A DNA stretch of 64,000 bases, from contig BCIO01000005.1 of the NCBI GenBank assembly GCA_001599975.1, positions 434,001-498,000 of the forward strand, given 5' to 3'. How positions within the stretch are numbered: position 1 is the stretch's first letter; each line of letters opens with the position of its first letter. This DNA comes from Cystobasidiopsis lactophilus (lineage: Eukaryota; Basidiomycota; Agaricostilbomycetes; Agaricostilbales; Chionosphaeraceae). Below the pieces are notes generated by a model that searched no databases, was not told where the DNA came from, and saw nothing but the letters and a program-made list of their open reading frames with translations. This document shows, piece by piece, positions 1 through 64,000 of the stretch. Position numbers and translations under genes: made by a program.

Positions 1-60
1 TGTGCGTCTTTTTCTCCCCTTATCTCTCTTGTGAGTTTCATTGTAGAACGGACAGCACAG

Positions 61-760
61 GTCGCTCATTATCCAACCATGGGCACTTTACCGGCCGACC
101 AAGCGGTGGCGGTCACGGCCGAAGTCGAGAAGTACAAGTCTGCTTTACGACAATGCTACGACAAGTACGACTCGGCTTTTGTGTCCTTCGAAATGGCTCG
201 CGTGTCCGGAAAGGGCGCTCATGCTCATATTCAGGTGCGTTCTACCCTACCCCATCTTAAGACGGACGAGCAGGGTCAATGGGATCACAGATCTGCCCAG
301 TGCCAAAAGCCAAAGCGGGCCAGGTGGAAGCTGCCTTTAAGGACATTGGAGGGAGGGAGAACATTGTGTTTGACGAGGACGAGGATGTGCTCGCGCGGCG
401 GGGCATCACCGAGAACTACTTCCGCGTCGACTTGCCAGGTGCGTTTCTTCTCTCCCTTACACTTAGTAGTGCATGTACTGAGACCGGTAGAGGCGACACA
501 CAGACGGACGCAAGATAGTGCACCTCATGAAACCGGGCAAGCCTTTCAACTTGCAGTTTGGCAGGTGTGCCCTCTCTCCTTTCCCTCTCAATGACCTCTC
601 CATGATCTAAAAACTGCCGCTCTGATAAAGGACGGTCTTGGCGGAGTTGTTGGGGACGCCACAGAGGGCGGACTGGAAAGCGTGCGCCAGGTCGGACGAG
701 GAGGAGAAGCAAGAGGCCGTCGCGTTCAAGCGGGCCTTCTTGCCCTTTGGCCCCGAGTAG
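61..760 (+). CDS. cwf19: CWF19-like protein, C-terminal part (5' end outside window)
   Basis: Four exons are readable: 61-234, 291-438, 504-564 and 631-760, with a stop at 758-760. The spliced product carries the CwfJ C-terminal domains 1 and 2 of CWF19/Drn1 proteins: HYPTMGTLPAD, the histidine stretch KGAHAHIQ followed by PVPK, then an acidic segment, YFRVDLP, a Phe-rich FNLQFG and the terminal pattern ADWKACARSDEEEK. The HAHIQ element is HIT-like. CWF19 proteins associate with late spliceosomes and act in lariat turnover (family knowledge). The exon at 61 follows a cacag acceptor and continues the family alignment upstream, so the gene begins before the window. Phases are consistent at all three introns (56, 65 and 66 bases). 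The ORF read straight through these introns is not the product. Confidence 0.85.
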
Positions 761-1023
761 CGGTTTCTCAACAAGAATGCAAAAGTGGCTCCTGTTCGAG
801 CTTGGTCTACAAATTCTGCCCAGAGCTTTGACTTTGGATTGATCGTCACTTGAACGCCAAACTGTGAGGCCGAATCAGTGTCTGTCCGTTTAAAGTGTGG
901 TTGGTTGTTGCTCCGTAGGTTGCTGGTCGCCTGAGCAGTCCGCTTTCCTCGTCCTCGGCTGCCGGTCCCCTCTTGCTACGACACGCCGTGCAAACTATTG
1001 GACAGATTGTCAGGGATTTGCCC

Positions 1024-1519
1024 TCACGTAGATAGAAAATCTGTAGAAGGGCCTACTGGTGGCAAGCTTCCTATGTGACGACGGCCTGGCCTGATGAGCA
1101 AAATGGCATGGACAGAAGAGCGGAACGCCTTACCCAAGAAAGCAATGAGCACCCATTGCCGTCTCCTCTACCATTACCCAAACTGTTCCGGCCACCTGAA
1201 GCATGAGGTCGGTTTGATAAAATGGTCCAAGGCCGCATGCGACGAAAACGATCCAAGCAACGAGGCCGACCGTCCATCCGCAGTGGCCGCTTTCCGGCAT
1301 CTTGTAGAACAGGGTGGCAGCTATCATGGCGATGAGGGCGGTGAGACAAAAATCGAACAGGGCAAGTAAGCATAAGCTATCTGCAGGTAGGTCATAGTGG
1401 CAATGTCTTTGCGTCTTGAGGCTGACCACGATGGCGCCCACGACCATTGTGGTGAAGACAGCAGCTCCTATCCAAGCCGGTACGACGCTGTACGATAGCA
1501 GATCCTTGAGCGAAATCAT
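1024..1519 (-). CDS. Four-helix integral membrane protein (MARVEL-like topology)
   Basis: Exon 1 is 1134-1519 and exon 2 is 1024-1090, joined across a 43-base intron (donor GTAAGG, acceptor CATCAG), giving 150 residues. Four hydrophobic segments are evident: near residues 13-35, 48-72, 80-101 and 106-127. A short polar tail follows. The spacing (N-tail, four helices, C-tail) is like MARVEL-domain fungal membrane proteins, but I see no diagnostic motif, so that label is inference. Without the intron the ORF stops right after the fourth helix; the splice adds about 21 residues. Transcribed divergently from the kinase-like gene to the right. No functional call is justified. Confidence 0.55.
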
Positions 1520-1917
1520 TGAGGTGAGACTGTCAGAAGTCCGCCTTGTCGGATTCAGATTGCTTGGCCGGGCAGTTGAATGGCTTACTTTGCTTGCAAG
1601 GTCCTGTTCTTTTGTGGAGTGGTATGGCGGATCTCTGTCGAGAAAGGACGAACGCGAGACGCTGTCAATGACTCACTGATGTGCCGAGCAACGGTCCAGT
1701 GGCGGGGCAAAAGCTTGTTAAATCTTGGGTTGAAATGGCTGTCAGACCATTATGATAAAGAAGCCCTACAGAAACGCAAAGCGAGAGCAAGCAGACAGAG
1801 GGGCAGGGGCCATAGGTGGCAATGGAGCGCGTTTAATTAACCAAGCAGTCTGTTCCTCGGCAGCGTCCTAGCGCGAGCAGTGCCTTCTGGGAGCATCTCT
1901 CTCACAACGAGACCCAA
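1520..1917. other. Divergent intergenic region
   Basis: About 400 bases between the minus-strand membrane protein and the plus-strand kinase-like gene. Short overlapping ORFs are present but have no family-like content. It presumably holds both promoters. No clear TATA box or repeat was seen. Confidence 0.5.
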
Positions 1918-2031
1918 ATGACAGAACCAAAAGTAGTTAGACAACGCGGTCCGTCTCCAGAAAAATTGTTGGCCGCCTGGTCGCCTCTTGCACCGCATTC
2001 ACCAATTGTCGATTTTGTCGTTCTCTGCATC

Positions 2032-2908
2032 ATGACTGCTCCAGAACCCGCTACTAGCAGCTACAAGGTGCTGCAGCTAGGCGAATTGTGGGATCTTACA
2101 ACCGACGTCTTCTTGTACACGGCCGTCATTTGGGAGGACGTCTCTTCTCGCCGCATTTTTCGGGCTGAGTCCCCTCTGCGTGATGAGGCTGCTATCATTG
2201 CCAGCCTGCCCACTTTGACCGCAGAAGAAATCTTCCCTGACCGCATCTTTCCCCCTTTGAACGACGCGCGCTTGAAGACGACTCCAGTAAATCCGCCGGA
2301 GGTGGCCGGTGAAGTTTGGGTGAAGGAGCATGACTTGTTGGGATATGGCTGTTCTGCTCCTCAAGGCGTACTTGGCGAGAGAATGCTTTGCGAAGCTCTT
2401 GTGTGCCAGCTGCTTGCCACTCATCCTCACCCTCACATCGCGCGCTTCCTTGGCATCAAGAGTGACCGGCCAGGCTTGCTGACTGGATTGGTGTTCAAGC
2501 GCTACTCTGGCGACTTGAAGCAAGCAATAGCGAGCGGCCAGCCGTTGGACATCGCGCTCGTTCTCCGAGATCTGCGCGACGCCATTCAACACCTCCATGG
2601 CCTGGGATACGCACATGTGAGCTCCCCGGTACCCTGAATGTGGAGTAAAACCGAAGTTCATCTGTCAATGATAGAATGATCTTAATCCTCACAACATTTT
2701 GGTCGACGAGAACGGCCGAGGCATTCTGACCGACTTTGACGCGTGTTACGCCTTTGGCACACCCATTGAATCTGGAATGAAAGGCGGTACCGAGGGTTGG
2801 GGGGCCCGCCTGACAATGTCGACGGCTGCCAATGATCTGCGTGCTTTGGACCTGATCGAAGCTCGTTTGTTATATCCGGAGCCTGTCGCTACCGATAGCA
2901 CTGCTTAA
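2032..2908 (+). CDS. Fungal protein-kinase-like protein
   Basis: Two exons, 2032-2616 and 2675-2908, phase 0, intron 58 bases. The junction makes HNDLNPHNILVDENG, a kinase catalytic loop in the form common in small fungal kinase-like proteins (H-N-D-L/I-N-P-x-N-I), followed by the metal-binding TDFDAC in place of DFG. Upstream, IRHL-type helices are replaced by HLHGLGYAH. The C-lobe is short: GGTEGW, then an NDL-A-L element, and the protein ends about 65 residues after DFD, so substrate-binding parts are reduced. The Asp and Asn of the loop are kept, so activity is possible but unproven. An in-frame ATG at 1918 would add 38 residues; I prefer 2032 because the extra segment is unlike the family. 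Confidence 0.7.
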
Positions 2909-3708
2909 CCCCGCTCTCTTGGATGCCTATCGAAATTGCAACGGGTACGTGCGTCCGTGCAGTGGTCCGAATGTCGACTCAAGCCAGGATTGAAGGCTTT
3001 CAAATCTTTCATTTTTGCTCGTGTCGGTCCATGGTGAGTTCAACAAATCTCATCTCTTACAGTCATTTCTGACCCGTAACGCTACTAAGGAGCACAAGGA
3101 GCAAGTTGTCGGTGCTCTCGCAGATACAAGGGCGCAATTTGGTGTATTGAGTTTGACGGTGATTCATGATGTGGAAGGTGGATAGCTAAACTGTGCAAAG
3201 CCAACCAAGCAGTGCGGCGCGAGCAGTTGCAGCTTCATCCTGAAGTCTGCACAAACCCTTGAATGGTCTACGATTGAGATAGTCACCGAGAGCAACTTGC
3301 GCCACCGACTCACCGAGCGAGCGAGCGCCTTTCATCTCTCCCTTCTTCGCGCATATTGTCTGTTTGGACCACTTTAGCGTTCATGCTCGGCTGATGACCA
3401 CTACTGGTCGTGAACTACCCTTTCCGAATTTCACGCGCTTTTGCTCCTTCTGTGTCTTGACCAAGTTGACGTGTTTGAGAGTCTCTGCCTTCTTCAATAA
3501 TAACCATGATGCCCTTGCGCAAAGCTTCAAGTGCTCATCAGTGGCCAAAGGGATGTCAGCTTCGTGGCCANGACACGTGCCTTTGGCACTCCTCAAGTTG
3601 ATCTGTTGTTGTTTTCTTGCTGACCCTGATTAGATTATATTTGTCGAGCAATATGATGTTGTTTCTGTGTTCAGCCGCCTCTCCTCGAACGGTCACCCCC
3701 GGTCCAAC
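2909..3708. other. Long intergenic region with a duplicated flank and one ambiguous base
   Basis: No convincing gene. The part from about 3027 to 3330 is a diverged copy of the sequence downstream of the tail-collar gene (about 4845-5128). An N is present at 3571. ORFs crossing this stretch look random. Confidence 0.6.
3027..3330 (+). repeat. Diverged direct repeat, copy 1 (downstream-flank type)
   Basis: Shares, in the same order and orientation with 4845-5128, blocks such as ACTAAGGAGCAC, TTGGTGTATTGAG, GCTTCATCCTGAA, TGAATGGTCTAC and CACCGAGCGAGC. In copy 2 these blocks start just after the stop of the tail-collar gene, so copy 1 looks like the 3' flank of a lost or deleted relative. Confidence 0.75.
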
Positions 3709-4825
3709 ATGAAGAGCTCCTTTCTCTTGGCTTTGCTGGGTCTGCTCACTTTTGCCGCCGCCGCCAACCTGGCCGCCGAGCAACCCCACCTGGCCGAACG
3801 GGCTGCACCCGCCACTTGCAAGACGTGCCCTGCTGGTGAGCTGCAATTCTCTCTCGCCAACGGAGCGCCTGGAACATGGTTTGGGACTGCAGGCCCGAGA
3901 GGTCCCAGAGGCCTCACTGGTGCACGCGGCCCTTCGGGCAAGAACGGCGTGGATGGAGTCACTCTCGGCACCAAACTGTTGAACTATGTATGTGCCACCA
4001 CTGAGCTGGGCGTTGTTTGGCTGGCATTGACTTGTCTGCAGGTTTTCGGTCACTTCGACAGTATGGCTCCGTATTGTTGGTGTTGCCAGCAGATATATTG
4101 ACTAGCTCTTGCCCAGGCCGAGTGGTGAACTACGTGAGCTCTGCTGCGCCTGGGAAGTTCGGTCGATCCTGATTCGAGCGGGACGCAGGTCTTGAATCGA
4201 CTCGATTGTAAATCCCCCTTCCAGTGGTGATCCGCGAACCAGAGCGATCTGACAGGCTTGCGCACAGCTCGAGTGACGACATATGTGAGCTCACGTTCAG
4301 CTTGCGATGTGGTCAAAACCTGAACCTAAGACAGGTTGCTAACCACCTCGATGGTGCGAACCGAATCGACAGCCGTTAGGAAGCCCAGCTGACACTCTGT
4401 CTTCCAGACCGATATCGCCGCTTCATCTTTTCTTATCCCGACAATCGTCAGTGCAATAACGTCCCGCCTATCAAACGCGGGCTGCAGGAAGATGCGCCAG
4501 CTGCTAATTCCCTCGCCAAACGCGACCTAATGACCTATTACGTCGGCCAGCTCATTCTTGTTCCCTATACCTTTTGTCCTTCGGGCTTCCAACTGGCCGA
4601 TGGATCGCTCGTGGACCTCAGCACTCAAGGCCAATTTGCACTTTTCTCTTTAATCGGCACGACTTTTGGTGGCAATGGCGTAACGAACTTCGCTTTGCCT
4701 GACATGCAAGCCTTCACGCCAGGTATATTGGCTTTACTCTCGCGGGAGCTCCATTGTGACGGCTGGCCGCAGGCTGCTTTCGATACTGCATCAGTATGGG
4801 TGGCACATTTCCACAGCGCGCCTAG
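3709..4825 (+). CDS. Secreted collagen-like / phage-type tail-collar domain protein built from micro-exons
   Basis: Nine exons: 3709-3835, 3893-3987, 4042-4060, 4117-4133, 4189-4207, 4256-4284, 4335-4353, 4408-4722 and 4773-4825; 230 residues, all phases consistent, introns 48-57 bases. Residues 1-20 form a signal peptide. Exon 2 encodes a short collagen-like Gly-x-y run (GPRGPRGLTGARGPSGKNG). Five micro-exons of 19, 17, 19, 29 and 19 bases then encode three repeats of a V-x-x-x-h-D...R-h-x-x-Y pattern (VFGHFD/RVVNY, VLNRLD/RVTTY, VANHLD/DRYRR), probably a coiled trimerisation segment. A KR-rich linker ending AKRD could be a Kex2-type site. The last 60 or so residues match a phage Tail Collar domain: FCPSGFQLADGS, FALFSLIGTTFGGNGVTNFA, LPDMQAF and the terminal YCISMGGTFPQRA. 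Role is unknown; an adhesin- or fibre-like secreted trimer is inference. Confidence 0.8.
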
Positions 4826-5359
4826 AAGAGCGCTATTTATTTCTTCGTCTTTCCACGGTGGGTCCGCTTTATCCCATCTTTATTGCTCGTTAATCACCGG
4901 CACACTACTAAGGAGCACTAAAAGCAATCTGCTGGTGGGCTCACAGATATGAGGGCGAAACTTGGTGTATTGAGACGGCACGGTTCGGATTGAAGGCTTG
5001 CCCCCTGTCAGACAACCAAGCATGTAGTACTGTGCCAGCAGTCGAAGCTTCATCCTGAATCCTGCACGACCCGTGAATGGTCTACCATCGAGAGAGTTGG
5101 TCACCGGGAGTAACGCCACCGAGCGAGCTCGCCAACTTCTGCCCACTGCCGTCAAACCCCCTCCGGCCTATGCCGCTCATGCATCCGTGATCACCGCATA
5201 GATGCCTGCTACGAATGCTGCGGGGATGTTTGCTTCGTTCCCTCTGCCGATGGCATGGCCACCGAGATCCTGCGTTTTTAACCGGGCAACTCGCTAGCCC
5301 TCTGCTGCCCGGCTCCCCCACACTCTTTGTTTCCTCTACCACGAACTGTCTGCTGCACC
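4826..5359. other. Intergenic region before the monooxygenase
   Basis: Holds the second copy of the flank repeat (4845-5128). The final 200 bases lead into the monooxygenase start and include a CCACACTCTTTG...CTCTACC pyrimidine-rich stretch. No gene seen. Confidence 0.5.
4845..5128 (+). repeat. Diverged direct repeat, copy 2 (3' flank of tail-collar gene)
   Basis: Counterpart of 3027-3330. Begins about 20 bases after the tail-collar stop codon and shares several blocks of 11-17 bases with copy 1 in the same order. Confidence 0.75.
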
Positions 5360-7908
5360 ATGCCTGCTCTGATCAAGAAGTTAACTGACGTCGACGCCTC
5401 TGAGACGATTGGCTTTGGCGGTGTGACGGCGCGAGCGACTCTGCCCACTTTCAAGTCGCTGGGCGTCGAGCCCTACAGCGCCACCACTATCGTATGTCTT
5501 CTGCTCGAAAGTTCAACAGTTGATCCTCAAATCGCTGTCACAGGATGTCAAAGAAATTGCGCAGCAATGGGTTCAGTCGTTTGGCAGCGCCATCAAGGCG
5601 AACAACGTCGACGGCGTGATCAAGCTGCTGCAGCCTGACGCTTTCTGGCGGGACATCAACTTGCTCACTTGGGACACACGCAGCTTGCGTGGTACCAAGG
5701 CCATCAAGGCCATGCTGGACGACCGCCTCAAGCAGACCGGCATCACCAACGTTAGGTTCGCACCCACTGTGGCTGGCACCCGTCTTGAAGCGAGTACGTG
5801 CCACTCTTCGAAAGTTGATTAGCTGAGGCTGATGTTCCCTGCAGTCAGCTCCGAAACGGCGTTTATAGTGTTTACCTACGAGTTCGAGACCGCGATCGGC
5901 AAAGGCTCTGGCATGGCCCGCCTGGTCCCTGGCAACGGCATTCAGCAGCCTTGGACAGCCTACCAGCTTTCCACCAACCTGGACGAGATCAAAGGTCATG
6001 AGGAAACTCTCGGCACCAAGCGGTCTCATTCCATCAAGCAGAAAGACCCTTCCGGCCAGAACAGGACGTGGGCGCAGCGCCGCCATGATGAGATCGAGTG
6101 CATTAATGGTGAACCCGAGCCTGTTGCCGTTATTATCGGTGGTGGCCATTCGGGTGAGCGTCGATGTTTCTTCGCCCTTGGCCAAGCTCATCCGTTTCTC
6201 AGGTTTGATCATGGCTGCCCGCCTAAAGATGCTCGGTGTCAAGGCGCTGGTGATTGAGAAAAAGCCTCAGCTCGGCAACAACTGGAGGTAGGCCCTTTTC
6301 CTTGTCCATCCAAGAAACCTTCGTTCTGACACAGGCTTGGCCACCAGAGATCGCTACAGCTCGCTCACCTTGCACAACCCGCTTTGGGGCAACTCCTTCC
6401 CTTATGTGAGGTTCTCTTTGTGTTCTTTCTGTCACCCTCAATGCTCATGCCAGAGCATGACAGGTTCCTTACCCCGAAAGTTATCCAGAATACATGACGG
6501 CGGGCCAGATTGCCGACTTCATTGAGAACTACGCCAGAGTCCTTGATCTCAACGTTTGGCTTAACTCTACGATCGAAGAGGACCCGACTTTTGACGAAAA
6601 ATCGGGCACTTGGTCAACTACCATCGTTCGCGGCGACGGCAGCAAGCGACTTTTGCACCCTAAGTACCTACTCCTGTACGTAGCCCAGTTCTTTCTACAT
6701 CAAGTATGCGTCTCACGGTCTCTGCAGGGCAACCGGATTCGGAGCGTAAGTCAGCCGATTTTGATAAATGCCACCGTGCTGATTGACCCGCAGTGGCCTG
6801 CCTCACCTCCCTGAAATTCCTGGCGCAGACAAATTCAACGGCACAATCAACCACTCTACCACGCAAAAGACTACAGCTGAGTGGAAAGGCCGCAATGTCC
6901 TTATCGTCGGAGCGGGGACAAGTGGTGCGTGCTTCCCCCCAGGGCGAGGGGGATTAATTCTGATGTTTTCACAGGACATGACTTGGCGACCGAGTTGACG
7001 GACTACGGATGCCAAGTTACGATGCTCCAAAGGTAAATGCTTCCCCGACCCGCAAGACCGCTGCCGTGAGCTAATGCAGCTCACAGGTCGCCCACACACA
7101 TCATGTCCTGTGAAAAAGGCTGTCCGATCCTTTTCAAGGCTCCTGGACACGATCAGGATGGTGTATGTGAACATGTGCTCCAAACTGTTCGCTCGCGGCT
7201 CATGTATTGTCGTCAGCCTCCCGTCGACGAAGTCGACCGCGACATTCAGCTATCGATGTCTTGGCCAGTTGTCTATGAGATGCTCATTCACGCCATCGCT
7301 GCCGTCAAAGAAGCCGACAAAGAGCTGCTCCAGGGTCTCAAAGCAGCCGACTTCTGGACGCACGACGGTCCTCATGGTTCTGGTTCTCCGGGCTTGGCAC
7401 CTTACTTGGGTGGCGGATACTACTACAGTGCGCAAATTTCATGCCTTCTTATTGAGATGGAAGGCGAATTCAGACTCGGCGCTGCGCAGACACGGGCACT
7501 TCTGACCTCATCGTATCTGGCAAGATCCCCATTGTGCACTCCGTCATCGAACGCTTCACATCGACCGGTGTTGTCTACAAGGACGGCAAAGCGGCGAACT
7601 TCGATGCCGTCATATTCGCCACCGGCTACTACACCGCGCCCAGCACCATCCGCGGCACTTTAGGCGATAAGATCGCCGACAAGTGCATCCTGTTTGACAG
7701 CACTGGCATGCGAGAGACGCTCTTTGGCCCGCTGGACGCCGAGGGCGAGCACGTTCTCGCCTACAGGGATCTTCCTCAGCGCAACCTCTTCCAAGTCTCC
7801 ATGCCCTTCATCAACTCCCGCCCCATGTCAAAGGCTGTTGCTTTGAAGATCCTCGCCCGAGAGCTCGGCATCGACACTACTACATACGCCAACCCGCTGC
7901 GCGACTAG
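5360..7908 (+). CDS. NTF2/SnoaL-like domain fused to flavin-containing monooxygenase
   Basis: Twelve exons: 5360-5491, 5544-5793, 5845-6153, 6203-6287, 6348-6405, 6464-6675, 6728-6745, 6794-6924, 6975-7032, 7087-7162, 7217-7427 and 7490-7908; 652 residues. The first 170 residues resemble an NTF2/SnoaL-like fold (WVQSFGSAIKANNVDGVIKL, FWRDI, TYEFETAIGKGSG). The rest is an FMO/YUCCA-type class: FAD Rossmann VIIGGGHSGLIMAARL, the following IEKKPQLGNNWRDRY, ATGFGAG, the NADPH-binding VLIVGAGTSGHDLA, SPTHIMSCEKG, and the ATG-containing FATGYY near the C-terminus. FMO enzymes oxygenate N or S atoms or ketones using NADPH and FAD; the substrate here cannot be read. Exon 7 is only 18 bases. The NTF2-FMO fusion occurs in fungi and some bacteria (family knowledge). 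Confidence 0.88.
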
Positions 7909-8661
7909 AGTGAATGCGAATGTAACGGATTGGCCAGGAGGATTTCGATAGAAGAGCTGCTCCATACAAACCCCAACTCTATGTACTGGTCGGGAGACGA
8001 GACGATCTGCATTACAAACACCAAAGATACCTCCAAGCAAAGGAAATTTGCCACCTCAACCGCGGCTGGGCCGCGGGCGGCTCATTAGGTCCCCATTTCC
8101 TCTCTTTGTGTTTGCTCCGTGAGCTCTCGTCTCCACTTCACAATGCGCCTGGTAACAAGAGCACAGCGCGCTGACTCTTATCGCGCCTGCCTCTCCCGTC
8201 CATTTCACATGCCAACCAAAATTTTGATCGCGCCCGGCCCCAAGCGAAATTTTGCCAAGTCCTTGCCCTGTCTGCCTTTTGAGTGGAAATGGCCTTCCGT
8301 CTCAGACGACATGTGTGAGCACCAAAGGCAGCGCTGGCAGGCACGCCATTGGTCTTTCGCCCAAGGCCCCAGGCTCCTCTTCTCTGGAAGCGGCGGAAGA
8401 TCTCCCCGGATCCAGTACACGCCAGAAGGCTAATAGCTCGGTTCCTGGCCCAATGTCTTGCTGCAGGGATGTCCCGCAACGACTCTCGGTTGGCTTCCTG
8501 AGCGCCCGGCCCATGCAGGGCAGCAAAATGCGCCCCACAGTTCAGCGTGTCTCACTCTGTCCGTGAATGTGGTGGAGTCGTCATTGGCTCTCGCAGTTTT
8601 TCTTATTGCCTAGTCGGGCAGTGTCTCTTGAACTGAACCACCACCAAAAAGCGAAAGAAAG
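7909..8661. other. Intergenic region, 753 bases
   Basis: Several ORFs of 70-113 codons overlap here on both strands, but none has intron logic, domain content or amino-acid composition of a real protein. It contains the promoter of the Ser/Ala-rich gene. Nothing else seen. Confidence 0.5.
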
Positions 8662-9709
8662 ATGCTGTCCAAGTCCTTCACTGTCCTCGCTCTGTTCGTC
8701 AGCGGCCTGAGTGCCAGCCCTCTCCTTCGCCGGCAGAGCATGTCCGACTCCGCTTCAGCTTCCGCCAGCATGGAGTCAGCTTCCGCTATTTCCTCTGCGT
8801 CAATGTCGGCGTCGATGGTCGTCAGCTCGGCCTCTGCGGCAGCTTCCACGGCCTCCGCCACCACCAATCAATATCCGGCCTTCCCTTGCCCGAGTGGCTC
8901 GGATTTGACCTACTTCATCGCACACGATGAATACCCCGACATCACGTTGGCTCAGGCCATCTCAGTGTTGCAAAACTGGGTCCAAGCCATGTGCGGAATG
9001 TCCTTTCGTGCCCACGTTTGACCTCCCACTGAGATTTGAAGCCAATCAGTCCCTACCCGGTCGTGGCTTTCACTGGCACCAACGAAACTGGTGCCACCCG
9101 CACTCTTGACCTCAGCGGAACCAACGTGACGGAAGTCTTGGTTACCAACACCATCAACGCCACCACCGGCGCTTACGAGGGCGAGCTCTCCCCCTTTTCT
9201 GTGTCTGTCTTTGTCACTCATCCTTGTGAGTAGGCGCATGGAACATCACCGCTCCCTATGTGATCAGGCGAGCTACCTAACGATCGGACTGGAGCGAACC
9301 ATTCGCTGACATGAATCTACAGCCCCGAGTTGACGTTCTTCACCGCCCAAGACAACCTCCAGTTCTACACCAACACTTCGACCGGGGTTACCAATGCTCA
9401 GCTCTTTACCAACGTGTGCGCCAACAACCAAACCGCCGCTCAAGCAGTCTATGGCCCGGCTGAGCCTCAAGTCCTCGTGAGCGTCATGCCAAGCCTAAAA
9501 AGGTCTCACCAAGGCTTAAATTTCAATTAAAGGTCCTTTACGGCGAGCTCATCCGCAATGCCACCGCTGCTTCTGCTTCCAGCTCTGGTGGTGCCTCGTC
9601 GGCGGCCTCATCCGCTGCTTCGTCTGCCGCTTCGTCCGCCGCTCCTTCTGGCGCCGTCTCATCCGCGGCTTCGTCTGCTTCCGCTGCTGCTTCCTCGGCT
9701 GCCGCCTAA
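8662..9709 (+). CDS. Secreted Ser/Ala-rich protein
   Basis: Starts with signal peptide MLSKSFTVLALFVSGLSASP and a possible dibasic cleavage (LLRRQS). Exons 8662-8990, 9050 to about 9227, 9323-9476 and 9533-9709 are well supported at the outer joins; the splice between the second and third is not resolved, and a small extra exon encoding a WNITAPY-like segment probably lies between 9235 and 9265. N- and C-terminal Ser/Ala runs flank a central domain with N-glycosylation sites (NET, NVT, NAT, NTS, NQT) and TFFTAQDNLQFYTN. The tail is almost pure Ser/Ala, typical of O-mannosylated wall or surface proteins. There is no clear GPI signal. Function unknown. Confidence 0.7.
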
Positions 9710-9980
9710 AGTAGCATCAAGCAGCCATGACCCCACTGGCGAAAGAACACACGATCTCAAGCCTGGGGAAAGGGCCAATGGACAATGTCTAATTCGAAAA
9801 CTGTAAAATAAAAGCGAGGGCGAAAGTTGCAAGGCTGCGGATTGCAACGAAAGAAGCCATAAAGAATGAGCCTTTTCGATTGCTATAAACAATGAGAGCG
9901 TTGCGAGAAGTCGTGATGGGTCGTGTGGTCTACCGGGGATGAATAGGGCGCGTATGAAGGGTGTGGTATAAAAGTGTTCT

Positions 9981-12404
9981 TCAGTCGGAGTCGTACTGGG
10001 GAGAGGGCGGCACCATCTCTCGGTCGCGAGCGTCCTCCTCTTCCTCTTCGGCATCAGCGTCGGCCTCGGGGATTTCCTGCTCCGAAGACAGTCCGAGCTC
10101 TTGCCTCTTCTTTTTCGCAAGCTGGGCGGGCGTATAGAAGAACTCTCCCTGTCGTTTCTCCGTCAGGGCTGGGGGCAGACTCTAGAAGAAGGGGACGAAC
10201 GTCATCATCGCTATCGAGTTTCTTCCGCTTGGAGGCCAAGAGAGCAGGTTTTGGAGGGGGAGGTTTGATGTTTTGGTGCAGCGACGGAACTTTGCTGCGT
10301 TTGGACATGCCCGCGGATTTGAAGTTGGTGCCGTGGGGTTGGAACTTGCCAATGATGGCGCTCAAAGCTCCTGCAAACCAATGATTAGCGACACTCTCAT
10401 ACGATCAACAGAGGGGGCGAACGAGGTTTGGCGGCAGGTTTGACAAGAACAGGCTTGGCTTCGACCTTGGGTTCGACAGAGGGAGGAGCTTTCGCTTCGA
10501 CCTTTTCCTCTGGCTCTTCTTCCTCCTCTTCGTCGATGGCATCAGATTTGGGGTCGGCATTAGGCTGGGAAGAAGGAAGAAGGACTGGAGTGGCAGCTTT
10601 GCCCTTGCCCTTGTTGCGGGCGGTCGAAGGAGCCGGCGAAGCAACCGACGAATTCTCGGAGTCGAGGAGCAGAGCGGCCGCCTTGGTCTTTTTCTTGGAG
10701 GCCGAAGCTGGCGTCTTCTTTTTGGACTTGGGCGTAGCCTTCTTCTTGCGGGTCGTTGGCGGCTCCACGTCTTCGTCCGCCTCGAGTTCGTCCAAGTCCA
10801 CCGCCGCGTCTTCGTCCTCCTCGGTTTCCTGCACCGCAATCTTCGAGGTTTTGGTTTTGGACGCCCTGCGGGTGCTGGCAGAGGGCACGGGAACGACTTG
10901 CGCCTCTTCGTCCTCATCCGAGTCGGCGATGACCGGCTTCTTGGAAGCCTTCTGCTTGGAAGCCTTAGCCGGATTGGTGGTGGAAGAAACCGAGGCGACT
11001 TCTTCGTCGTCGTCCGAAGGCAGCACGGCGGGCGTTCGGCCCTTCTTGCGCGCGTAGGTCTGCTTCTTCTTGCTACTGGCGGTGGACGACTTGCGGGAGA
11101 CGGCGACTATCGGTTCGTCGTCATCGTCATCTTCCTTCTCGGACGTGTCCAAATCGATGGTGGGGGCGGCCTTCTTGGTCTTGCCTGGGATCTTGATGCG
11201 CAAGGGGGTGTCGCCACCATCATCACGGGATGGGGCGTCGGACTGGGGCGCGATGCTGGCGGCTTTGGAGGCGCTTCGGGAAGAGCGCGTGGTGCTGGGC
11301 GGGAGGGGTACAAAGTGCTGGCGGGCGGCGGCGCGCTGCTTGGCGATGCTGGCCAACAGGGCGGCCTCGGAGGCGGAGGGTGGAGGGGGCAGCTCGTCCA
11401 ACTCCAAGTCCGAGTCGGCGACCATCTCCCTCGACTTTAATCCATCCTCTGCACCACCTCCGGCAGCAGCCTTGGCCTTTCCCTTGGACTCGGCCTGCTT
11501 CTTCTTTTTCTTCTTGGCCGCAGCCTTGGTGGGAGCCAACTCCATCGGGTCGTCCGACTCTTCTCCGTTGCCATCCACCACCACTGCGACCACGGAGGAC
11601 TTGACTTTCAAAGACTCGGCCACGGCGGGCGACTTGGCCTTCGAAGGCGCCTCCACGTCGACGGCGGGCAACTTGCTGGATTTGGAAGACGATAGACCTC
11701 TGACTTTGACTCCCTTGGCGGCAGTCGACTTTGAAGGCTGGCCATCATCATCGCCACCAGCGGCCTTGGCATTGGTGGGAGGGGACCTCTTCTTCTTTTT
11801 CTTGTTTCTCTCCCACTTGCCGTCTACCGCAGCCTTGCCCTCCTCAAAGTCGCTGTCGTCTTCCTCGTCCTTCTCGTTGGCTTTGGCAGCCAAAGCGGCA
11901 GCGATGGCCACGTCGTCAATGGGCAAAGGCTCGGTGTCCGCATCGGAGGCCACGCCGCTGCCACTGGCGCCAGAGAGGGTGATAGGCTGGATGGTACTGC
12001 TGCTCTTGAGCGCAGCCGCGGTTCCCCTTATGATCAAGGTAGCTTTGGAAGTCGAGTTGGCTTTCGAAGAAGTGGATAGGCAGGAGGAGGAGCCAGCGGC
12101 GGATTTGGAGGTGAATTGGAGGATGGACTCGGAGGGGTCGAGGATAATCGTGTTGGACAGGTTGGAGGCGGTCGATATGGACTCAATGGGCTCCTTGTCG
12201 GCAGCAGGAGGCAGATCGGTAGCTGCCTGAAAGTCGAGCTCGTCCAGCTCAGCTTCCGTCACGAAATCCCCGGCGTCGTCTGTTCATCCGCCTTAAGACT
12301 CTGAACTGCCCGCCGTCGAATGGTCAGAAACACTCACTCGAAGCATTGGCTAGGTCCAAGCCCTCGATCTCGCCCTCGCTGTCCGACACTCGGTCCGAAT
12401 TCAT
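9981..12404 (-). CDS. Large disordered, charged nuclear-type protein
   Basis: Exons in transcription order: 12338-12404, 10423-12279, 10197-10370 and 9981-10168; 761 residues; phases agree. The start MNSDRVSDSEGEIEGLDL is acidic. The long second exon is low complexity: Ser/Ala/Lys/Asp/Glu blocks, many KKKK and DDEDE runs, and NLS-like KKKKKR. The C-terminal 120 residues look more conserved: ALSAIIGKFQPHGTNF, then GEFFYTPAQLAKKKRQELG and an acidic end. Two introns use unusual donors (GTTCGC and GTCCCC) and the last intron is only 28 bases. The plus strand also has long open frames here, a side effect of composition bias. I do not recognise the family; a chromatin- or DNA-associated role is only suggested by composition. 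Confidence 0.7.
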
Positions 12405-12762
12405 GTTTTGTTTATCGAGAGCAGTCGAGGCTCTGGAAGGCGCCAACACGCTTTGGGAGGTCGCGCGCGGCTCTGCACGCTCGCTTGAGCGACTGGGAAT
12501 GCACTGCGAAGGGTATCTGAGCTGCTCGAGTCGTGGGCGACGTGCAAGCAGCGACAAGCGCAGGAAAGTGTCCCCTTGTGCCAGGTGTGTGCCAGGGCTG
12601 ATGTTGATCTGGCACCAAGCCAGTTCCCCTGAGTAGCATAAGGCGCTTGACTTCCTGCGTCGACAAAGCGCCCAGTCGCTGGGCTGGTTACAATGCAGCC
12701 GCAGGCCGGTTTGATTTGAGCGCGATAACCGCAACGAGCAGCGCGCAAGTTTGGTGGAAGTC
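12405..12762. other. Divergent promoter region
   Basis: 358 bases between the two start codons of the disordered protein (minus) and the SAPS protein (plus). No further gene seen. Confidence 0.5.
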
Positions 12763-15700
12763 ATGGCTGTTCGTGCTGCTGACCCCTTATTGCCTCGCTG
12801 TTGGCCTTAACGTATCGATTCACGCACAGTTCTGGAAGTTTGGCTTCTCGCAGCCCTCGGCCATCGATGCTTTGCTCAACGCGGCGCCGCCCTCGGCCCC
12901 CTCGACTCCCTCTGATGGCTTGGACCGGCCTTTGCAGCCTTTGATGATCACGCTGGACCAGCTGCTGGAGGAAGACGACCTGCTGCAAGAGACCAAAGGA
13001 GGGCACGCCAAGCTGGTCAGTTGCGAGCCTATGATTAATTACATGGAGCGAGGATTAACGCATGAATTTGGGCGCAACCCAGGGCGACTTTCTGGCCAGG
13101 CCCACCGTCCTCAAGCGCCTGTTGGAGTACATCAATGGCAGCGCTTTCGAGGTGGACGTGCCGGCCATCGACGAGGAGCGGGAGAAGCACGAGCGGCGGC
13201 GACAAAGGTGACGGCGGCTGCCCTTACTTCATCAGCCCTTTACCAGTCGTGCTGATGTGACAGAGGCGACAATATTTACAGACTACCGCACATTTGCACA
13301 GAGCTGATACTGTGTAACGTGCATTTGGTCATGCAGGAGTTATTTGGGGATTTGCAGGGCTATCTAGGTTCGTGGGCGCTCGCTTTTCAGGCTCACACGA
13401 CACGAGTCTGAGGCGTTAGTCGCTCGGAACAGCACCGTTCTGGAACCATGTGCTGGAGCAAGACCCAAAGGATACGATGCAGAACACGGCGCTGCTCAGC
13501 CACTGGACCAAGACCAATTCGCATCTCTTGCACGAGCGGCCGACAGAGGTGCGCGAATGGGCCTGACTTTATGCCATTGGTATATCGCTGAAGATTGGTG
13601 TACAGATGTTGGAGTTTGTGAAGAGCCAACCGGGCTTGATTGCGCAGATGGTGGCCCACATCAATTGCTCACCCATCGCTGACATCCTCTTCCGCTTTAT
13701 CCAACTCGAAGTCGACCCTCGCGGGCAGGGCATCATCGACTACCTCTCCAGCCAGGGTCTGGTCGTGCTCTTGATCTCCCGCCTGTCGCCCGTCTACTCG
13801 TCCGCGACGCACTTGGCCGTCGCCGAGTTCGTCAAGGCGTTCATCAACTACACCTCTTCCGCCAACGCCAGCGCCGGCTCGGCCGAGTTCGCCCCACCAG
13901 ATTCCAATGCATCTAACCACGCACCCGGAGGAGGCCCGCCGCCGCAGTACCACACCAATTGGGGGAAAGCGGGCGGCATGCAGGGCAACTCGGAGGACAA
14001 CCACGCGCCCATTTGGGCCTCCACCCGCCTGCTCCAAGATTTGGCTTCTAAGGACACCATGCGACTCATGCTTCAGTTCATGCTGGACGAGTACCCCGCC
14101 GCTCGGTCGGCCGCAGAGCGCTCGTCGCCTTCCTCCTCCCTCGAACCTCCCTCTACTCCGGAAAGCGCCTCGGCCGTCACGCCTTCCTTGGACTTTGTGA
14201 CGCCTCGGTACGAAAAGACGGAAAAGGAGGCCGCTTTGGCCGGCTCGCCTGGCTCGTCCTTCCTCGAAGTGTCGTCCACCACCACCGCCTCCGCTGAAGC
14301 TTCTACCTCGAGCTCTCCCATTCCGCCTTCCCCTGGCACATCTTCACCTTCCACTTCCCTACGCTTGCCCACCGAATTCGCCTCGCCAAGCAAGGCGGCG
14401 CCAGAAGACATCACGCCCGAGAGCGCCACCTCGTCCTTGATCCAGTGCTTGTCCATCATCATCGACCTCATCCGCAAGATCAACTCCGATTTTTCCGAGC
14501 AGCAGATTCTCCACTATCTCCGCAAGCAAAACCACCTTCTCAACGCCCCGCCCAACCCTGCGGGTCCGGACAAAAAACTCAAGTCGCCCTGCCGAGGGCC
14601 AAGCGTCGTCGATTTGAGCGCGTTGGTCGAGTGCGTTGGCAGCCGAATAACCGACTTCAACAGCCTGCTGGAGCAGCCGCGGTCTAATGTGGGTGATGTT
14701 CCACCTTTGAGCCATTGTGAACCAGGGGCTTGAAGCCTTTTGATCCCTCGCAGACAACACCACTCAAATCGACCATTGGGCCCATCTCGCCGCTAACGCT
14801 GGAGCGCTTCCGCATATGCGAGCTCTACGCCGAGATGCTGCACTGCTCCAACATGGCGCTGCTCAACCGCCAAGGCCAAGCTGTGCCAAAATACGATGCG
14901 AACGGCAACCTCGAAGGCGGCCTGACCTCGCTGCATATCCTAGAAGATGCCCTGGCGCACCCGATGCCGGTCTTAGAAGCCAATGAAGAAGGACCGCCCA
15001 CATCCTTCTCCAGCGGGAGCAGCAACGCGGAGACAGACCGCGACTCGGTAGCCACCTCGACGTACGAGTCCGAGGCCACGCCGAACCCGTCCGACGACTC
15101 GCTCGACCTCGTCGCCAACCTAGAAGACGTCTCGCTCGACTCGGCAGACAACAGCCCGGTCATCGGCCGCGGCTTGTCCGAATCGCCAGCGATGGCCATG
15201 CGCATGGCCAGCACCCCTCCCCAGCCGGCGCCTATTGCAGACCTGTCATTAGCTCAAAAGCCACCGTTGACGACTGGGCAACGGCTAAAGACGCGCTTCC
15301 TAGAACACAAAGTGCACGCTATCCTGCTTGTGAGTCCAAGCTCCCAACGAGATGGCATACGCGGTCTGAAAGGGAGACACTTGTTCACAGAACCTATTCT
15401 TCTCCTACCCTTGGCACAACTTCCTCCACAGCGTCGTCTACGACCTTATCCAGCAGACTTTTGGCGCTCGCATGGACTTGCCACTCAACAAGGATCTCTG
15501 CCTGGCCGTCTTCCTCGAGGGCCACCTGACCAACTTGATTCTGCAAGGCCAGAAAGCCAACGATGCTGCGTCGTGCGTGCTGTCTTATCCTTAGCAAGAA
15601 TCTTTTGCTGACTGCGTGCATCAACCACAGGAACGGCGCCAAGCAGCGGCGGCTTGGCTACATGGGGCATCTGTCGCTAATAGCAGAGGAGGTGGTCAAG

Positions 15701-16923
15701 CTCTTTGCGCACTACCCAGAAGACGTCTACAAGGCGGTCCAATCGACAGTGGCCCAGCCAGATTGGGACACTTTCGTCTTCACCAGCCTGCGGGAGACGC
15801 GGGAGCAAGACATGCAGCAGCTCGGCGGAGGCATCACCCAAGCCGTCAGCGATATGCACTCGACCGTCAGCGGGCTCAGCGATGAGGACGACGAGTTCCC
15901 GATGTCGTCCAGGGCCACCCGGAATCGCTCCAACTCGTCGGAAGGGCAGCCCAACTCGCCCTCTTCGCCGCCTTTGGAGGCAGTCTCCAGCGCCACAACA
16001 GCTGGAAAGAGCTTGTTTGGTACCAGGTCGCCACCCAACGAGAAGGTGAGGCTCCGCCTACCTCTAGCAATGCTGGCTTTTGCTAATCTTTTCTCCGGAA
16101 TCTCGCAGTTCGCCCAGATCCTGGCGTCGCAAATCTCCCGCGACTTGCCTGACAAGTTTTCGAGTAGCTCGGACGAAGAAGACGAGGAGAATGTCAACGA
16201 GTGGCTCAATAGCACTGGTTTCGACCCGAAGGACGCCGACTTCCAGCTGCGCGACGATGGGGTGAGGCGCTTGAGCACACTAAGTCTACAAGACTAAAAC
16301 CCTGTAATCACTCACAGGATGACGACTTTGGCGACTTCTCTTCGGCGCCTTTCGAGTCCAAAGTCGAGCACGTCGAGACCTCGATGGCCGGCCCGTCAAA
16401 GACCAACCTCACGGCGGCCGACTGGAACTCTGCCTTCAAAAGCTCGTTCACCTTCGACTCAGAAGATCCCTCGTCAGCAGAGGACCCGTTCGGTGACGAG
16501 GCGGAAGCGAGCGACGAGGACGAATGGGGCGCCTTCTCCAGCGGCGGCGGCGACGAGTTCAAGCAGAGCGTCTTCCACGGCAGCGCCGACTTCGAATTCA
16601 AGCAAAGCGACAAGCAGGCGTTCGACGACGCTTTCAACCCTCTTCCCACTCTACCACCGCTGACCAGTCCAAGCAACGTGGTCGTCTCCCCTCCGCTGAT
16701 GTCGCCCATCTCGCCCACAGAAAAGGACCAGCCTTTCGACTCCATCCTGGCCCAAGCCTCGAGTCCGAAGGAACATCTAAGAGAGGACGGCTTGATCGAC
16801 GTGGAGGTGGAGGACGGGCTGATGGGGACGACGCATGTGGTGGTGCCGGCGGACGAGGTGTCGAGGTCGCGGAGCCGCTCCGTCTCCTCTCACACCCGAA
16901 CTCCCTCTTCGAACTCCTTGTAA
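12763..16923 (+). CDS. SAPS-family phosphatase regulatory subunit (Sap155/Sap185/Ekc1 type)
   Basis: Eleven exons: 12763-12768, 12830-13015, 13083-13207, 13264-13367, 13433-13548, 13606-14688, 14754-15329, 15391-15572, 15631-16045, 16109-16261 and 16318-16923; 1183 residues. SAPS hallmarks are in order: MAFWKFGFSQPSAIDALL, TLDQLLEEDDLLQE, FLARPTVLKRLLEYI, NIYRLPHICTELILCN, FWNHVLEQ, HINCSPIADILFRFIQLE, NLFFSYPWHNFLHSVVYDLI, NGAKQRRLGYMGHLSLIAEE and WLNSTGFDPKDADFQLRDD followed by DDDFGDFSS. These proteins bind the PP2A/PP6-like phosphatase Sit4 and couple it to G1/S and nutrient control (family knowledge). Exon 1 has just two codons (Met-Ala) with donor GTTCGT; without it no Met precedes FWKFGF in a natural way, but this start is inferred. 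A long Ser/Pro linker (about residues 300-430) is low complexity. Confidence 0.88.
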
Positions 16924-17167
16924 ATTTGACTCTCCAATTCTCTAGAGCTGCCCTATATAATCCCTTTTCGCTTTGGTCATTTGAATCACTTTGCACGGTC
17001 AATCTCTTTGCATTGCGGAACCCGATCTCTCTAAGGCCCAATTCCTTTTTGCCCCTTCTATCTTTTGCGACGACGACCAGCGTTCAGAGCAGCCATCATA
17101 TCAAAAGCGTATTGCATATCAGGCGGGATGAGCATTTTCAAGCGGCGCGTGGTTTGGTCCGCGTCAG

Positions 17168-18440
17168 TCAGGACAAAGCAGCCGGGTCTGCAAGGCTTCC
17201 AACGTCAGATGAGCAAGCATCTCATAGAGTAGAAGGGAGCACTTGCAAAGACATCAGCAGGTTCTTCTTGGTCAAGGATGGCGGCGGCTTTAGCTTCTTG
17301 TACAAGTCGGCGCCCGCGTTGTTGCCACATGCGCTCGAGTGGGAGCAGACCTGTGCGGACGAACTTCCAGTGCTAAATCAAGAGATCTAAGGAAAGGGAG
17401 TCTGCGCACGGGAACGACGTAGCCCAAAGCGGTCAGGACTGGGACCTTGATGGGTGGCCGTGGAGGCTTCGGCGCCTTGAACTCGATGTCCTTGGCGACC
17501 ACAAAGGCGAAGACCTGTGTGTATCGCTTCTGGCCCAAAGATCATAAAATGAAGGAGGTGGAGGTCAGCACACCATCGACTTGGCCACCTTGCCGCACGA
17601 GTAGCACTCCCACTCCTCCCGGAACATGAGGTCGGCCTCGAAGGACTCGAGGCGGTGCGCTTTCCAGGCGTCCTCCTCCCGATCCAGCAGGCGCTCGATC
17701 ATCTTGCGCACGTCCTTGGCCTTGAGCGGCTTCTTGGCCCACTCGGCCCGGTCGACGTCCGCCGGCAAGCTGAGCTCGAGCACGGTCTTGCCCTTGTAGG
17801 CCTCCGTGGGGTCTTCTATGCCGAACACCAGTTGCAATTGGACGACATTCTGTGGGCTCTCCTCGAACCATCAAGCTCGCTGCGAGCTCAAAGCGGAAGA
17901 GAACGCACCTGGTCATCTTGGCCTTGGGGCGGCGCGTAGACCCGGCCGATGGTTTCTTCCAACAGGCCGGACTCGATCTTGAGCTTCTTGATGCGCTTGG
18001 CGGAGAGGCCCCAGCTCGGGTTGTCCGCTTTGGCCTTGGCCGCCAGCTTGTCGATGCCGAGCGTGGGGTGGGCGCGGATGAACTGCTTGACTTCTTCGTC
18101 CGTGGGTAGGTCTGTGAGCGTTATGAGGAGGGTTTATGCTGAGGTGGCATGAGAGGGGACAGCTGCTCACAGTGTTCTTGAGCTGCAGGCGCCCCTTCGT
18201 GAGCACATTGTGAAGAGCTGAGAGTGGAGGAGCAGGCCCACAGTGCTTATGAGCTGTGAGTACAACCCAATGTTCTGTTCAGCTTGGATTCTGCTGAAAA
18301 GGTGACAGCTTCCACTCACCATATTTTTCAGCAGAGGCGAAGGCTGTGGTCGCACGCTGTCTTTTTTAAGCAACTTGCTTGAGGGGGGAAGCCTAGCGAA
18401 CCCGCCTTGCTCTTTCTCGAAAGTCGTAGCAGAGACCATG
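17168..18440 (-). CDS. Conserved protein of unknown function with a micro-exon N-terminus
   Basis: Exons in transcription order: 18438-18440 (ATG only), 18320-18356 (37 bases), 18242-18253 (12), 18171-18182 (12), 17909-18111, 17574-17849, 17410-17514, 17243-17372 and 17168-17187; 265 residues; every phase fits. The two 12-base exons read AHKH and SQEH. The core has DLPTDEEV-type helix LPTDEEVKQFIRAHP, then SWGLSAKRIKKLKIESG, a middle VVQLQLVFGIEDPTEAYKG, a possible metal-binding CYSCGK, and C-terminal KVPVLTALGYVVPHWKFVR. I do not recognise the family. The first exons are related in sequence and splice layout to the array at 20868-22010, and both loci share an upstream CCGGACACTTTT block. Sure of the core exons; the ATG-only first exon is inferred. 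Confidence 0.65.
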
Positions 18441-19352
18441 GTGATTTGAGGACAAGAGCACAATCACACATCACGACAGAGAAGCAAGAGCGGAAGGGTG
18501 CACCGGACACTTTTTCGCGTTCAATGTCAAGATTCGAACAGGCCCCTGTCCAAACTTGGGCCATGCGAGCATTCATTCGACTGACAGTCAATCAGGCAGC
18601 AGTTCAGAAGCAGTCAGGGAAGCGGGATGTCATTGAGATCGCGCAAATTGGTTGTCAAAGGGCAACCCGCTTGGCCGCTCATTTTCTTGTCCTCGCGCCA
18701 CCAAAGACGCGTTTTGGAATGCTCTCAGTGTTTGTGAATGAGGACAATGCCCAGTCGCGCGGGATTCAGCCTGCTTGCCTTCTCTGCGACGCGCCTTTAA
18801 TGAAGCCTCCGCCCCCGGCCTTTGGTGGCGAGCTCGAAGCTCTGTCCCCCCAGCCTATTTGGCGTGAAGCCCACCCTTTCATACGCTAGATCGGGTGTGC
18901 TGGATGTTCTCAAGAGCTCATCCGCCATGTCGTTGTCGACCGCGGGCCTGCTCTGCTCAAAATGCTATGCACGACTTTTGCTGTCTTGGCCACCCAGACA
19001 CAAACCAGCTTGCACTCCTGCTTGTGTTTCGCTTTGCTTAATGCTCTAAACCAAATCGAAGCACAACTTGCCTTGCCCTCATTGGGAGCGTCCGCGATTT
19101 GGTATGGCGTTTCCCTCCCTTCAGTCCACTCTCCATCCTGACTTTTCCAGGTCGTCGACGCCGTACAGCAAGCCTCTCGTGATACTCTTTGACAACTATT
19201 ACCTGCACTGCTTGCTGCTCCTCCCAGGCTCTCGAGCCGTTTGGCCACTCGCCAAACCGCACCCCGCCCCCACAAGCCCTCTTCAAATGCCCAGGCGTCC
19301 CAACTGTGACTTTCTCACCCAATCTACCAATCCATCCTTGCTGTCGAACGAA
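18441..19352. other. Intergenic region, 912 bases
   Basis: Lies between a minus-strand gene and the first DUF1330-like gene. About 18463-18490 on the minus strand there is a copy of the Ser-rich exon module found three times in the 21-kb array (block CTTCTCTGTC), and CCGGACACTTTT near 18505 recurs near 22070. ORFs here look random. Confidence 0.5.
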
Positions 19353-19915
19353 ATGTCAGCAGCCAAAAGCGTCGAGGTGGATTTCAGCTGGGGCGTGGGC
19401 AAGATGAAGGAGTGGGCGGCGCAGTTCGACGGGCCGAAGCCTTTCCACATGCTCAACCTCCTCAAGTTCCACGACCAGGCGCAGTACCCAGAAGGCAGCC
19501 AGGAGACGCCGTGCACTGGCAGAGAGGCGTTCTTTGATCGGTTCGCTACTAGTTAGTCTTGCTCGGCTCCTCAATCTAGCTTGATCGCCTGATTCTTTGA
19601 CCTTGCGTGACTCACAGTCTCGACGCCCATTGTCAAGTCTGAAGGTGGTCATGTGGTCTATGCTGGACATCTGGGCGGCGCGCTGGTCTGCCCGCCGGGA
19701 GAGGACTGGGACGTTGTGCTGCTGGTCTACTACCCGAGCTTCGAGTCCTTCATCACGCTCTGGGAGCACCCTGACTACCAGTTCGTTTTGGTCCCTGTGC
19801 CCAGATGTCGTGGATTTATAGTTGACTTGGGTCATGAATTCACAGCGCGGCTTCGGTCCACCGGAAAGCGGCCCTCGATAACTGGCGGTTGCTGGTCACT
19901 ATCGAAGGCCTGTAA
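19353..19915 (+). CDS. DUF1330-like protein, paralogue 1
   Basis: Exons 19353-19551, 19618-19780 and 19846-19915; 143 residues. The fold of DUF1330 (dimeric alpha-beta barrel, NIPSNAP-like) is suggested by FHMLNLLKFHDQAQYP, GGHVVYAGHLGGALVCPP, WDVVLLVYYPSFESFITLW, the DYHAASVHRKAAL helix and the final strand LLVTIEGL. Such domains bind small ligands or catalyse small-molecule chemistry; nothing here fixes a substrate. Intron 2 uses donor GTTCGT. Its neighbour at 20237 is a tandem paralogue with introns at the same two positions and phases, so the pair arose by duplication. Confidence 0.75.
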
Positions 19916-20236
19916 AGGGAGCTTAAAAGTTGGACTCTCATTGCCGTGTCTTCGTGTGCTTGGAGCTGATTCGTCGAAGCTCGAACCTTGTTGGCGTTCC
20001 GCTGGGATTCTTGTGTGGCAAAGGTCTCTTCCGGTGTTGTCCGGTGTTGCATCGGCCCGCTATGTGCTTGTTTGACTCTAGTGCTTCGTCATGATCTGCC
20101 ACTTTGCGAGCTGCTTGTTGCCTCATGTTGGAGCTTCAACTCTCAACACTCGTCGGCCAAGCCCCCGCCCCCACTCGAGCCAGTACAGGCGTCCCAATCC
20201 GCTTTCCCTCAGCGTCAACCAACACCGCGCTCAAAA

Positions 20237-20817
20237 ATGGCCGCACCTAAGACTGTCGAGATTGACCCGACCTGGGGAGTGGACAAGATGAGGGAGATCG
20301 CCGCTGAGGTCGCCGCGCAACGGGGGAGCACCGACCTGCCGCAAGGCATTCACATGTTGAACCTCCTCAAGTTCCGGGAGGCCGCCTTATACCCACCAGG
20401 CTCTAAGGACACTCCTTGTTCGGGAAAGGAAGCGTATTTTGGGCCCTATGCTACCGGTTCGTTCTTGGTCTCAACTTCACTTCGAGTTGAACGTCTTCTC
20501 AATTCGCTTGTCGAAGTTTCCACTCCTATTGTGATGGATTTGGGCGGAAGCGTCCTCTTCAATGGGACAATAGCTGGCTCCTTGCTGTGCCCGCCAGAAG
20601 AAGACTGGGATCACATCCTGCTCGTCCACTATCCGACCTTCGACGCTTTTGTCAAGCTCTGGGAGAACCCCAAATATCGGTCAGTCTTGCAGTCTGAAAA
20701 AATCCCATCCTGACTCTCACGTTCATCGTGCGATGATGCAGGGCAGTCATGTATCACAGGACAGCGGCGCTGGTGGACTCAAGGTTGATCGTCACCATCG
20801 GCGTAGACTCAAGTTGA
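20237..20817 (+). CDS. DUF1330-like protein, paralogue 2
   Basis: Exons 20237-20456, 20517-20679 and 20742-20817; 152 residues. Same architecture as the gene at 19353: IHMLNLLKFREAALYPPGS, STPIVMDLGGSVLFNGTIAG, LLCPPEEDW, LLVHYPTFDAFVKLW, then KYRAVMYHRTAALVDSRL and VTIGVDSS. Intron positions and phases (1 and 2) match paralogue 1. It has a nine-residue insertion (AAQRGSTDL region) in the first helix. Its 3' end faces the end of the minus-strand micro-exon array. Confidence 0.75.
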
Positions 20818-20867
20818 TCTTGTTGAACCTGAATAGCTTATGCATTGTAACTTCTATTGTGGACACA

Positions 20868-22010
20868 CTATTTGCCCCTACGATGCTGAGGAGTACATTG
20901 CGAATCGCGAAGCAAGCACTTGAACTAATAAGGCTGGACATGCTTACGGTGCATGTACGCTGTAGTTCGTCCACCAATAAGCACAAGAAAGTTGAAAGTG
21001 GAAGCTGGAACCCACGTCACTTCTTGACAGAGAAACAAAAGCTGTGACGACCTTACCAGCCTAAGCAATTTGCTTGAAAGGGTTTCAGGTCGACGCACCC
21101 TGTCCTTGGGCTGTAGGCATTTCGCCCATAAGCCTTCGGTGCTTAAGGTTGGCAGATGCACCCACGATGCTCTTGTCCTGTGGTTGCCCAGTCCATTTCA
21201 GCTCTTAGAAGTTAGAAATGTCCTGCTGGACTCACAATGCTCTTGATCTGTAGACAACCATGCAGACCTAAGCGCGTGTGAGCTTAAAGGCGGGGCGGCC
21301 GAGCCCACCATGGCCATGAACTGCGAAGGCCATCCCAAGCTAAGCTCAGCTCGGCTTAAGATTGGAAGTGCTGCTCACGTTGCTCTTGAACTGTAGACCA
21401 GCTCCCCATACCTAAGCATCAGTTGACTTAGAAAGTGGAAGCTGGGACCCACGTCACTTTTTGACGGAGAGACAAGCTGGTCGCCAGTACTGAAACTTTA
21501 AGCAATTTGCTTGGAAGGCGGACAGGTTGACGCACCATGTCCTTGATCTGTGGGCGGATCTGACCCCTCTAAGCAAATGACGGCTAAGTCGACAGAGTGC
21601 ACGCACGATGATCTTGTCCTGTGGTTGCGATAGGCGTTAAGCTCAGCGCTCAGAGCTCAGAGATGACCTGCACGACTCACAATGATCTTGATCTGTGGGA
21701 AGCCGCCCATGGTAAGCGGGAGGGAGCTTAGGAGGTTGGACGGTCGAGCCCACCACGTCTGCGAGCTGTGATTTCGCGGCGTTCAGCTCGGTAGGGCTTA
21801 AGGCATCAAGCAAATGCTCACGATGCTTTAGAACTGTGGCAATCTGGCTTACACTAAGCATGTAACGGCTTAGAAGGGACAGAACGACCCACGCTGCTTC
21901 TTGACAGAGAAACGAGAGCTGCGGGGGACCCCCTTGCGACCTAAGCGACTCGCTTACAATGCGGCCAAGGGACACCCACCATGACGTTCTTGCTCCTCTC
22001 CAGCAGGCAT
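20868..22010 (-). CDS. Micro-exon array locus (about 16 candidate exons, most 12 bases)
   Basis: Candidate exons in transcription order: 21980-22010 (31 bases, ATG), 21893-21918 (26), 21822-21833, 21754-21765, 21681-21692, 21607-21618, 21536-21547 (12 each), 21453-21476 (24), 21379-21390, 21309-21320, 21236-21247, 21166-21177, 21099-21110 (12 each), 21016-21041 (26, or 36 to 21051 with an alternative acceptor), 20948-20959 (12) and 20868-20885. Each is flanked by (C/T)AG and GTG(A/C/G)G; all introns are 55-62 bases (47 with the alternative acceptor) and carry GCTTA(G/A) where a branch point belongs. In phase 0 the micro-exons read LADV, IKII, DKII, IKDM / FKSN, FMAM, IKSI, DKSI, PKDR; the 24-36-base exons read VSLSRS, VSPSKSD, VSLSRSD. 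The 12-base exon at 21822 has an in-frame TAA, so it is skipped, ends the product or marks decay. No domain was recognised. Whether the locus is translated is open. Confidence 0.5.
21042..21476 (-). repeat. Higher-order repeat unit 2: one Ser-rich exon plus five 12-base exons
   Basis: Unit 2 spans about 435 bases with exon order VSPSKSD, FKSN, FMAM, IKSI, DKSI, PKDR. A third, shortened unit begins at 21041 (VSLSRSD exon, then one 12-base exon). Confidence 0.75.
21477..21918 (-). repeat. Higher-order repeat unit 1: one Ser-rich exon plus five 12-base exons
   Basis: Unit 1 spans about 442 bases and contains the exon order VSLSRS, F-stop-SI, LADV, IKII, DKII, IKDM. It matches unit 2 exon by exon in order and in flanking intron sequence. 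Confidence 0.75.
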
Positions 22011-22287
22011 CAACCACGGTCGTTGGCTGAGGAAAAGCATCACAGAACGAAGGGGAGGCAATGTGACCGGACACTTTTGAGTTGAAGCCATTGAACAGTC
22101 TTCGTTCACGCGCAGTCATCAATCCACAGAAATCATATTCAGTTCAATGGGCATTTCAGGCAAGGAAAACCATCGGCTGCGCGGCTCGAGTCGCTGTCCG
22201 GCTCCAACCCGGTCTGAAGCCCTCTTTGCTCCGCTGCCACCAACTTGTGCCCGTCTCAAGTCATGCTTTAAGCGTGTGAAAACGAGA

Positions 22288-23533
22288 ATGCCATTCGACG
22301 CGCTCAACTCGCTCGCCTCGACGGGCATCTTCTCCAGCGTCTCCTTCTGGCTGATCGTGGCATCTGGCTTGGCTCTCTATTCCCTCTCGCTCTCCCGCCG
22401 CCGACCTCCAGCACCAGATGCGCACCCTCGCAAACTGCGCAACACGACGGTGTTCATCCACAACGCTTTCGCCGAGTGCGGCCCTGCGTTGATCGAAGTC
22501 CTGCTCCAAAGAGGCTGCCAGTTGATCCTCCTCCTCCCTCCCTCCCAAGCCCTGCGACCTGACATCTTGCAATTGTTCGCGGTGCTCAAAGAGAACGGGC
22601 CGGTGATGCACGCCCAGCTGTTCATTGAAGCGGTGGATTTGAAGTCAGCGGAGGATGTAAAGAGGTTCGTTAAAGAGTGGGAGAAGAAGGGCGTCCAGCG
22701 CAAGGGTCTACTGGGGGAGGAGATTGGGACGAGCAAGCCTTTGAGCGGCTTGGTGTTCCTACCTGATCATTCGACGGATGGACCGACGACGTATGTCCTC
22801 CCATCCCATCCCACAGTCCGCGTTCCCTTTACTGACTGCCTTGTTTGCGTGGTATTACAGAAAGCACAAGCTAGAGTTCTGTCGCGCTCTATTGCCAGTA
22901 GTGACCAAGCCTTCGTCCTCCTCCACCTCGGACCCGCTCTTACAAACTCCCACCGAGCTCCGAATCATCAACGTGTGCCTGGGGGCGTACGCTTTCTCCG
23001 TTCCTATTCCTCTCGCTTTATCCGACCTGTCCAATCCCACTTTACCTCTCACTCGACAATGGGCAATGAGAGCGCTGATCGATTCGCACCTCTTCGCTCT
23101 GGCCCAATCCAAACTGACCTCCTCCCTCCCCCGCAAAGCGCAGCAGGTCGCCTTCTTAACCACCTCGCCTGGACACTTGTTCAGCCAGCAAGTCCGAGCC
23201 ATAACCTCCACCCGCTCCTCCACCTTGGTCGAGTTCTGGGTGTTTGGCGTGTTGAAAGCGTTGCAGTTCTTAACTGTTTCCGTGGTGGGTTTGAGCCAGG
23301 CGGACGGGGCTGCGAAAGTGGATTGGTTGTTGGTTAAGAGGGAGGTGGAAGCGGGGGGCGTTTACATGCCTTATACCGACGTGTTCGTTTTCTCTCTTTC
23401 CCTTCCCTTCCCTTCCCTTCTCTCTCTCGCTTAAGCTGAGATGTGCGCGAACAGACTGGTAGGTACGCCGCCGAGGAAAGAACAAGAACTGCAAGACGCC
23501 GAGCAATTGTGGCAAGACACCATGGGTTCTTAA
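22288..23533 (+). CDS. DUF1776 family protein (SDR-like, membrane-anchored)
   Basis: Exons 22288-22790, 22861-23380 and 23441-23533; 371 residues. An N-terminal hydrophobic segment (SVSFWLIVASGLALYSLSL) suggests a membrane anchor. The remainder resembles fungal DUF1776 proteins, a degenerate short-chain dehydrogenase fold: NTTVFIHNAFAECGPALIEV, a long alpha/beta middle, TRQWAMRALIDSHLFALAQ, and the C-terminal CANRLVGTPPRKEQELQDAE. No TGxxxGxG or YxxxK active site is visible, so catalytic activity is doubtful. A longer ORF start at 22147 exists, but 22288 is the natural start before the anchor. Intron 2 contains a CCCTTCC run. Convergent with the small gene at 23579. Confidence 0.75.
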
Positions 23534-23578
23534 TGTTCGTCTCCCAATCTCTCTGTTACAAGCTTTCTCAGGCAAACG

Positions 23579-23926
23579 CTATTTGTTCAGCTCCTCAGCT
23601 CTAGCCTTCAACTCCTCCCTCGTCTTTGGCTCTTCCAACCTAAATCTCTCCCTCAGCCTTTCCAATCATTAGATCGTGCCAAGAGTACTCACCCTTCAGC
23701 GATGTCCTTGGAGATGCCGCCCGCAGGTCCGCCTTGCCTGAAAATGCCCGCTTCGCCACCTGCCAGGCCCTTCTCCGAGTCCTTGGGGTCGTTCGACGTG
23801 GCCGGGTGAGGTTGGATGGTGAAATCTGCTTTTCTCCTCGCCATCAGCGGGAAAGCTTTCTCTTGGGCAAAGAAGGGAGGGCGAACCGTTGGATTGGGAA
23901 GCTTCGGGCATCTTGTTAGAGGACAT
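23579..23926 (-). CDS. Small hydrophilic protein, 77 residues
   Basis: Exons 23887-23926, 23693-23825 and 23579-23639 in transcription order; phases 1 and 2 agree. Product starts MSSNKMPEASQSNDFTIQPH, continues with a Gly-rich DSEKGLAGGEAGIFRQGGPA segment and ends EEPKTREELKARAEELNK, probably a helix. No signal peptide or membrane segment. First intron donor is GTTCGC. I do not recognise the family. The consistent three-exon structure and stop make it a likely real small gene that a single-frame search would miss. Confidence 0.65.
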
Positions 23927-24108
23927 GATTTAACAGAGTGTGCGATTGCGATGTTTGTGGTAGAGGCGGGAAGAGGAAGTAGGGGCAAGTCGTCATTGCC
24001 TCAATTGGAAATAGGCCGATAAATGGGCAAACTCGATCACTAAATCACGTGCGCTCCTCCCTCCGCTTCTCGAGTGGACAAAATTTGTTGGCGAGGATCA
24101 ACCGAGTC

Positions 24109-27150
<3,042 letters not shown>

Positions 27151-27375
27151 AGCTTGGCCTGAGGACGTATAGAGAGAGCGCGGACTAGGGTTTTGTTCAT
27201 GCAGCAGCCTCAGTGTTGAATGGGACGAATGAATTATTCTCAACGCATCCCTCTGTCTAACTTAGCTTCTGATTTCTTTTGAGTAGGCAAGAAATGTATT
27301 TGAGAGCCAGAGATGTCCCAAAAACTCTCGACACCCCAGCGCTTGCGAGCCTCCGCCACGACGTCTTCTTGGTCC

Positions 27376-28136
27376 GCATTCGCCACCTTCAGTTTGCTGC
27401 TCTGAGTCTGCGGAATATCAATATCTTACCTGTTATGCTCTTCGACGCTTGAGTCGCTTGTTCAATCTGATTCTGGGTCTCTCGCCGCGGTTTCGTGCTA
27501 ATTATAACTGGCTCGGCTGTTCCGGTTCGTCGACTTGAGCCATTCAGCGTGGATTTGACCACAAAGGCCTCTCGACTGGCGTTCGCCCTGGGGCCAGAGG
27601 TTGCGTCTTGACTAGAGGCTGTCCAACGACCTGCGGGCAACCATTTGCACATAAATTTGCCCCGTGTTTGCCAATCGAGACCCTGTCGACATATGCCTCT
27701 GCGCAGCTTCCGTGCGACCCATTCCTTGCCATAAGTGTTCGGCAGTTGCATACCCTTGTTTGCCGTGATGGCCCTTTTCTCTTCTTTCGAGTCGTGTAGT
27801 TTGTGGCGGTGTTGGTGTCTTCGCTTGCAGTCCACGGGCCGCCTGGGAGCCAGGTACGAGCCAGTACTCTTCTCAATGGCTGCGCAGCCCTTCTTCTCCA
27901 AGTCCATGCGTCCTGAGGCTGGCTTGATTTCTCGTCTTTTGACGTCGCGCTTCGAAGACCCCTGTTGTCAACGAATTCGTTTTCAGAACCTTTGCTTCAT
28001 CCACTGAGGGCGATAACCCAGTGTCAATCGGACTACAGGCTGCGGTTTCTGACGTTGCAAGAGCCAAGAGTGTGGCGGTGCTGCGACTTGTCACTGCGTT
28101 TCATTGCATCTGCCCCTTGACCCGTACGACCATGCA
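27376..28136 (+). repeat. Near-identical direct duplication, copy 1 (5' region of GNAT-like gene)
   Basis: About 760 bases nearly identical to 29170-29924. The two copies differ by a 6-base indel near 27498 and a scatter of substitutions mostly toward the 3' end. The minus strand holds an open frame of 172 codons (27389-27907) that stays open in copy 2 (170 codons, indel in frame). Coding status of that frame is unclear. Confidence 0.85.
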
Positions 28137-28677
28137 GGACTACATCAGAAAGGACATCAACTTCGCTACCTCTGCGGCTTACGAAACCTTTTTGTACAAG
28201 TTAAGAATATGGCAAGGGGATCGCCAGAACGTCTATAACGGGAGGACTCTGGTTGAAGAGAAGGGGATGGTCAACGTCGCCACCTTAGGCTGCTTTCTGG
28301 AAGAGAGCGAAGAAGCTAAGACCAACCCTGCTTTCGTCGTCATCCTCTTCTATGCGCGAGATCCTGGAGCCGATAGGGTGAATCATCACCGCTTCCTATC
28401 CTCTGCTGAAGTTGTGCTGCGGAAGCATGCGGGCGAAAACTTCAAAGGCACCCATGCCGAGGTCCTCTGGCTCTGCTCACGCTCCTCGGGCATGGGCCAG
28501 AAAGCTTTGGCGGCTGCAGAGGAATACGCCCTGAAGCATGACCATGCTGTCATGCGAAACGACATTTTGGGCACCAACGCCAAAGCCAAGCGGGTGCATC
28601 TTGCTGTCGGGTACAACATGATCGGAAAAGCCCCACACCCAGATTACGAGCAATGGCAGAAGGAGTTGAACAAGTAG
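28132..28677 (+). CDS. GNAT-like orphan family protein, paralogue 1
   Basis: Single exon, 181 residues, starting MQDYIRKDINFATSAAYETF. The last half has the layout of a GNAT acyltransferase: GMGQKALAAAEEYALKHDH (acetyl-CoA loop plus helix), then NAKAKRVHLAVGYNMIG, as in the usual N..A..hy...GF...G motif. The first half (KLRIWQG, EKGMVNVATLG) is shared only with the paralogues at 29920 and 34776. The acyltransferase assignment is inference. The start is the first ATG in the frame shared with the paralogue; it sits at the very end of a near-identical 760-base duplication, after which the paralogues diverge strongly. Confidence 0.65.
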   Translation: MQDYIRKDINFATSAAYETFLYKLRIWQGDRQNVYNGRTLVEEKGMVNVATLGCFLEESEEAKTNPAFVVILFYARDPGADRVNHHRFLSSAEVVLRKHAGENFKGTHAEVLWLCSRSSGMGQKALAAAEEYALKHDHAVMRNDILGTNAKAKRVHLAVGYNMIGKAPHPDYEQWQKELNK

Positions 28678-29169
28678 TTGTAGACTTGTAGTGGCGAGAG
28701 TCACGACTCCCTCATGAGCTCAATTTCATATGAAGTACAAACTTCTTGCTCCAGTCAATGAAACCGAGTAAACACGCGAAGTTCGACTGAGCAAGGTGAT
28801 GTCGAGATGCAATGTCAAGCAGCGCCACTTGAACAAGCGGCTTCGCCAACCATGCGCCCAAATCACCGGTCGTCGTAGCAAGCTTCCCTCCCAAAGGCTG
28901 TTTCCCGAGTCTCGGCTTTAACGGCTACCAGCGCTTTGGTTTCTTCGGAAACAGCGGTGGTGAAAACCGAATTCCCAGAATCCTATAAGCTTGGAAGCCA
29001 TTTTCTTCCCATTGTTGGCGTAAAGAGGGGCCTTGAGGATCAGAAGAAAAGATGGCATAGAAGGCAGAGAAGTACGAACCTGGTTTATGGGGAAGGGAAA
29101 TTGCAAACGAAAATGACTTCGCATGTGAAATGCCAAAAACTCTCGAACTCGCCAACGTCTTCTTAGCTT
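28678..29169. other. Intergenic region between duplicated units
   Basis: About 490 bases without a gene. A block near 29085-29137 (GGGGAAGGGAAATTGCAA...) recurs near 30911-30955, so pieces of this spacer were copied as well. Confidence 0.5.
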
Positions 29170-29924
29170 GCATTCGCCACCTTCAATTTGCTGCTCTGAG
29201 TCTGCGGAATATCAATATCTTACCTGTTATGCTCTTCGACGCTTGAGTCGCTTGTTCAATCTGATTCTGGGTCTCTCGCCGCGGTTTCGTGATAACTGGC
29301 TCGGCTGTTCCGGTTCGTCGACTTGAGCCATTCAGCGTGGATTTGACCACAAAGGCCTCTCGACTGGCGTTCGCCCTGGGGCCAGAGGTTGCGTCTTGAC
29401 TAGAGGCTGTCCAACGACCTGCGGGCAACCATTTGCACATAAATTTGCCCCGTGTTTGCCAATCGAGACCCTGTCGACATATGCCTCTGCGCAGCTTCCG
29501 TGCGACCCATTCCTTGCCATAAGTGTTCGGCAGTTGCATACCCTTGTTTGCCGTGATGGCCCTTTTCTCTTCTTTCGAGTCGTGTAGTTTGTGGCGGTGT
29601 TGGTGTCTTCGCTTGCAGTCCACGGGCCGCCTGGGAGCCAGGTACGAGCCAGTACTCTTCTCAATGGCTGCGCAGCCCTTCTTCTCCAAGTCCATGCGTC
29701 CTGAGGCTGGCTTGATTTCTCGTCTTTTGACGTCGCGCTTCGAAGACCCCTGTTGTCAATGAATTCGTTTTCAGAACCTTTGCTTCATCCACTGAGGGCG
29801 CTAACCCAGTGTCAATCGGACTACAGGCTGCGGTTTCTGACGTTGCAAGAGCCAAGAGTGTGGCGGTGCCGCGAGTTGCCACTGCATTTCGTTTCATCTG
29901 TCCCTTGACCCGTACGACCATGCA
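29170..29924 (+). repeat. Near-identical direct duplication, copy 2
   Basis: Copy of 27376-28136. The 170-codon minus-strand frame is 29183-29695. Homology stops abruptly at the start codon of the downstream gene. Confidence 0.85.
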
Positions 29925-30453
29925 GTACACCAGAGAAGCCATTGGCTTCCCCGACCAGGAGGCTTATGAAACCTTCTTGCCCAAGCTCATGACCTGGCAA
30001 GGCTACACTGAAGACACCTACGACCAAAGAAAGGGCATGGTCAACGTCGCCACTTTGAAGGCCGCCTTGACCCCACACTCCAAGCTCGATAAGCCTGCCT
30101 TTGCCGTCATTATCTTTTACGAATCGACCGCGACTGATCCCGACTGGCCGAACTATCACCGCTTTCTTGCATCTGCTCAACTTCAGCTCAACAAATATGC
30201 GGGCGAGGCCAGTCATGGCGATCATGCCTCAGTTCTCTTCCTGCGCTCCCGCTTCACAGGCATGGGCGAGCAAGCTCTGAGAGCTGCGCACGAGTATGCT
30301 CGCAAGCGCGACCACGAGATCATGCGAAATGACATTTCGCCCAACAACCCGCGATCGCAGGAAGTTCATTGTGGTCTTGGCTATCGGAAGATTGGTCCCT
30401 CTAAGCAAGCAAATACTGGTTGCGAGATGTGGGAGAAGAAGCTGAAGAAGTAG
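29920..30453 (+). CDS. GNAT-like orphan family protein, paralogue 2
   Basis: Single exon, 177 residues. Shares with paralogue 1 the pattern EAYETFLPKLMTWQG, KGMVNVATLKAAL, FAVIIFYES, YHRFLASAQL, and the GNAT-like GMGEQALRAAHEYARKRDHE, RSQEVHCGLGYRKIG. The protein halves have diverged far more than the upstream DNA. No signal peptide. Function unknown; acyltransferase is inference. Confidence 0.65.
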   Translation: MQYTREAIGFPDQEAYETFLPKLMTWQGYTEDTYDQRKGMVNVATLKAALTPHSKLDKPAFAVIIFYESTATDPDWPNYHRFLASAQLQLNKYAGEASHGDHASVLFLRSRFTGMGEQALRAAHEYARKRDHEIMRNDISPNNPRSQEVHCGLGYRKIGPSKQANTGCEMWEKKLKK

Positions 30454-30576
30454 CTCCGGGAGACGGGCGCTGATTGGCCCAGCTTTGTTGCGTCCCATTG
30501 CCCTCAATATGATCTGCAGATATATAAAGCTGCCCAATATATCCAAATCGAGCTATACTATACGACATTATAAGAC

Positions 30577-30890
30577 TTTTAGCGTTGCAAGGACTGAGAG
30601 TGTGGCGGTGCCACGACTTGCCACTGTCTTTCTTGGGCTCTAGCGTACGACCGTGCGGACATCGGCTTCGCTATTTACGAACCCTCCGATACCTTCTTGT
30701 TGACGATAAGAATATGGCAAGCGTACGGCGAAAGCCTCTAAAAGGGAAGGACTCTTTTGAAGAGACGCGGATGGTCAACGACTCAAGTTGAATTTCGCCA
30801 CCTTAGACCGTTTTCTGAAGAAAGCGCGGGAACAGAACCCACCAATCGTCGTCATCCTTTTCTATGCGCGACATCGTAAAATATGGTCTC
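30577..30890 (+). pseudogene. Degenerate copy of the GNAT-like family
   Basis: Sequence from GCGTTGCAAGG onward follows the leader and the first third of paralogue 1 (FGYLRYLLVDDKN region, KNMASV...), including the AAGAATATGGCAAG, GGATGGTCAACG, CGCCACCTTAGAC and GTCGTCATCCTTTTCTATGCGCGA blocks. No frame spans it: there are several frameshifts and stops, and it breaks off at TATGCGCGACATCG. It is a broken third tandem copy. Confidence 0.75.
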
Positions 30891-31436
30891 CACATGGCCG
30901 GTGCCTGCCATAGGGGAAGGGAAATTGCAACCGAAAATGTTTCGCATGTGAAATGGGAAAAAAAATTTTTTTTTTCCTTTTTGTGTCATTGTCGTATTCT
31001 TTGTTTTTTTTCGCTCCCGCAGCGGGAGGGAAATTAGCCCAGTTGGGCAAAAACAAATTGTTCGGAGTTGGAAAAAAGCGTGAACCCAGAGTGCGAAAAA
31101 GCATGGCCCATCGCCCGCGTTTCTTTTTTTTTCTTTTTTTTCCTCTCCAAAGGGTCATGGGTTCGAGTTCTGACCCGACACGCTTTTTGCTTAAAGAGTG
31201 ACCTCTAACCTCCTGGCATCCGAAATTGCTTCAGGGTTTGTGCTTTCAATAAGTCTCTGAGAAGGAGCTGTTCATGTTGATTAGCCGCTTGCCGGGGGTG
31301 TGTTGGAGAAGACCAACGAGTGCAGGCAGCATGAGGGCGCCAGGCTGAGAGGTGGCAAAAGCTCTGTGGCGTTGAAAGCACGACGGTTCTCACAGTCTAT
31401 GGGCGCACGTACTCTCATGAGACGCCGACTCAGTGC
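30891..31436. other. Low-complexity intergenic region
   Basis: Contains an A9-T12-like palindromic run at about 30958-30975, several T runs near 31120-31142 and a GGGTTCGAGTTC box at about 31158-31169 that resembles a Pol III B box but lacks a foldable tRNA. The first exon of the next gene may lie here but could not be fixed. Confidence 0.5.
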
Positions 31437-32824
31437 TTGTCGGGCGAGACTGAAGTGCAGCGAACACTGCGGATATGCGACGAGCTTGCACCTGTCCGAC
31501 CACCATCTGTGACCATCTCCTCCACAATTGACCTCACAGATCTCTTGGGCCCTTTCCCTGAGGGGTGGAGCGACGAACACAAGCGCTCTCTTGTGAAGGA
31601 AGCCATGGCTGCCCTCAAATCTCCCAAGCTCGCTTCCCTTTCAAGTTGGCAGGCCCTATGCCAGCGGCAACAATGGGATGAGTCGGCAATGTATTACGAT
31701 GTCATGGCTCCTCTGGATCTTCCTCTCCTCCGCCTGCCCAAATCCTTTCTTGATGCTGCGCTGCCCCCGTTTTTTCAAGCAATTGACCTTTACAAACTGC
31801 CCGCCCAGCAAGCCTCAGACGCGCAGTCCTCCCATTTGTTTGACCCAGTATGCTATCTGCGTCATAGTCCTGTGCGCAGCATGAATCTGGTTTGCAGTTA
31901 TTGACATCCGTGGCGTCGATCTTTGAAGGCGCATTTTTGAACGTCCCGAGCCCGAGAGAAAAGGCCGTGGGCGGCGTCCAGCACACCATAAAGCTCAACA
32001 ATGAGCTCGTCGTGGTGGTTGTGGTGGAGCTCAAGGCTGACCTGTCCATCGACGAAACTCTGCAGAACGCAGTCGCAGAGGCACTTGTTGGGATTGAGAG
32101 TAAGGGGCTCCAACCTGTCAACCTGCTCGTACTGAGATGGTTTGTTAGCTATGTTCCGCAGCCACATTGAGCATCGGACAGGTGCTCCAAGATCCTGCTA
32201 TGCCGTCTTGACGAACCTCGAGCAGACCGCTACGTTTCAAATCCGATTGGAAGATAGGAGAGCCCAATTTTTCGCCTCGCCCCTGATTGAACGAAACAAA
32301 AAGCGACCAAATACGGCCGAGTTTGCTGCTCATTGTCTACGAGGTCTATACCTTCCACGCTATCAACGGTCTATTCTGACGATTGCATGCAGTTTCCGAA
32401 GTGGTCTTTTCAACGTTGATGGCGGGCATTCTTGACGTCTTGGAGGCTTTAGAAGTATCGTCAAGTGCGAGGACTGCAACTGTGAGCCAATTTAGTTCTA
32501 TCGCAGCCGCATCCAGACTCGCGACTAGACTGAGGCTCGCGAGGCCATCCTTGCAGGTCGACCCGTCAGAGCTGTCAGAAACAGAGCTGTCTAAAGACTC
32601 AGAAGAACCAGTAACGCACCCCTCTCTTGTTCCTACTCGCTTCCTCACCAATGGCCTTGCAGGAAGCTAAACGGCCGAGATTGAGCCCATCCCACGACTC
32701 TCACCGTTCATCAACGAAGGGGTGGGCTAAGGCTTTGGAGCTGGCTCGGGAGGCACAGGTCGCATTTCTGGAAGGAACCGAGAAGGGGTTCGCTGCAGGC
32801 CGAGAAAAGCTCAAGTTGTCGTGA
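31437..32824 (+). CDS. Unknown nuclear-type protein, possible PD-(D/E)XK-like fold (start uncertain)
   Basis: Exons (5' end not fixed) 31437-31847, 31898-32099, 32182-32343, 32393-32610 and 32663-32824; phases agree. The middle has a hydrophobic strand ending in VVVVVELKAD followed by a helix with Gln (ETLQNAVAEAL), which is the E-x-K plus Q layout of restriction-endonuclease-like folds common in fungal orphan families; the acidic residue before the strand cannot be assigned with certainty. AVLTNLEQTATFQI follows, a strand pair usual in such proteins. The C-terminus has an NLS (EAKRPRLSP) and a long helix. No ATG opens the first exon in frame; an upstream exon or the internal ATG at 31604 are options. 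Confidence 0.5.
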
Positions 32825-33016
32825 GTTCTTCGATCTCCTGCCGTTCCATGCCTCGACTCAGACCCAGCCCAGTTTTGAAGCTTGCCCAACTAGATTCGGT
32901 CGTAGGGAGCGGCACCCGACGAGTAACGAAGTTTGGGAGTTGGTCGTGCAAGGACGCAAGTGAAAACATGCATGCAATCCATGATCGCACAAAGTGCTTC
33001 CAACACAACACTCAAT

Positions 33017-34532
33017 TTAATCAACCCAGCTATGCGCTGCAAACTCCGACTGTGCAAAGCGGTAAAACGTCGAGGTGCCATTGTCGATCACCGCCACCAC
33101 GAGCGGCTTGGTGCCATTCTTCAGGGGTCCATAAGGCAGCGGCTTCCGGACTTGCAGCGGCTGGCGGCGTAGCTTTGACCAAAGGACGGAGAAGAAGGAA
33201 GGTCCCGGGGCTGGTTTCGGTGGACGATAGGGAGAGGCAGGCAGCGACTCTTGGATGGCCGAAAGGTCCAACAGTGAAGGCATTCCATGTTCCACGGCAC
33301 TGCACTCGTCATTGAGCCGGGAGAGTTCAGGAAGCAAAGAGAAGAGAGCGCACTCGATGACTGTCAGGTAGAAATCCGGCGGCGGAGGGGCCGACTTCTT
33401 GTACTTGGTCGTTGGCTTGTAGACATACCAGAAGACGGCGAATGGATTTGATTCTGGGGCAGGAGGTGGTGAGGAGGAGGGTGAGAGAAGGGGAAGGGCG
33501 TGGCCGGCTGGGATGACTCGAACCGCTTCGAAAGCTTGGCCTGAGGCTTTCGATCAGAAAGGGAGAGCTAGGATGATAGCGACCAAGCCACTTACGATAG
33601 TTCGTCCACCGCACATCCGTGAGCAGCGACTTGGTCCGAGACGGCGACAATTGCCGGCGGAGGTATTGCCCGTGCAACATTTGAGAGAAAGGCACGTCGC
33701 AAATCCGCAGTTTCCATGCCAGGTATCTTGCCGGTCGTAGAAGGTAATGCTGTATTAGAGTGCTCCACCATCGGGATAGCCGCGAAAGGAGGGATATTGA
33801 GGGAGCTGATGTGGGCGGCAGATATGTTGTGAGCTGCTGGACGTGCGATTTCCTTAATATCGTGTAGCCCAAGCGCTTCAAATAGGCGTATATCTAGCCC
33901 CAAAAGCGATGAGAGATGGTCAAGTAGGGCTGAAATGGCTAGCCCACCTGGTAGCGCTCTGCGGTCAAGCCCTCCTTCCCCAAAGCGACAGCCCAAACGT
34001 GCTGGGCGCTCATGGGCACCCCCTGCTCCGTCCAGCATTCCACCGTGCCTCTCTCGACCAAATAGAGGATCTCCTCCGGGAAGAGCTCGACGCAGCCGCG
34101 GGCGTGCGAGTGGTAGCCCATCGAGTTGAAATGGATGCCGTGCGTCCGGCTGATCGAGGCCCGGTTGCTTCGAGGGTGCCAGACGGCCTTGTTGTGCGCT
34201 TTGGACGAGTGCTGCCGGCTGTCGCCCGCGCTGAGGGCCGAGTACATAGCATCTCGAGCCTGGCCCAGCGCCGTCTTCTGGCGGTCGGCCAGCGAGTGGA
34301 CCGGCTCAAAGTCCTTGTCTCCGCGCTTTGGGATGAAAGGCAGGGTGTCAACAGAGCCCTTCTTGGCCTTGAGCAGGCTTTCCGAGACGCCCAAAAGTTT
34401 TCTCAGCCCGCTTCCGCCATGCCTCGCAAAAGCCAGCCCTCACCTGGCGAACGCAGCCCAGTCTGGCGAGTCGTCCTCTGCTTGCGCGTCCTCCTCTTGC
34501 ATGTTCCTGGGCGTGTCGTTGTCGTCTGCCAT
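33017..34532 (-). CDS. SEN54: tRNA-splicing endonuclease subunit Sen54
   Basis: Exons in transcription order: 34444-34532, 33948-34401, 33596-33893 and 33017-33540; 454 residues. The Sen54 N-terminal domain is clear: acidic start, RTHGIHFNSMGYHSHARG, then FPEEILYLVERGTVECW. Exon 3 has YAYLKRLGYTILR and the C-terminal part FAVFWYVYKPTTKYKKSAPP, DFYLTVIE, with a final strand VVAVIDNGTSTFYRFAQSEF, typical of the endonuclease-like tail. Sen54 scaffolds the Sen2-Sen34-Sen15 complex that cuts pre-tRNA introns, on the mitochondrial surface in yeast and in the nucleus elsewhere (family knowledge). All phases match. Confidence 0.88.
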
Positions 34533-34775
34533 GGCGGCGCTTCTTGCTCGGTGCTTTGGTGGCCAGCGCAAGAAAGGCGAGCTGGCGACTCGCTCGCTTC
34601 CTTGCCCTCTTCAGTCTCAACAGCGATGCTGGGATATCCCTTGTGTGCGAATGACTTGACTGCCTTGCTCGCGTAAAAGGATTTTCCCAGTCTTGAGCTC
34701 CCTTTGTTGCCGGGTTCAAGCTCTGGAGGAGCGGAACTTCTTAGCAAGCCGTATCCTCGCATTCCCTGATCAACC

Positions 34776-35309
34776 ATGGCAGAGGAATACTGCCAAGCAC
34801 GACTCAAGTTCCCCACGGTGCAAGCGTTCGAAACCTTTGATCTGACCATGAACATCTGGCGAGGATTGGCCCCTTCTAAAGGCAACGAGGTTGAAGGTCT
34901 CGTCAATCGCTCCACCATGCAGAGTCTCTCAGACAAGTTCAACGGAGTCAAGCTGGCTCTGGTCGTCGTCTCTGTCTTTTATGCCCTCCGCGACGCCGAA
35001 AAGCACCCCGGTTACGGGAAGTTCCTCTCTTTCAGCAAGGTCTTGCTCCACCAGCACGATTTCAACAAGCCGGTCAAGCTCAACTACGCTGAAATGGAGT
35101 TTTTTCACTCCCATCAGAAGGGAATGGGCGGCCAGGCCCTTGCAGCTGCTCAGGAAGTCGGTCGCAACTTCGGCCATCCTTGGATGTACAATGTCATCCG
35201 CAAAGACGATGCCCGCTCGCAGGAGGTCCATGCTCAGGCAGGGTTCGAGAACCAGGGTACCATGGAGGGGCATCTCAATCACGATTTGTGGAAGAAGAAG
35301 CTACTTTGA
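34776..35309 (+). CDS. GNAT-like orphan family protein, paralogue 3
   Basis: Single exon, 177 residues, the most distant member: VQAFETFDLTMNIWRG, LALVVVSVFYALRD, YGKFLSFSKVLLHQHDF, then KGMGGQALAAAQEVGRNFGH and RSQEVHAQAGFENQG. It shares the KGMG acetyl-CoA-like loop and the x-x-V-H-x-x-x-G-F/Y motif with the two genes at 28132 and 29920. It lies divergently beside SEN54 and lacks the duplicated upstream block. Function unknown. Confidence 0.65.
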   Translation: MAEEYCQARLKFPTVQAFETFDLTMNIWRGLAPSKGNEVEGLVNRSTMQSLSDKFNGVKLALVVVSVFYALRDAEKHPGYGKFLSFSKVLLHQHDFNKPVKLNYAEMEFFHSHQKGMGGQALAAAQEVGRNFGHPWMYNVIRKDDARSQEVHAQAGFENQGTMEGHLNHDLWKKKLL

Positions 35310-35556
35310 TTTGCTGTTCTACCGCAATCGTTTGCCTCTCTCTTGTGTTGATACTTCTGTCGTTTCCTTGCTGGCCTACAACTGTAAAGACAGCTGCTCC
35401 TCTTTTCAAGTTCGATAGTGTCGGCCCGCAATTATGCACCGAGCCCCTTTGTCTTACACAATCCGCGGAAGGTGTTTCTTGGTGGCGAACCGAGCTTTCT
35501 CTGCCGCTCTCTTTTCTCGTTCGTCGGTTTGAAGTGGCTCAGGATTATAGCCAAAG

Positions 35557-36096
35557 ATGAGAGTATCACTGCTCGCGGTCTTGACTTCCTTTGCTGGCAT
35601 GAGCTTTGCATTCCTATCGAGCGCAGCGCCGTCTCGGACTTTCAAGGTTTCAACCCTCAAGGATGAAGCGTCCAGACCTCTCGTTCAAAAAAGGGCTTCC
35701 CTCATACCTCGCAAGAAGCATGCGCCTCCGCCTTTGACGCCCATGGAATCTCGCTACTGCGCTCACACTATTTCCTCTTGCAAATGTCCTACGGCGGCCA
35801 ACTATCAACACTGGTAACCTCTGATCCATCCAGTTCAGGAGATAAGTACTGACGACTAGGATGCGTCCAGTTCCGTCAAGGACATTTGGGCTCAAAAGTG
35901 GGTCTCCCTCAGGATTTCTGTTCTTTCCTGTCTCACCCTACCCTGTAGTAAGGCTCTGATCCTTGGGACGGTACTAGGTGGTATGGCTGCCATTGGTCTA
36001 GTCGTATGGTTCACCTGCTATCGAACGCCGGCCGCGCAACAGTCTATGGAGGGTCCACCGCCAGACGGAGGTCTGCCTTACTACGGCCAGCCGTAA
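35557..36096 (+). CDS. Small single-pass membrane protein with signal peptide
   Basis: ATG at 35557 opens a signal peptide (MRVSLLAVLTSFAGMSFAFL). A basic ectodomain with a few Cys (RYCAHTISSCKCP) follows to a donor at 35814. The last exon, from about 35950 to the stop at 36094-36096, encodes one transmembrane helix (LILGTVLGGMAAIGLVVWF) and a short Pro/Gly-rich cytoplasmic tail (PPPDGGLPYYGQP). A small middle exon lies near 35862-35897; its phase does not fit cleanly to exon 1, so one junction is unresolved. Type I topology is inferred. The family is not recognised. Confidence 0.5.
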
Positions 36097-36315
36097 TGAT
36101 GATAATTCTGCTGCCAGGATTTAGTTCTCACTAGATGGTCTTCAGAGGAAGGCACCGGTATGGCGCCCTTGGAAGCCCTGGCCTGATCCGATAGCAAGCT
36201 GTCTAGGACTGATTTTTGGGTTTTGAGGACGAAGGGGACGAGAGAGAAATGCCATGCAATACACGATCCTGTACAATGAATGCCAAAAAATGCCGAAAGA
36301 GCGTGCGTTATAATG

Positions 36316-39300
36316 TTACAAGGTGTTCAAGCTCTTTTGAGAAAGAGCGATGCGTTGGGTGGGTGGCGGTGCAGTCTTGCCCTGGCTGGACTGGACGCGC
36401 TTTTTGGATTGGTGGAGCTCGACAGCGGTCGAGGGCAGGGAGTAAAGCCAGCTGTTAGTCTCCATGAGGGCGAAGAAGTCCTCGAGCGGCTGCGCCAAGG
36501 TGGAGCGGCTGCCGAACATGATGAGCTTGGCCTTGGCGCGGGTGAAGCAGACGTTGAGGCGGCGCCAGTCTTTGAGAAGGTCGCCGGTGGCGCCAGCTTC
36601 ATTGGAGCGGGTGAAGGAAATGATGATGGCTTGCTTGTCACGACCTTGCGATTGGTCGGCGGTCAGGATCTCGACGTTGCCGAAGGCGGCCAGCTTCTTC
36701 GACAATAGCTTGATTTGTTGTCGGTAGACCGCAATGACGCCAATCTCAGAAGCTGGCGTGCCCGCATGGATCAAGGCCTTGGTGGTCTGCGCTTGGATGA
36801 ATTGGTGCGGCAGGCCAAACAGGCAAAGAACGCACTTGATAGACAAGCTCCGCTTCAGCTTCGTTTGTGATCATGGCCCCTTGCTTGGTTTCCCGAGCCG
36901 AAGCTCGATCCGTGTCGGCGAAGATGACTCTTTGTCTGTGGTGCTATGGTGAGACTCGCCACAAATACTCAAAGCCGAAAGGGGCGCACGAAGGGCACAA
37001 GATGTGCTCAATCCAGCAACCAGGGCAAGGCTTGTTGGAGTGGGCGGCCTTCAAGCTGGGAGCCAGGCGGGGGAGTTGGAGCTCTCGCTTGGCTACCTCG
37101 CCGTTACCGCACCGCAAGTGGCCATCATAGTAGAGCGTGTTCGAGATGGACATGATGCTCTCGTTCATGCGGAATTGGTCTTGAAGCTGGACGGTCGCCA
37201 TCTCGGCGTGCGGCGACTCGCTCAACAGCTTGAAGAGGGAGCATTCGTAGCCGCCCTGCTTTGCAAGAGGATTGCGCACCAAAGGAGGAAGTTGGAAGTG
37301 GTCGCCGACCAGGACGAAAGTATTCGCGAAGCGCAAAGGCCCCAAGGCGGCCGGCAGGGTAATTTGCGATGCCTCGTCGACGATGCAGTAGTCGAAGGTC
37401 CGGCGGAAGAATAAAGGGCTGTCGCGGTCGCAGTGATTAGCTGATTACTATGTACGACGAGGGAGAATGCAAACTGATTGATGGACAGGGCCGTGGTGGC
37501 CACGACCGGTGGCGACATGAACCGGTCTTCCAACTCCGAAACACTTGACGAGGGGGGCAGCGCAGCTAGTGTCATGTGTTGGACAGCAGGCAAGACCTGA
37601 TCAGCGAATCAAAATGAGCTGGTTGAAATAAAGAGGCATCGAGAAGAACAGAGGCGTACCTTGTCCTTGTTGCCCAAACGCAGAACATCGAGGTCCTTGC
37701 CAAGCAGCTTCAATAAGATATTGTCGACAGCCGAGTGGGTGTAGCTGGTCAGGAGTACCGATTTGCCGGCGGCGACTAGCGCCACGATGAGCTCGGCGAT
37801 AGTTGAAGTCTTGCCAGTTCCCGGCATTCCCAAAATCAACGCGTAGTCCTGCGCTCGTAAAGCCAGCTTGACGGCGTCTGCTTGTTGTTGATTGAGGTGA
37901 GCAGGCGCGATGTAGTCAATAGACTCTGGAGGCCCAAAGACTGGCTGGCGGCCATCGACGATGAGCTCCCGACGCTTGTCATCGCCATTGGCGTAGAACA
38001 ATTGGGCCAGGTTATCACGAATGCGACCTAACCCAGTGGCAAGCTCGTCTCGGTCGATACGGAAGATGGGCTGGGAGCGAGTGGACAGGCGAGGTTCGGC
38101 GCACGCCAGGTCGGTGAGCCCGTGGTCCAGGCCGAGGAGGATTCTGTTGTGCGTGAGTTCAAGAACGAAGCCTCTTGCGATAGACAGGATGTCCGGCTCG
38201 GTCATGGAGACCACCACAGGATCACCGACCGAGATGGTACCGCCAAGGAGCGATTGGGAAGAGGAGTAGGCCGCCTGAGATGAAGCGGACGAAGCGAGGG
38301 AGGAACGGACGAAGCGGTAGGTGTATTGGTGCATCTTGGTCGCGTCCTCTTCGCCAGTCGAAAAGGACAGGTCGATCACCATGTCGGCCAAGCACCGGCC
38401 CAGCTCCTGCCGCTCCTCCGGTGTCTTGGTCCAGATCTCCTTTCGGTAGCGCACCATCTCCCGCTCTTCCAAAGAAACCAGGCGCTCCCACTTTTGGAAG
38501 AAGGCGACGTGCTGGGGACTGAGGTGGGAGGTCTTGCTTTCGAAGAGGTCCAGCAAGCCGGACTCGGAGGCATTGGCGTCAAAAGGGTGCGGCTCTACGG
38601 CCTGCCCGCAGCGGTATCTCGCGATCAGATTGTAGAATAAGAAAGATGGGCAGCACAGCGCACCTTGCGGTAAAGCATGCAAGAGTCGGCCTGGTAGCAG
38701 CGGTTGCAGGTGCGAAAATCGTCGTATGGTTCAGGGAGCAGGAGTTGCGGCGCAGATAATGAAGGTTGGGAAGGTGCAGAGGGCGCATCGAACTCAGCCC
38801 AGAGGTCGGCTTCCGAGTCCTGGGTGGCCTTGGGTGTGGAGGCAACTTGGGCTGGCGAAGACGGCGGCGGCGGAGCGAGGTGGGTGAGCAGGGTGCGGGA
38901 AGCGGCGTAGGTTGCTAGCTGATTACGGGCTTGAATCAGGCTTCGCAGCTCGTTCTTGGCCTGCTCGACCCGATGCACTTCTCCTGACTGGCTGTAGTAG
39001 AGCAAGCCAGAGGTGATTTCTTGGTCTGACACGGGCTTCAGCATGATGTCCATGGGTGTAGTAAGACTGGTTCAGGCTCACTATACCGGTCCGACAAGAG
39101 CAAAGTGTAGAGCATGGTCTGGGCGCGGTGCTCCATGCCGGCAAAGCTGCGGCCAGTCTTGATTTCGAAGGGCGCCACGACCCCTTTCAAGCTGGACTCG
39201 GCCAAGGTAGCGCCCGCCCCTTGCACGCGGGCTTGAACGGACACGTCGATCTTGCCCTTGATGCCGAGCCGGGGCGACCAAATGTCCTCCTCAATGTCGT

Positions 39301-40343
39301 GCACTTTTGAGAGGCAGACCCGGCCCAAGTCGGCTTCCAGTGCCCTTTTATCGGATAGCAGGGCGGCCTTTTGCGGCATCTTGCTCACGTAGGTGCTGGC
39401 CCAAGTTGCCCACTCCGCCGAGCGCAAGAGCACCTCGCCCTGGACTTCGGCCAGCTCCTTGTCCAGCTCCCAGGCCGAACCAATCGTGGCTTCCCGGGCG
39501 CACAATTTGGCAGCTGTCTCTTCCCGGAAGGCGTCCGAAAAGTCATTCTTGGCCAGACAGGTCTGGAAGAGCTCGTGCAAGAGGTTGCCGTAGAGCAAAG
39601 GCTCGGAGGCGGGCGAGTAGGAGCGAAGGCGGTCTTGTAGAAGTGGCTTGCGGGCGCAGGGGATGGAAGTGGCCACGGCGGTCGAGGTGATGAGGATGTC
39701 CGGGTGGTGGATGAGCAGATTAGTCGTGTTGGTCAAATTCAACAGAATCTCGTTGTCGTCCACCGGCCCTAGGATGTGCACCACGTCGTCTGTGCATAGG
39801 CATCCGATTGAGATGCAGATTGAGCGCTAAAGAGGGAGGTCGACGCACCTGAGGATATCGCTGCAGGGTACCAATCGTCTTGTAGGTAAACAAACCGCGT
39901 TGCAGCTTCCGGCGTGTCCTCCACGCATTCCAGCATCTGTTCGTCGCCGTCAGCAGGTTCATGATGGACAGAAGAAGCGAGCGACGTACCTTGCTGAGCT
40001 TGCCAGACGCCGGATGCGGGTGATGATCGGTGACTTCGAGGACGGTCAATCGCAGGTAGCGCCGACTGATGGGCAGCTCTGGCTCTGGCTGTGGCTGCTT
40101 GGCCGGCGCCACATCGAGCTCCATATCACAGTCAGACCATTGCACGTCGTCGCACAGCGCGGCCAGGTCTGGGCTGGGCGCCACAGCAATCTCGACGTGC
40201 TTGACTGGGCGCGGCTTGCATTTCTTCGGCTGCTGCTGAGACTTGCGCGGCGTCTCTGGCGGGCTCGACAGCAGGCCACTGTCAGCCCAAACAGAGTCCT
40301 GCAGGCCCTCGAACAAGCTCTCGATGTCGGCGGCGACGGGCAT
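36316..40343 (-). CDS. DNA2: DNA replication helicase/nuclease Dna2
   Basis: Exons in transcription order: 39990-40343, 39849-39936, 39082-39789, 38664-39019, 37660-38601, 37475-37596, 36990-37418, 36836-36935 and 36316-36786; 1189 residues. The N-terminal nuclease domain has YGNLLHELFQTCL, the catalytic GKIDV...APFEIKTGRSF (PD-(D/E)XK) and the iron-sulphur cysteines CNRCYQADSC. The superfamily-1 helicase shows Walker A GMPGTGKTSTI near residue 760, TSYTHSAVDNI, Walker B IVDEASQITLP, VGDHFQLPPLV, QDQFRMNESIM, ADQSQGRDKQAIIISF and NVCFTRAK. Dna2 trims long Okazaki flaps and resects DNA ends (family knowledge). The N-terminal 110 residues are disordered and carry no obvious PIP box that I can confirm. 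All nine phases agree. Confidence 0.93.
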
Positions 40344-40568
40344 CGCTGCTCGGTTCCAAGCAATTTGTTTTGGCGCTTTGTTGTTTTTGGCCAGAACAAG
40401 CGGTGCACCGGTTTCCAGCAGGTCTATATACAGTTGGGGGCCGGCTCTTGCGTCTATGGAGTCTATGAACAGGTCGCAAGGATCTTCTAGAGGCCAAACA
40501 GGGAATCCCTGAGTGACATAGTCTGGTTAGACTGTCCACCCCGGCGGCGCTCGCCTCAAGTTGCCACA

Positions 40569-41970
40569 TCACCGTCTTCTCTTTTTGGGCGAAGGAGAAG
40601 AAGGTAGTTCTTCCATTTTAGCCTTGCGCCGACTGCTCGGACTGGAGCTGGGGCTGGCCAGGTCTTCGTCCTTGACGCTCGGCTTCACATCAAGTGGTGA
40701 CTGCGGCATAGGCGAGCTTAGCGGGTCGGAATAGTTGGCGAATGACGCGAGATCTGCCGTGAAAAGAATCTGCAGAAGAGCATGGATATTGAGTTTGCTG
40801 AAAGGATTGATTTGGGAGAGCGATGAGAACACACCTGTTGCGCCCATCCGCCTTTCAATCCCCACACCTTTTGCAGGTGCTGCTGCACGCTTTCATATAT
40901 TACAGGTCCAACCGGCCCTTTAGCGTTCTTCCCGGGGTAGCCGTAGTCCCTGTTGAGCGTCTGTTTAGCAACGTTTCGCCGTATGCAGGATCGTGAAATC
41001 GCAAAGCCCCTACCTGCATGCAATCGCGAAAACGTGAGTGTCTATAGGGATGCAGTCGCTGAATCCCAGGCCGAACAAGGCGACGCAGTCCGCCACTTTG
41101 GGGCCAACGCCGGTGAATTGCATGAGCTCAGCCTTGGCTTCGGCGTACGGCAGCTTGCTGAGCGAGTCGAGATACTCCATGGGTGCGCAACCTTTTTCCT
41201 CTGCCAGCTCGTGCAGTAGCACCGCCGTCTTGTGGATGTAGCCGGCGCGGTAGCCAAAGCCGAGCTCTCGGAGCCGCTCTTCAGTCTCTGGACTGGTCAA
41301 CTTGTCGGGAGTCGGGAAGGCAAAGTGTGGCAGCTCCGGCGCATTGTCGACGGCTGGCAAAGGCTCGCCCAGCGTCTGACACAGCTTGTGAACCATTTTC
41401 GAGATCCGGCCGATGTTATTGTTGGAAGACGAAATAAAGCTGTATAACTCTCGCCGATCAGTTGCATGTTCCTCAAGGCCTCCAAGTGAGGTAATGCCAT
41501 ACCAAACCAGGGCTTCCCAGGGATCTTGCTTGAGCACTCGGATGCCGGTAAATCGACCGCCTAGCGTCTTCTTCACAAAGTTGGGATCGTTCGTCCGCCA
41601 GACCGTGTACAAGTCGACCAGCCTGACATCCAGAGCAAAGTAGGACCGCAACAGGTCTAGAGTCGTGTCTTCCTTGACATCGCGCTCAAAAGCCGCTGGG
41701 TCACTGAAAATGGCTTTGTAGTGGACACCAGACGCTGTTGATCCGCGTTCTTCGATGAGAGCCAGGGATATAGTGTTGGAAAGTGCACATACCATCTTGT
41801 TGAAGAGCCAGGGTGCGGTCTTTCAAGCCAATGCTCCAGGTGGTCAATGGCGCCAGAGCGCCTTCAGCCGGCTCATGCCTGACCCATCGAAAGCTTTGGG
41901 CGTTGGGTAGCACAGCAGAGAGCAAGAGCTCTTCTGGAAGCACGCGCAGGAGCCGAGTCGGGGTTTGCAT
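40569..41970 (-). CDS. OGG1: 8-oxoguanine DNA glycosylase/lyase
   Basis: Exons in transcription order: 41793-41970, 41014-41749, 40835-40949 and 40569-40769; 409 residues. N-terminal OGG_N domain: LLSAVLPNAQSFRWVR and TWSIGLKDRTLALQQD. The HhH-GPD core has FISSSNNNIGRISKMV and the helix-hairpin-helix LMQFTGVGPKVADCVALF, where the Lys in GPKVADC is the Schiff-base nucleophile, and IPIDTHVFAIACRDYGY with the catalytic Asp. The enzyme removes 8-oxoguanine and nicks the strand. The C-terminal 60 residues are Ser-rich and end in a basic KKRRR, a likely NLS. Intron 2 has two nearby acceptors; only the one before GGACTACGG restores the RDYGY motif. Confidence 0.92.
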
Positions 41971-42164
41971 TCGTCGGATCGTCGACGCGGTTGAAAATTC
42001 AGAGGCCGAGGTGGCGTGTGATTGAGGATTAGGAACCCGCGCTGCCATCAATCCTACTCGTGGGTTAATACTGGCTTGTCTTGTGCAGGGGAGGGTGGAA
42101 AGCAAAGCGACTACAATTGCAATGGAAGTACCCCGCGCAGACCTCTTTTGCGCAAGACTTGCCC

Positions 42165-43104
42165 TCAAGCCGGAGCCACCTCGCGCATCTTCTTGACCGC
42201 CTCTTCAGTTGTCCAAAGTGCGTTCGCGATGTATCTGTAGTTGACCATTGCGGCCTGGTAGGCGTCGCCCTCTTCATTCTTGCCCCCCGCCACGGCATCT
42301 CGCACCATCGCAACTTCGATGCCGCCCGAGTCAACAATATCGCGCACTGTGTGAGCGATGATGAGCACTTTGTGCTTGAAAGAAAACTGGGAAGGACGAC
42401 CAACGGTGGCTCTCCAAGCAAAGGTTGCCAACCGGGCCCGCCATGATGACCTTCTCGATTCGGCGCTGGCGAAGTTGGTTCAGCACATCGTTGGAGACGA
42501 CACCAAAACCTTTGTGCGGGGAGGTGTTGGCGGTGTGACCGTCCATGAGGTACTTCTTGAAGCGCTCTGGATAATCCGCCCTAAACCACAGCGTTAGACG
42601 AGCCGCGCAAAACATCAGTCTGGGCTTGTGGAGGGCCTACCTGGACCCAACAAAGCCGTCCAGAGAGAGCGGGTCTTTTCGGCCAACGAAACCGATGTGG
42701 AAAAGGTAGTCGGCCTGGAGCAAGTCTTGTTCACTGGGTGCCCATCCTTAGCCAAGATCAATTTCACTTACGATGGGGCCGCCAGGCGTCTTCCATTGCC
42801 CATCAGTTGGATAGTAATAGTGGGGCGAGTGGATCACGTAGTAGCCGAGCTCTGAAAGCGGATACACAATGAGCGATGATGTGAAAGCGACAGGTACAAC
42901 AGTGAGCACACCTTGAGCGGTCTTCAGGAGAAGCTCGATGTTGTTAATGACGTCCCGTTCATTTAAGGCGTCGGCAATGAGGGGGTAGTATTGACCCGTT
43001 GCCTCGTCGAGGAATTCGTTCTGGATGTCAGCCACAACGAGGGCAGTTCTCGGGTGGTCCAGCTGCATCTCGGGGTTGCGGTGTTCAAAGATGAAAGGAG
43101 CCAT
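42165..43104 (-). CDS. Isochorismatase-like cysteine hydrolase
   Basis: Exons in transcription order: 42912-43104, 42772-42851, 42641-42714, 42405-42580 and 42165-42346; 234 residues. The family triad is visible: Asp26 in LVVADIQNEF, Lys in SPHKGFGVVSNDVL, and Cys in GPVGNLCLESHLRDIV. After the Cys, IEVAMVRDAVAG and the terminal helix AMVNYRYIANALWTTEEAV are typical. These enzymes hydrolyse amides or vinyl ethers (isochorismate, nicotinamide, ureidoacrylate); the substrate is not readable. Intron 4 starts with GTTGGT and ends CACACAG; shorter alternatives break the ESHLRD helix. Confidence 0.85.
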
Positions 43105-43593
43105 GGCAGCGGTCAGACCTGGTGGAGCAAGAAGGAGATGCAGAGGGGCAAGAGGCAAGTGCGGGTCATAAGAGCAACACTACAGCACGGAGAAAGTTCG
43201 GTGCTGACCACTGCTGACCGACAAGCTTCAAAGCACTGCTGAGCCGCCATTAATCACTCTTGAGAATAAGGCATCATCTAAGCACAGTTTGTGGAGCTAA
43301 TGTGGAAGCAGAAAGAGGGAAGGAAACGGCAGATGGACGGAGCAGATTAAGGCCAAGAAGTGATGAAGTGCGCCGCGCGCGCAAGGATGTGCAAACCAGA
43401 GCAGCGCATATGGGCTTTTCAGCGTGCCACATTCGTGCAGAAAATCTATGGAGCACACCTTGAGAGACGAAGGGCATCAAATTTTCCACTGGTCACATTT
43501 GCCACCGACGAGGAAGCTCCCGACCTCCTTGTACTTCCGCCCTCCTTTTCAATCCCTTCTTCTACCTCCTCCAACAAAGATATCGCGCCATCA
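43105..43593. other. Intergenic region, 489 bases
   Basis: Upstream of the hydrolase and downstream of the F-box-like gene at 43594. ORFs present look random. Nothing else seen. Confidence 0.5.
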
Positions 43594-44889
43594 TCAGCGA
43601 AGAAACAGGAGCCGGTCCGACGACCAAGGAGGGACGCTTCGCAGGCCGAACCGATAAGGGGGCGCACTGCGGCGTCGCGAAAGTTCGTCTGGAGAGACAG
43701 CTTGCTGGCTCCAGCCAAAGCCTTTGAGTATCTCCACGTCCTGAGCCACGGCGTTTCCATCAACATCGAATTCTAGCTCCTTCAAACTCGTGGGCAGCTT
43801 GGCGTAGTCTAGCCCAAGCCTGTCGCATTCCGAGTCAGTTGCTCGTCTCTGGCACGAAATGAGAGAAACGCCATCTAACCCGTGATCTTCGATCCAAGCC
43901 CGTGTCCACTTCAGCTTTTGTAAGTTACGAAAGCGTTCGAGAGACATTCTTGGCGTGTCCGCGTTCGCCCTGATCATGTTGACCTCGACATCGATCTCCT
44001 CCAGTCCGACTGGTAGAGCCAAGAGAAAGGTGTCCATGCCATCGTGGCGCCAGTAGTCGCGTAGCTTGAAAACACGAAGGTATTTGAGAGCGTCGGCCGC
44101 TTGCTGTAGCTCTTTTTCCAAGGCCGCCCACTCCTCGATCCCCCCAGGACTGGTCTGCATTAAAGTCAACTGAGAGATCTCATATTGCCCGTCGACCAAA
44201 AGGCCAGCTCTGGAAATCTCCAGCCCAAATTTTTGATGGTGCCGGAAGATGGACAGAAATCCATCGGCAGAAATGCTTTGGATCTCCTTCAGCCGGGGGA
44301 CGGAAGCGGCTTTGATAGTCCACCAAAACTCGGAATGTACTGGGACGGGACGGCAAGGGTCGACATATGGGCGCAGGGATAGGCTTTGGAGTTTGGGAAA
44401 ATTGATGTGTAGCGCCATCAAGAGGGATGGGAGGCAATAGACCCCAGTATTGTGTGTGATCTGTAACGTCTTGATGTTCAAGAAGCTTTTGTCCAGGCGC
44501 ATGATGCGCTTGAGGGCGGCGAGCTCTGCGTTCGGGCAGTTGTTCAACAAAATGTGGGCGCGCAGAGTAAGGGTGTGCAGGACGTTTTCGGCGAATTGCT
44601 TCTGTGGCAGGACCCTGGGCGACGAGCCACGAGAAGTGAGGAAAAAAACGTCGACCTGTCGCCACACGACCGGGAGAAGCACATCGCGAAGGCGCCGGTT
44701 GGCAGAGAGGAGCTCTCGGCAAGGGACCACGACCTGGTCATACCACCTTGAAGCACCCCTGGATCCGTCCGCGCCCTCTTTCTTCAACTTTCCAAGGTAA
44801 AAGGAGACCGATTCCGAGCCGACCGCAAGAGCTGCGATGTGTTGCAAGACTTCGTTCGGAAGAAAGGTCAAAGTTGATGGGCTTGACAT
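43594..44889 (-). CDS. F-box-like protein, intronless
   Basis: Single open frame of 431 residues. It begins MSSPSTLTFLPNEVLQHIAALAV, an F-box start (L-P-x-E-h-h-x-x-I), then a helical SANRRLRDVLLPVVWRQVDVFF. The rest is a leucine-rich, LRR-like series with strands such as LQSLSLRPY, LKYLRVFKLRDYW and LEEIDVEVNMIRAN. F-box proteins bring substrates to SCF ubiquitin ligases. It lacks the short first exon found in the other F-box genes of this cluster, so it may be a retroposed or separately evolved member. Confidence 0.7.
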   Translation of the reverse strand: MSSPSTLTFLPNEVLQHIAALAVGSESVSFYLGKLKKEGADGSRGASRWYDQVVVPCRELLSANRRLRDVLLPVVWRQVDVFFLTSRGSSPRVLPQKQFAENVLHTLTLRAHILLNNCPNAELAALKRIMRLDKSFLNIKTLQITHNTGVYCLPSLLMALHINFPKLQSLSLRPYVDPCRPVPVHSEFWWTIKAASVPRLKEIQSISADGFLSIFRHHQKFGLEISRAGLLVDGQYEISQLTLMQTSPGGIEEWAALEKELQQAADALKYLRVFKLRDYWRHDGMDTFLLALPVGLEEIDVEVNMIRANADTPRMSLERFRNLQKLKWTRAWIEDHGLDGVSLISCQRRATDSECDRLGLDYAKLPTSLKELEFDVDGNAVAQDVEILKGFGWSQQAVSPDELSRRRSAPPYRFGLRSVPPWSSDRLLFLR

Positions 44890-45519
44890 GGCAGGCGTCT
44901 TTGCCTCGTGGCCTGAAATGGAATGGCGAAGGTCCCGACTCCCCTGACGGATGCTGGATTGCCACCTCAGAGACAGATCTGACGCGCGAGTACAAGTCGC
45001 TCTTGGTCTTCTGTGTCAAATCTAGTCAGTCCATTGTAGGAGAGCACGTCGGAGTAGCTCACCTGCACTCGCTATGATCTCTTGACGCGGCGGTGCCGGA
45101 ACAAGAGCAGCAACGGCTTTGCCAGAAAGGATGCCCGATCTCGTTTTGGCTTGTGGTTTGCACGCTGGGAAGAATTTAAAGCTCTTCAGACGCTCTGAAG
45201 TCTACTGCCAAAGCCCCAACGGAGGCTCGAAGCGACCACGATTTTGCCACCAAACCAGCGAAATGAAACGCGTCCGGTGGCCAATCTTCGTCTCTTTCCG
45301 CCAAGCGTCGACGTCTTCTGCTGTAAGGCCTCCTTTATCTTCATCTCAGAGCACACAAGTACTGATCGAGACCGCGCAGAGGCTTGTCAGAGACCTACCA
45401 GTCACCCCGACGCGGCGGCCGGCTTTCATTGCAAGCTGAGCTGGAAAGACTCTCGAGCAGGTCATCTGCCGCAACTTACGCACCCTCTGTCCTTCCGGAG
45501 TGCTTGCCGTTTCTTCAAA
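44890..45519. other. Divergent intergenic region, 630 bases
   Basis: Between the minus-strand and plus-strand F-box genes. Open frames crossing it (such as the one ending near 45439) do not continue into the real first exon at 45520. Presumed promoters. Confidence 0.5.
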
Positions 45520-46750
45520 ATGCCATCTCTGGGCGACCTGTGAGCTGTGTTTTCGCACTCATGTCAGCGCTTTCTGCCTTTGCTGAAACCCTGCGCGCAG
45601 TCCGTTCGAAGTGCAAACGAAGATCTTCTATCTCGCTCGCCAAGATATGGGCTCTGCCTTCGATCGCAATGCCTTTGATTGGCTCTTTCTCGGCAAAGCA
45701 ACTTTCCTGGCAGCTCGAGCCGCTCTTTTCACCAAAGTCAGTTTTGAGTTCAGCGACGCGGACTCGACGGCGAACAGTCATCACCAGATTGTTTCTTTCA
45801 CCAACACGGTCTCGACTTTCTACATGCGAGGCGTCAATCTGGCTGCCAGCTTGCGCAGTCTGGTCATTTGTGCCGTGCCCGCCCTGGAGAGCCGCAGGCA
45901 TTCAATCGCCCAACCCCTTACGGGAGCGGCTCTCGCTACTCTGCTGTCCATCGCGCCCTTCTGCGTGAACATTGTCGATTTTCTCTTTTATGGGCCCCTC
46001 GATTCAGTGTCTGGCCAAACGGCGTGGCTTCTTCTTCAAAAACTTCCACCTTCTCTTGTCTCCATCGACATCGCCAACTCCCTGCGCGAGAATCCTGTCG
46101 ATATCGAAGTTCATGGCTGGGCCGATTTCTTGGCAACAAGAAAGCGCCTTGAATATTTTCGATTTGTCGACGTCTGTTTCCGCAATCCGCCGGTGACTCA
46201 TGTGATATCAGCCGCAGCAAAACGGACCATCTACGCCGAGTGCTATGGCACGACGAAGTTAGCGTCCATGGCCCCTCTGAGCGATTACTCCATCGCAATC
46301 GAAGTTCGTATGAACCGCGCTCTGGAATTCTTCGAAGGTTACGACCGCATGGACGGAGTGGAGCAGCTGGTGCTGACTTTCGAAGAGTATGCCGAGGACT
46401 GGGCGCTGGGTCCATTTGGGTGGAGTGAAGCCGAGGGAGGACATTTGCTCCAGCGCTTCAGCGATTTGCGCACTCTTTCGATTGCCTGGTGTGATTTCAC
46501 TTCCTCCGCCACAGTCTGCGCTTTTGTCACTTCGTTGGCAGCCGGCCCTCTTCCGCCGCGGCTCGACGAGCTTGCCTTCGAGACCTTCAAGGGTGCCACT
46601 GTTTTGGCTTCAGGGCTCGCTGCTAACATCGGACTTCTGACGAGGATCAAAAAAATCAAGGTGCTGAATGCCGAAGACGGGGTTCTGTCGAAGAAGTTGG
46701 GGGAGGCGTTGAAGGTCTTGTTCTCAGCGGTGGACTTGACCATCGAGTAG
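45520..46750 (+). CDS. F-box-like protein, MPSLGDL family, member 1
   Basis: Exons 45520-45539 (20 bases) and 45601-46750; 389 residues. The short exon encodes MPSLGD plus two bases of Leu; splicing yields MPSLGDLPFEVQTKIFYLAR, a clear F-box. The rest is an alpha/beta LRR-like domain with repeated strands (LRSLVICAV, VEQLVLTFEE, LRTLSIAWCD, LDELAFETFKG) and a final KKLGEALKVLFSAVDLTIE. The same architecture and ending occur in the genes at 61716-62951 and 63487-64000, on the other strand, so they are paralogues. Without the short exon the longest frame starts inside the F-box. Confidence 0.78.
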
Positions 46751-46909
46751 CTCTTCGAGACAAGGCCTGCTCTGGGGCATTGTTCGATCTTGGAATAACT
46801 TTGAAAGCGCTGCAACCACCTAGGGGTTGAGGTGGGCTTCGCTTTTGCCTTGTTTAGCGCGTAAGGGGCTGAGACTGGCATGTGGATTGCAACTAGAGCT
46901 TAAGAAGTC

Positions 46910-47558
46910 TCAGTCAAACTTGTGCAGGTCCTTGAAGATCAGATGGCCCCAGGTCTTGCCAACCGCAGCCACCAGACGTCCACCTTCCGAAAGCTTGCCC
47001 AGCTTGACGGGCGCAAAACCGAGCTTCCCAGCGACATCAACGACCTCATTGGCTGCCTCTTCGTTGTCACTCGACAAGAAGACGACCCGTTTGCCACCGT
47101 GGATGGCGGGATCTTGGGCGAGGACTGATGCGCCTAGATGGTTCCAGCCCTTGACCACCTTTGCGCCGGTAAACGCCTGTTCAATGACCTAAAACAGAAG
47201 CTAATTAGCTCCAGTCTACACAGCGCTGAACAGCCTCCATACGTACCTGCGAAGAAACGAGTTGGCCGGATTCGAAACCATAGGCATTGGTCGCATCGAT
47301 GATGGTCTTGCCCTTCCAGCTTGGAAGAGCCTTCGCCACGTCGCTGTGGGCCTCGAACAGGACGGCCAAGAAGATGAAGTCGGCTTTGGCAGCTTCCGAC
47401 AGGGTTTTGGCAATGACTTTGGGGCCAATCGCGGCAGCAGCGGGCGCAAAGCTCTCCGGAGCCCGGGTGGTGGCGACGGCGACTTCGATGCCGTTCCGTG
47501 CGAACGCCTTGGCGAGCGCCTGGCCGATTTTGCCAAAGCCAATGATGGAGTAAGACAT
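46910..47558 (-). CDS. NADP-binding oxidoreductase (F420-dependent reductase-like)
   Basis: Exons 47247-47558 and 46910-47188; 196 residues. The N-terminus is a Rossmann fold: SIIGFGKIGQALAKAFARNG, followed by VAVATTR, FIFLAVLFEAHSDVA and KTIIDATNAYG. After the join come VIEQAFTGAKVVKGWNHLGA and KRVVFLSSDNEEAANEVV. This layout matches NADPH-dependent F420 reductase-like proteins, widespread in fungi although fungi lack F420. Probably a small NADP(H)-dependent reductase; substrate unknown. Convergent with the F-box gene at 45520. Confidence 0.85.
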
Positions 47559-48123
47559 TGTTGGTGCGCTGTCTAGTTGATCTCAGAAGGCGATTTTGCT
47601 CAACCTTTTGAAGGATCTTACAGCGGATATGTGGTGCGGAAGAATAGACGAGTGAGGAGGTGTGGATGGAGGAGAAGAGGATAGGTAGTCTTTTATAGAT
47701 CGACTCAGCACTGATAGGTAATCAGCATTATCAGTCAGCTCATTTCACGTGCAAGATGATGACTTTTCAACCTCGGCCACTCGGCGATCGAGCTCTGGTC
47801 CTATCATTCACTACATAGTATTCTGAGAAGGCATTGACGCCGGTCAGAGCTAAAGGGAAGATTAGCATGGGTACGAGAGGGTGTTTTCTTCTTTTTGCCA
47901 CCGCCGCGCTTGCCTCTCACTTTCCTCAGACGAAAGCTACAGGCCGGCTACCTCGAAGGACCAGTGATGTTCATGGGCCAGACTGCATCGCCTTTAGAGT
48001 AATGGAATAAAGCAAGGAGTCGGGGGGCGGGGGGTGCCACCACCGCCGTAATGAACTGAAGCCTGGTCCGCTCCTGTGTGAAATGCAAGGGTATTTATGA
48101 ATGGGTGAGCAAAGCCAACAAAG
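47559..48123. other. Intergenic region, 565 bases
   Basis: Contains the oxidoreductase promoter and a G-rich run near 48022-48034. No gene seen. Confidence 0.5.
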
Positions 48124-48926
48124 TTACAAGTGTGGAGTGGATCGAAGAAGGTGAAGCCAGAGTGTAAGGTGGAGTAGAGCGCGAGAGGGGGTGGAAGAGC
48201 GTCTTGATCTGAGCAGCAACAAGACAAACGGGTCAGCTCCTATAACATGGAACACACAAACAGAACGAACTTGGTTATGACCGTGGATGAAGCTAGGGCC
48301 AGAATGGTCAGCGGAGTGGGACGTGCTCTGGTGGTTGTCCGCGATGAGCTCTCTTGAAAATGTAAAGGCAAGCGGGCAGTGACATACGTCGAGACGGTCG
48401 CTCTCCTTTGGCCTCTTCGTCCTCTCCCAGATAGTAGCGCTCCAGCCTGTCGCCGAGCTCCTTGACGTTCACGACATCGGTCTTCACGTTGGCGACATCG
48501 GTTTTCAGGTTGTCCAAAGCAACGTCGATGCCTTTCAGTTCCTCCAAGATGACGTCCTCGTCCGAGAACAGTCTATTCTCCAGTCCGACCAGCCTAGTCT
48601 CCACGGCGTCGAACCCGATTTTGGTAAGGCCGGCGTCAACGTTGATCCTCTCCAACAGCTCCTCCTTGGCCTGGCCCACGTGGTCCAGCATCTCGGTATG
48701 GTTGTCTTCGAGGCGCTTGGCCAGGTTGTGAATGGCTGCGAGCTGAAAGCTAAGTCATGGCCAGCTCGTGCGCCAGAGAAACCCGCACCGGCGAGAACGG
48801 GGTCGTCAGGCGTCGGAGGCCTGGGAGGGCCTGGATGACCTGGATAAGTGGCTGAGCAAGGCTGGCACAGTGTCACGCAGCCAAGAGCTCACCATTGCGG
48901 CGGGCCACAGCTCGAGCGCTCGACAT
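48124..48926 (-). CDS. Coiled-coil protein of unknown function
   Basis: Exons in transcription order: 48893-48926, 48799-48839, 48388-48742, about 48271-48352 and a last exon near 48124-48206. The first three join cleanly: MSSARAVARRNGHPGPPRPP, then a long coiled coil (AAIHNLAKRLEDNHTEMLDH, LEELKGIDVALDNLKTDVAN, VKELGDRLERYYLG). The heptad tail, with repeated LKTDVANV/VKTDVVNV, indicates oligomerisation. The last two splices are less sure (a 35-base intron, then donor GTTCGT), so the C-terminus may differ. I do not recognise a family. Confidence 0.5.
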
Positions 48927-49305
48927 TTTGGAATAGAGTGACACCGTTCGAGGTCAAGACAGGACGAACGCTCTCGGAGGCCGCTGGCCATCGAAGCTCC
49001 CAGCCTGTGGGCTGGCTCATTTGGGTCTCAAGGGCTATAGAAGATCTAAGATTACAGGGTACACAGTACAATGCGGAACCTAAGCGAGCTAGTCACTCAA
49101 ATGGGTCAGAACCGGTCCGCTGGCAACGAGGTGCGGGTCTTGAGGCTCCACTTGAGGGGCGCGACTCTGAAAACCAGAATCAACATCATGAGATCACAAA
49201 GAGATCTGAAAAGAGACGCCAGGCTCACTGTGAGGGATCGATGGGTTGGATCACCAGTTCCGCCTCCGGCCTGTCACGAACGAAATCGCAATGAGATATT
49301 GAAAG

Positions 49306-50439
49306 TCACGAGCGGAGTGACATAGCCCACCCAAGTTCTTGGAGCCAGATCTGGCGCAGCAGGCTGTCCTTCTCGTCCCTGAGCTTGGCCTCCTTCTGGG
49401 CGAGCAAGTCGTACTCGACCAGCATGGCCTCGTGCTCGGTCATCTGGTAGGATTGTTGGGCGAGCTTGTTGATGTACCGCAAGAAGTCCACCGAGTGCTC
49501 CGGGTGGGCTTGGGCCAGAGCGAGCAGCTCGGGCGAGTCCTCCTCCGCCACCGCCGCCGACTCGTCGACGGTGAAGCCCGACTCCGAAGCCGGCGCGTCG
49601 TCCAGCATGACCGCGTCCTCGTCCTCGTCGTCCTTCGCCGCCCGCTTGCCAGAAGGCTCGCCGTCGAGCGATTCCGCGTCGGCCGCCTTGCGCTTTCGGC
49701 TGCTCGCCGCCGTCCCTGTGCTTGGCTTGGTGCGGGCGGTGGGCAGGACTTCGGAGTGCACGGTGCGCATGTGCTTTTGTAAAGCGTCTTGGCGGGTAAA
49801 CATCTTGTCGCATTCTGCATGGGAACACCGAAGTCTTAGAGAAAGCTCTCGCGAAGGTGTGAAGGGCGGACTTGCCTGGCTTGATGCAGATGTAAGGCTT
49901 TTCACCTGTTCGCTTCTGCTAAGACAAAAGTCGCCAGGACTGTGGCAGAGGAGCACAACGAACCGGAGTGGGACTTCATATGCGTCAAGAGGGCAAACTT
50001 GGACGTCTGCAGCTTGCCTTTGAACTTGCACGCGTTCCACTCGCAGGCCAGCCGGTTCTTGGGGCACTCCTCGATGTGGTCTGTCAAAAAGAGCAGCCAG
50101 AGTCAGCCGAGCCCAAGGAAGAGCCGAGGCAGGGGGAGCGGACTGACCTTTGGTGATGTGCTCGACGAGCGGCTCGACTTCCCAGAACGAGTTGGAGCAG
50201 CCCAGCCACTCGCAGGGGATCAGCGGTATCTCCTCCACCTCGATCTTGCCGTCTGGCAGCAGCTCAAGGTCGCCGTCCGACTCGTCCTCGGCCCCGTCGC
50301 CTTCCTCCCGCTTGGCCTGCCGCATCACCTCCACGCCTGCGCTGCCGCTGCTGCTGGCCTGGGCTGTGGCGGCCGCTAGTGGACTGGACTGCCGCTTTAG
50401 CTTGACCTTGAGCTTGACGCCGGGAACAGCTGAATCCAT
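49306..50439 (-). CDS. C2H2 zinc-finger protein
   Basis: Exons in transcription order: 50148-50439, 49964-50080, 49876-49905 and 49306-49814; 315 residues. Fingers: CEWLGCSNSFWEVEPLVEHI (first), CPKNRLACEWNACKFKGKL region with THMKSHSG, and the finger split over exons 3 and 4, GEKPYICIKP then ECDKMFTRQDALQKHMRTVH. The 30-base exon 3 carries exactly the GEKPY linker. The intron after it has a GC donor (GCAAGT), the only one I see in the window. The C-terminal half has an NLS (SRKRKA), an acidic stretch and a long helix (LVEYDLLAQKEAKLRDEKDS), probably a coiled coil. Likely a DNA-binding regulator; target unknown. Confidence 0.78.
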   Translation of the reverse strand: MDSAVPGVKLKVKLKRQSSPLAAATAQASSSGSAGVEVMRQAKREEGDGAEDESDGDLELLPDGKIEVEEIPLIPCEWLGCSNSFWEVEPLVEHITKGQSAPPASALPWARLTLAALFDRPHRGVPQEPAGLRVERVQVQRQAADVQVCPLDAYEVPLRFVVLLCHSPGDFCLSRSEQVKSLTSASSQASPPFTPSRELSLRLRCSHAECDKMFTRQDALQKHMRTVHSEVLPTARTKPSTGTAASSRKRKAADAESLDGEPSGKRAAKDDEDEDAVMLDDAPASESGFTVDESAAVAEEDSPELLALAQAHPEHSVDFLRYINKLAQQSYQMTEHEAMLVEYDLLAQKEAKLRDEKDSLLRQIWLQELGWAMSLRS

Positions 50440-50968
50440 TTGGGCGGACGAGGTGCAAGCCAAAACTCGCAGGGAGCAAAAGCGCGCCAAAAGGGGCGAG
50501 AACATGATGGTAGCGAATGCAAGTACAAGTGCCAAGGAGGGCTCTCTTAAGCTCCCTTTAGTCTCGTAGTACATTCCCCAAGCAGAAACGGGCGGGAGAA
50601 CAGCCATACGGCGGGAGGAGCATCAGCAAGGGCTTCGCTCCCCCGACCTTTGAGTGGGTGCTGCTGGACTTTCTGGCGCAAAACACAGCCCCTTGATTGC
50701 TTGGACACGGAAGAGTCTGATGGGGTGCTGTGGGAGGCTCATCTCAGATCAGAGAAAAGACATTGATGGGGTGCTAGCAACGCACCATTTAGGCCAGCAG
50801 CGAAGGCGAGACGAGGGAACAACGAGCAGCGGCAGTAGCGGTGGCGTCAGAACCGCTCAGGGCCGGGCCAGCTCGGTTCGTCGAGACACCTTCTGCCTTC
50901 TGAAAAGGAACAGATCGGTGTGGTTCATCCAGTCACTGTTCACTCAGTCAGCGAAAATTGTTTCCGGA
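50440..50968. other. Intergenic region, 529 bases
   Basis: Between the zinc-finger gene start and the eRF1 stop. The zinc-finger ORF extends upstream to 50607 without a convincing start before 50439. No other gene seen. Confidence 0.5.
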
Positions 50969-52876
50969 TCAAGGGCGACGAGGACCAACATCAGAGTCGC
51001 TGTCGGACATGAATTCCTGTAGGAATTGCGGTCGTCAATACTGCACGTAATGCTGCAATGACGCAAAGCAAAATCTCACATCTTCGTCGTCGACGTCCAA
51101 GGCGTCGGCGATTTGCGCAAAGTCGACCTTGTATCTGAGCGTCACGAACCCGGCCTTAGAAGACCTCGTCAAGGGTGAAGGACAGCAACGCACCGCAAGA
51201 TGCCGCCGATGCCGCCAAAGCCTCGGACGAACTGGGAGCCCTCGGCCGACTTGTTGGACACGAACTCGAGGGTGGCGCCGAACTCCTTGTAGTTCTCGGT
51301 GAGCCACTCGAGCAGGCTCATGGGCTCTTTAGCCTGCTCCATCTCCAGGCCGGTCCCCTTGTCAAGAAACTTGGCCTGGTCCTTCTCGCTGAGGGCGGCG
51401 ATGCCGGCCAGCGCCTTGCCGTCCTCGCCCCTCGTCGCGTTCGAGGCGGTCGGCGGCGGGGCAGAGGTGTGGATGACGATCTCGGCGTTGTTGGAGTCGC
51501 GCAGCACGCGCCGGGTGATCTCCAAGTCCTCCCAGACGATCAGCGTCTCGACGGCGCCCATCTCCAGGCCGCGCAGGGTGTCCTCCACGCCGAAGCAGTA
51601 CCGGCCAGTGTCCAGCGAGATCTCGTCAAAGTACTTCTGGATGAGCTTCTTCTCTTGGACGAACTTGACGTTGCTCAGGGCGTCGCCGGCCAGCTCGATG
51701 GCCTGTGGATTGAAGAGTGCATTGAAGCTGCTGTTGAAACAGCTAAGGAAGGTAAGAACCCACCTGGTTGAAACCATTCTCGCCGCCGTAGGAGATGTCG
51801 ACAATCTTGATGATCTTTGCCGCCAAGCGCTGGTCGAGCATGTCGGACTGGGAGAGCTCCGTCTTGAAGTCGGCGGAGCCCGCCATGACGATGCCGGCCA
51901 CATTCACCTTGTCGTCGGTGATGAAGTGCTGCACGGCGTACTCGGCCACCTTGCGGACGTAGTTGTGGCGCTTCTCCTCGCGCAAACGGGCGAAACGCAG
52001 AGCGGACTGACCACCACGGCCGTGCTTCTTGGGCAGGTCCACCGTGAACTGTGCATTTCGACCAGCCACCAGTCAAAGAGTGTAAATTGGCGAAGCATAG
52101 GAAGCAAGCGCACCTTGTGGATGACCTCGCGGGTGTTGCCTGCGACGGTGCCAAACAAGGTGCCGTTGCCGTCCATGATGACGAACCCAAACTTGGAGTC
52201 GCTCTCGAGCAGGTCGGCCAAGGGCTCGGTGTGGAACTTGTTGTCGCACAGGTAGAGGGACGTGTTGATGGGCCGCCACGGCTCAATGTCGACGTTAACC
52301 TTCTTCTCCTTGCCCTCGTCGGTGAGCACGGTGCCGCAAAAAATGAGCAGGCCGTTGTCCGGCACCCTGGAGTAGAGCTTGAGGCGCTGCTGGGTGGAGG
52401 TGATGGCGGACAAGACGGAGAGCCGGTTCACGCGAGACTTGATGTTGGACGCTGTGTGATGGCATCAGTGCCGTAACCTGGCGCCTCCAATCTGGGCTGG
52501 GCGACTCACCAGTGCCGTATTCTTGGGTCAACATGTTCTGCGCCTGGGAGATTTGCGATCTGCGCGCCCAAAAGCAGAGCCAATGAGCGAAAGCCAGGCG
52601 AGCCAGCGAAAATTCAGATGGGCACGCACCTTGGGGGGATGATGAGCGAGATCATGCTCGTGCCAGCGCCTCTGGCCCTCTGAAGACCCTCAACTGCGAA
52701 TGGAACTCAGATTGAGCCAAGCTGGACAGAGTTTGAAGGCAGCGAGAGGGGCAAAAACACAGCTTCAGGAGCTGAGCTGGGTCTTGCACGCCTCTCGCCC
52801 GCCCGGCTTGGGGACACGCACTCAGCTTCTTGGTCTTCCAAATGTGAACTTGCTGCTCGTTCGTATCGAGATTCAT
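50969..52876 (-). CDS. SUP45: Eukaryotic peptide chain release factor eRF1
   Basis: Exons in transcription order: 52822-52876, 52630-52693, 52510-52559, 52114-52451, 51764-52048, 51194-51702, 51080-51134 and 50969-51016; 467 residues. Domain 1 has the stop-codon reading loop [19 protein letters not shown] (NIKS near residue 60) and [10 protein letters not shown] (YxCxxxF). Domain 2 has the peptidyl-hydrolysis GGQ in [19 protein letters not shown], near residue 182. Domain 3 carries [20 protein letters not shown] and ends in an acidic tail that binds eRF3. It recognises all three stop codons. The first intron (about 128 bases) is unusually long for this window. All joins agree in phase. Confidence 0.95.
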
Positions 52877-53151
52877 GGCGGGCAAAATCGACAGGGACGA
52901 GGGATGCAGACAGGGTCCAACAAATTCGGGCGCGGAGTGAGCTCAGAGTGGCCGCGAGTCAGCTGTGGGTCCCGAACCGACTCCCGCTCGTCCAACACGA
53001 ACCTTTCGAGCTTGTTGGGAGTCATTTGTGTGCGCTACATACAGAAGGAACGCGAGTTCCGTCCGTCAGGATCGACTCAACTCGGAGAATGCCCATCCCG
53101 GCTGGTGGCAAAAAAAGTTCAAAGCCAGGTAGAGGATCTGCAGCTATTGAG

Positions 53152-54514
53152 TTACAGATGCTCCTCGTGGAACACTCTTGACAGCGTCGAGTATGACCCC
53201 GTTACTTCGCCGACGATCTTGAAGTCCAACCCAGGCCTCCGCCGAAGCCTTGCCAGCGCGTCCGCGCATTGGTCCGACACCGTCACAGCCCTTTTGAAGC
53301 CCAGAGTGATATGCCTGACATGCTCGAAATGGTTCGCGTCCAGCGCCTGCGACAGCGCTCTTAGAACCGTGTCTTCGTGCTCCCAAGGCCAGAGATAGAG
53401 GTGGGTAAGGAATGGCATGGCACCACTGATGAGTGGAACTAGTTCTGAGGCTGATTGAGCTGAGACAAGAGGGAGACCTTGCAAAGTTAGGCTGTGGACA
53501 AAACGAAAGTGTCGATCCATTAGATTTGGACCTGGACCTCATCACTCAGCCCTTATCCATATCGTTGACACTAGGAACTTACCCATTTCGCGGTACCATA
53601 GATATATATCGTCGAAGTCGACGAGGTCGTCGGAAATCAATTCGAGAGAGTCAATCCCTCGGGTGCATTCGCCAGCGTTTACGGGCAGGTCTAGATTGTC
53701 GAACCAAGGCACCGCAATTGTGAACGATCGTGCTATGGGAGAAAGCTGAGCTATGGCGTGTTCCTGGCCACCGGACAAGATGGCAGAGGGAAAGCAGAAG
53801 TCCAGACGACGTTGTCCAGATGGGAGCGGGGCCTCCTGCAATCGGCTGTTGAAGTCGAAACCGGAAAGTTCCAGCTGCTGCAGGCGGGTGTGTTTGTCGA
53901 TGAGAGGCCAGAAAACTTGACATGACGGGATTGACTTCGACGCCAAGCTTTCGGTGTTGTGAACAAGAGCGATCGTTTGAATAGTCGAAGGCAGGCGCTC
54001 CAACAAGCAGATGAAGCCACTCCACAGGGACACTGGCCTGAAGTCGCATCGGAATCTGAAGTGGGCGAGCGCCGTGCAAACCGGCAGCGTGGCGAGCATC
54101 GTGTTGAGATGAAAGTAAGCCGCAAGTTCGCTTGCCAAAGGCGTCCCGTCTGGCTCGAGGTTCTCGTCCAGACCAATCATGTCTCCCTCCGCTTCAACCT
54201 CGATGCGACGCACTTTTCCTCCAAGGATGGTGTTCCGCAGCAACTGATTAACAAAGTCTTGCGGCTCGGAAAACTTCGCGACGAATGGTTTTTTGTAGCA
54301 GTTCAAGCGAACCACCTGGAACAGCGCAGTTTTGGCAACAGGGTGGATAGCCTTGCAGACGCGCAGGAGACCAGCTGAGGTGTTGCCAGAGTCCGCTTGT
54401 TCATTCACGAGCCGAAAGATGTCAAGTAGGACGTCGTCCGGCCTGTGACACGTCTTCAAAGGAAGCCACAGATGCAGACCAGCCGAAAACAAACAGATCA
54501 ACCAGCCTAGCCAT
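53152..54514 (-). CDS. F-box-like protein, LVDLPDD family, member A
   Basis: Exons in transcription order: 54495-54514 (20 bases), 53583-54442 and 53152-53531; 419 residues. The 20-base exon plus the next gives MARLVDLPDDVLLDIFRLVN, a clear F-box. Then RVCKAIHPVAKTALFQVVRL and LRR-like strands: GKVRRIEVEAE, LAHFRFRCDF, LQQLELSGFDF, GIDSLELISD. The last exon holds a SELVPLISGAMPFLTHLYLW module and ends GLDFKIVGEV. Genes at 54915 and 56710 have the same three-exon layout and phases (2, then 1), so these are tandem paralogues. Probable SCF substrate adaptor. Confidence 0.8.
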
Positions 54515-54870
54515 GATGAAGCACAGAAGGAAGGCCCAAGCGATGCTTCTCAGTGTCGCTGTAATTGCTGGTTCTGCGTGTCAGCTCCAAGTTTGCCGGG
54601 CAAAGGGGCTAAGAACTGACGACAGTGCACCTGGCGGACTTGAGTGTCCAAACAAACAGCGAGAAGGTCCAAAGGCAGAAAAGTCGGTCGACGGCAAAAG
54701 ACTGACAAGAAGTTTGGGCAGTCTCAAGCTGCACTGCATTGGTGGCGCGAACCTGTGGGCATTGACCCGCCAGTCCTATAAACCTTCTGTAGAGTCATTT
54801 GTGGGCGCTAAATACAGTGGAAACGCGGAACCAGTCGCTGGAGAGGAACTCGACCCGAAGGAGGCCATGG
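54515..54870 (-). repeat. Upstream region duplicated between F-box members A and B
   Basis: The 350 bases before gene A resemble 56270-56600 before gene B: shared blocks include CACAGAAGGAAGGCCCAA, GACAGTGCACCTG/CACAGTGCACCTG and GACCTGTGGGCATTG-like stretches. Promoters were copied with the genes. The remaining bases to 54914 hold no gene. Confidence 0.7.
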
Positions 54871-54914
54871 CAAGCCGCAAAACCTCCAGACCAAACCCAG
54901 TGGAAGGTCTGTAG

Positions 54915-56269
54915 CTATTGCGGCACCGAGAACATAGCAGAAAGCCTTGAAAGCCGCGCTTGAGTTTCTCCGACAAGCTGGAAGTCCAGTCCGGGCCTGC
55001 TCCAAAGCTTGGCCATCTCGTCCGCCACCCTCTCCGTCAATGCCATGGCCCCTGGGTAGTCCAACGTGATTTTCTTGATTCGCTTGAAGAGACCGTTATC
55101 CAACGCTTCCGTGACGGCACCCAGAAGGTTTTCGATATAGCGGGTCTCGCTGGCCGGCGCGAGATGCAAGATGGCAAGGTGCGGCATGGCCTCATTGAGC
55201 CTTGGCAAAAGTAAATCTGCAGATCGTCGAGCAGGGAGCACTAAGCCTTCCAGCGAGAGCTGGGGAACAGGCGCAAAGTGTTGATGCAGCATTTGAAAGC
55301 CTGCTCTCCGTGATGTCAGCTTAAACGCTCCTCCGGCAGCGAAAAGTCACACACCATGCTCCACAAGCCAATCCCATATTTCTTTGGACGGGAAACTGGG
55401 GTTATTAAGAACAATCGTGACCGCTTCGATCCCCGTGGCGTGTTTCCCAATCGCAGGCCCCTCTAGTTGGGCGTTCCACGGTAACGATAGGGTGAACGAT
55501 CGGACGATGGGCGAGAACTTGGCGATGGCTTCGTCCACTTCACAGTAACGATCACTCGAGATACAGACGGCCAGGCGATTTCCTCCGTACGACGGGAATG
55601 GATCATCGTCATCCTGCTGCGGGAAGTTGAAGCCCGACAGCTCAAGTCGCTTCAGGCGTCGGTGTTTATCGATAAATGGCCAGAAGTCATGGCATGATGG
55701 AATGATGAGGGGCTCGAGGCTGAAGTTGTGCTGGTGGAGACCGATTGCTTCAAGACTGGAGGGGAGGCAGACGAGCAAGTCGAGAAAGCTGTCCCACAGT
55801 GATTCTGCTGTAAAGTCGCAATGGAACTGGAATTGCGTGATCGCCGTACAGAGGGGTATAGCAGCGAGCAGGGTGTTGAGGAGGAAATAGGCTGCCACGT
55901 CGTCACGGGGGCCATCATAACTTGGTGCGCCATTATCTGCCGAATGCGCGTTGACTTGGACCTGATGCACCTTCCCTCCGAGTGTACCGTCCCGCAGCAA
56001 TTGGATGAGAAACTGTTGCGGCTCGAAAAGATGGGCGATGTCCCGCTCTTCGCAGCTCAGCCGAGCTATATGAAACAGGGCATACTTGGCGACGATGTGG
56101 GTGGATTTGCAAAGGCGAAGAAGACCAGCAGACGTCCTGCCAGATTCTTCCATTTCATTGACGAACTGGAAGATGGCCAATATGACATCGTCCGGCCTAT
56201 GACGCGTCTTAAATGGAAGCCACAGACCCAGAGCAGGTGAAAAACAAACAGATCAATCAGTCTGGTCAT
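54915..56269 (-). CDS. F-box-like protein, LVDLPDD family, member B
   Basis: Exons in transcription order: 56250-56269 (20 bases), 55355-56196 and 54915-55300; 415 residues. Starts MTRLIDLPDDVILAIFQFVN. It shares LLRLCKSTHIVAKYALFHIA, CTAITQFQFHCDF, DFWPFIDKHRRLKRLELSGF and IVRSFTLSLPW with member A, and the last exon RLNEAMPHLAILHLA through RPGLDFQLVGET. Same intron positions and phases as A and C. Probable SCF adaptor; substrate unknown. Confidence 0.8.
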
Positions 56270-56709
56270 GATGAGGCACAGAAGGAAGGCCCAAAGCGAC
56301 GCCTCTCAGAAGAGTCGCGTCAAATTGCTGGCTGTGCGTGTAAGCTCCAAGTCTGCCGGGCAGAGGGGATGAGAACTGACCACAGTGCACCTGTCGGTCT
56401 TGTAACAAACAGCGAAAAGGTCCAAAAAGAGAAAAGTTGGTTGACGGCAAAAGACAGCAAAGTGTGGCGACCTCTCACTCAAGCTGCCTGCGGTGGTGGC
56501 GCAGACCTGTGGGCATTGGCGCACCAACCTCGGCTCCTGTAGAGGCTTTGAGCCGACAGAAAGTACAATGCCCGATTTGGTGCGGGACAGTCATCTGCCA
56601 AAATTTGCCACCGCTACCCCGAACTACAATACTTGGGGCCAGGGGCAATGAATCTCCGATTCTCCTCCTCGAGGCCTCCTTTCCCTACATTGAAAGCAAT
56701 GGTTTGCGT
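56270..56709 (-). repeat. Upstream region of member B, related to 54515-54870
   Basis: The first 330 bases are a diverged copy of the member A upstream region. The part next to 56709 is the 3' flank of member C. No additional gene seen. Confidence 0.65.
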
Positions 56710-58035
56710 TCAGGATGGGCCATGGACGATGCGAAAGTCCAGTCCCTGGCGCCGTCGAAGCGTTTCCAGGTCATCAAGCAGCTCTTGGGTCAACATGACC
56801 GCGCTTTTGAAGTGCACCGTGATCGCCTTGATCGCCTTGAAGCCGCCACTTTCGAATACGCTGATCAAAGCACTGGGCACAGTTTCGCCGAAATCGAAGA
56901 CATCCAGGTGCAAGTCGACGAGACAGGGCATGACCTCGCTGATCTTGAGAAAGAAACTAGGTGCTGAATGTTCGTCTGGAAGTGCATAGGTGTCCAGGTA
57001 AAGCTGAGGGACGTATGAAAAGCTCCGCTTCAATTTAGGAAAACCTGCCGCGGCCGGACGAAGAAGTTTAGTGCACACCAATTGAAGGCTGCAAAGCATT
57101 CTAACGCACCAGATTCGTGCAGCCAAGAGTCGTAGAAATGTGGCGAGAACGACATGCGATCGAACTCCAGCTTGAGTGCCTGAACGCCTCTTGCTCCATG
57201 GTGCGGACCCTCGAGCATATCTTCCTCTCCATCCCACGGACTATCCAGCACAAAAGCGCGCGCGCTATTTGTGAACCCCAAGACAGCTCGCTCTACACCG
57301 TTGAGATCCATATTCCAGTTGAAGGCGAACTGAAATGTCACCCGCTGTCCGTGCGGAGCCGAGATGGGTTCCCCAGCATCGCCTCTGAAGTCGAAGCAGC
57401 TTAGCTTTACGCGGGACAACCTTGGGTGCTGAACTAATAAGGGGGCGAATTGCGAACAAGTTGCTGAGCGTTCCACGCCCAAAGCGTTGCCATGCTCCAA
57501 TTCCACCGACTCCAGTGTAGACGGCAAGCGACCTAGCAAATCGAGGATTCCGATCCAGAAGGGTTCGGGTATAAAATCGCTCTCAAAATGGAAGTGCGTG
57601 AGCGCCGAACAATAAGGCAGATGAGCCAAGGTGGTGTTGAGGAGAAACAGGCTCGCCAGTAGGTCGGATGACAACGATTCCGGGTCGAACGTGTTCAAGT
57701 CCAGTCGGTGTACGCTTGCACCAAGCTTCGTACCGCCCCGCATCACTTGGTTGCTGAAACGTTGGTGAGCGAAGGCATCGCCCAACGCTAATTCCTTGCG
57801 GCTGCAGTCCGCGCGGACAACGTGGAGAAGCGCCGCTTGGGCGACCGAGAACCAAGGTTTACGCAGTCGAAGCAGAGCAGCCGAAGTGTTGGCAGAGCCC
57901 GATCCCTCGTTCACAAGCTGGAAAATGAACAGCAAGATGTCGCCCGGCCTACATAGGCGAGGCATGCAAAGGACGCGGTCAGCTGCGAAGCGGGTCTTCA
58001 TACGAGGGACCTCACAGATCAACAAGGCCGGCCAT
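56710..58035 (-). CDS. F-box-like protein, LVDLPDD family, member C
   Basis: Exons in transcription order: 58016-58035 (20 bases), 57110-57948 and 56710-57044; 397 residues. Starts MAGLVDLPGDILLFIFQLVN. Shares the family order: LLRLRKPWFSVAQAALLHVV, CSALTHFHFESDF, LVQHPRLSRVKLSCFDF, GVQALKLEFD, then the last-exon module FFLKISEVMPCLVDLHLDV and GLDFRIVHG. More diverged than A and B from each other. A longer upstream frame exists but is not compatible with the F-box join. Confidence 0.78.
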
Positions 58036-58251
58036 CGCATTCGCTCACTTCCCAAGCAACGAACAGCAATTAAAGCGAGTCTGGCGCGGATCAAGAGCGG
58101 GAAGCGCCAGACAGACCTTTTGCCACCCAACCCCTTCAACATGTGGGCGATGCCGATTACGAGCTGTGGTCTTTATACAAAACGGAAATCGTGGCTTGGT
58201 GGTCATAAATGCTATCCGTTAATCGTGATCTGTACAAAGCCGCGCCAACCC

Positions 58252-59975
58252 TCAACCCGATTTGGCCACCTTCTTGGCGCTGCCCTGCAAGTCGCCAGTG
58301 TCGCCGTGCCGCTTCTTCTTTCCCGCCGCTAGCTGCTTCAACTCTTGGTCTTGCTGTCGGCGAATGTAGTGCCAAAGCATTCGATCTTGATAAGGCTCGT
58401 CAAACTTGCTCGAGTCAGGCGGGAAGAACCAGCTGTGTTCGACGTAGGCTCGAGAACTATCTAACAAAAAAAAATTGGTGAGGCTTACAAGTTGAAAGCC
58501 ATGTGAGGTTTGTCGGAAGCGGACGAGGAGGTGACTTCATGCCAGTACGAAGCCGGTCTGAAGGCTCAGTGAGCCAGCATTCATCAGATATCGAGCTACC
58601 AAACTCACAAATAGAGCATCTGGCCGGATTTGAGGTGAACTTCTTGCGGTCGCAAGGACGCGAAGGCCGGGTCGCCACCCAGAGTTTGACTTTGTGGGTT
58701 CTTGGCAGCTCCGAGTTGGTCTTCTTTTGCAAAGGCCCGATGCACATCACTGGGCTGGTAGGTGGAAAAATGTGCTGGGCCGCCAAGCTCTTCCGGTCGC
58801 CGGAATGGCTCTCGCATATCCGCTTCCGACTCGTTGTCGTCATTGAGACTGCCGACGACGCTGCCTTCCAGCTCTTCATCTTGATCTTCATCCATGCCCA
58901 GCGCATCAAAATCGTCCCCCGTGCCGTACACCTCCGGGTGCTGCAGTCGCAAAGCCATCATGTCCTCCTCGACCTCTTCTCGCTGGTCTTCCAAGCCTTG
59001 CGTTTGGCGCCCCTTCCTCTTGCCCTGCTCCGCTCTTATGGCTTCTTCGATTGCTTCTAACTTCAACTCGCACGCTGACAGCTTGGACAGGCCATCGGCT
59101 CGGAGTGGGTTCTGGCGATAAGAGATGACGCCGTTGGGGTGGATCTCTTCGAGCTGGCCACGAGGTTTCAGAGCAGGTGCATCTTGTGGAGGAAAGACGA
59201 TGAAGCGTTTGGAGCCTTGAAGAAGGCAGTAGACTGCAGGGCGACCAGCCTTCAATGTAAGCAGTCTCATTGAAAGCATGCTGAAGAAAGCACCCACTGT
59301 TGTCAGCACTGTCATGATGCTGTAGAGAGTTCAGCATCAGAAAAAGAAGGAAGAAGAGGCAGGCTTACAAGGCCAGAGGAAGCGCCTTCGGAAGAGCGGC
59401 CCAGCCAGAGGTTGACTTGTTGAAGGATCAAGTTACCAGCCAGCCGCGGAGCAATCGGGAACTCGTCCAAGAGCTGATCACAAGGTGGGGACAGGGTGGT
59501 GATTCTATCCTCGGCCTCGTCTTCCTCGCTGAGCATGGAGTAGGAAATCGTCAAGTAGTGGCTCTCGTTCTGAGCCTCGAGCTCGGCCAGGAAGTCACCA
59601 AAAGCCATGGGCGTGCGCTCGTCGTTCAAGCCGTACTCCCTCTTGTGCGAAGAACTCGAAGCGGTGGCGGTCTCCACTGTCACCCGAGCAGAGCCCGCTT
59701 TGGCCCTCAAGTGCTCGAAATCGGTCCACTTTTGGCCCTTCCACTCGGCGTCGTCCAGCAAGCCATTGATGATGACCGGTTTGCGAGCCTGCAAGACTCA
59801 GTTTCCTTAGCTCCGAGGCACACAGGCAAGAGCAGATGGCAAAAATTTGAGCGCTCACCGACACGAAGCGGGTGAAGAACTCGCGGGCAGAGATGGAGGC
59901 CTCGACGACCTGGATCTCTTCTAAGAGGTGATTTGAGAAGGTCGAATGATCTGAAATGTTGCCAGCCTCCGACAT
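58252..59975 (-). CDS. JmjC/cupin_8 Fe(II)/2-oxoglutarate oxygenase
   Basis: Exons in transcription order: 59859-59975, 59369-59788, 59298-59319 (22 bases), 58609-59233, 58489-58557 and 58252-58456; 485 residues. JmjC features: KPVIINGLLDDAEW, LWLGRSSEGASSGLHHDSAD with the HxD iron ligands (His180, Asp182), YCLLQGSKRFIVFPP, and the distal His in LPASYWHEV near residue 401. The HxD motif lies on a 22-base exon. An acidic insertion of about 130 residues (EEVEEDMMALRLQHP, DEDQDEELEGSVVG) separates the ligands. The tail is Lys-rich (KKKRHGDTGD). Such enzymes hydroxylate or demethylate proteins; target unknown. Introns here are short, the last only 32 bases. Confidence 0.82.
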
Positions 59976-60148
59976 TGCCTTGGATGGACAGAGGGAAAGA
60001 AATTTCCGCCACCGCCGCGTCACACGACTTGGTCTCTAAAAAGCTAGTGGTACATTGCAGGTCGAACGAAGTTTACGAATACAAGAGAATAGGGTGGTAC
60101 ATGATATAGGTTGGTGTACAAGGGGGAGAAGGTTGAAAGAAGATGGGA

Positions 60149-61403
60149 TCATCCAACGAAGGTGTTGTAGTCGAACTGGACGCCGGGCAAGGAAGAGAGG
60201 TAGTTGATGTTCTCAACAATGCGCTTGGTGATGCGAGGCGAGCGCCGGATGGCGGTGACGGCCAGGTGGCGAAGGGCCGGGAAGCGCGAGACGTTGGCGG
60301 TCAAGGCCTCGAAGAGCACCTCCGCCCCCTCCACCCCTTCAAAGTGCAGCGATTCGAGCTTGCTACCAACCAACTTGGCCATCTCTTGCACTTGCCCGCA
60401 GACCGTGTCGTAGAAGTTGTCCTCGGGCGAAAAGCCAAAGGCGCAGTTGGTCAGCTTCAGCTTTCGCAAGTTCCGCATGGCGCCGAGGACGCAGTGGAAG
60501 CAAGGCCCGTGCATGTGGCCGTTGAAGTTGGGCGCGGAGGCGCAGCGGTGGTGATGGTCCCAGAAGTCAAGTTCGAGGCCGGGGATGTCGAGCGCCTGAT
60601 CGCAGGACAACAAAATGCCCTCGGCGTCCATGATCGGAAGAGCGATCGAAAGCAGGCGCGGGACGAGGGGCTGCATGTCGGCCAAATCGCTGAAGTCGGA
60701 GTCGAACCCAAAGTGGATTCGTCGCTTGCACTCCTTGTCCGGCAGGGGTTCCGAGGTGTCAAAGGTCAGGTTGGTCAGCTGGAAGTTCTGGAGTCGCGGG
60801 TGCCGGTCCAAGAAGGCGGCGTAGTCGTTGCATCTGATGCCCGTACAGTCGGGAGCGGTGTTTAGGATGTCGATGGACTCGATTGCTGGGCTCAGCCGAT
60901 GGAGGAAATTCCACAGCGATACGATGGCGAGGTCGCTCACATCCATGCGACAGATGAAGCTGGACAGGTTGCTCAGCTGTGGGGCGAGGGCCAGTCCGAT
61001 GGCGAACACGCGGAGCGATCTGCTCACTGGAAGTTCGGATGCCCATCGAGCGTCCACGTCGTCGAACCACAGCTGGTGAACTTTGGAAGAGAGATTGTGT
61101 CCACCGGGCTGGTTGCTGTCGCAAAGTAGGTCGTTCATGAGGATGTCTAGCTGGCTGGCGCGCGACTCGCTTCGAAAGGGCGGGACGAGCGCAGGCCGCA
61201 CGATGTGATAAAGGCCGTCCAACGCAGCCGGGTAACACCTCTTCGACAGGCAGAGCAGATCCGCCGTCGTTCCCCTCCTTCCCTTCAATTCCCTCACAAA
61301 CTTGAAGATCTCGCTGAGCACTTCTCTAGGCCTGTGGGGCAGGATGGGCGGGTGTATCCGTAGTACAATGAGAAACAACTCACAAGTCCTCGAATCGGGC
61401 CAT
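60149..61403 (-). CDS. F-box-like protein, FEDLPRE type (member D)
   Basis: Exons 61384-61403 (20 bases) and 60149-61331; 400 residues. Splicing gives MARFEDLPREVLSEIFKFVR, an F-box. Then LLCLSKRCYPAALDGLYHIV and LRR-like strands: KVHQLWFDDV, IESIDILNTA, LQNFQLTNLTF, LRKLKLTNCAF, LESLHFEGVEGAEVLFEAL. It has only two coding exons, unlike members A-C, but the same 20-base first exon ending in phase 2 within the Leu of the F-box. Probable SCF adaptor. Confidence 0.8.
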
Positions 61404-61715
61404 CGTGATGGTGCGGGAGCAAGAGTCACAACCGCCCTCTCGAAACCTTTAACGGCCGACCGGGCAAATTGTGGTTTGGCGAAAGCTACGGCTGTCGGTC
61501 CCTTCTCGACATGATTCAGCCTTCTCTATAGAGAGACTGAAGATTTTTTTGGACTAACAAGGTTTGGTGGCCGCTTCGGCTGGGGTCCGGTCCCCTTTGG
61601 GCCCTTGGGTGCTCCTCGCCTCAACCCGATTGCCTGCCCACCCACCCTCAAGTCAAGTCAAGTCCGTCAGCCTTTTCGTCCTGCAAGGCTCCAATGCACC
61701 AAAGCCCGTCTGCGC
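61404..61715. other. Intergenic region, 312 bases
   Basis: Promoter of member D and 3' flank of the next gene. A TCAAGTCAAGTCAAG triplet repeat lies near 61651. Nothing else seen. Confidence 0.5.
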
Positions 61716-62951
61716 CTATTCCAGCACGAAGTCCACAGCACGGTAGAGCGTCGTCAGCGATCGACCCAGCTCTCCCGATAGCTCGTAGGTGCCTTCTATA
61801 TTGAGTAGCATGATGTGTGTAATGTTCGATAGTCGATGGATGTGCTGCGCAAGAGCCAAGATCAGGTGATCTCCGCCCTCCATGGTGTTGAAAACGATTT
61901 CGACCACTGTTGGCGGCAAAGCATTGACCAAGGCTTCAACAACCGCATCGGCTTTTTGCTGAGGTCGAAGATCACAGTCATAAATTTGAAATGTTCGCAG
62001 ACCGTCAAAGCGTTGGACCAGCTCGGACACTCTGCAAGCATTCCACTCCATTGCGCCAATACCGACACCGTTTTCCGGTTCACAGGTCAGGGTCAACTTT
62101 TCGATACCACCAAGCTCATCGCACCCCTCGAAAGTGTCCCAAGCATGCACCATCTCGACTAAAACTGATCTGCACCAAGCCACTAGCGGCATCATGGCCG
62201 TAAAAGGCTGAGGCGGCCCATAAAGCGAGAGGACCAAATGTCGCAGCTCGCGAACAGGTACTGCGGTAGTTTTGTCGCGGTTTTTGAAGCGAACATCTTG
62301 GAGGCTGAGAATTGCGAGATGCTCATTGGTTTCCAAGAGTTGAGCCATGTCGTCCACTTCATGCACAACACACTGGGTGGCGGCGTTGAAGATGCGTATT
62401 TCGGTCAGACGAGGCGGCAATCGGCGCAGAAGTTGCCAGAGCGCTAGAGTCGAGACTCGGTTCAGCGGACCAGAAAAGAATACTCGGGCGATGTTGACGC
62501 AGAAGGGCGCCACTGAAAGGATCGACATCAGAAGACTGGCGACCGCAGAATGTGCGGCTTCTGAGTCGTCGTGTACTACACTTTCGGACCCATGATGCAC
62601 GCGGATGTCGCGGATGCCAGCGGCAAGGTTGATGCCTTGCAGATGAGCGCGGGAAAGGAGATCAAGGAAAAGGTACGCCCGATTGAGATCAGCAGGCTTG
62701 GGGTATGCTTTAAAAGCAAACGTGATGACCGAGAACAAAGCCTTTCGCGCGGCCGGGAGGGTTGCCTTGCTGAGGAAGAGTCGGTGAAAAGCGGCACTGT
62801 CGATTCCGCCGCTGTCATCATCAAGGTCACCTCGAGCTAGGTAGAAGATTTTTGTCTGCACTTCCAGCGGGCTGATTGGAGAGCGGTTCAGAGGCTCGTC
62901 AGAATGGGCCCTGCGAGCGACGTTGCCTTACAGGTCGCCCAAGGACGGCAT
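61716..62951 (-). CDS. F-box-like protein, MPSLGDL family, member 2
   Basis: Exons 62932-62951 (20 bases) and 61716-62871; 391 residues. Starts MPSLGDLPLEVQTKIFYLAR. Same architecture as the gene at 45520: LSKATLPAARKALFSVITFA, SVAPFCVNIARVFFSGPLN, LRRLPPRLTEIRIF, IEKLTLTCEPENGV, LRTFQIYDCD, VVEIVFNTMEGGDHLILALA, and end LYRAVDFVLE. First exon is the same length and phase as in the 45520 gene, and encodes the same seven residues. Probable SCF adaptor. Confidence 0.78.
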
Positions 62952-63486
62952 TCTCTCGAGCACAAGGTGGGTTTTTGGAGTATTGTCGTGAGGAACAGAG
63001 AGGCAGGCAGTCCTCTAGGGCACTGAGAGCTTGGCCAGGCCGGGCTGCTGGTTTCTTCGAACGGAACAATTTGCTCGGAGTTTAAGGGCCCTGGAAGCGT
63101 CGTTCAGTTTTCCGATTTGGTAGCAGCGTTCTTGATCGCACGGAGAGCACGTACAGCTATAGGCAGGATGCGACTGTTGGAGAGCCTGGACAAGTTTGGT
63201 CACCGCAGGTGAGCTCGCTCTTGGAGAACGGTGGCAAATTGTGGTCGGCCCAGAACACTCTGGGTCTGGCACAGCGAACTCTTTGGGCACTCCGTGTATG
63301 TATTGTAGACTGGGAGTGCTGATTTCCCGATCTCTCGGTTGGGAGAAAACGCCCGGCCGCTTTGACTGCAGTCAGCCAAAATGTCCTTTCCTTGTCTACA
63401 CAAGAAGCCTGCCCTGTCCTCTCTGCTCCCTTTAATGGTAAAACCGCTGCTCGCACACTCTGCACCATTCCTTCCCGTGGGCAGAC
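62952..63486. other. Intergenic region, 535 bases
   Basis: Between member 2 and the partial member 3. ORFs here look random. No repeat found. Confidence 0.5.
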
Positions 63487-64000
63487 CTATCCGATGGTGA
63501 GATCCACCGCAGCGAATAGCTTCTTCAAAGCTTGACCAACTGAGGCGGACAGCTTGAAGGAGTCTCTGATGTCCGAGATCTTGATCCGTTTTATAGTCGA
63601 AAATCGATTAATATGTTCGGCCAGCGCCAAGATGAGATGCCGCGCTCCCTTGACGGTTTCGAATTCGATTTCGACAACTGTAGGCGACAAACACCCATTC
63701 GCCAAATCTTGCACAAGTGCAGATACTTCGGACTCTGATTGAATGTCGACCCACTCAAAGCGAAGAGTGCGCAGACTGTCGAAGCGTCGAAGAATCTCGC
63801 AGCCGCGCGGATTATTCCAATCGATCGGGCCTAGTTCTCTGTTGTCCTCCGGCTCGCAGGTGAAGCTTAGCACTTTGATGCCGCCGAGATCGCGGCAGTC
63901 CTTGAAAATCGCCCAAGCCCGCTTCATGTCGACCGTCACGGAAATGGCGTAAGTCGCCAAAGGCGACAAAAGTGCAAGAGGTTCGCCTATTCCGAGGATT
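63487..64000 (-). CDS. F-box-like protein, MPSLGDL family, member 3 (5' part outside window)
   Basis: Open to the window edge; stop at 63487-63489. The visible 171 residues are the C-terminal part of the family: IGEPLALLSPLATYAISV, IKVLSFTCEPEDN, LRTLRFEWVDIQ, TVVEIEFETVKGARHLILAL, IKRIKISDIR and the end ALKKLFAAVDLTIG. The ending is close to that of the gene at 45520 and the middle close to the gene at 61716. The F-box should lie about 700 bases beyond the window. Confidence 0.75.
   Translation of the reverse strand, partial: ILGIGEPLALLSPLATYAISVTVDMKRAWAIFKDCRDLGGIKVLSFTCEPEDNRELGPIDWNNPRGCEILRRFDSLRTLRFEWVDIQSESEVSALVQDLANGCLSPTVVEIEFETVKGARHLILALAEHINRFSTIKRIKISDIRDSFKLSASVGQALKKLFAAVDLTIG

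Follow-up and report, generated by a model that had tools for sequence, protein, structure and literature searches.

Arrays of micro-exons are known among fungi from the nank genes of truffles, for which the original paper is reportedly that of Iotti et al. in 2012. These NACHT-ankyrin genes of Tuber melanosporum are described, in the passages that concern them, as receptor-type genes with arrays of codon-sized, 3-bp micro-exons that are diversified through alternative splicing (PMC4986451, PMC10197012, PMC3689799). For the MEGs of schistosomes, the relevant passages assign about 80% of the coding sequence to symmetric short exons (6-36 bp), report an internal duplication that repeats an exon-length pattern in some MEG-26 members, and state that almost all products are secreted or membrane-anchored and that splice variants have been confirmed (PMC5825161). 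Other fungal micro-exons, as excerpted from their sources, include a 20-nt exon of Trichoderma Xlr2, for which differential inclusion was shown (PMC11121469), and exons from 6 bp upward in P450 genes of Phanerochaete chrysosporium, for which differential inclusion was proposed (PMC1184071). The passage on Xlr2 also states that annotation had missed this exon and that functional micro-exons had not previously been described in filamentous fungi (PMC11121469), a statement that sits uneasily with the passages on nank genes.

Here, we describe an array of predicted 12-nt micro-exons within a stretch of 64,000 nucleotides from Cystobasidiopsis lactophilus (the window, which has one N, at position 3571). 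Like the truffle nank genes as portrayed in those passages, it is fungal and carries micro-exons in an array; unlike them, it has 12-nt exons, no Pfam domain and a likely derivation from a neighbouring gene, here called gene X. NACHT-ankyrin architecture is found in neither the array product nor X. With the schistosome MEGs, as far as the same source goes, it shares a coding region made up mostly of short exons, and MEG-26 also repeats a length pattern; it differs in its two 26-nt exons, its TAA and its predicted splicing, and the MEGs are animal genes with which no homology is claimed. Symmetric exons, ten of 12 nt and one of 24 nt, make up 144 of the 243 nt (59%) of the proposed coding length, below what defines a MEG; because of this share, and because there is no NACHT-ankyrin domain, we file the array neither as a MEG nor as a nank member. 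The micro-exons of Xlr2 and the P450 genes are likewise very short and fungal, but their sources, in the parts available, do not describe them as tandem arrays of related units, and the available parts of PMC3584928 and PMC11333574 contain no tandem micro-exon array. No tandem array of 12-nt exons in a fungus was found in the open-licence literature searched, which is not proof of absence. The array differs from the known cases in unit size, in its derivation from a neighbour that is still present, and in its uncertain coding state. An earlier note on this DNA had held that there was no described fungal equivalent; the nank genes, arrays of codon-sized micro-exons according to those passages, prove it wrong.

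The array spans 21918-21016 on the minus strand and comprises ten segments of 12 nt together with three that are Ser-rich and measure 26, 24 and 26 nt (Table 1). A motif scan of the window returned ten exact YAG-N12-GTG(A/C/G)G segments on the minus strand at 21833-21099, within about 1.1 kb, and 15 further matches on both strands combined, of which two belong to gene X and one is on the plus strand within the array span. The Poisson probability of the ten array segments (3e-16) expresses non-randomness and not ten independent events, because the copies are related. The bracketing by (C/T)AG and GTG(A/C/G)G on the minus strand, the three Ser-rich segments of 24-26 bases and the introns of 55-62 nt are as the earlier note had read them. 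Its "about eleven" 12-base segments come to ten exact ones and a possible eleventh at 20959-20948 (minus strand), followed by GTAAGC; and GCTTA, which it had placed before the acceptor in all array introns, lies within 45 nt of the intron end in 12 of the 14, as against 6 of 138 other predicted introns. We also propose an additional 5′ exon that ends at 21980. All proposed array exons are at most 31 nt long. The array units are recovered by a repeat finder (8 copies of 25 nt), and the array is absent from the output of Tandem Repeats Finder at its default score. The proposed array start at 22010 (minus strand) lies 278 nt from the start, at 22288, of a predicted plus-strand gene; the two diverge and possibly share a promoter region.

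Table 1. Proposed features of the array and of gene X, in window coordinates.
Feature	Position	Strand	Basis
5′ motif AAAAGTGTCCGGT, 56 nt before proposed ATG	22066..22078	-	letters checked
Proposed first coding exon, 31 nt, ATG...CATG	21980..22010	-	colinear alignment with gene X
Ser-rich exon S1, 26 nt	21893..21918	-	motif, gene finder and alignment with X
12-nt exon P1a, TTCTAAAGCATC, in-frame TAA	21822..21833	-	motif and frame reading
12-nt exon P2a	21754..21765	-	motif and gene finder
12-nt exon P3a	21681..21692	-	motif and gene finder
12-nt exon P4a	21607..21618	-	motif and gene finder
12-nt exon P5a	21536..21547	-	motif and gene finder
Ser-rich exon S2, 24 nt, opens second block	21453..21476	-	motif, gene finder and block comparison
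12-nt exon P1b	21379..21390	-	motif and gene finder
12-nt exon P2b	21309..21320	-	motif and gene finder
12-nt exon P3b	21236..21247	-	motif and gene finder
12-nt exon P4b	21166..21177	-	motif and gene finder
12-nt exon P5b	21099..21110	-	motif and gene finder
Ser-rich exon S3, 26 nt, opens third, truncated block	21016..21041	-	motif and gene finder
Proposed last coding exon, ends TAA; or further 12-nt exon 20959-20948	20944..20959	-	sequence and gene finder
Gene X first exon, 34 nt, ATGGTC...GAGCAAG	18406..18439	-	read from sequence, and alignment
Gene X proposed GC-AG intron, 62 nt, after first exon	18344..18405	-	read from sequence
Gene X 24-nt exon, homologue of Ser-rich exons	18320..18343	-	gene finder; nhmmer E 7e-4
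Gene X 12-nt exon 1, CTCATAAGCACT	18242..18253	-	gene finder; nhmmer E 9e-5
Gene X 12-nt exon 2, CTCAAGAACACT	18171..18182	-	gene finder; nhmmer E 7e-3
Gene X remaining predicted exons	17164..18111	-	gene finder; no counterpart at array 3′ end

A simple gene finder, self-trained on the window, predicted 25 genes with 166 introns, a set that is surely wrong in places (three internal exons, for example, have a length of 0). For the scoring run, parameters were re-estimated without the array introns and coding sequence, the gene set itself being that of the run that included the array. The interval 20831-22270 scored 59.8 as one minus-strand gene with 14 introns, a value reached by none of 300 first-order shuffles (best 2.95, with no introns). 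When donor, acceptor and branch site were scored with the self-trained profile, all 14 array introns, at their proposed sites, fell at the 48th-98th percentile of the 138 other predicted introns, so that the minus-strand micro-exons and introns claimed in the earlier note have splice signals comparable to the rest of the window. On this profile the array would pass for a spliced gene of this genome. The gene finder's start is ATG 21982, as against ATG 22010 in our hand reading, and it evades the TAA of P1a by way of a 67-nt intron and a 4-nt exon (21825-21822); the 243-nt frame discussed below, with ATG 22010 and regular sites, is the hand reading and not the gene finder's model.

Gene X (18439-17164, minus strand) has one 265-residue frame, starting MVSATTFEKEQAFASAEKYAHKHSQEHYLPTDEEVKQ, which runs through frame-neutral micro-exons of 24, 12 and 12 nt near its 5′ end. 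Its first exon is likewise a hand reading, the gene finder having placed a different one; the first large exon contains no ATG in the 265-residue frame, and an upstream start and splicing are therefore likely in X. A Pfam search with gene X gave no match at E 0.1, and no relatives of it were found in a collection of genome contigs that was not made for fungi. Two weak matches to solved structures (E 0.0035 and 0.81) were not accepted as relatives, nor was a 20-residue match in a collection of viral, not fungal, contigs, where a 21-residue translation has no more than a brief stretch in common with X. Between gene X and the array, at 19104-20817 on the plus strand, lie two tandem DUF1330/EthD-like copies, which the gene finder joined through a doubtful 121-nt intron and which may be two genes.

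From the upstream motif, through the first exon and the hairpin intron, to the 24/26-nt exon and the first of the 12-nt exons, the 5′ regions of the array and gene X are colinear. The motif AAAAGTGTCCGGT recurs with the same 13 letters upstream of X (18514-18502, minus strand), and the window contains its core GTGTCCGGT at two places, the array and X, both times on the minus strand. Local alignment of the two 5′ regions scores 69, reached by none of 300 shuffles (best 42), and in a scan of 408 segments of 600 nt outside 20600-22500 the top three scores (69, 69 and 54) overlap the 5′ region of X, the best elsewhere being 47; the upstream part alone is weakly similar (score 43, reached by 5 of 2,000 shuffles, best 51). 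With an nhmmer profile of 13 array units, the three micro-exon units of X are the top three matches outside the array (E 9e-5, 7e-4 and 7e-3), and the next-best match in the window has an E of 0.24. The proposed first exon of the array ends in phase 1, as does that of X; the ATG of X aligns to GTG in the array, and the start codon assigned to the array is putative. These similarities, which are colinear from the 5′ region and first exon to the first introns and the micro-exons, indicate that the array is paralogous to the 5′ end of X and that X, which the earlier note had not seen, is its likely source. The remaining coding exons of X have no similar counterpart in the array: the 3′ part of the array aligned with the body of X scores 23 (shuffle mean 22.6, maximum 35), and 138 of 300 shuffles do as well. 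The array counts ten or eleven 12-nt exons where gene X counts two, and it lacks the longer body of X.

The relationship to X also bears on whether the array could be a product of chance, or a minisatellite bearing splice-like letters. Its units are indeed a tandem repeat by descent, but none of 300 shuffles matched the array, and the same units are predicted exons of X with the frame of X running through them. We regard such an origin as extremely improbable and have rejected it.

The array is laid out in units of one Ser-rich and five 12-nt exons, two of them full and a third begun, as had been proposed. In a 16x16 matrix of unit scores, P2, P3, P4 and P5 pair between block 1 and block 2 as mutual best matches; the suggested pairing of exon order thus stands for four of the five 12-nt pairs and fails for the first (21833 and 21390). 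S2 and S3 are the closest Ser exons (score 85, as against 52-54 with S1). These scores support duplication of a six-exon block, and in the simplest order single units would have multiplied first and the block would have been duplicated later.

Divergence between the two blocks is uneven. The splice-site letters, taken as the first six and last three of each intron, are identical at 53 of 54 positions, and the GT/AG letters alone at 24 of 24, whereas the intron bodies are identical at 191 of 282 (68%) with 22 gap events (Fisher, 2e-7 for the splice letters and 2e-4 for GT/AG alone). The compared columns were defined by the splice motif, and no exon was left out of either block. Given this difference between splice letters and intron bodies, splicing seems to have been under selection since the blocks were duplicated. 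The five 12-nt exon pairs are identical at 46 of 60 positions (77%) without a gap (Poisson for zero exon gaps, 0.012), the Ser exon differs in length by 2 nt, and exon identity is not significantly above that of the intron bodies (Fisher, P 0.22). Exon letters, unlike splice sites, appear to show no clear selection since the duplication. Their 14 differences fall at frame-0 codon positions 1, 2 and 3 as 5, 7 and 2, a distribution opposite to the one that purifying selection leaves in a protein-coding sequence, and not that of a conserved protein.

A transcribed or silent pseudogene would be a functionless 5′ duplicate of X, expanded as repeat DNA, with its splice sites left over. The TAA in P1a fits this account, as do the loss of the frame of X (through the 26-nt exon and the stop at the P3-P4 junction in both blocks), the roughly equal divergence of exons and introns, and the missing body of X at the 3′ end. 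Neutral decay, however, should have altered several of the splice letters while the intron bodies fell to 68% identity, and we consider this account possible but on balance doubtful.

The hand-read spliced product, from ATG 22010 to TAA 20944, is a single 243-nt frame (frame 0) with one internal TAA; this in-frame stop, which the earlier note had rightly reported in one exon, lies in P1a and is absent from P1b. Any protein product is therefore putative; with all proposed exons included, the array is not an intact protein-coding gene, and decay, or a transcript that yields no stable protein, may be the outcome. The joined 12-nt exons have 90% G+C at third positions and a coding score of +14 in frame 0, the other two frames scoring -37 and -16; the score is inflated because the exons share ancestry. 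For reference, 120-nt pieces of predicted coding sequence score 0.3 to 15 (5-95%). The whole 243-nt product scores +1.1 in frame 0, and -40 and -34 in the others. S1, at 26 nt, carries the phase of the first exon into frame 0, and S2, at 24 nt, preserves that frame in block 2; a 26-nt S2 would give the second frame and a stop at the P2b-P3b junction. The length of S2 thus fits frame-0 translation at some time after the block duplication, although chance gives the same in about 1 case in 3. Through the array, the frame of X meets stops at the P3-P4 junction of both blocks and, in a reading by hand, at the ends of S2 and S3, and is therefore not the array's present frame. The spliced product (80 residues, with the stop written as X) has no Pfam match at E 0.1, and its proposed N-terminus, MPAGEEQERH, contains no hydrophobic stretch by eye.

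Frame 0 is open except in P1a, and the ten 12-nt exons can be dropped without a frame shift, as the earlier note had argued; its frame-neutrality does not extend to the whole predicted frame, as two Ser exons are 26 nt long. Together with the precedents in truffle and schistosome, these features would suit a living micro-exon gene, a sub-case of the explanation favoured below, in which the TAA exon is skipped and combinations of 12-nt exons yield a family of short peptides. Its flanking introns stand at the 49th and 96th percentile, so that nothing there predicts skipping of P1a, and the amino-acid letters differ between the blocks and are not conserved; we think a living gene of this kind rather unlikely. 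The fuller proposal, that ten or eleven frame-neutral 12-nt exons are skipped combinatorially into many short peptides with the TAA exon as an on/off switch, strikes us as quite unlikely. If it were true, inclusion of P1a would give a 20-residue product and decay, and its skipping a 76-residue protein.

Conservation of splice sites but not of exon letters could also be read as the mark of a spliced non-coding RNA, or of a host transcript for intron hairpins. Stems of at least 5 Watson-Crick pairs are found in 11 of 14 array introns; among the other introns 37 of 138 have them, and among shuffled array introns 60 of 280. The branch 5-mer is fully paired in 5 of the 14 array introns (0.6 expected). 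Shared intron ancestry alone, however, repeats a hairpin; the 12-nt exon lengths are kept, which such an RNA would not need, and the window has no Rfam match at gathering score. Such an RNA seems to us very unlikely. No tRNA was found in the window with bacterial settings.

Hairpins are seen beyond the array as well. Branch-region stems of at least 6 Watson-Crick pairs occur in 16 of 138 non-array introns (28 of 690 shuffled), for example at 15573-15630, 17850-17908, 24277-24346 and 18254-18319. The intron after the 24-nt exon of X has the hairpin TTCAGC/GCTGAA where the S1 intron of the array has CTAAGC/GCTTAG, with both sides changed. Extended to every intron in the window, a rule of branch-site hairpins is weak (13 of 137 others as against 8.2 expected, reached by 9 of 200 shuffles) and was not adopted.

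The probabilities that we attach to these explanations overlap. The one that we favour, with moderate confidence, is that the array is a partial paralogue of X in which the micro-exon cassette was multiplied and splicing was kept, and in which one exon now carries a TAA. The promoter, first exon and cassette of 24, 12 and 12 nt would have been copied from X, and the unit of a 12-nt exon with its intron then multiplied in tandem; the resulting six-exon block would have been duplicated and a third block begun. In fungi of this kind, splicing is thought to recognise short introns as units, and each added unit would therefore have brought its own complete intron and four codons with no frame shift. 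The 26-nt first Ser exon would have shifted translation into the new frame 0, where the cassette would encode tetrapeptides rich in Lys and Ile. Selection would have kept the splice sites of the presumed transcript and hardly its exon letters, because failed splicing would break the frame. The TAA in P1a may be a recent lesion, giving a spliced transcript without a long protein, or may mark an exon that needs skipping.

The protein predicted for a plus-strand gene at 3709-4952 combines a phage tail collar domain (Pfam Collar, E 1.7e-15) with a hydrophobic N-terminus, and a 12-residue repeat in it is coded by five tandem micro-exons of 19, 17, 19, 17 and 19 nt; some similarity is seen in two of six same-class pairs of its introns (z 3.3 and 2.6). 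Since the window thus holds a second predicted micro-exon gene, of another kind with 19/17-nt exons, the process may be more than a one-off in this genome. The array suggests how a micro-exon array may originate, with a frame-neutral set of tiny exons copied and multiplied, its splice sites kept and its exon letters drifting. The likely source, gene X, still lies about 2.5 kb from the array, and with this case the question of how micro-exon genes originate can be put to the test in a fungus.
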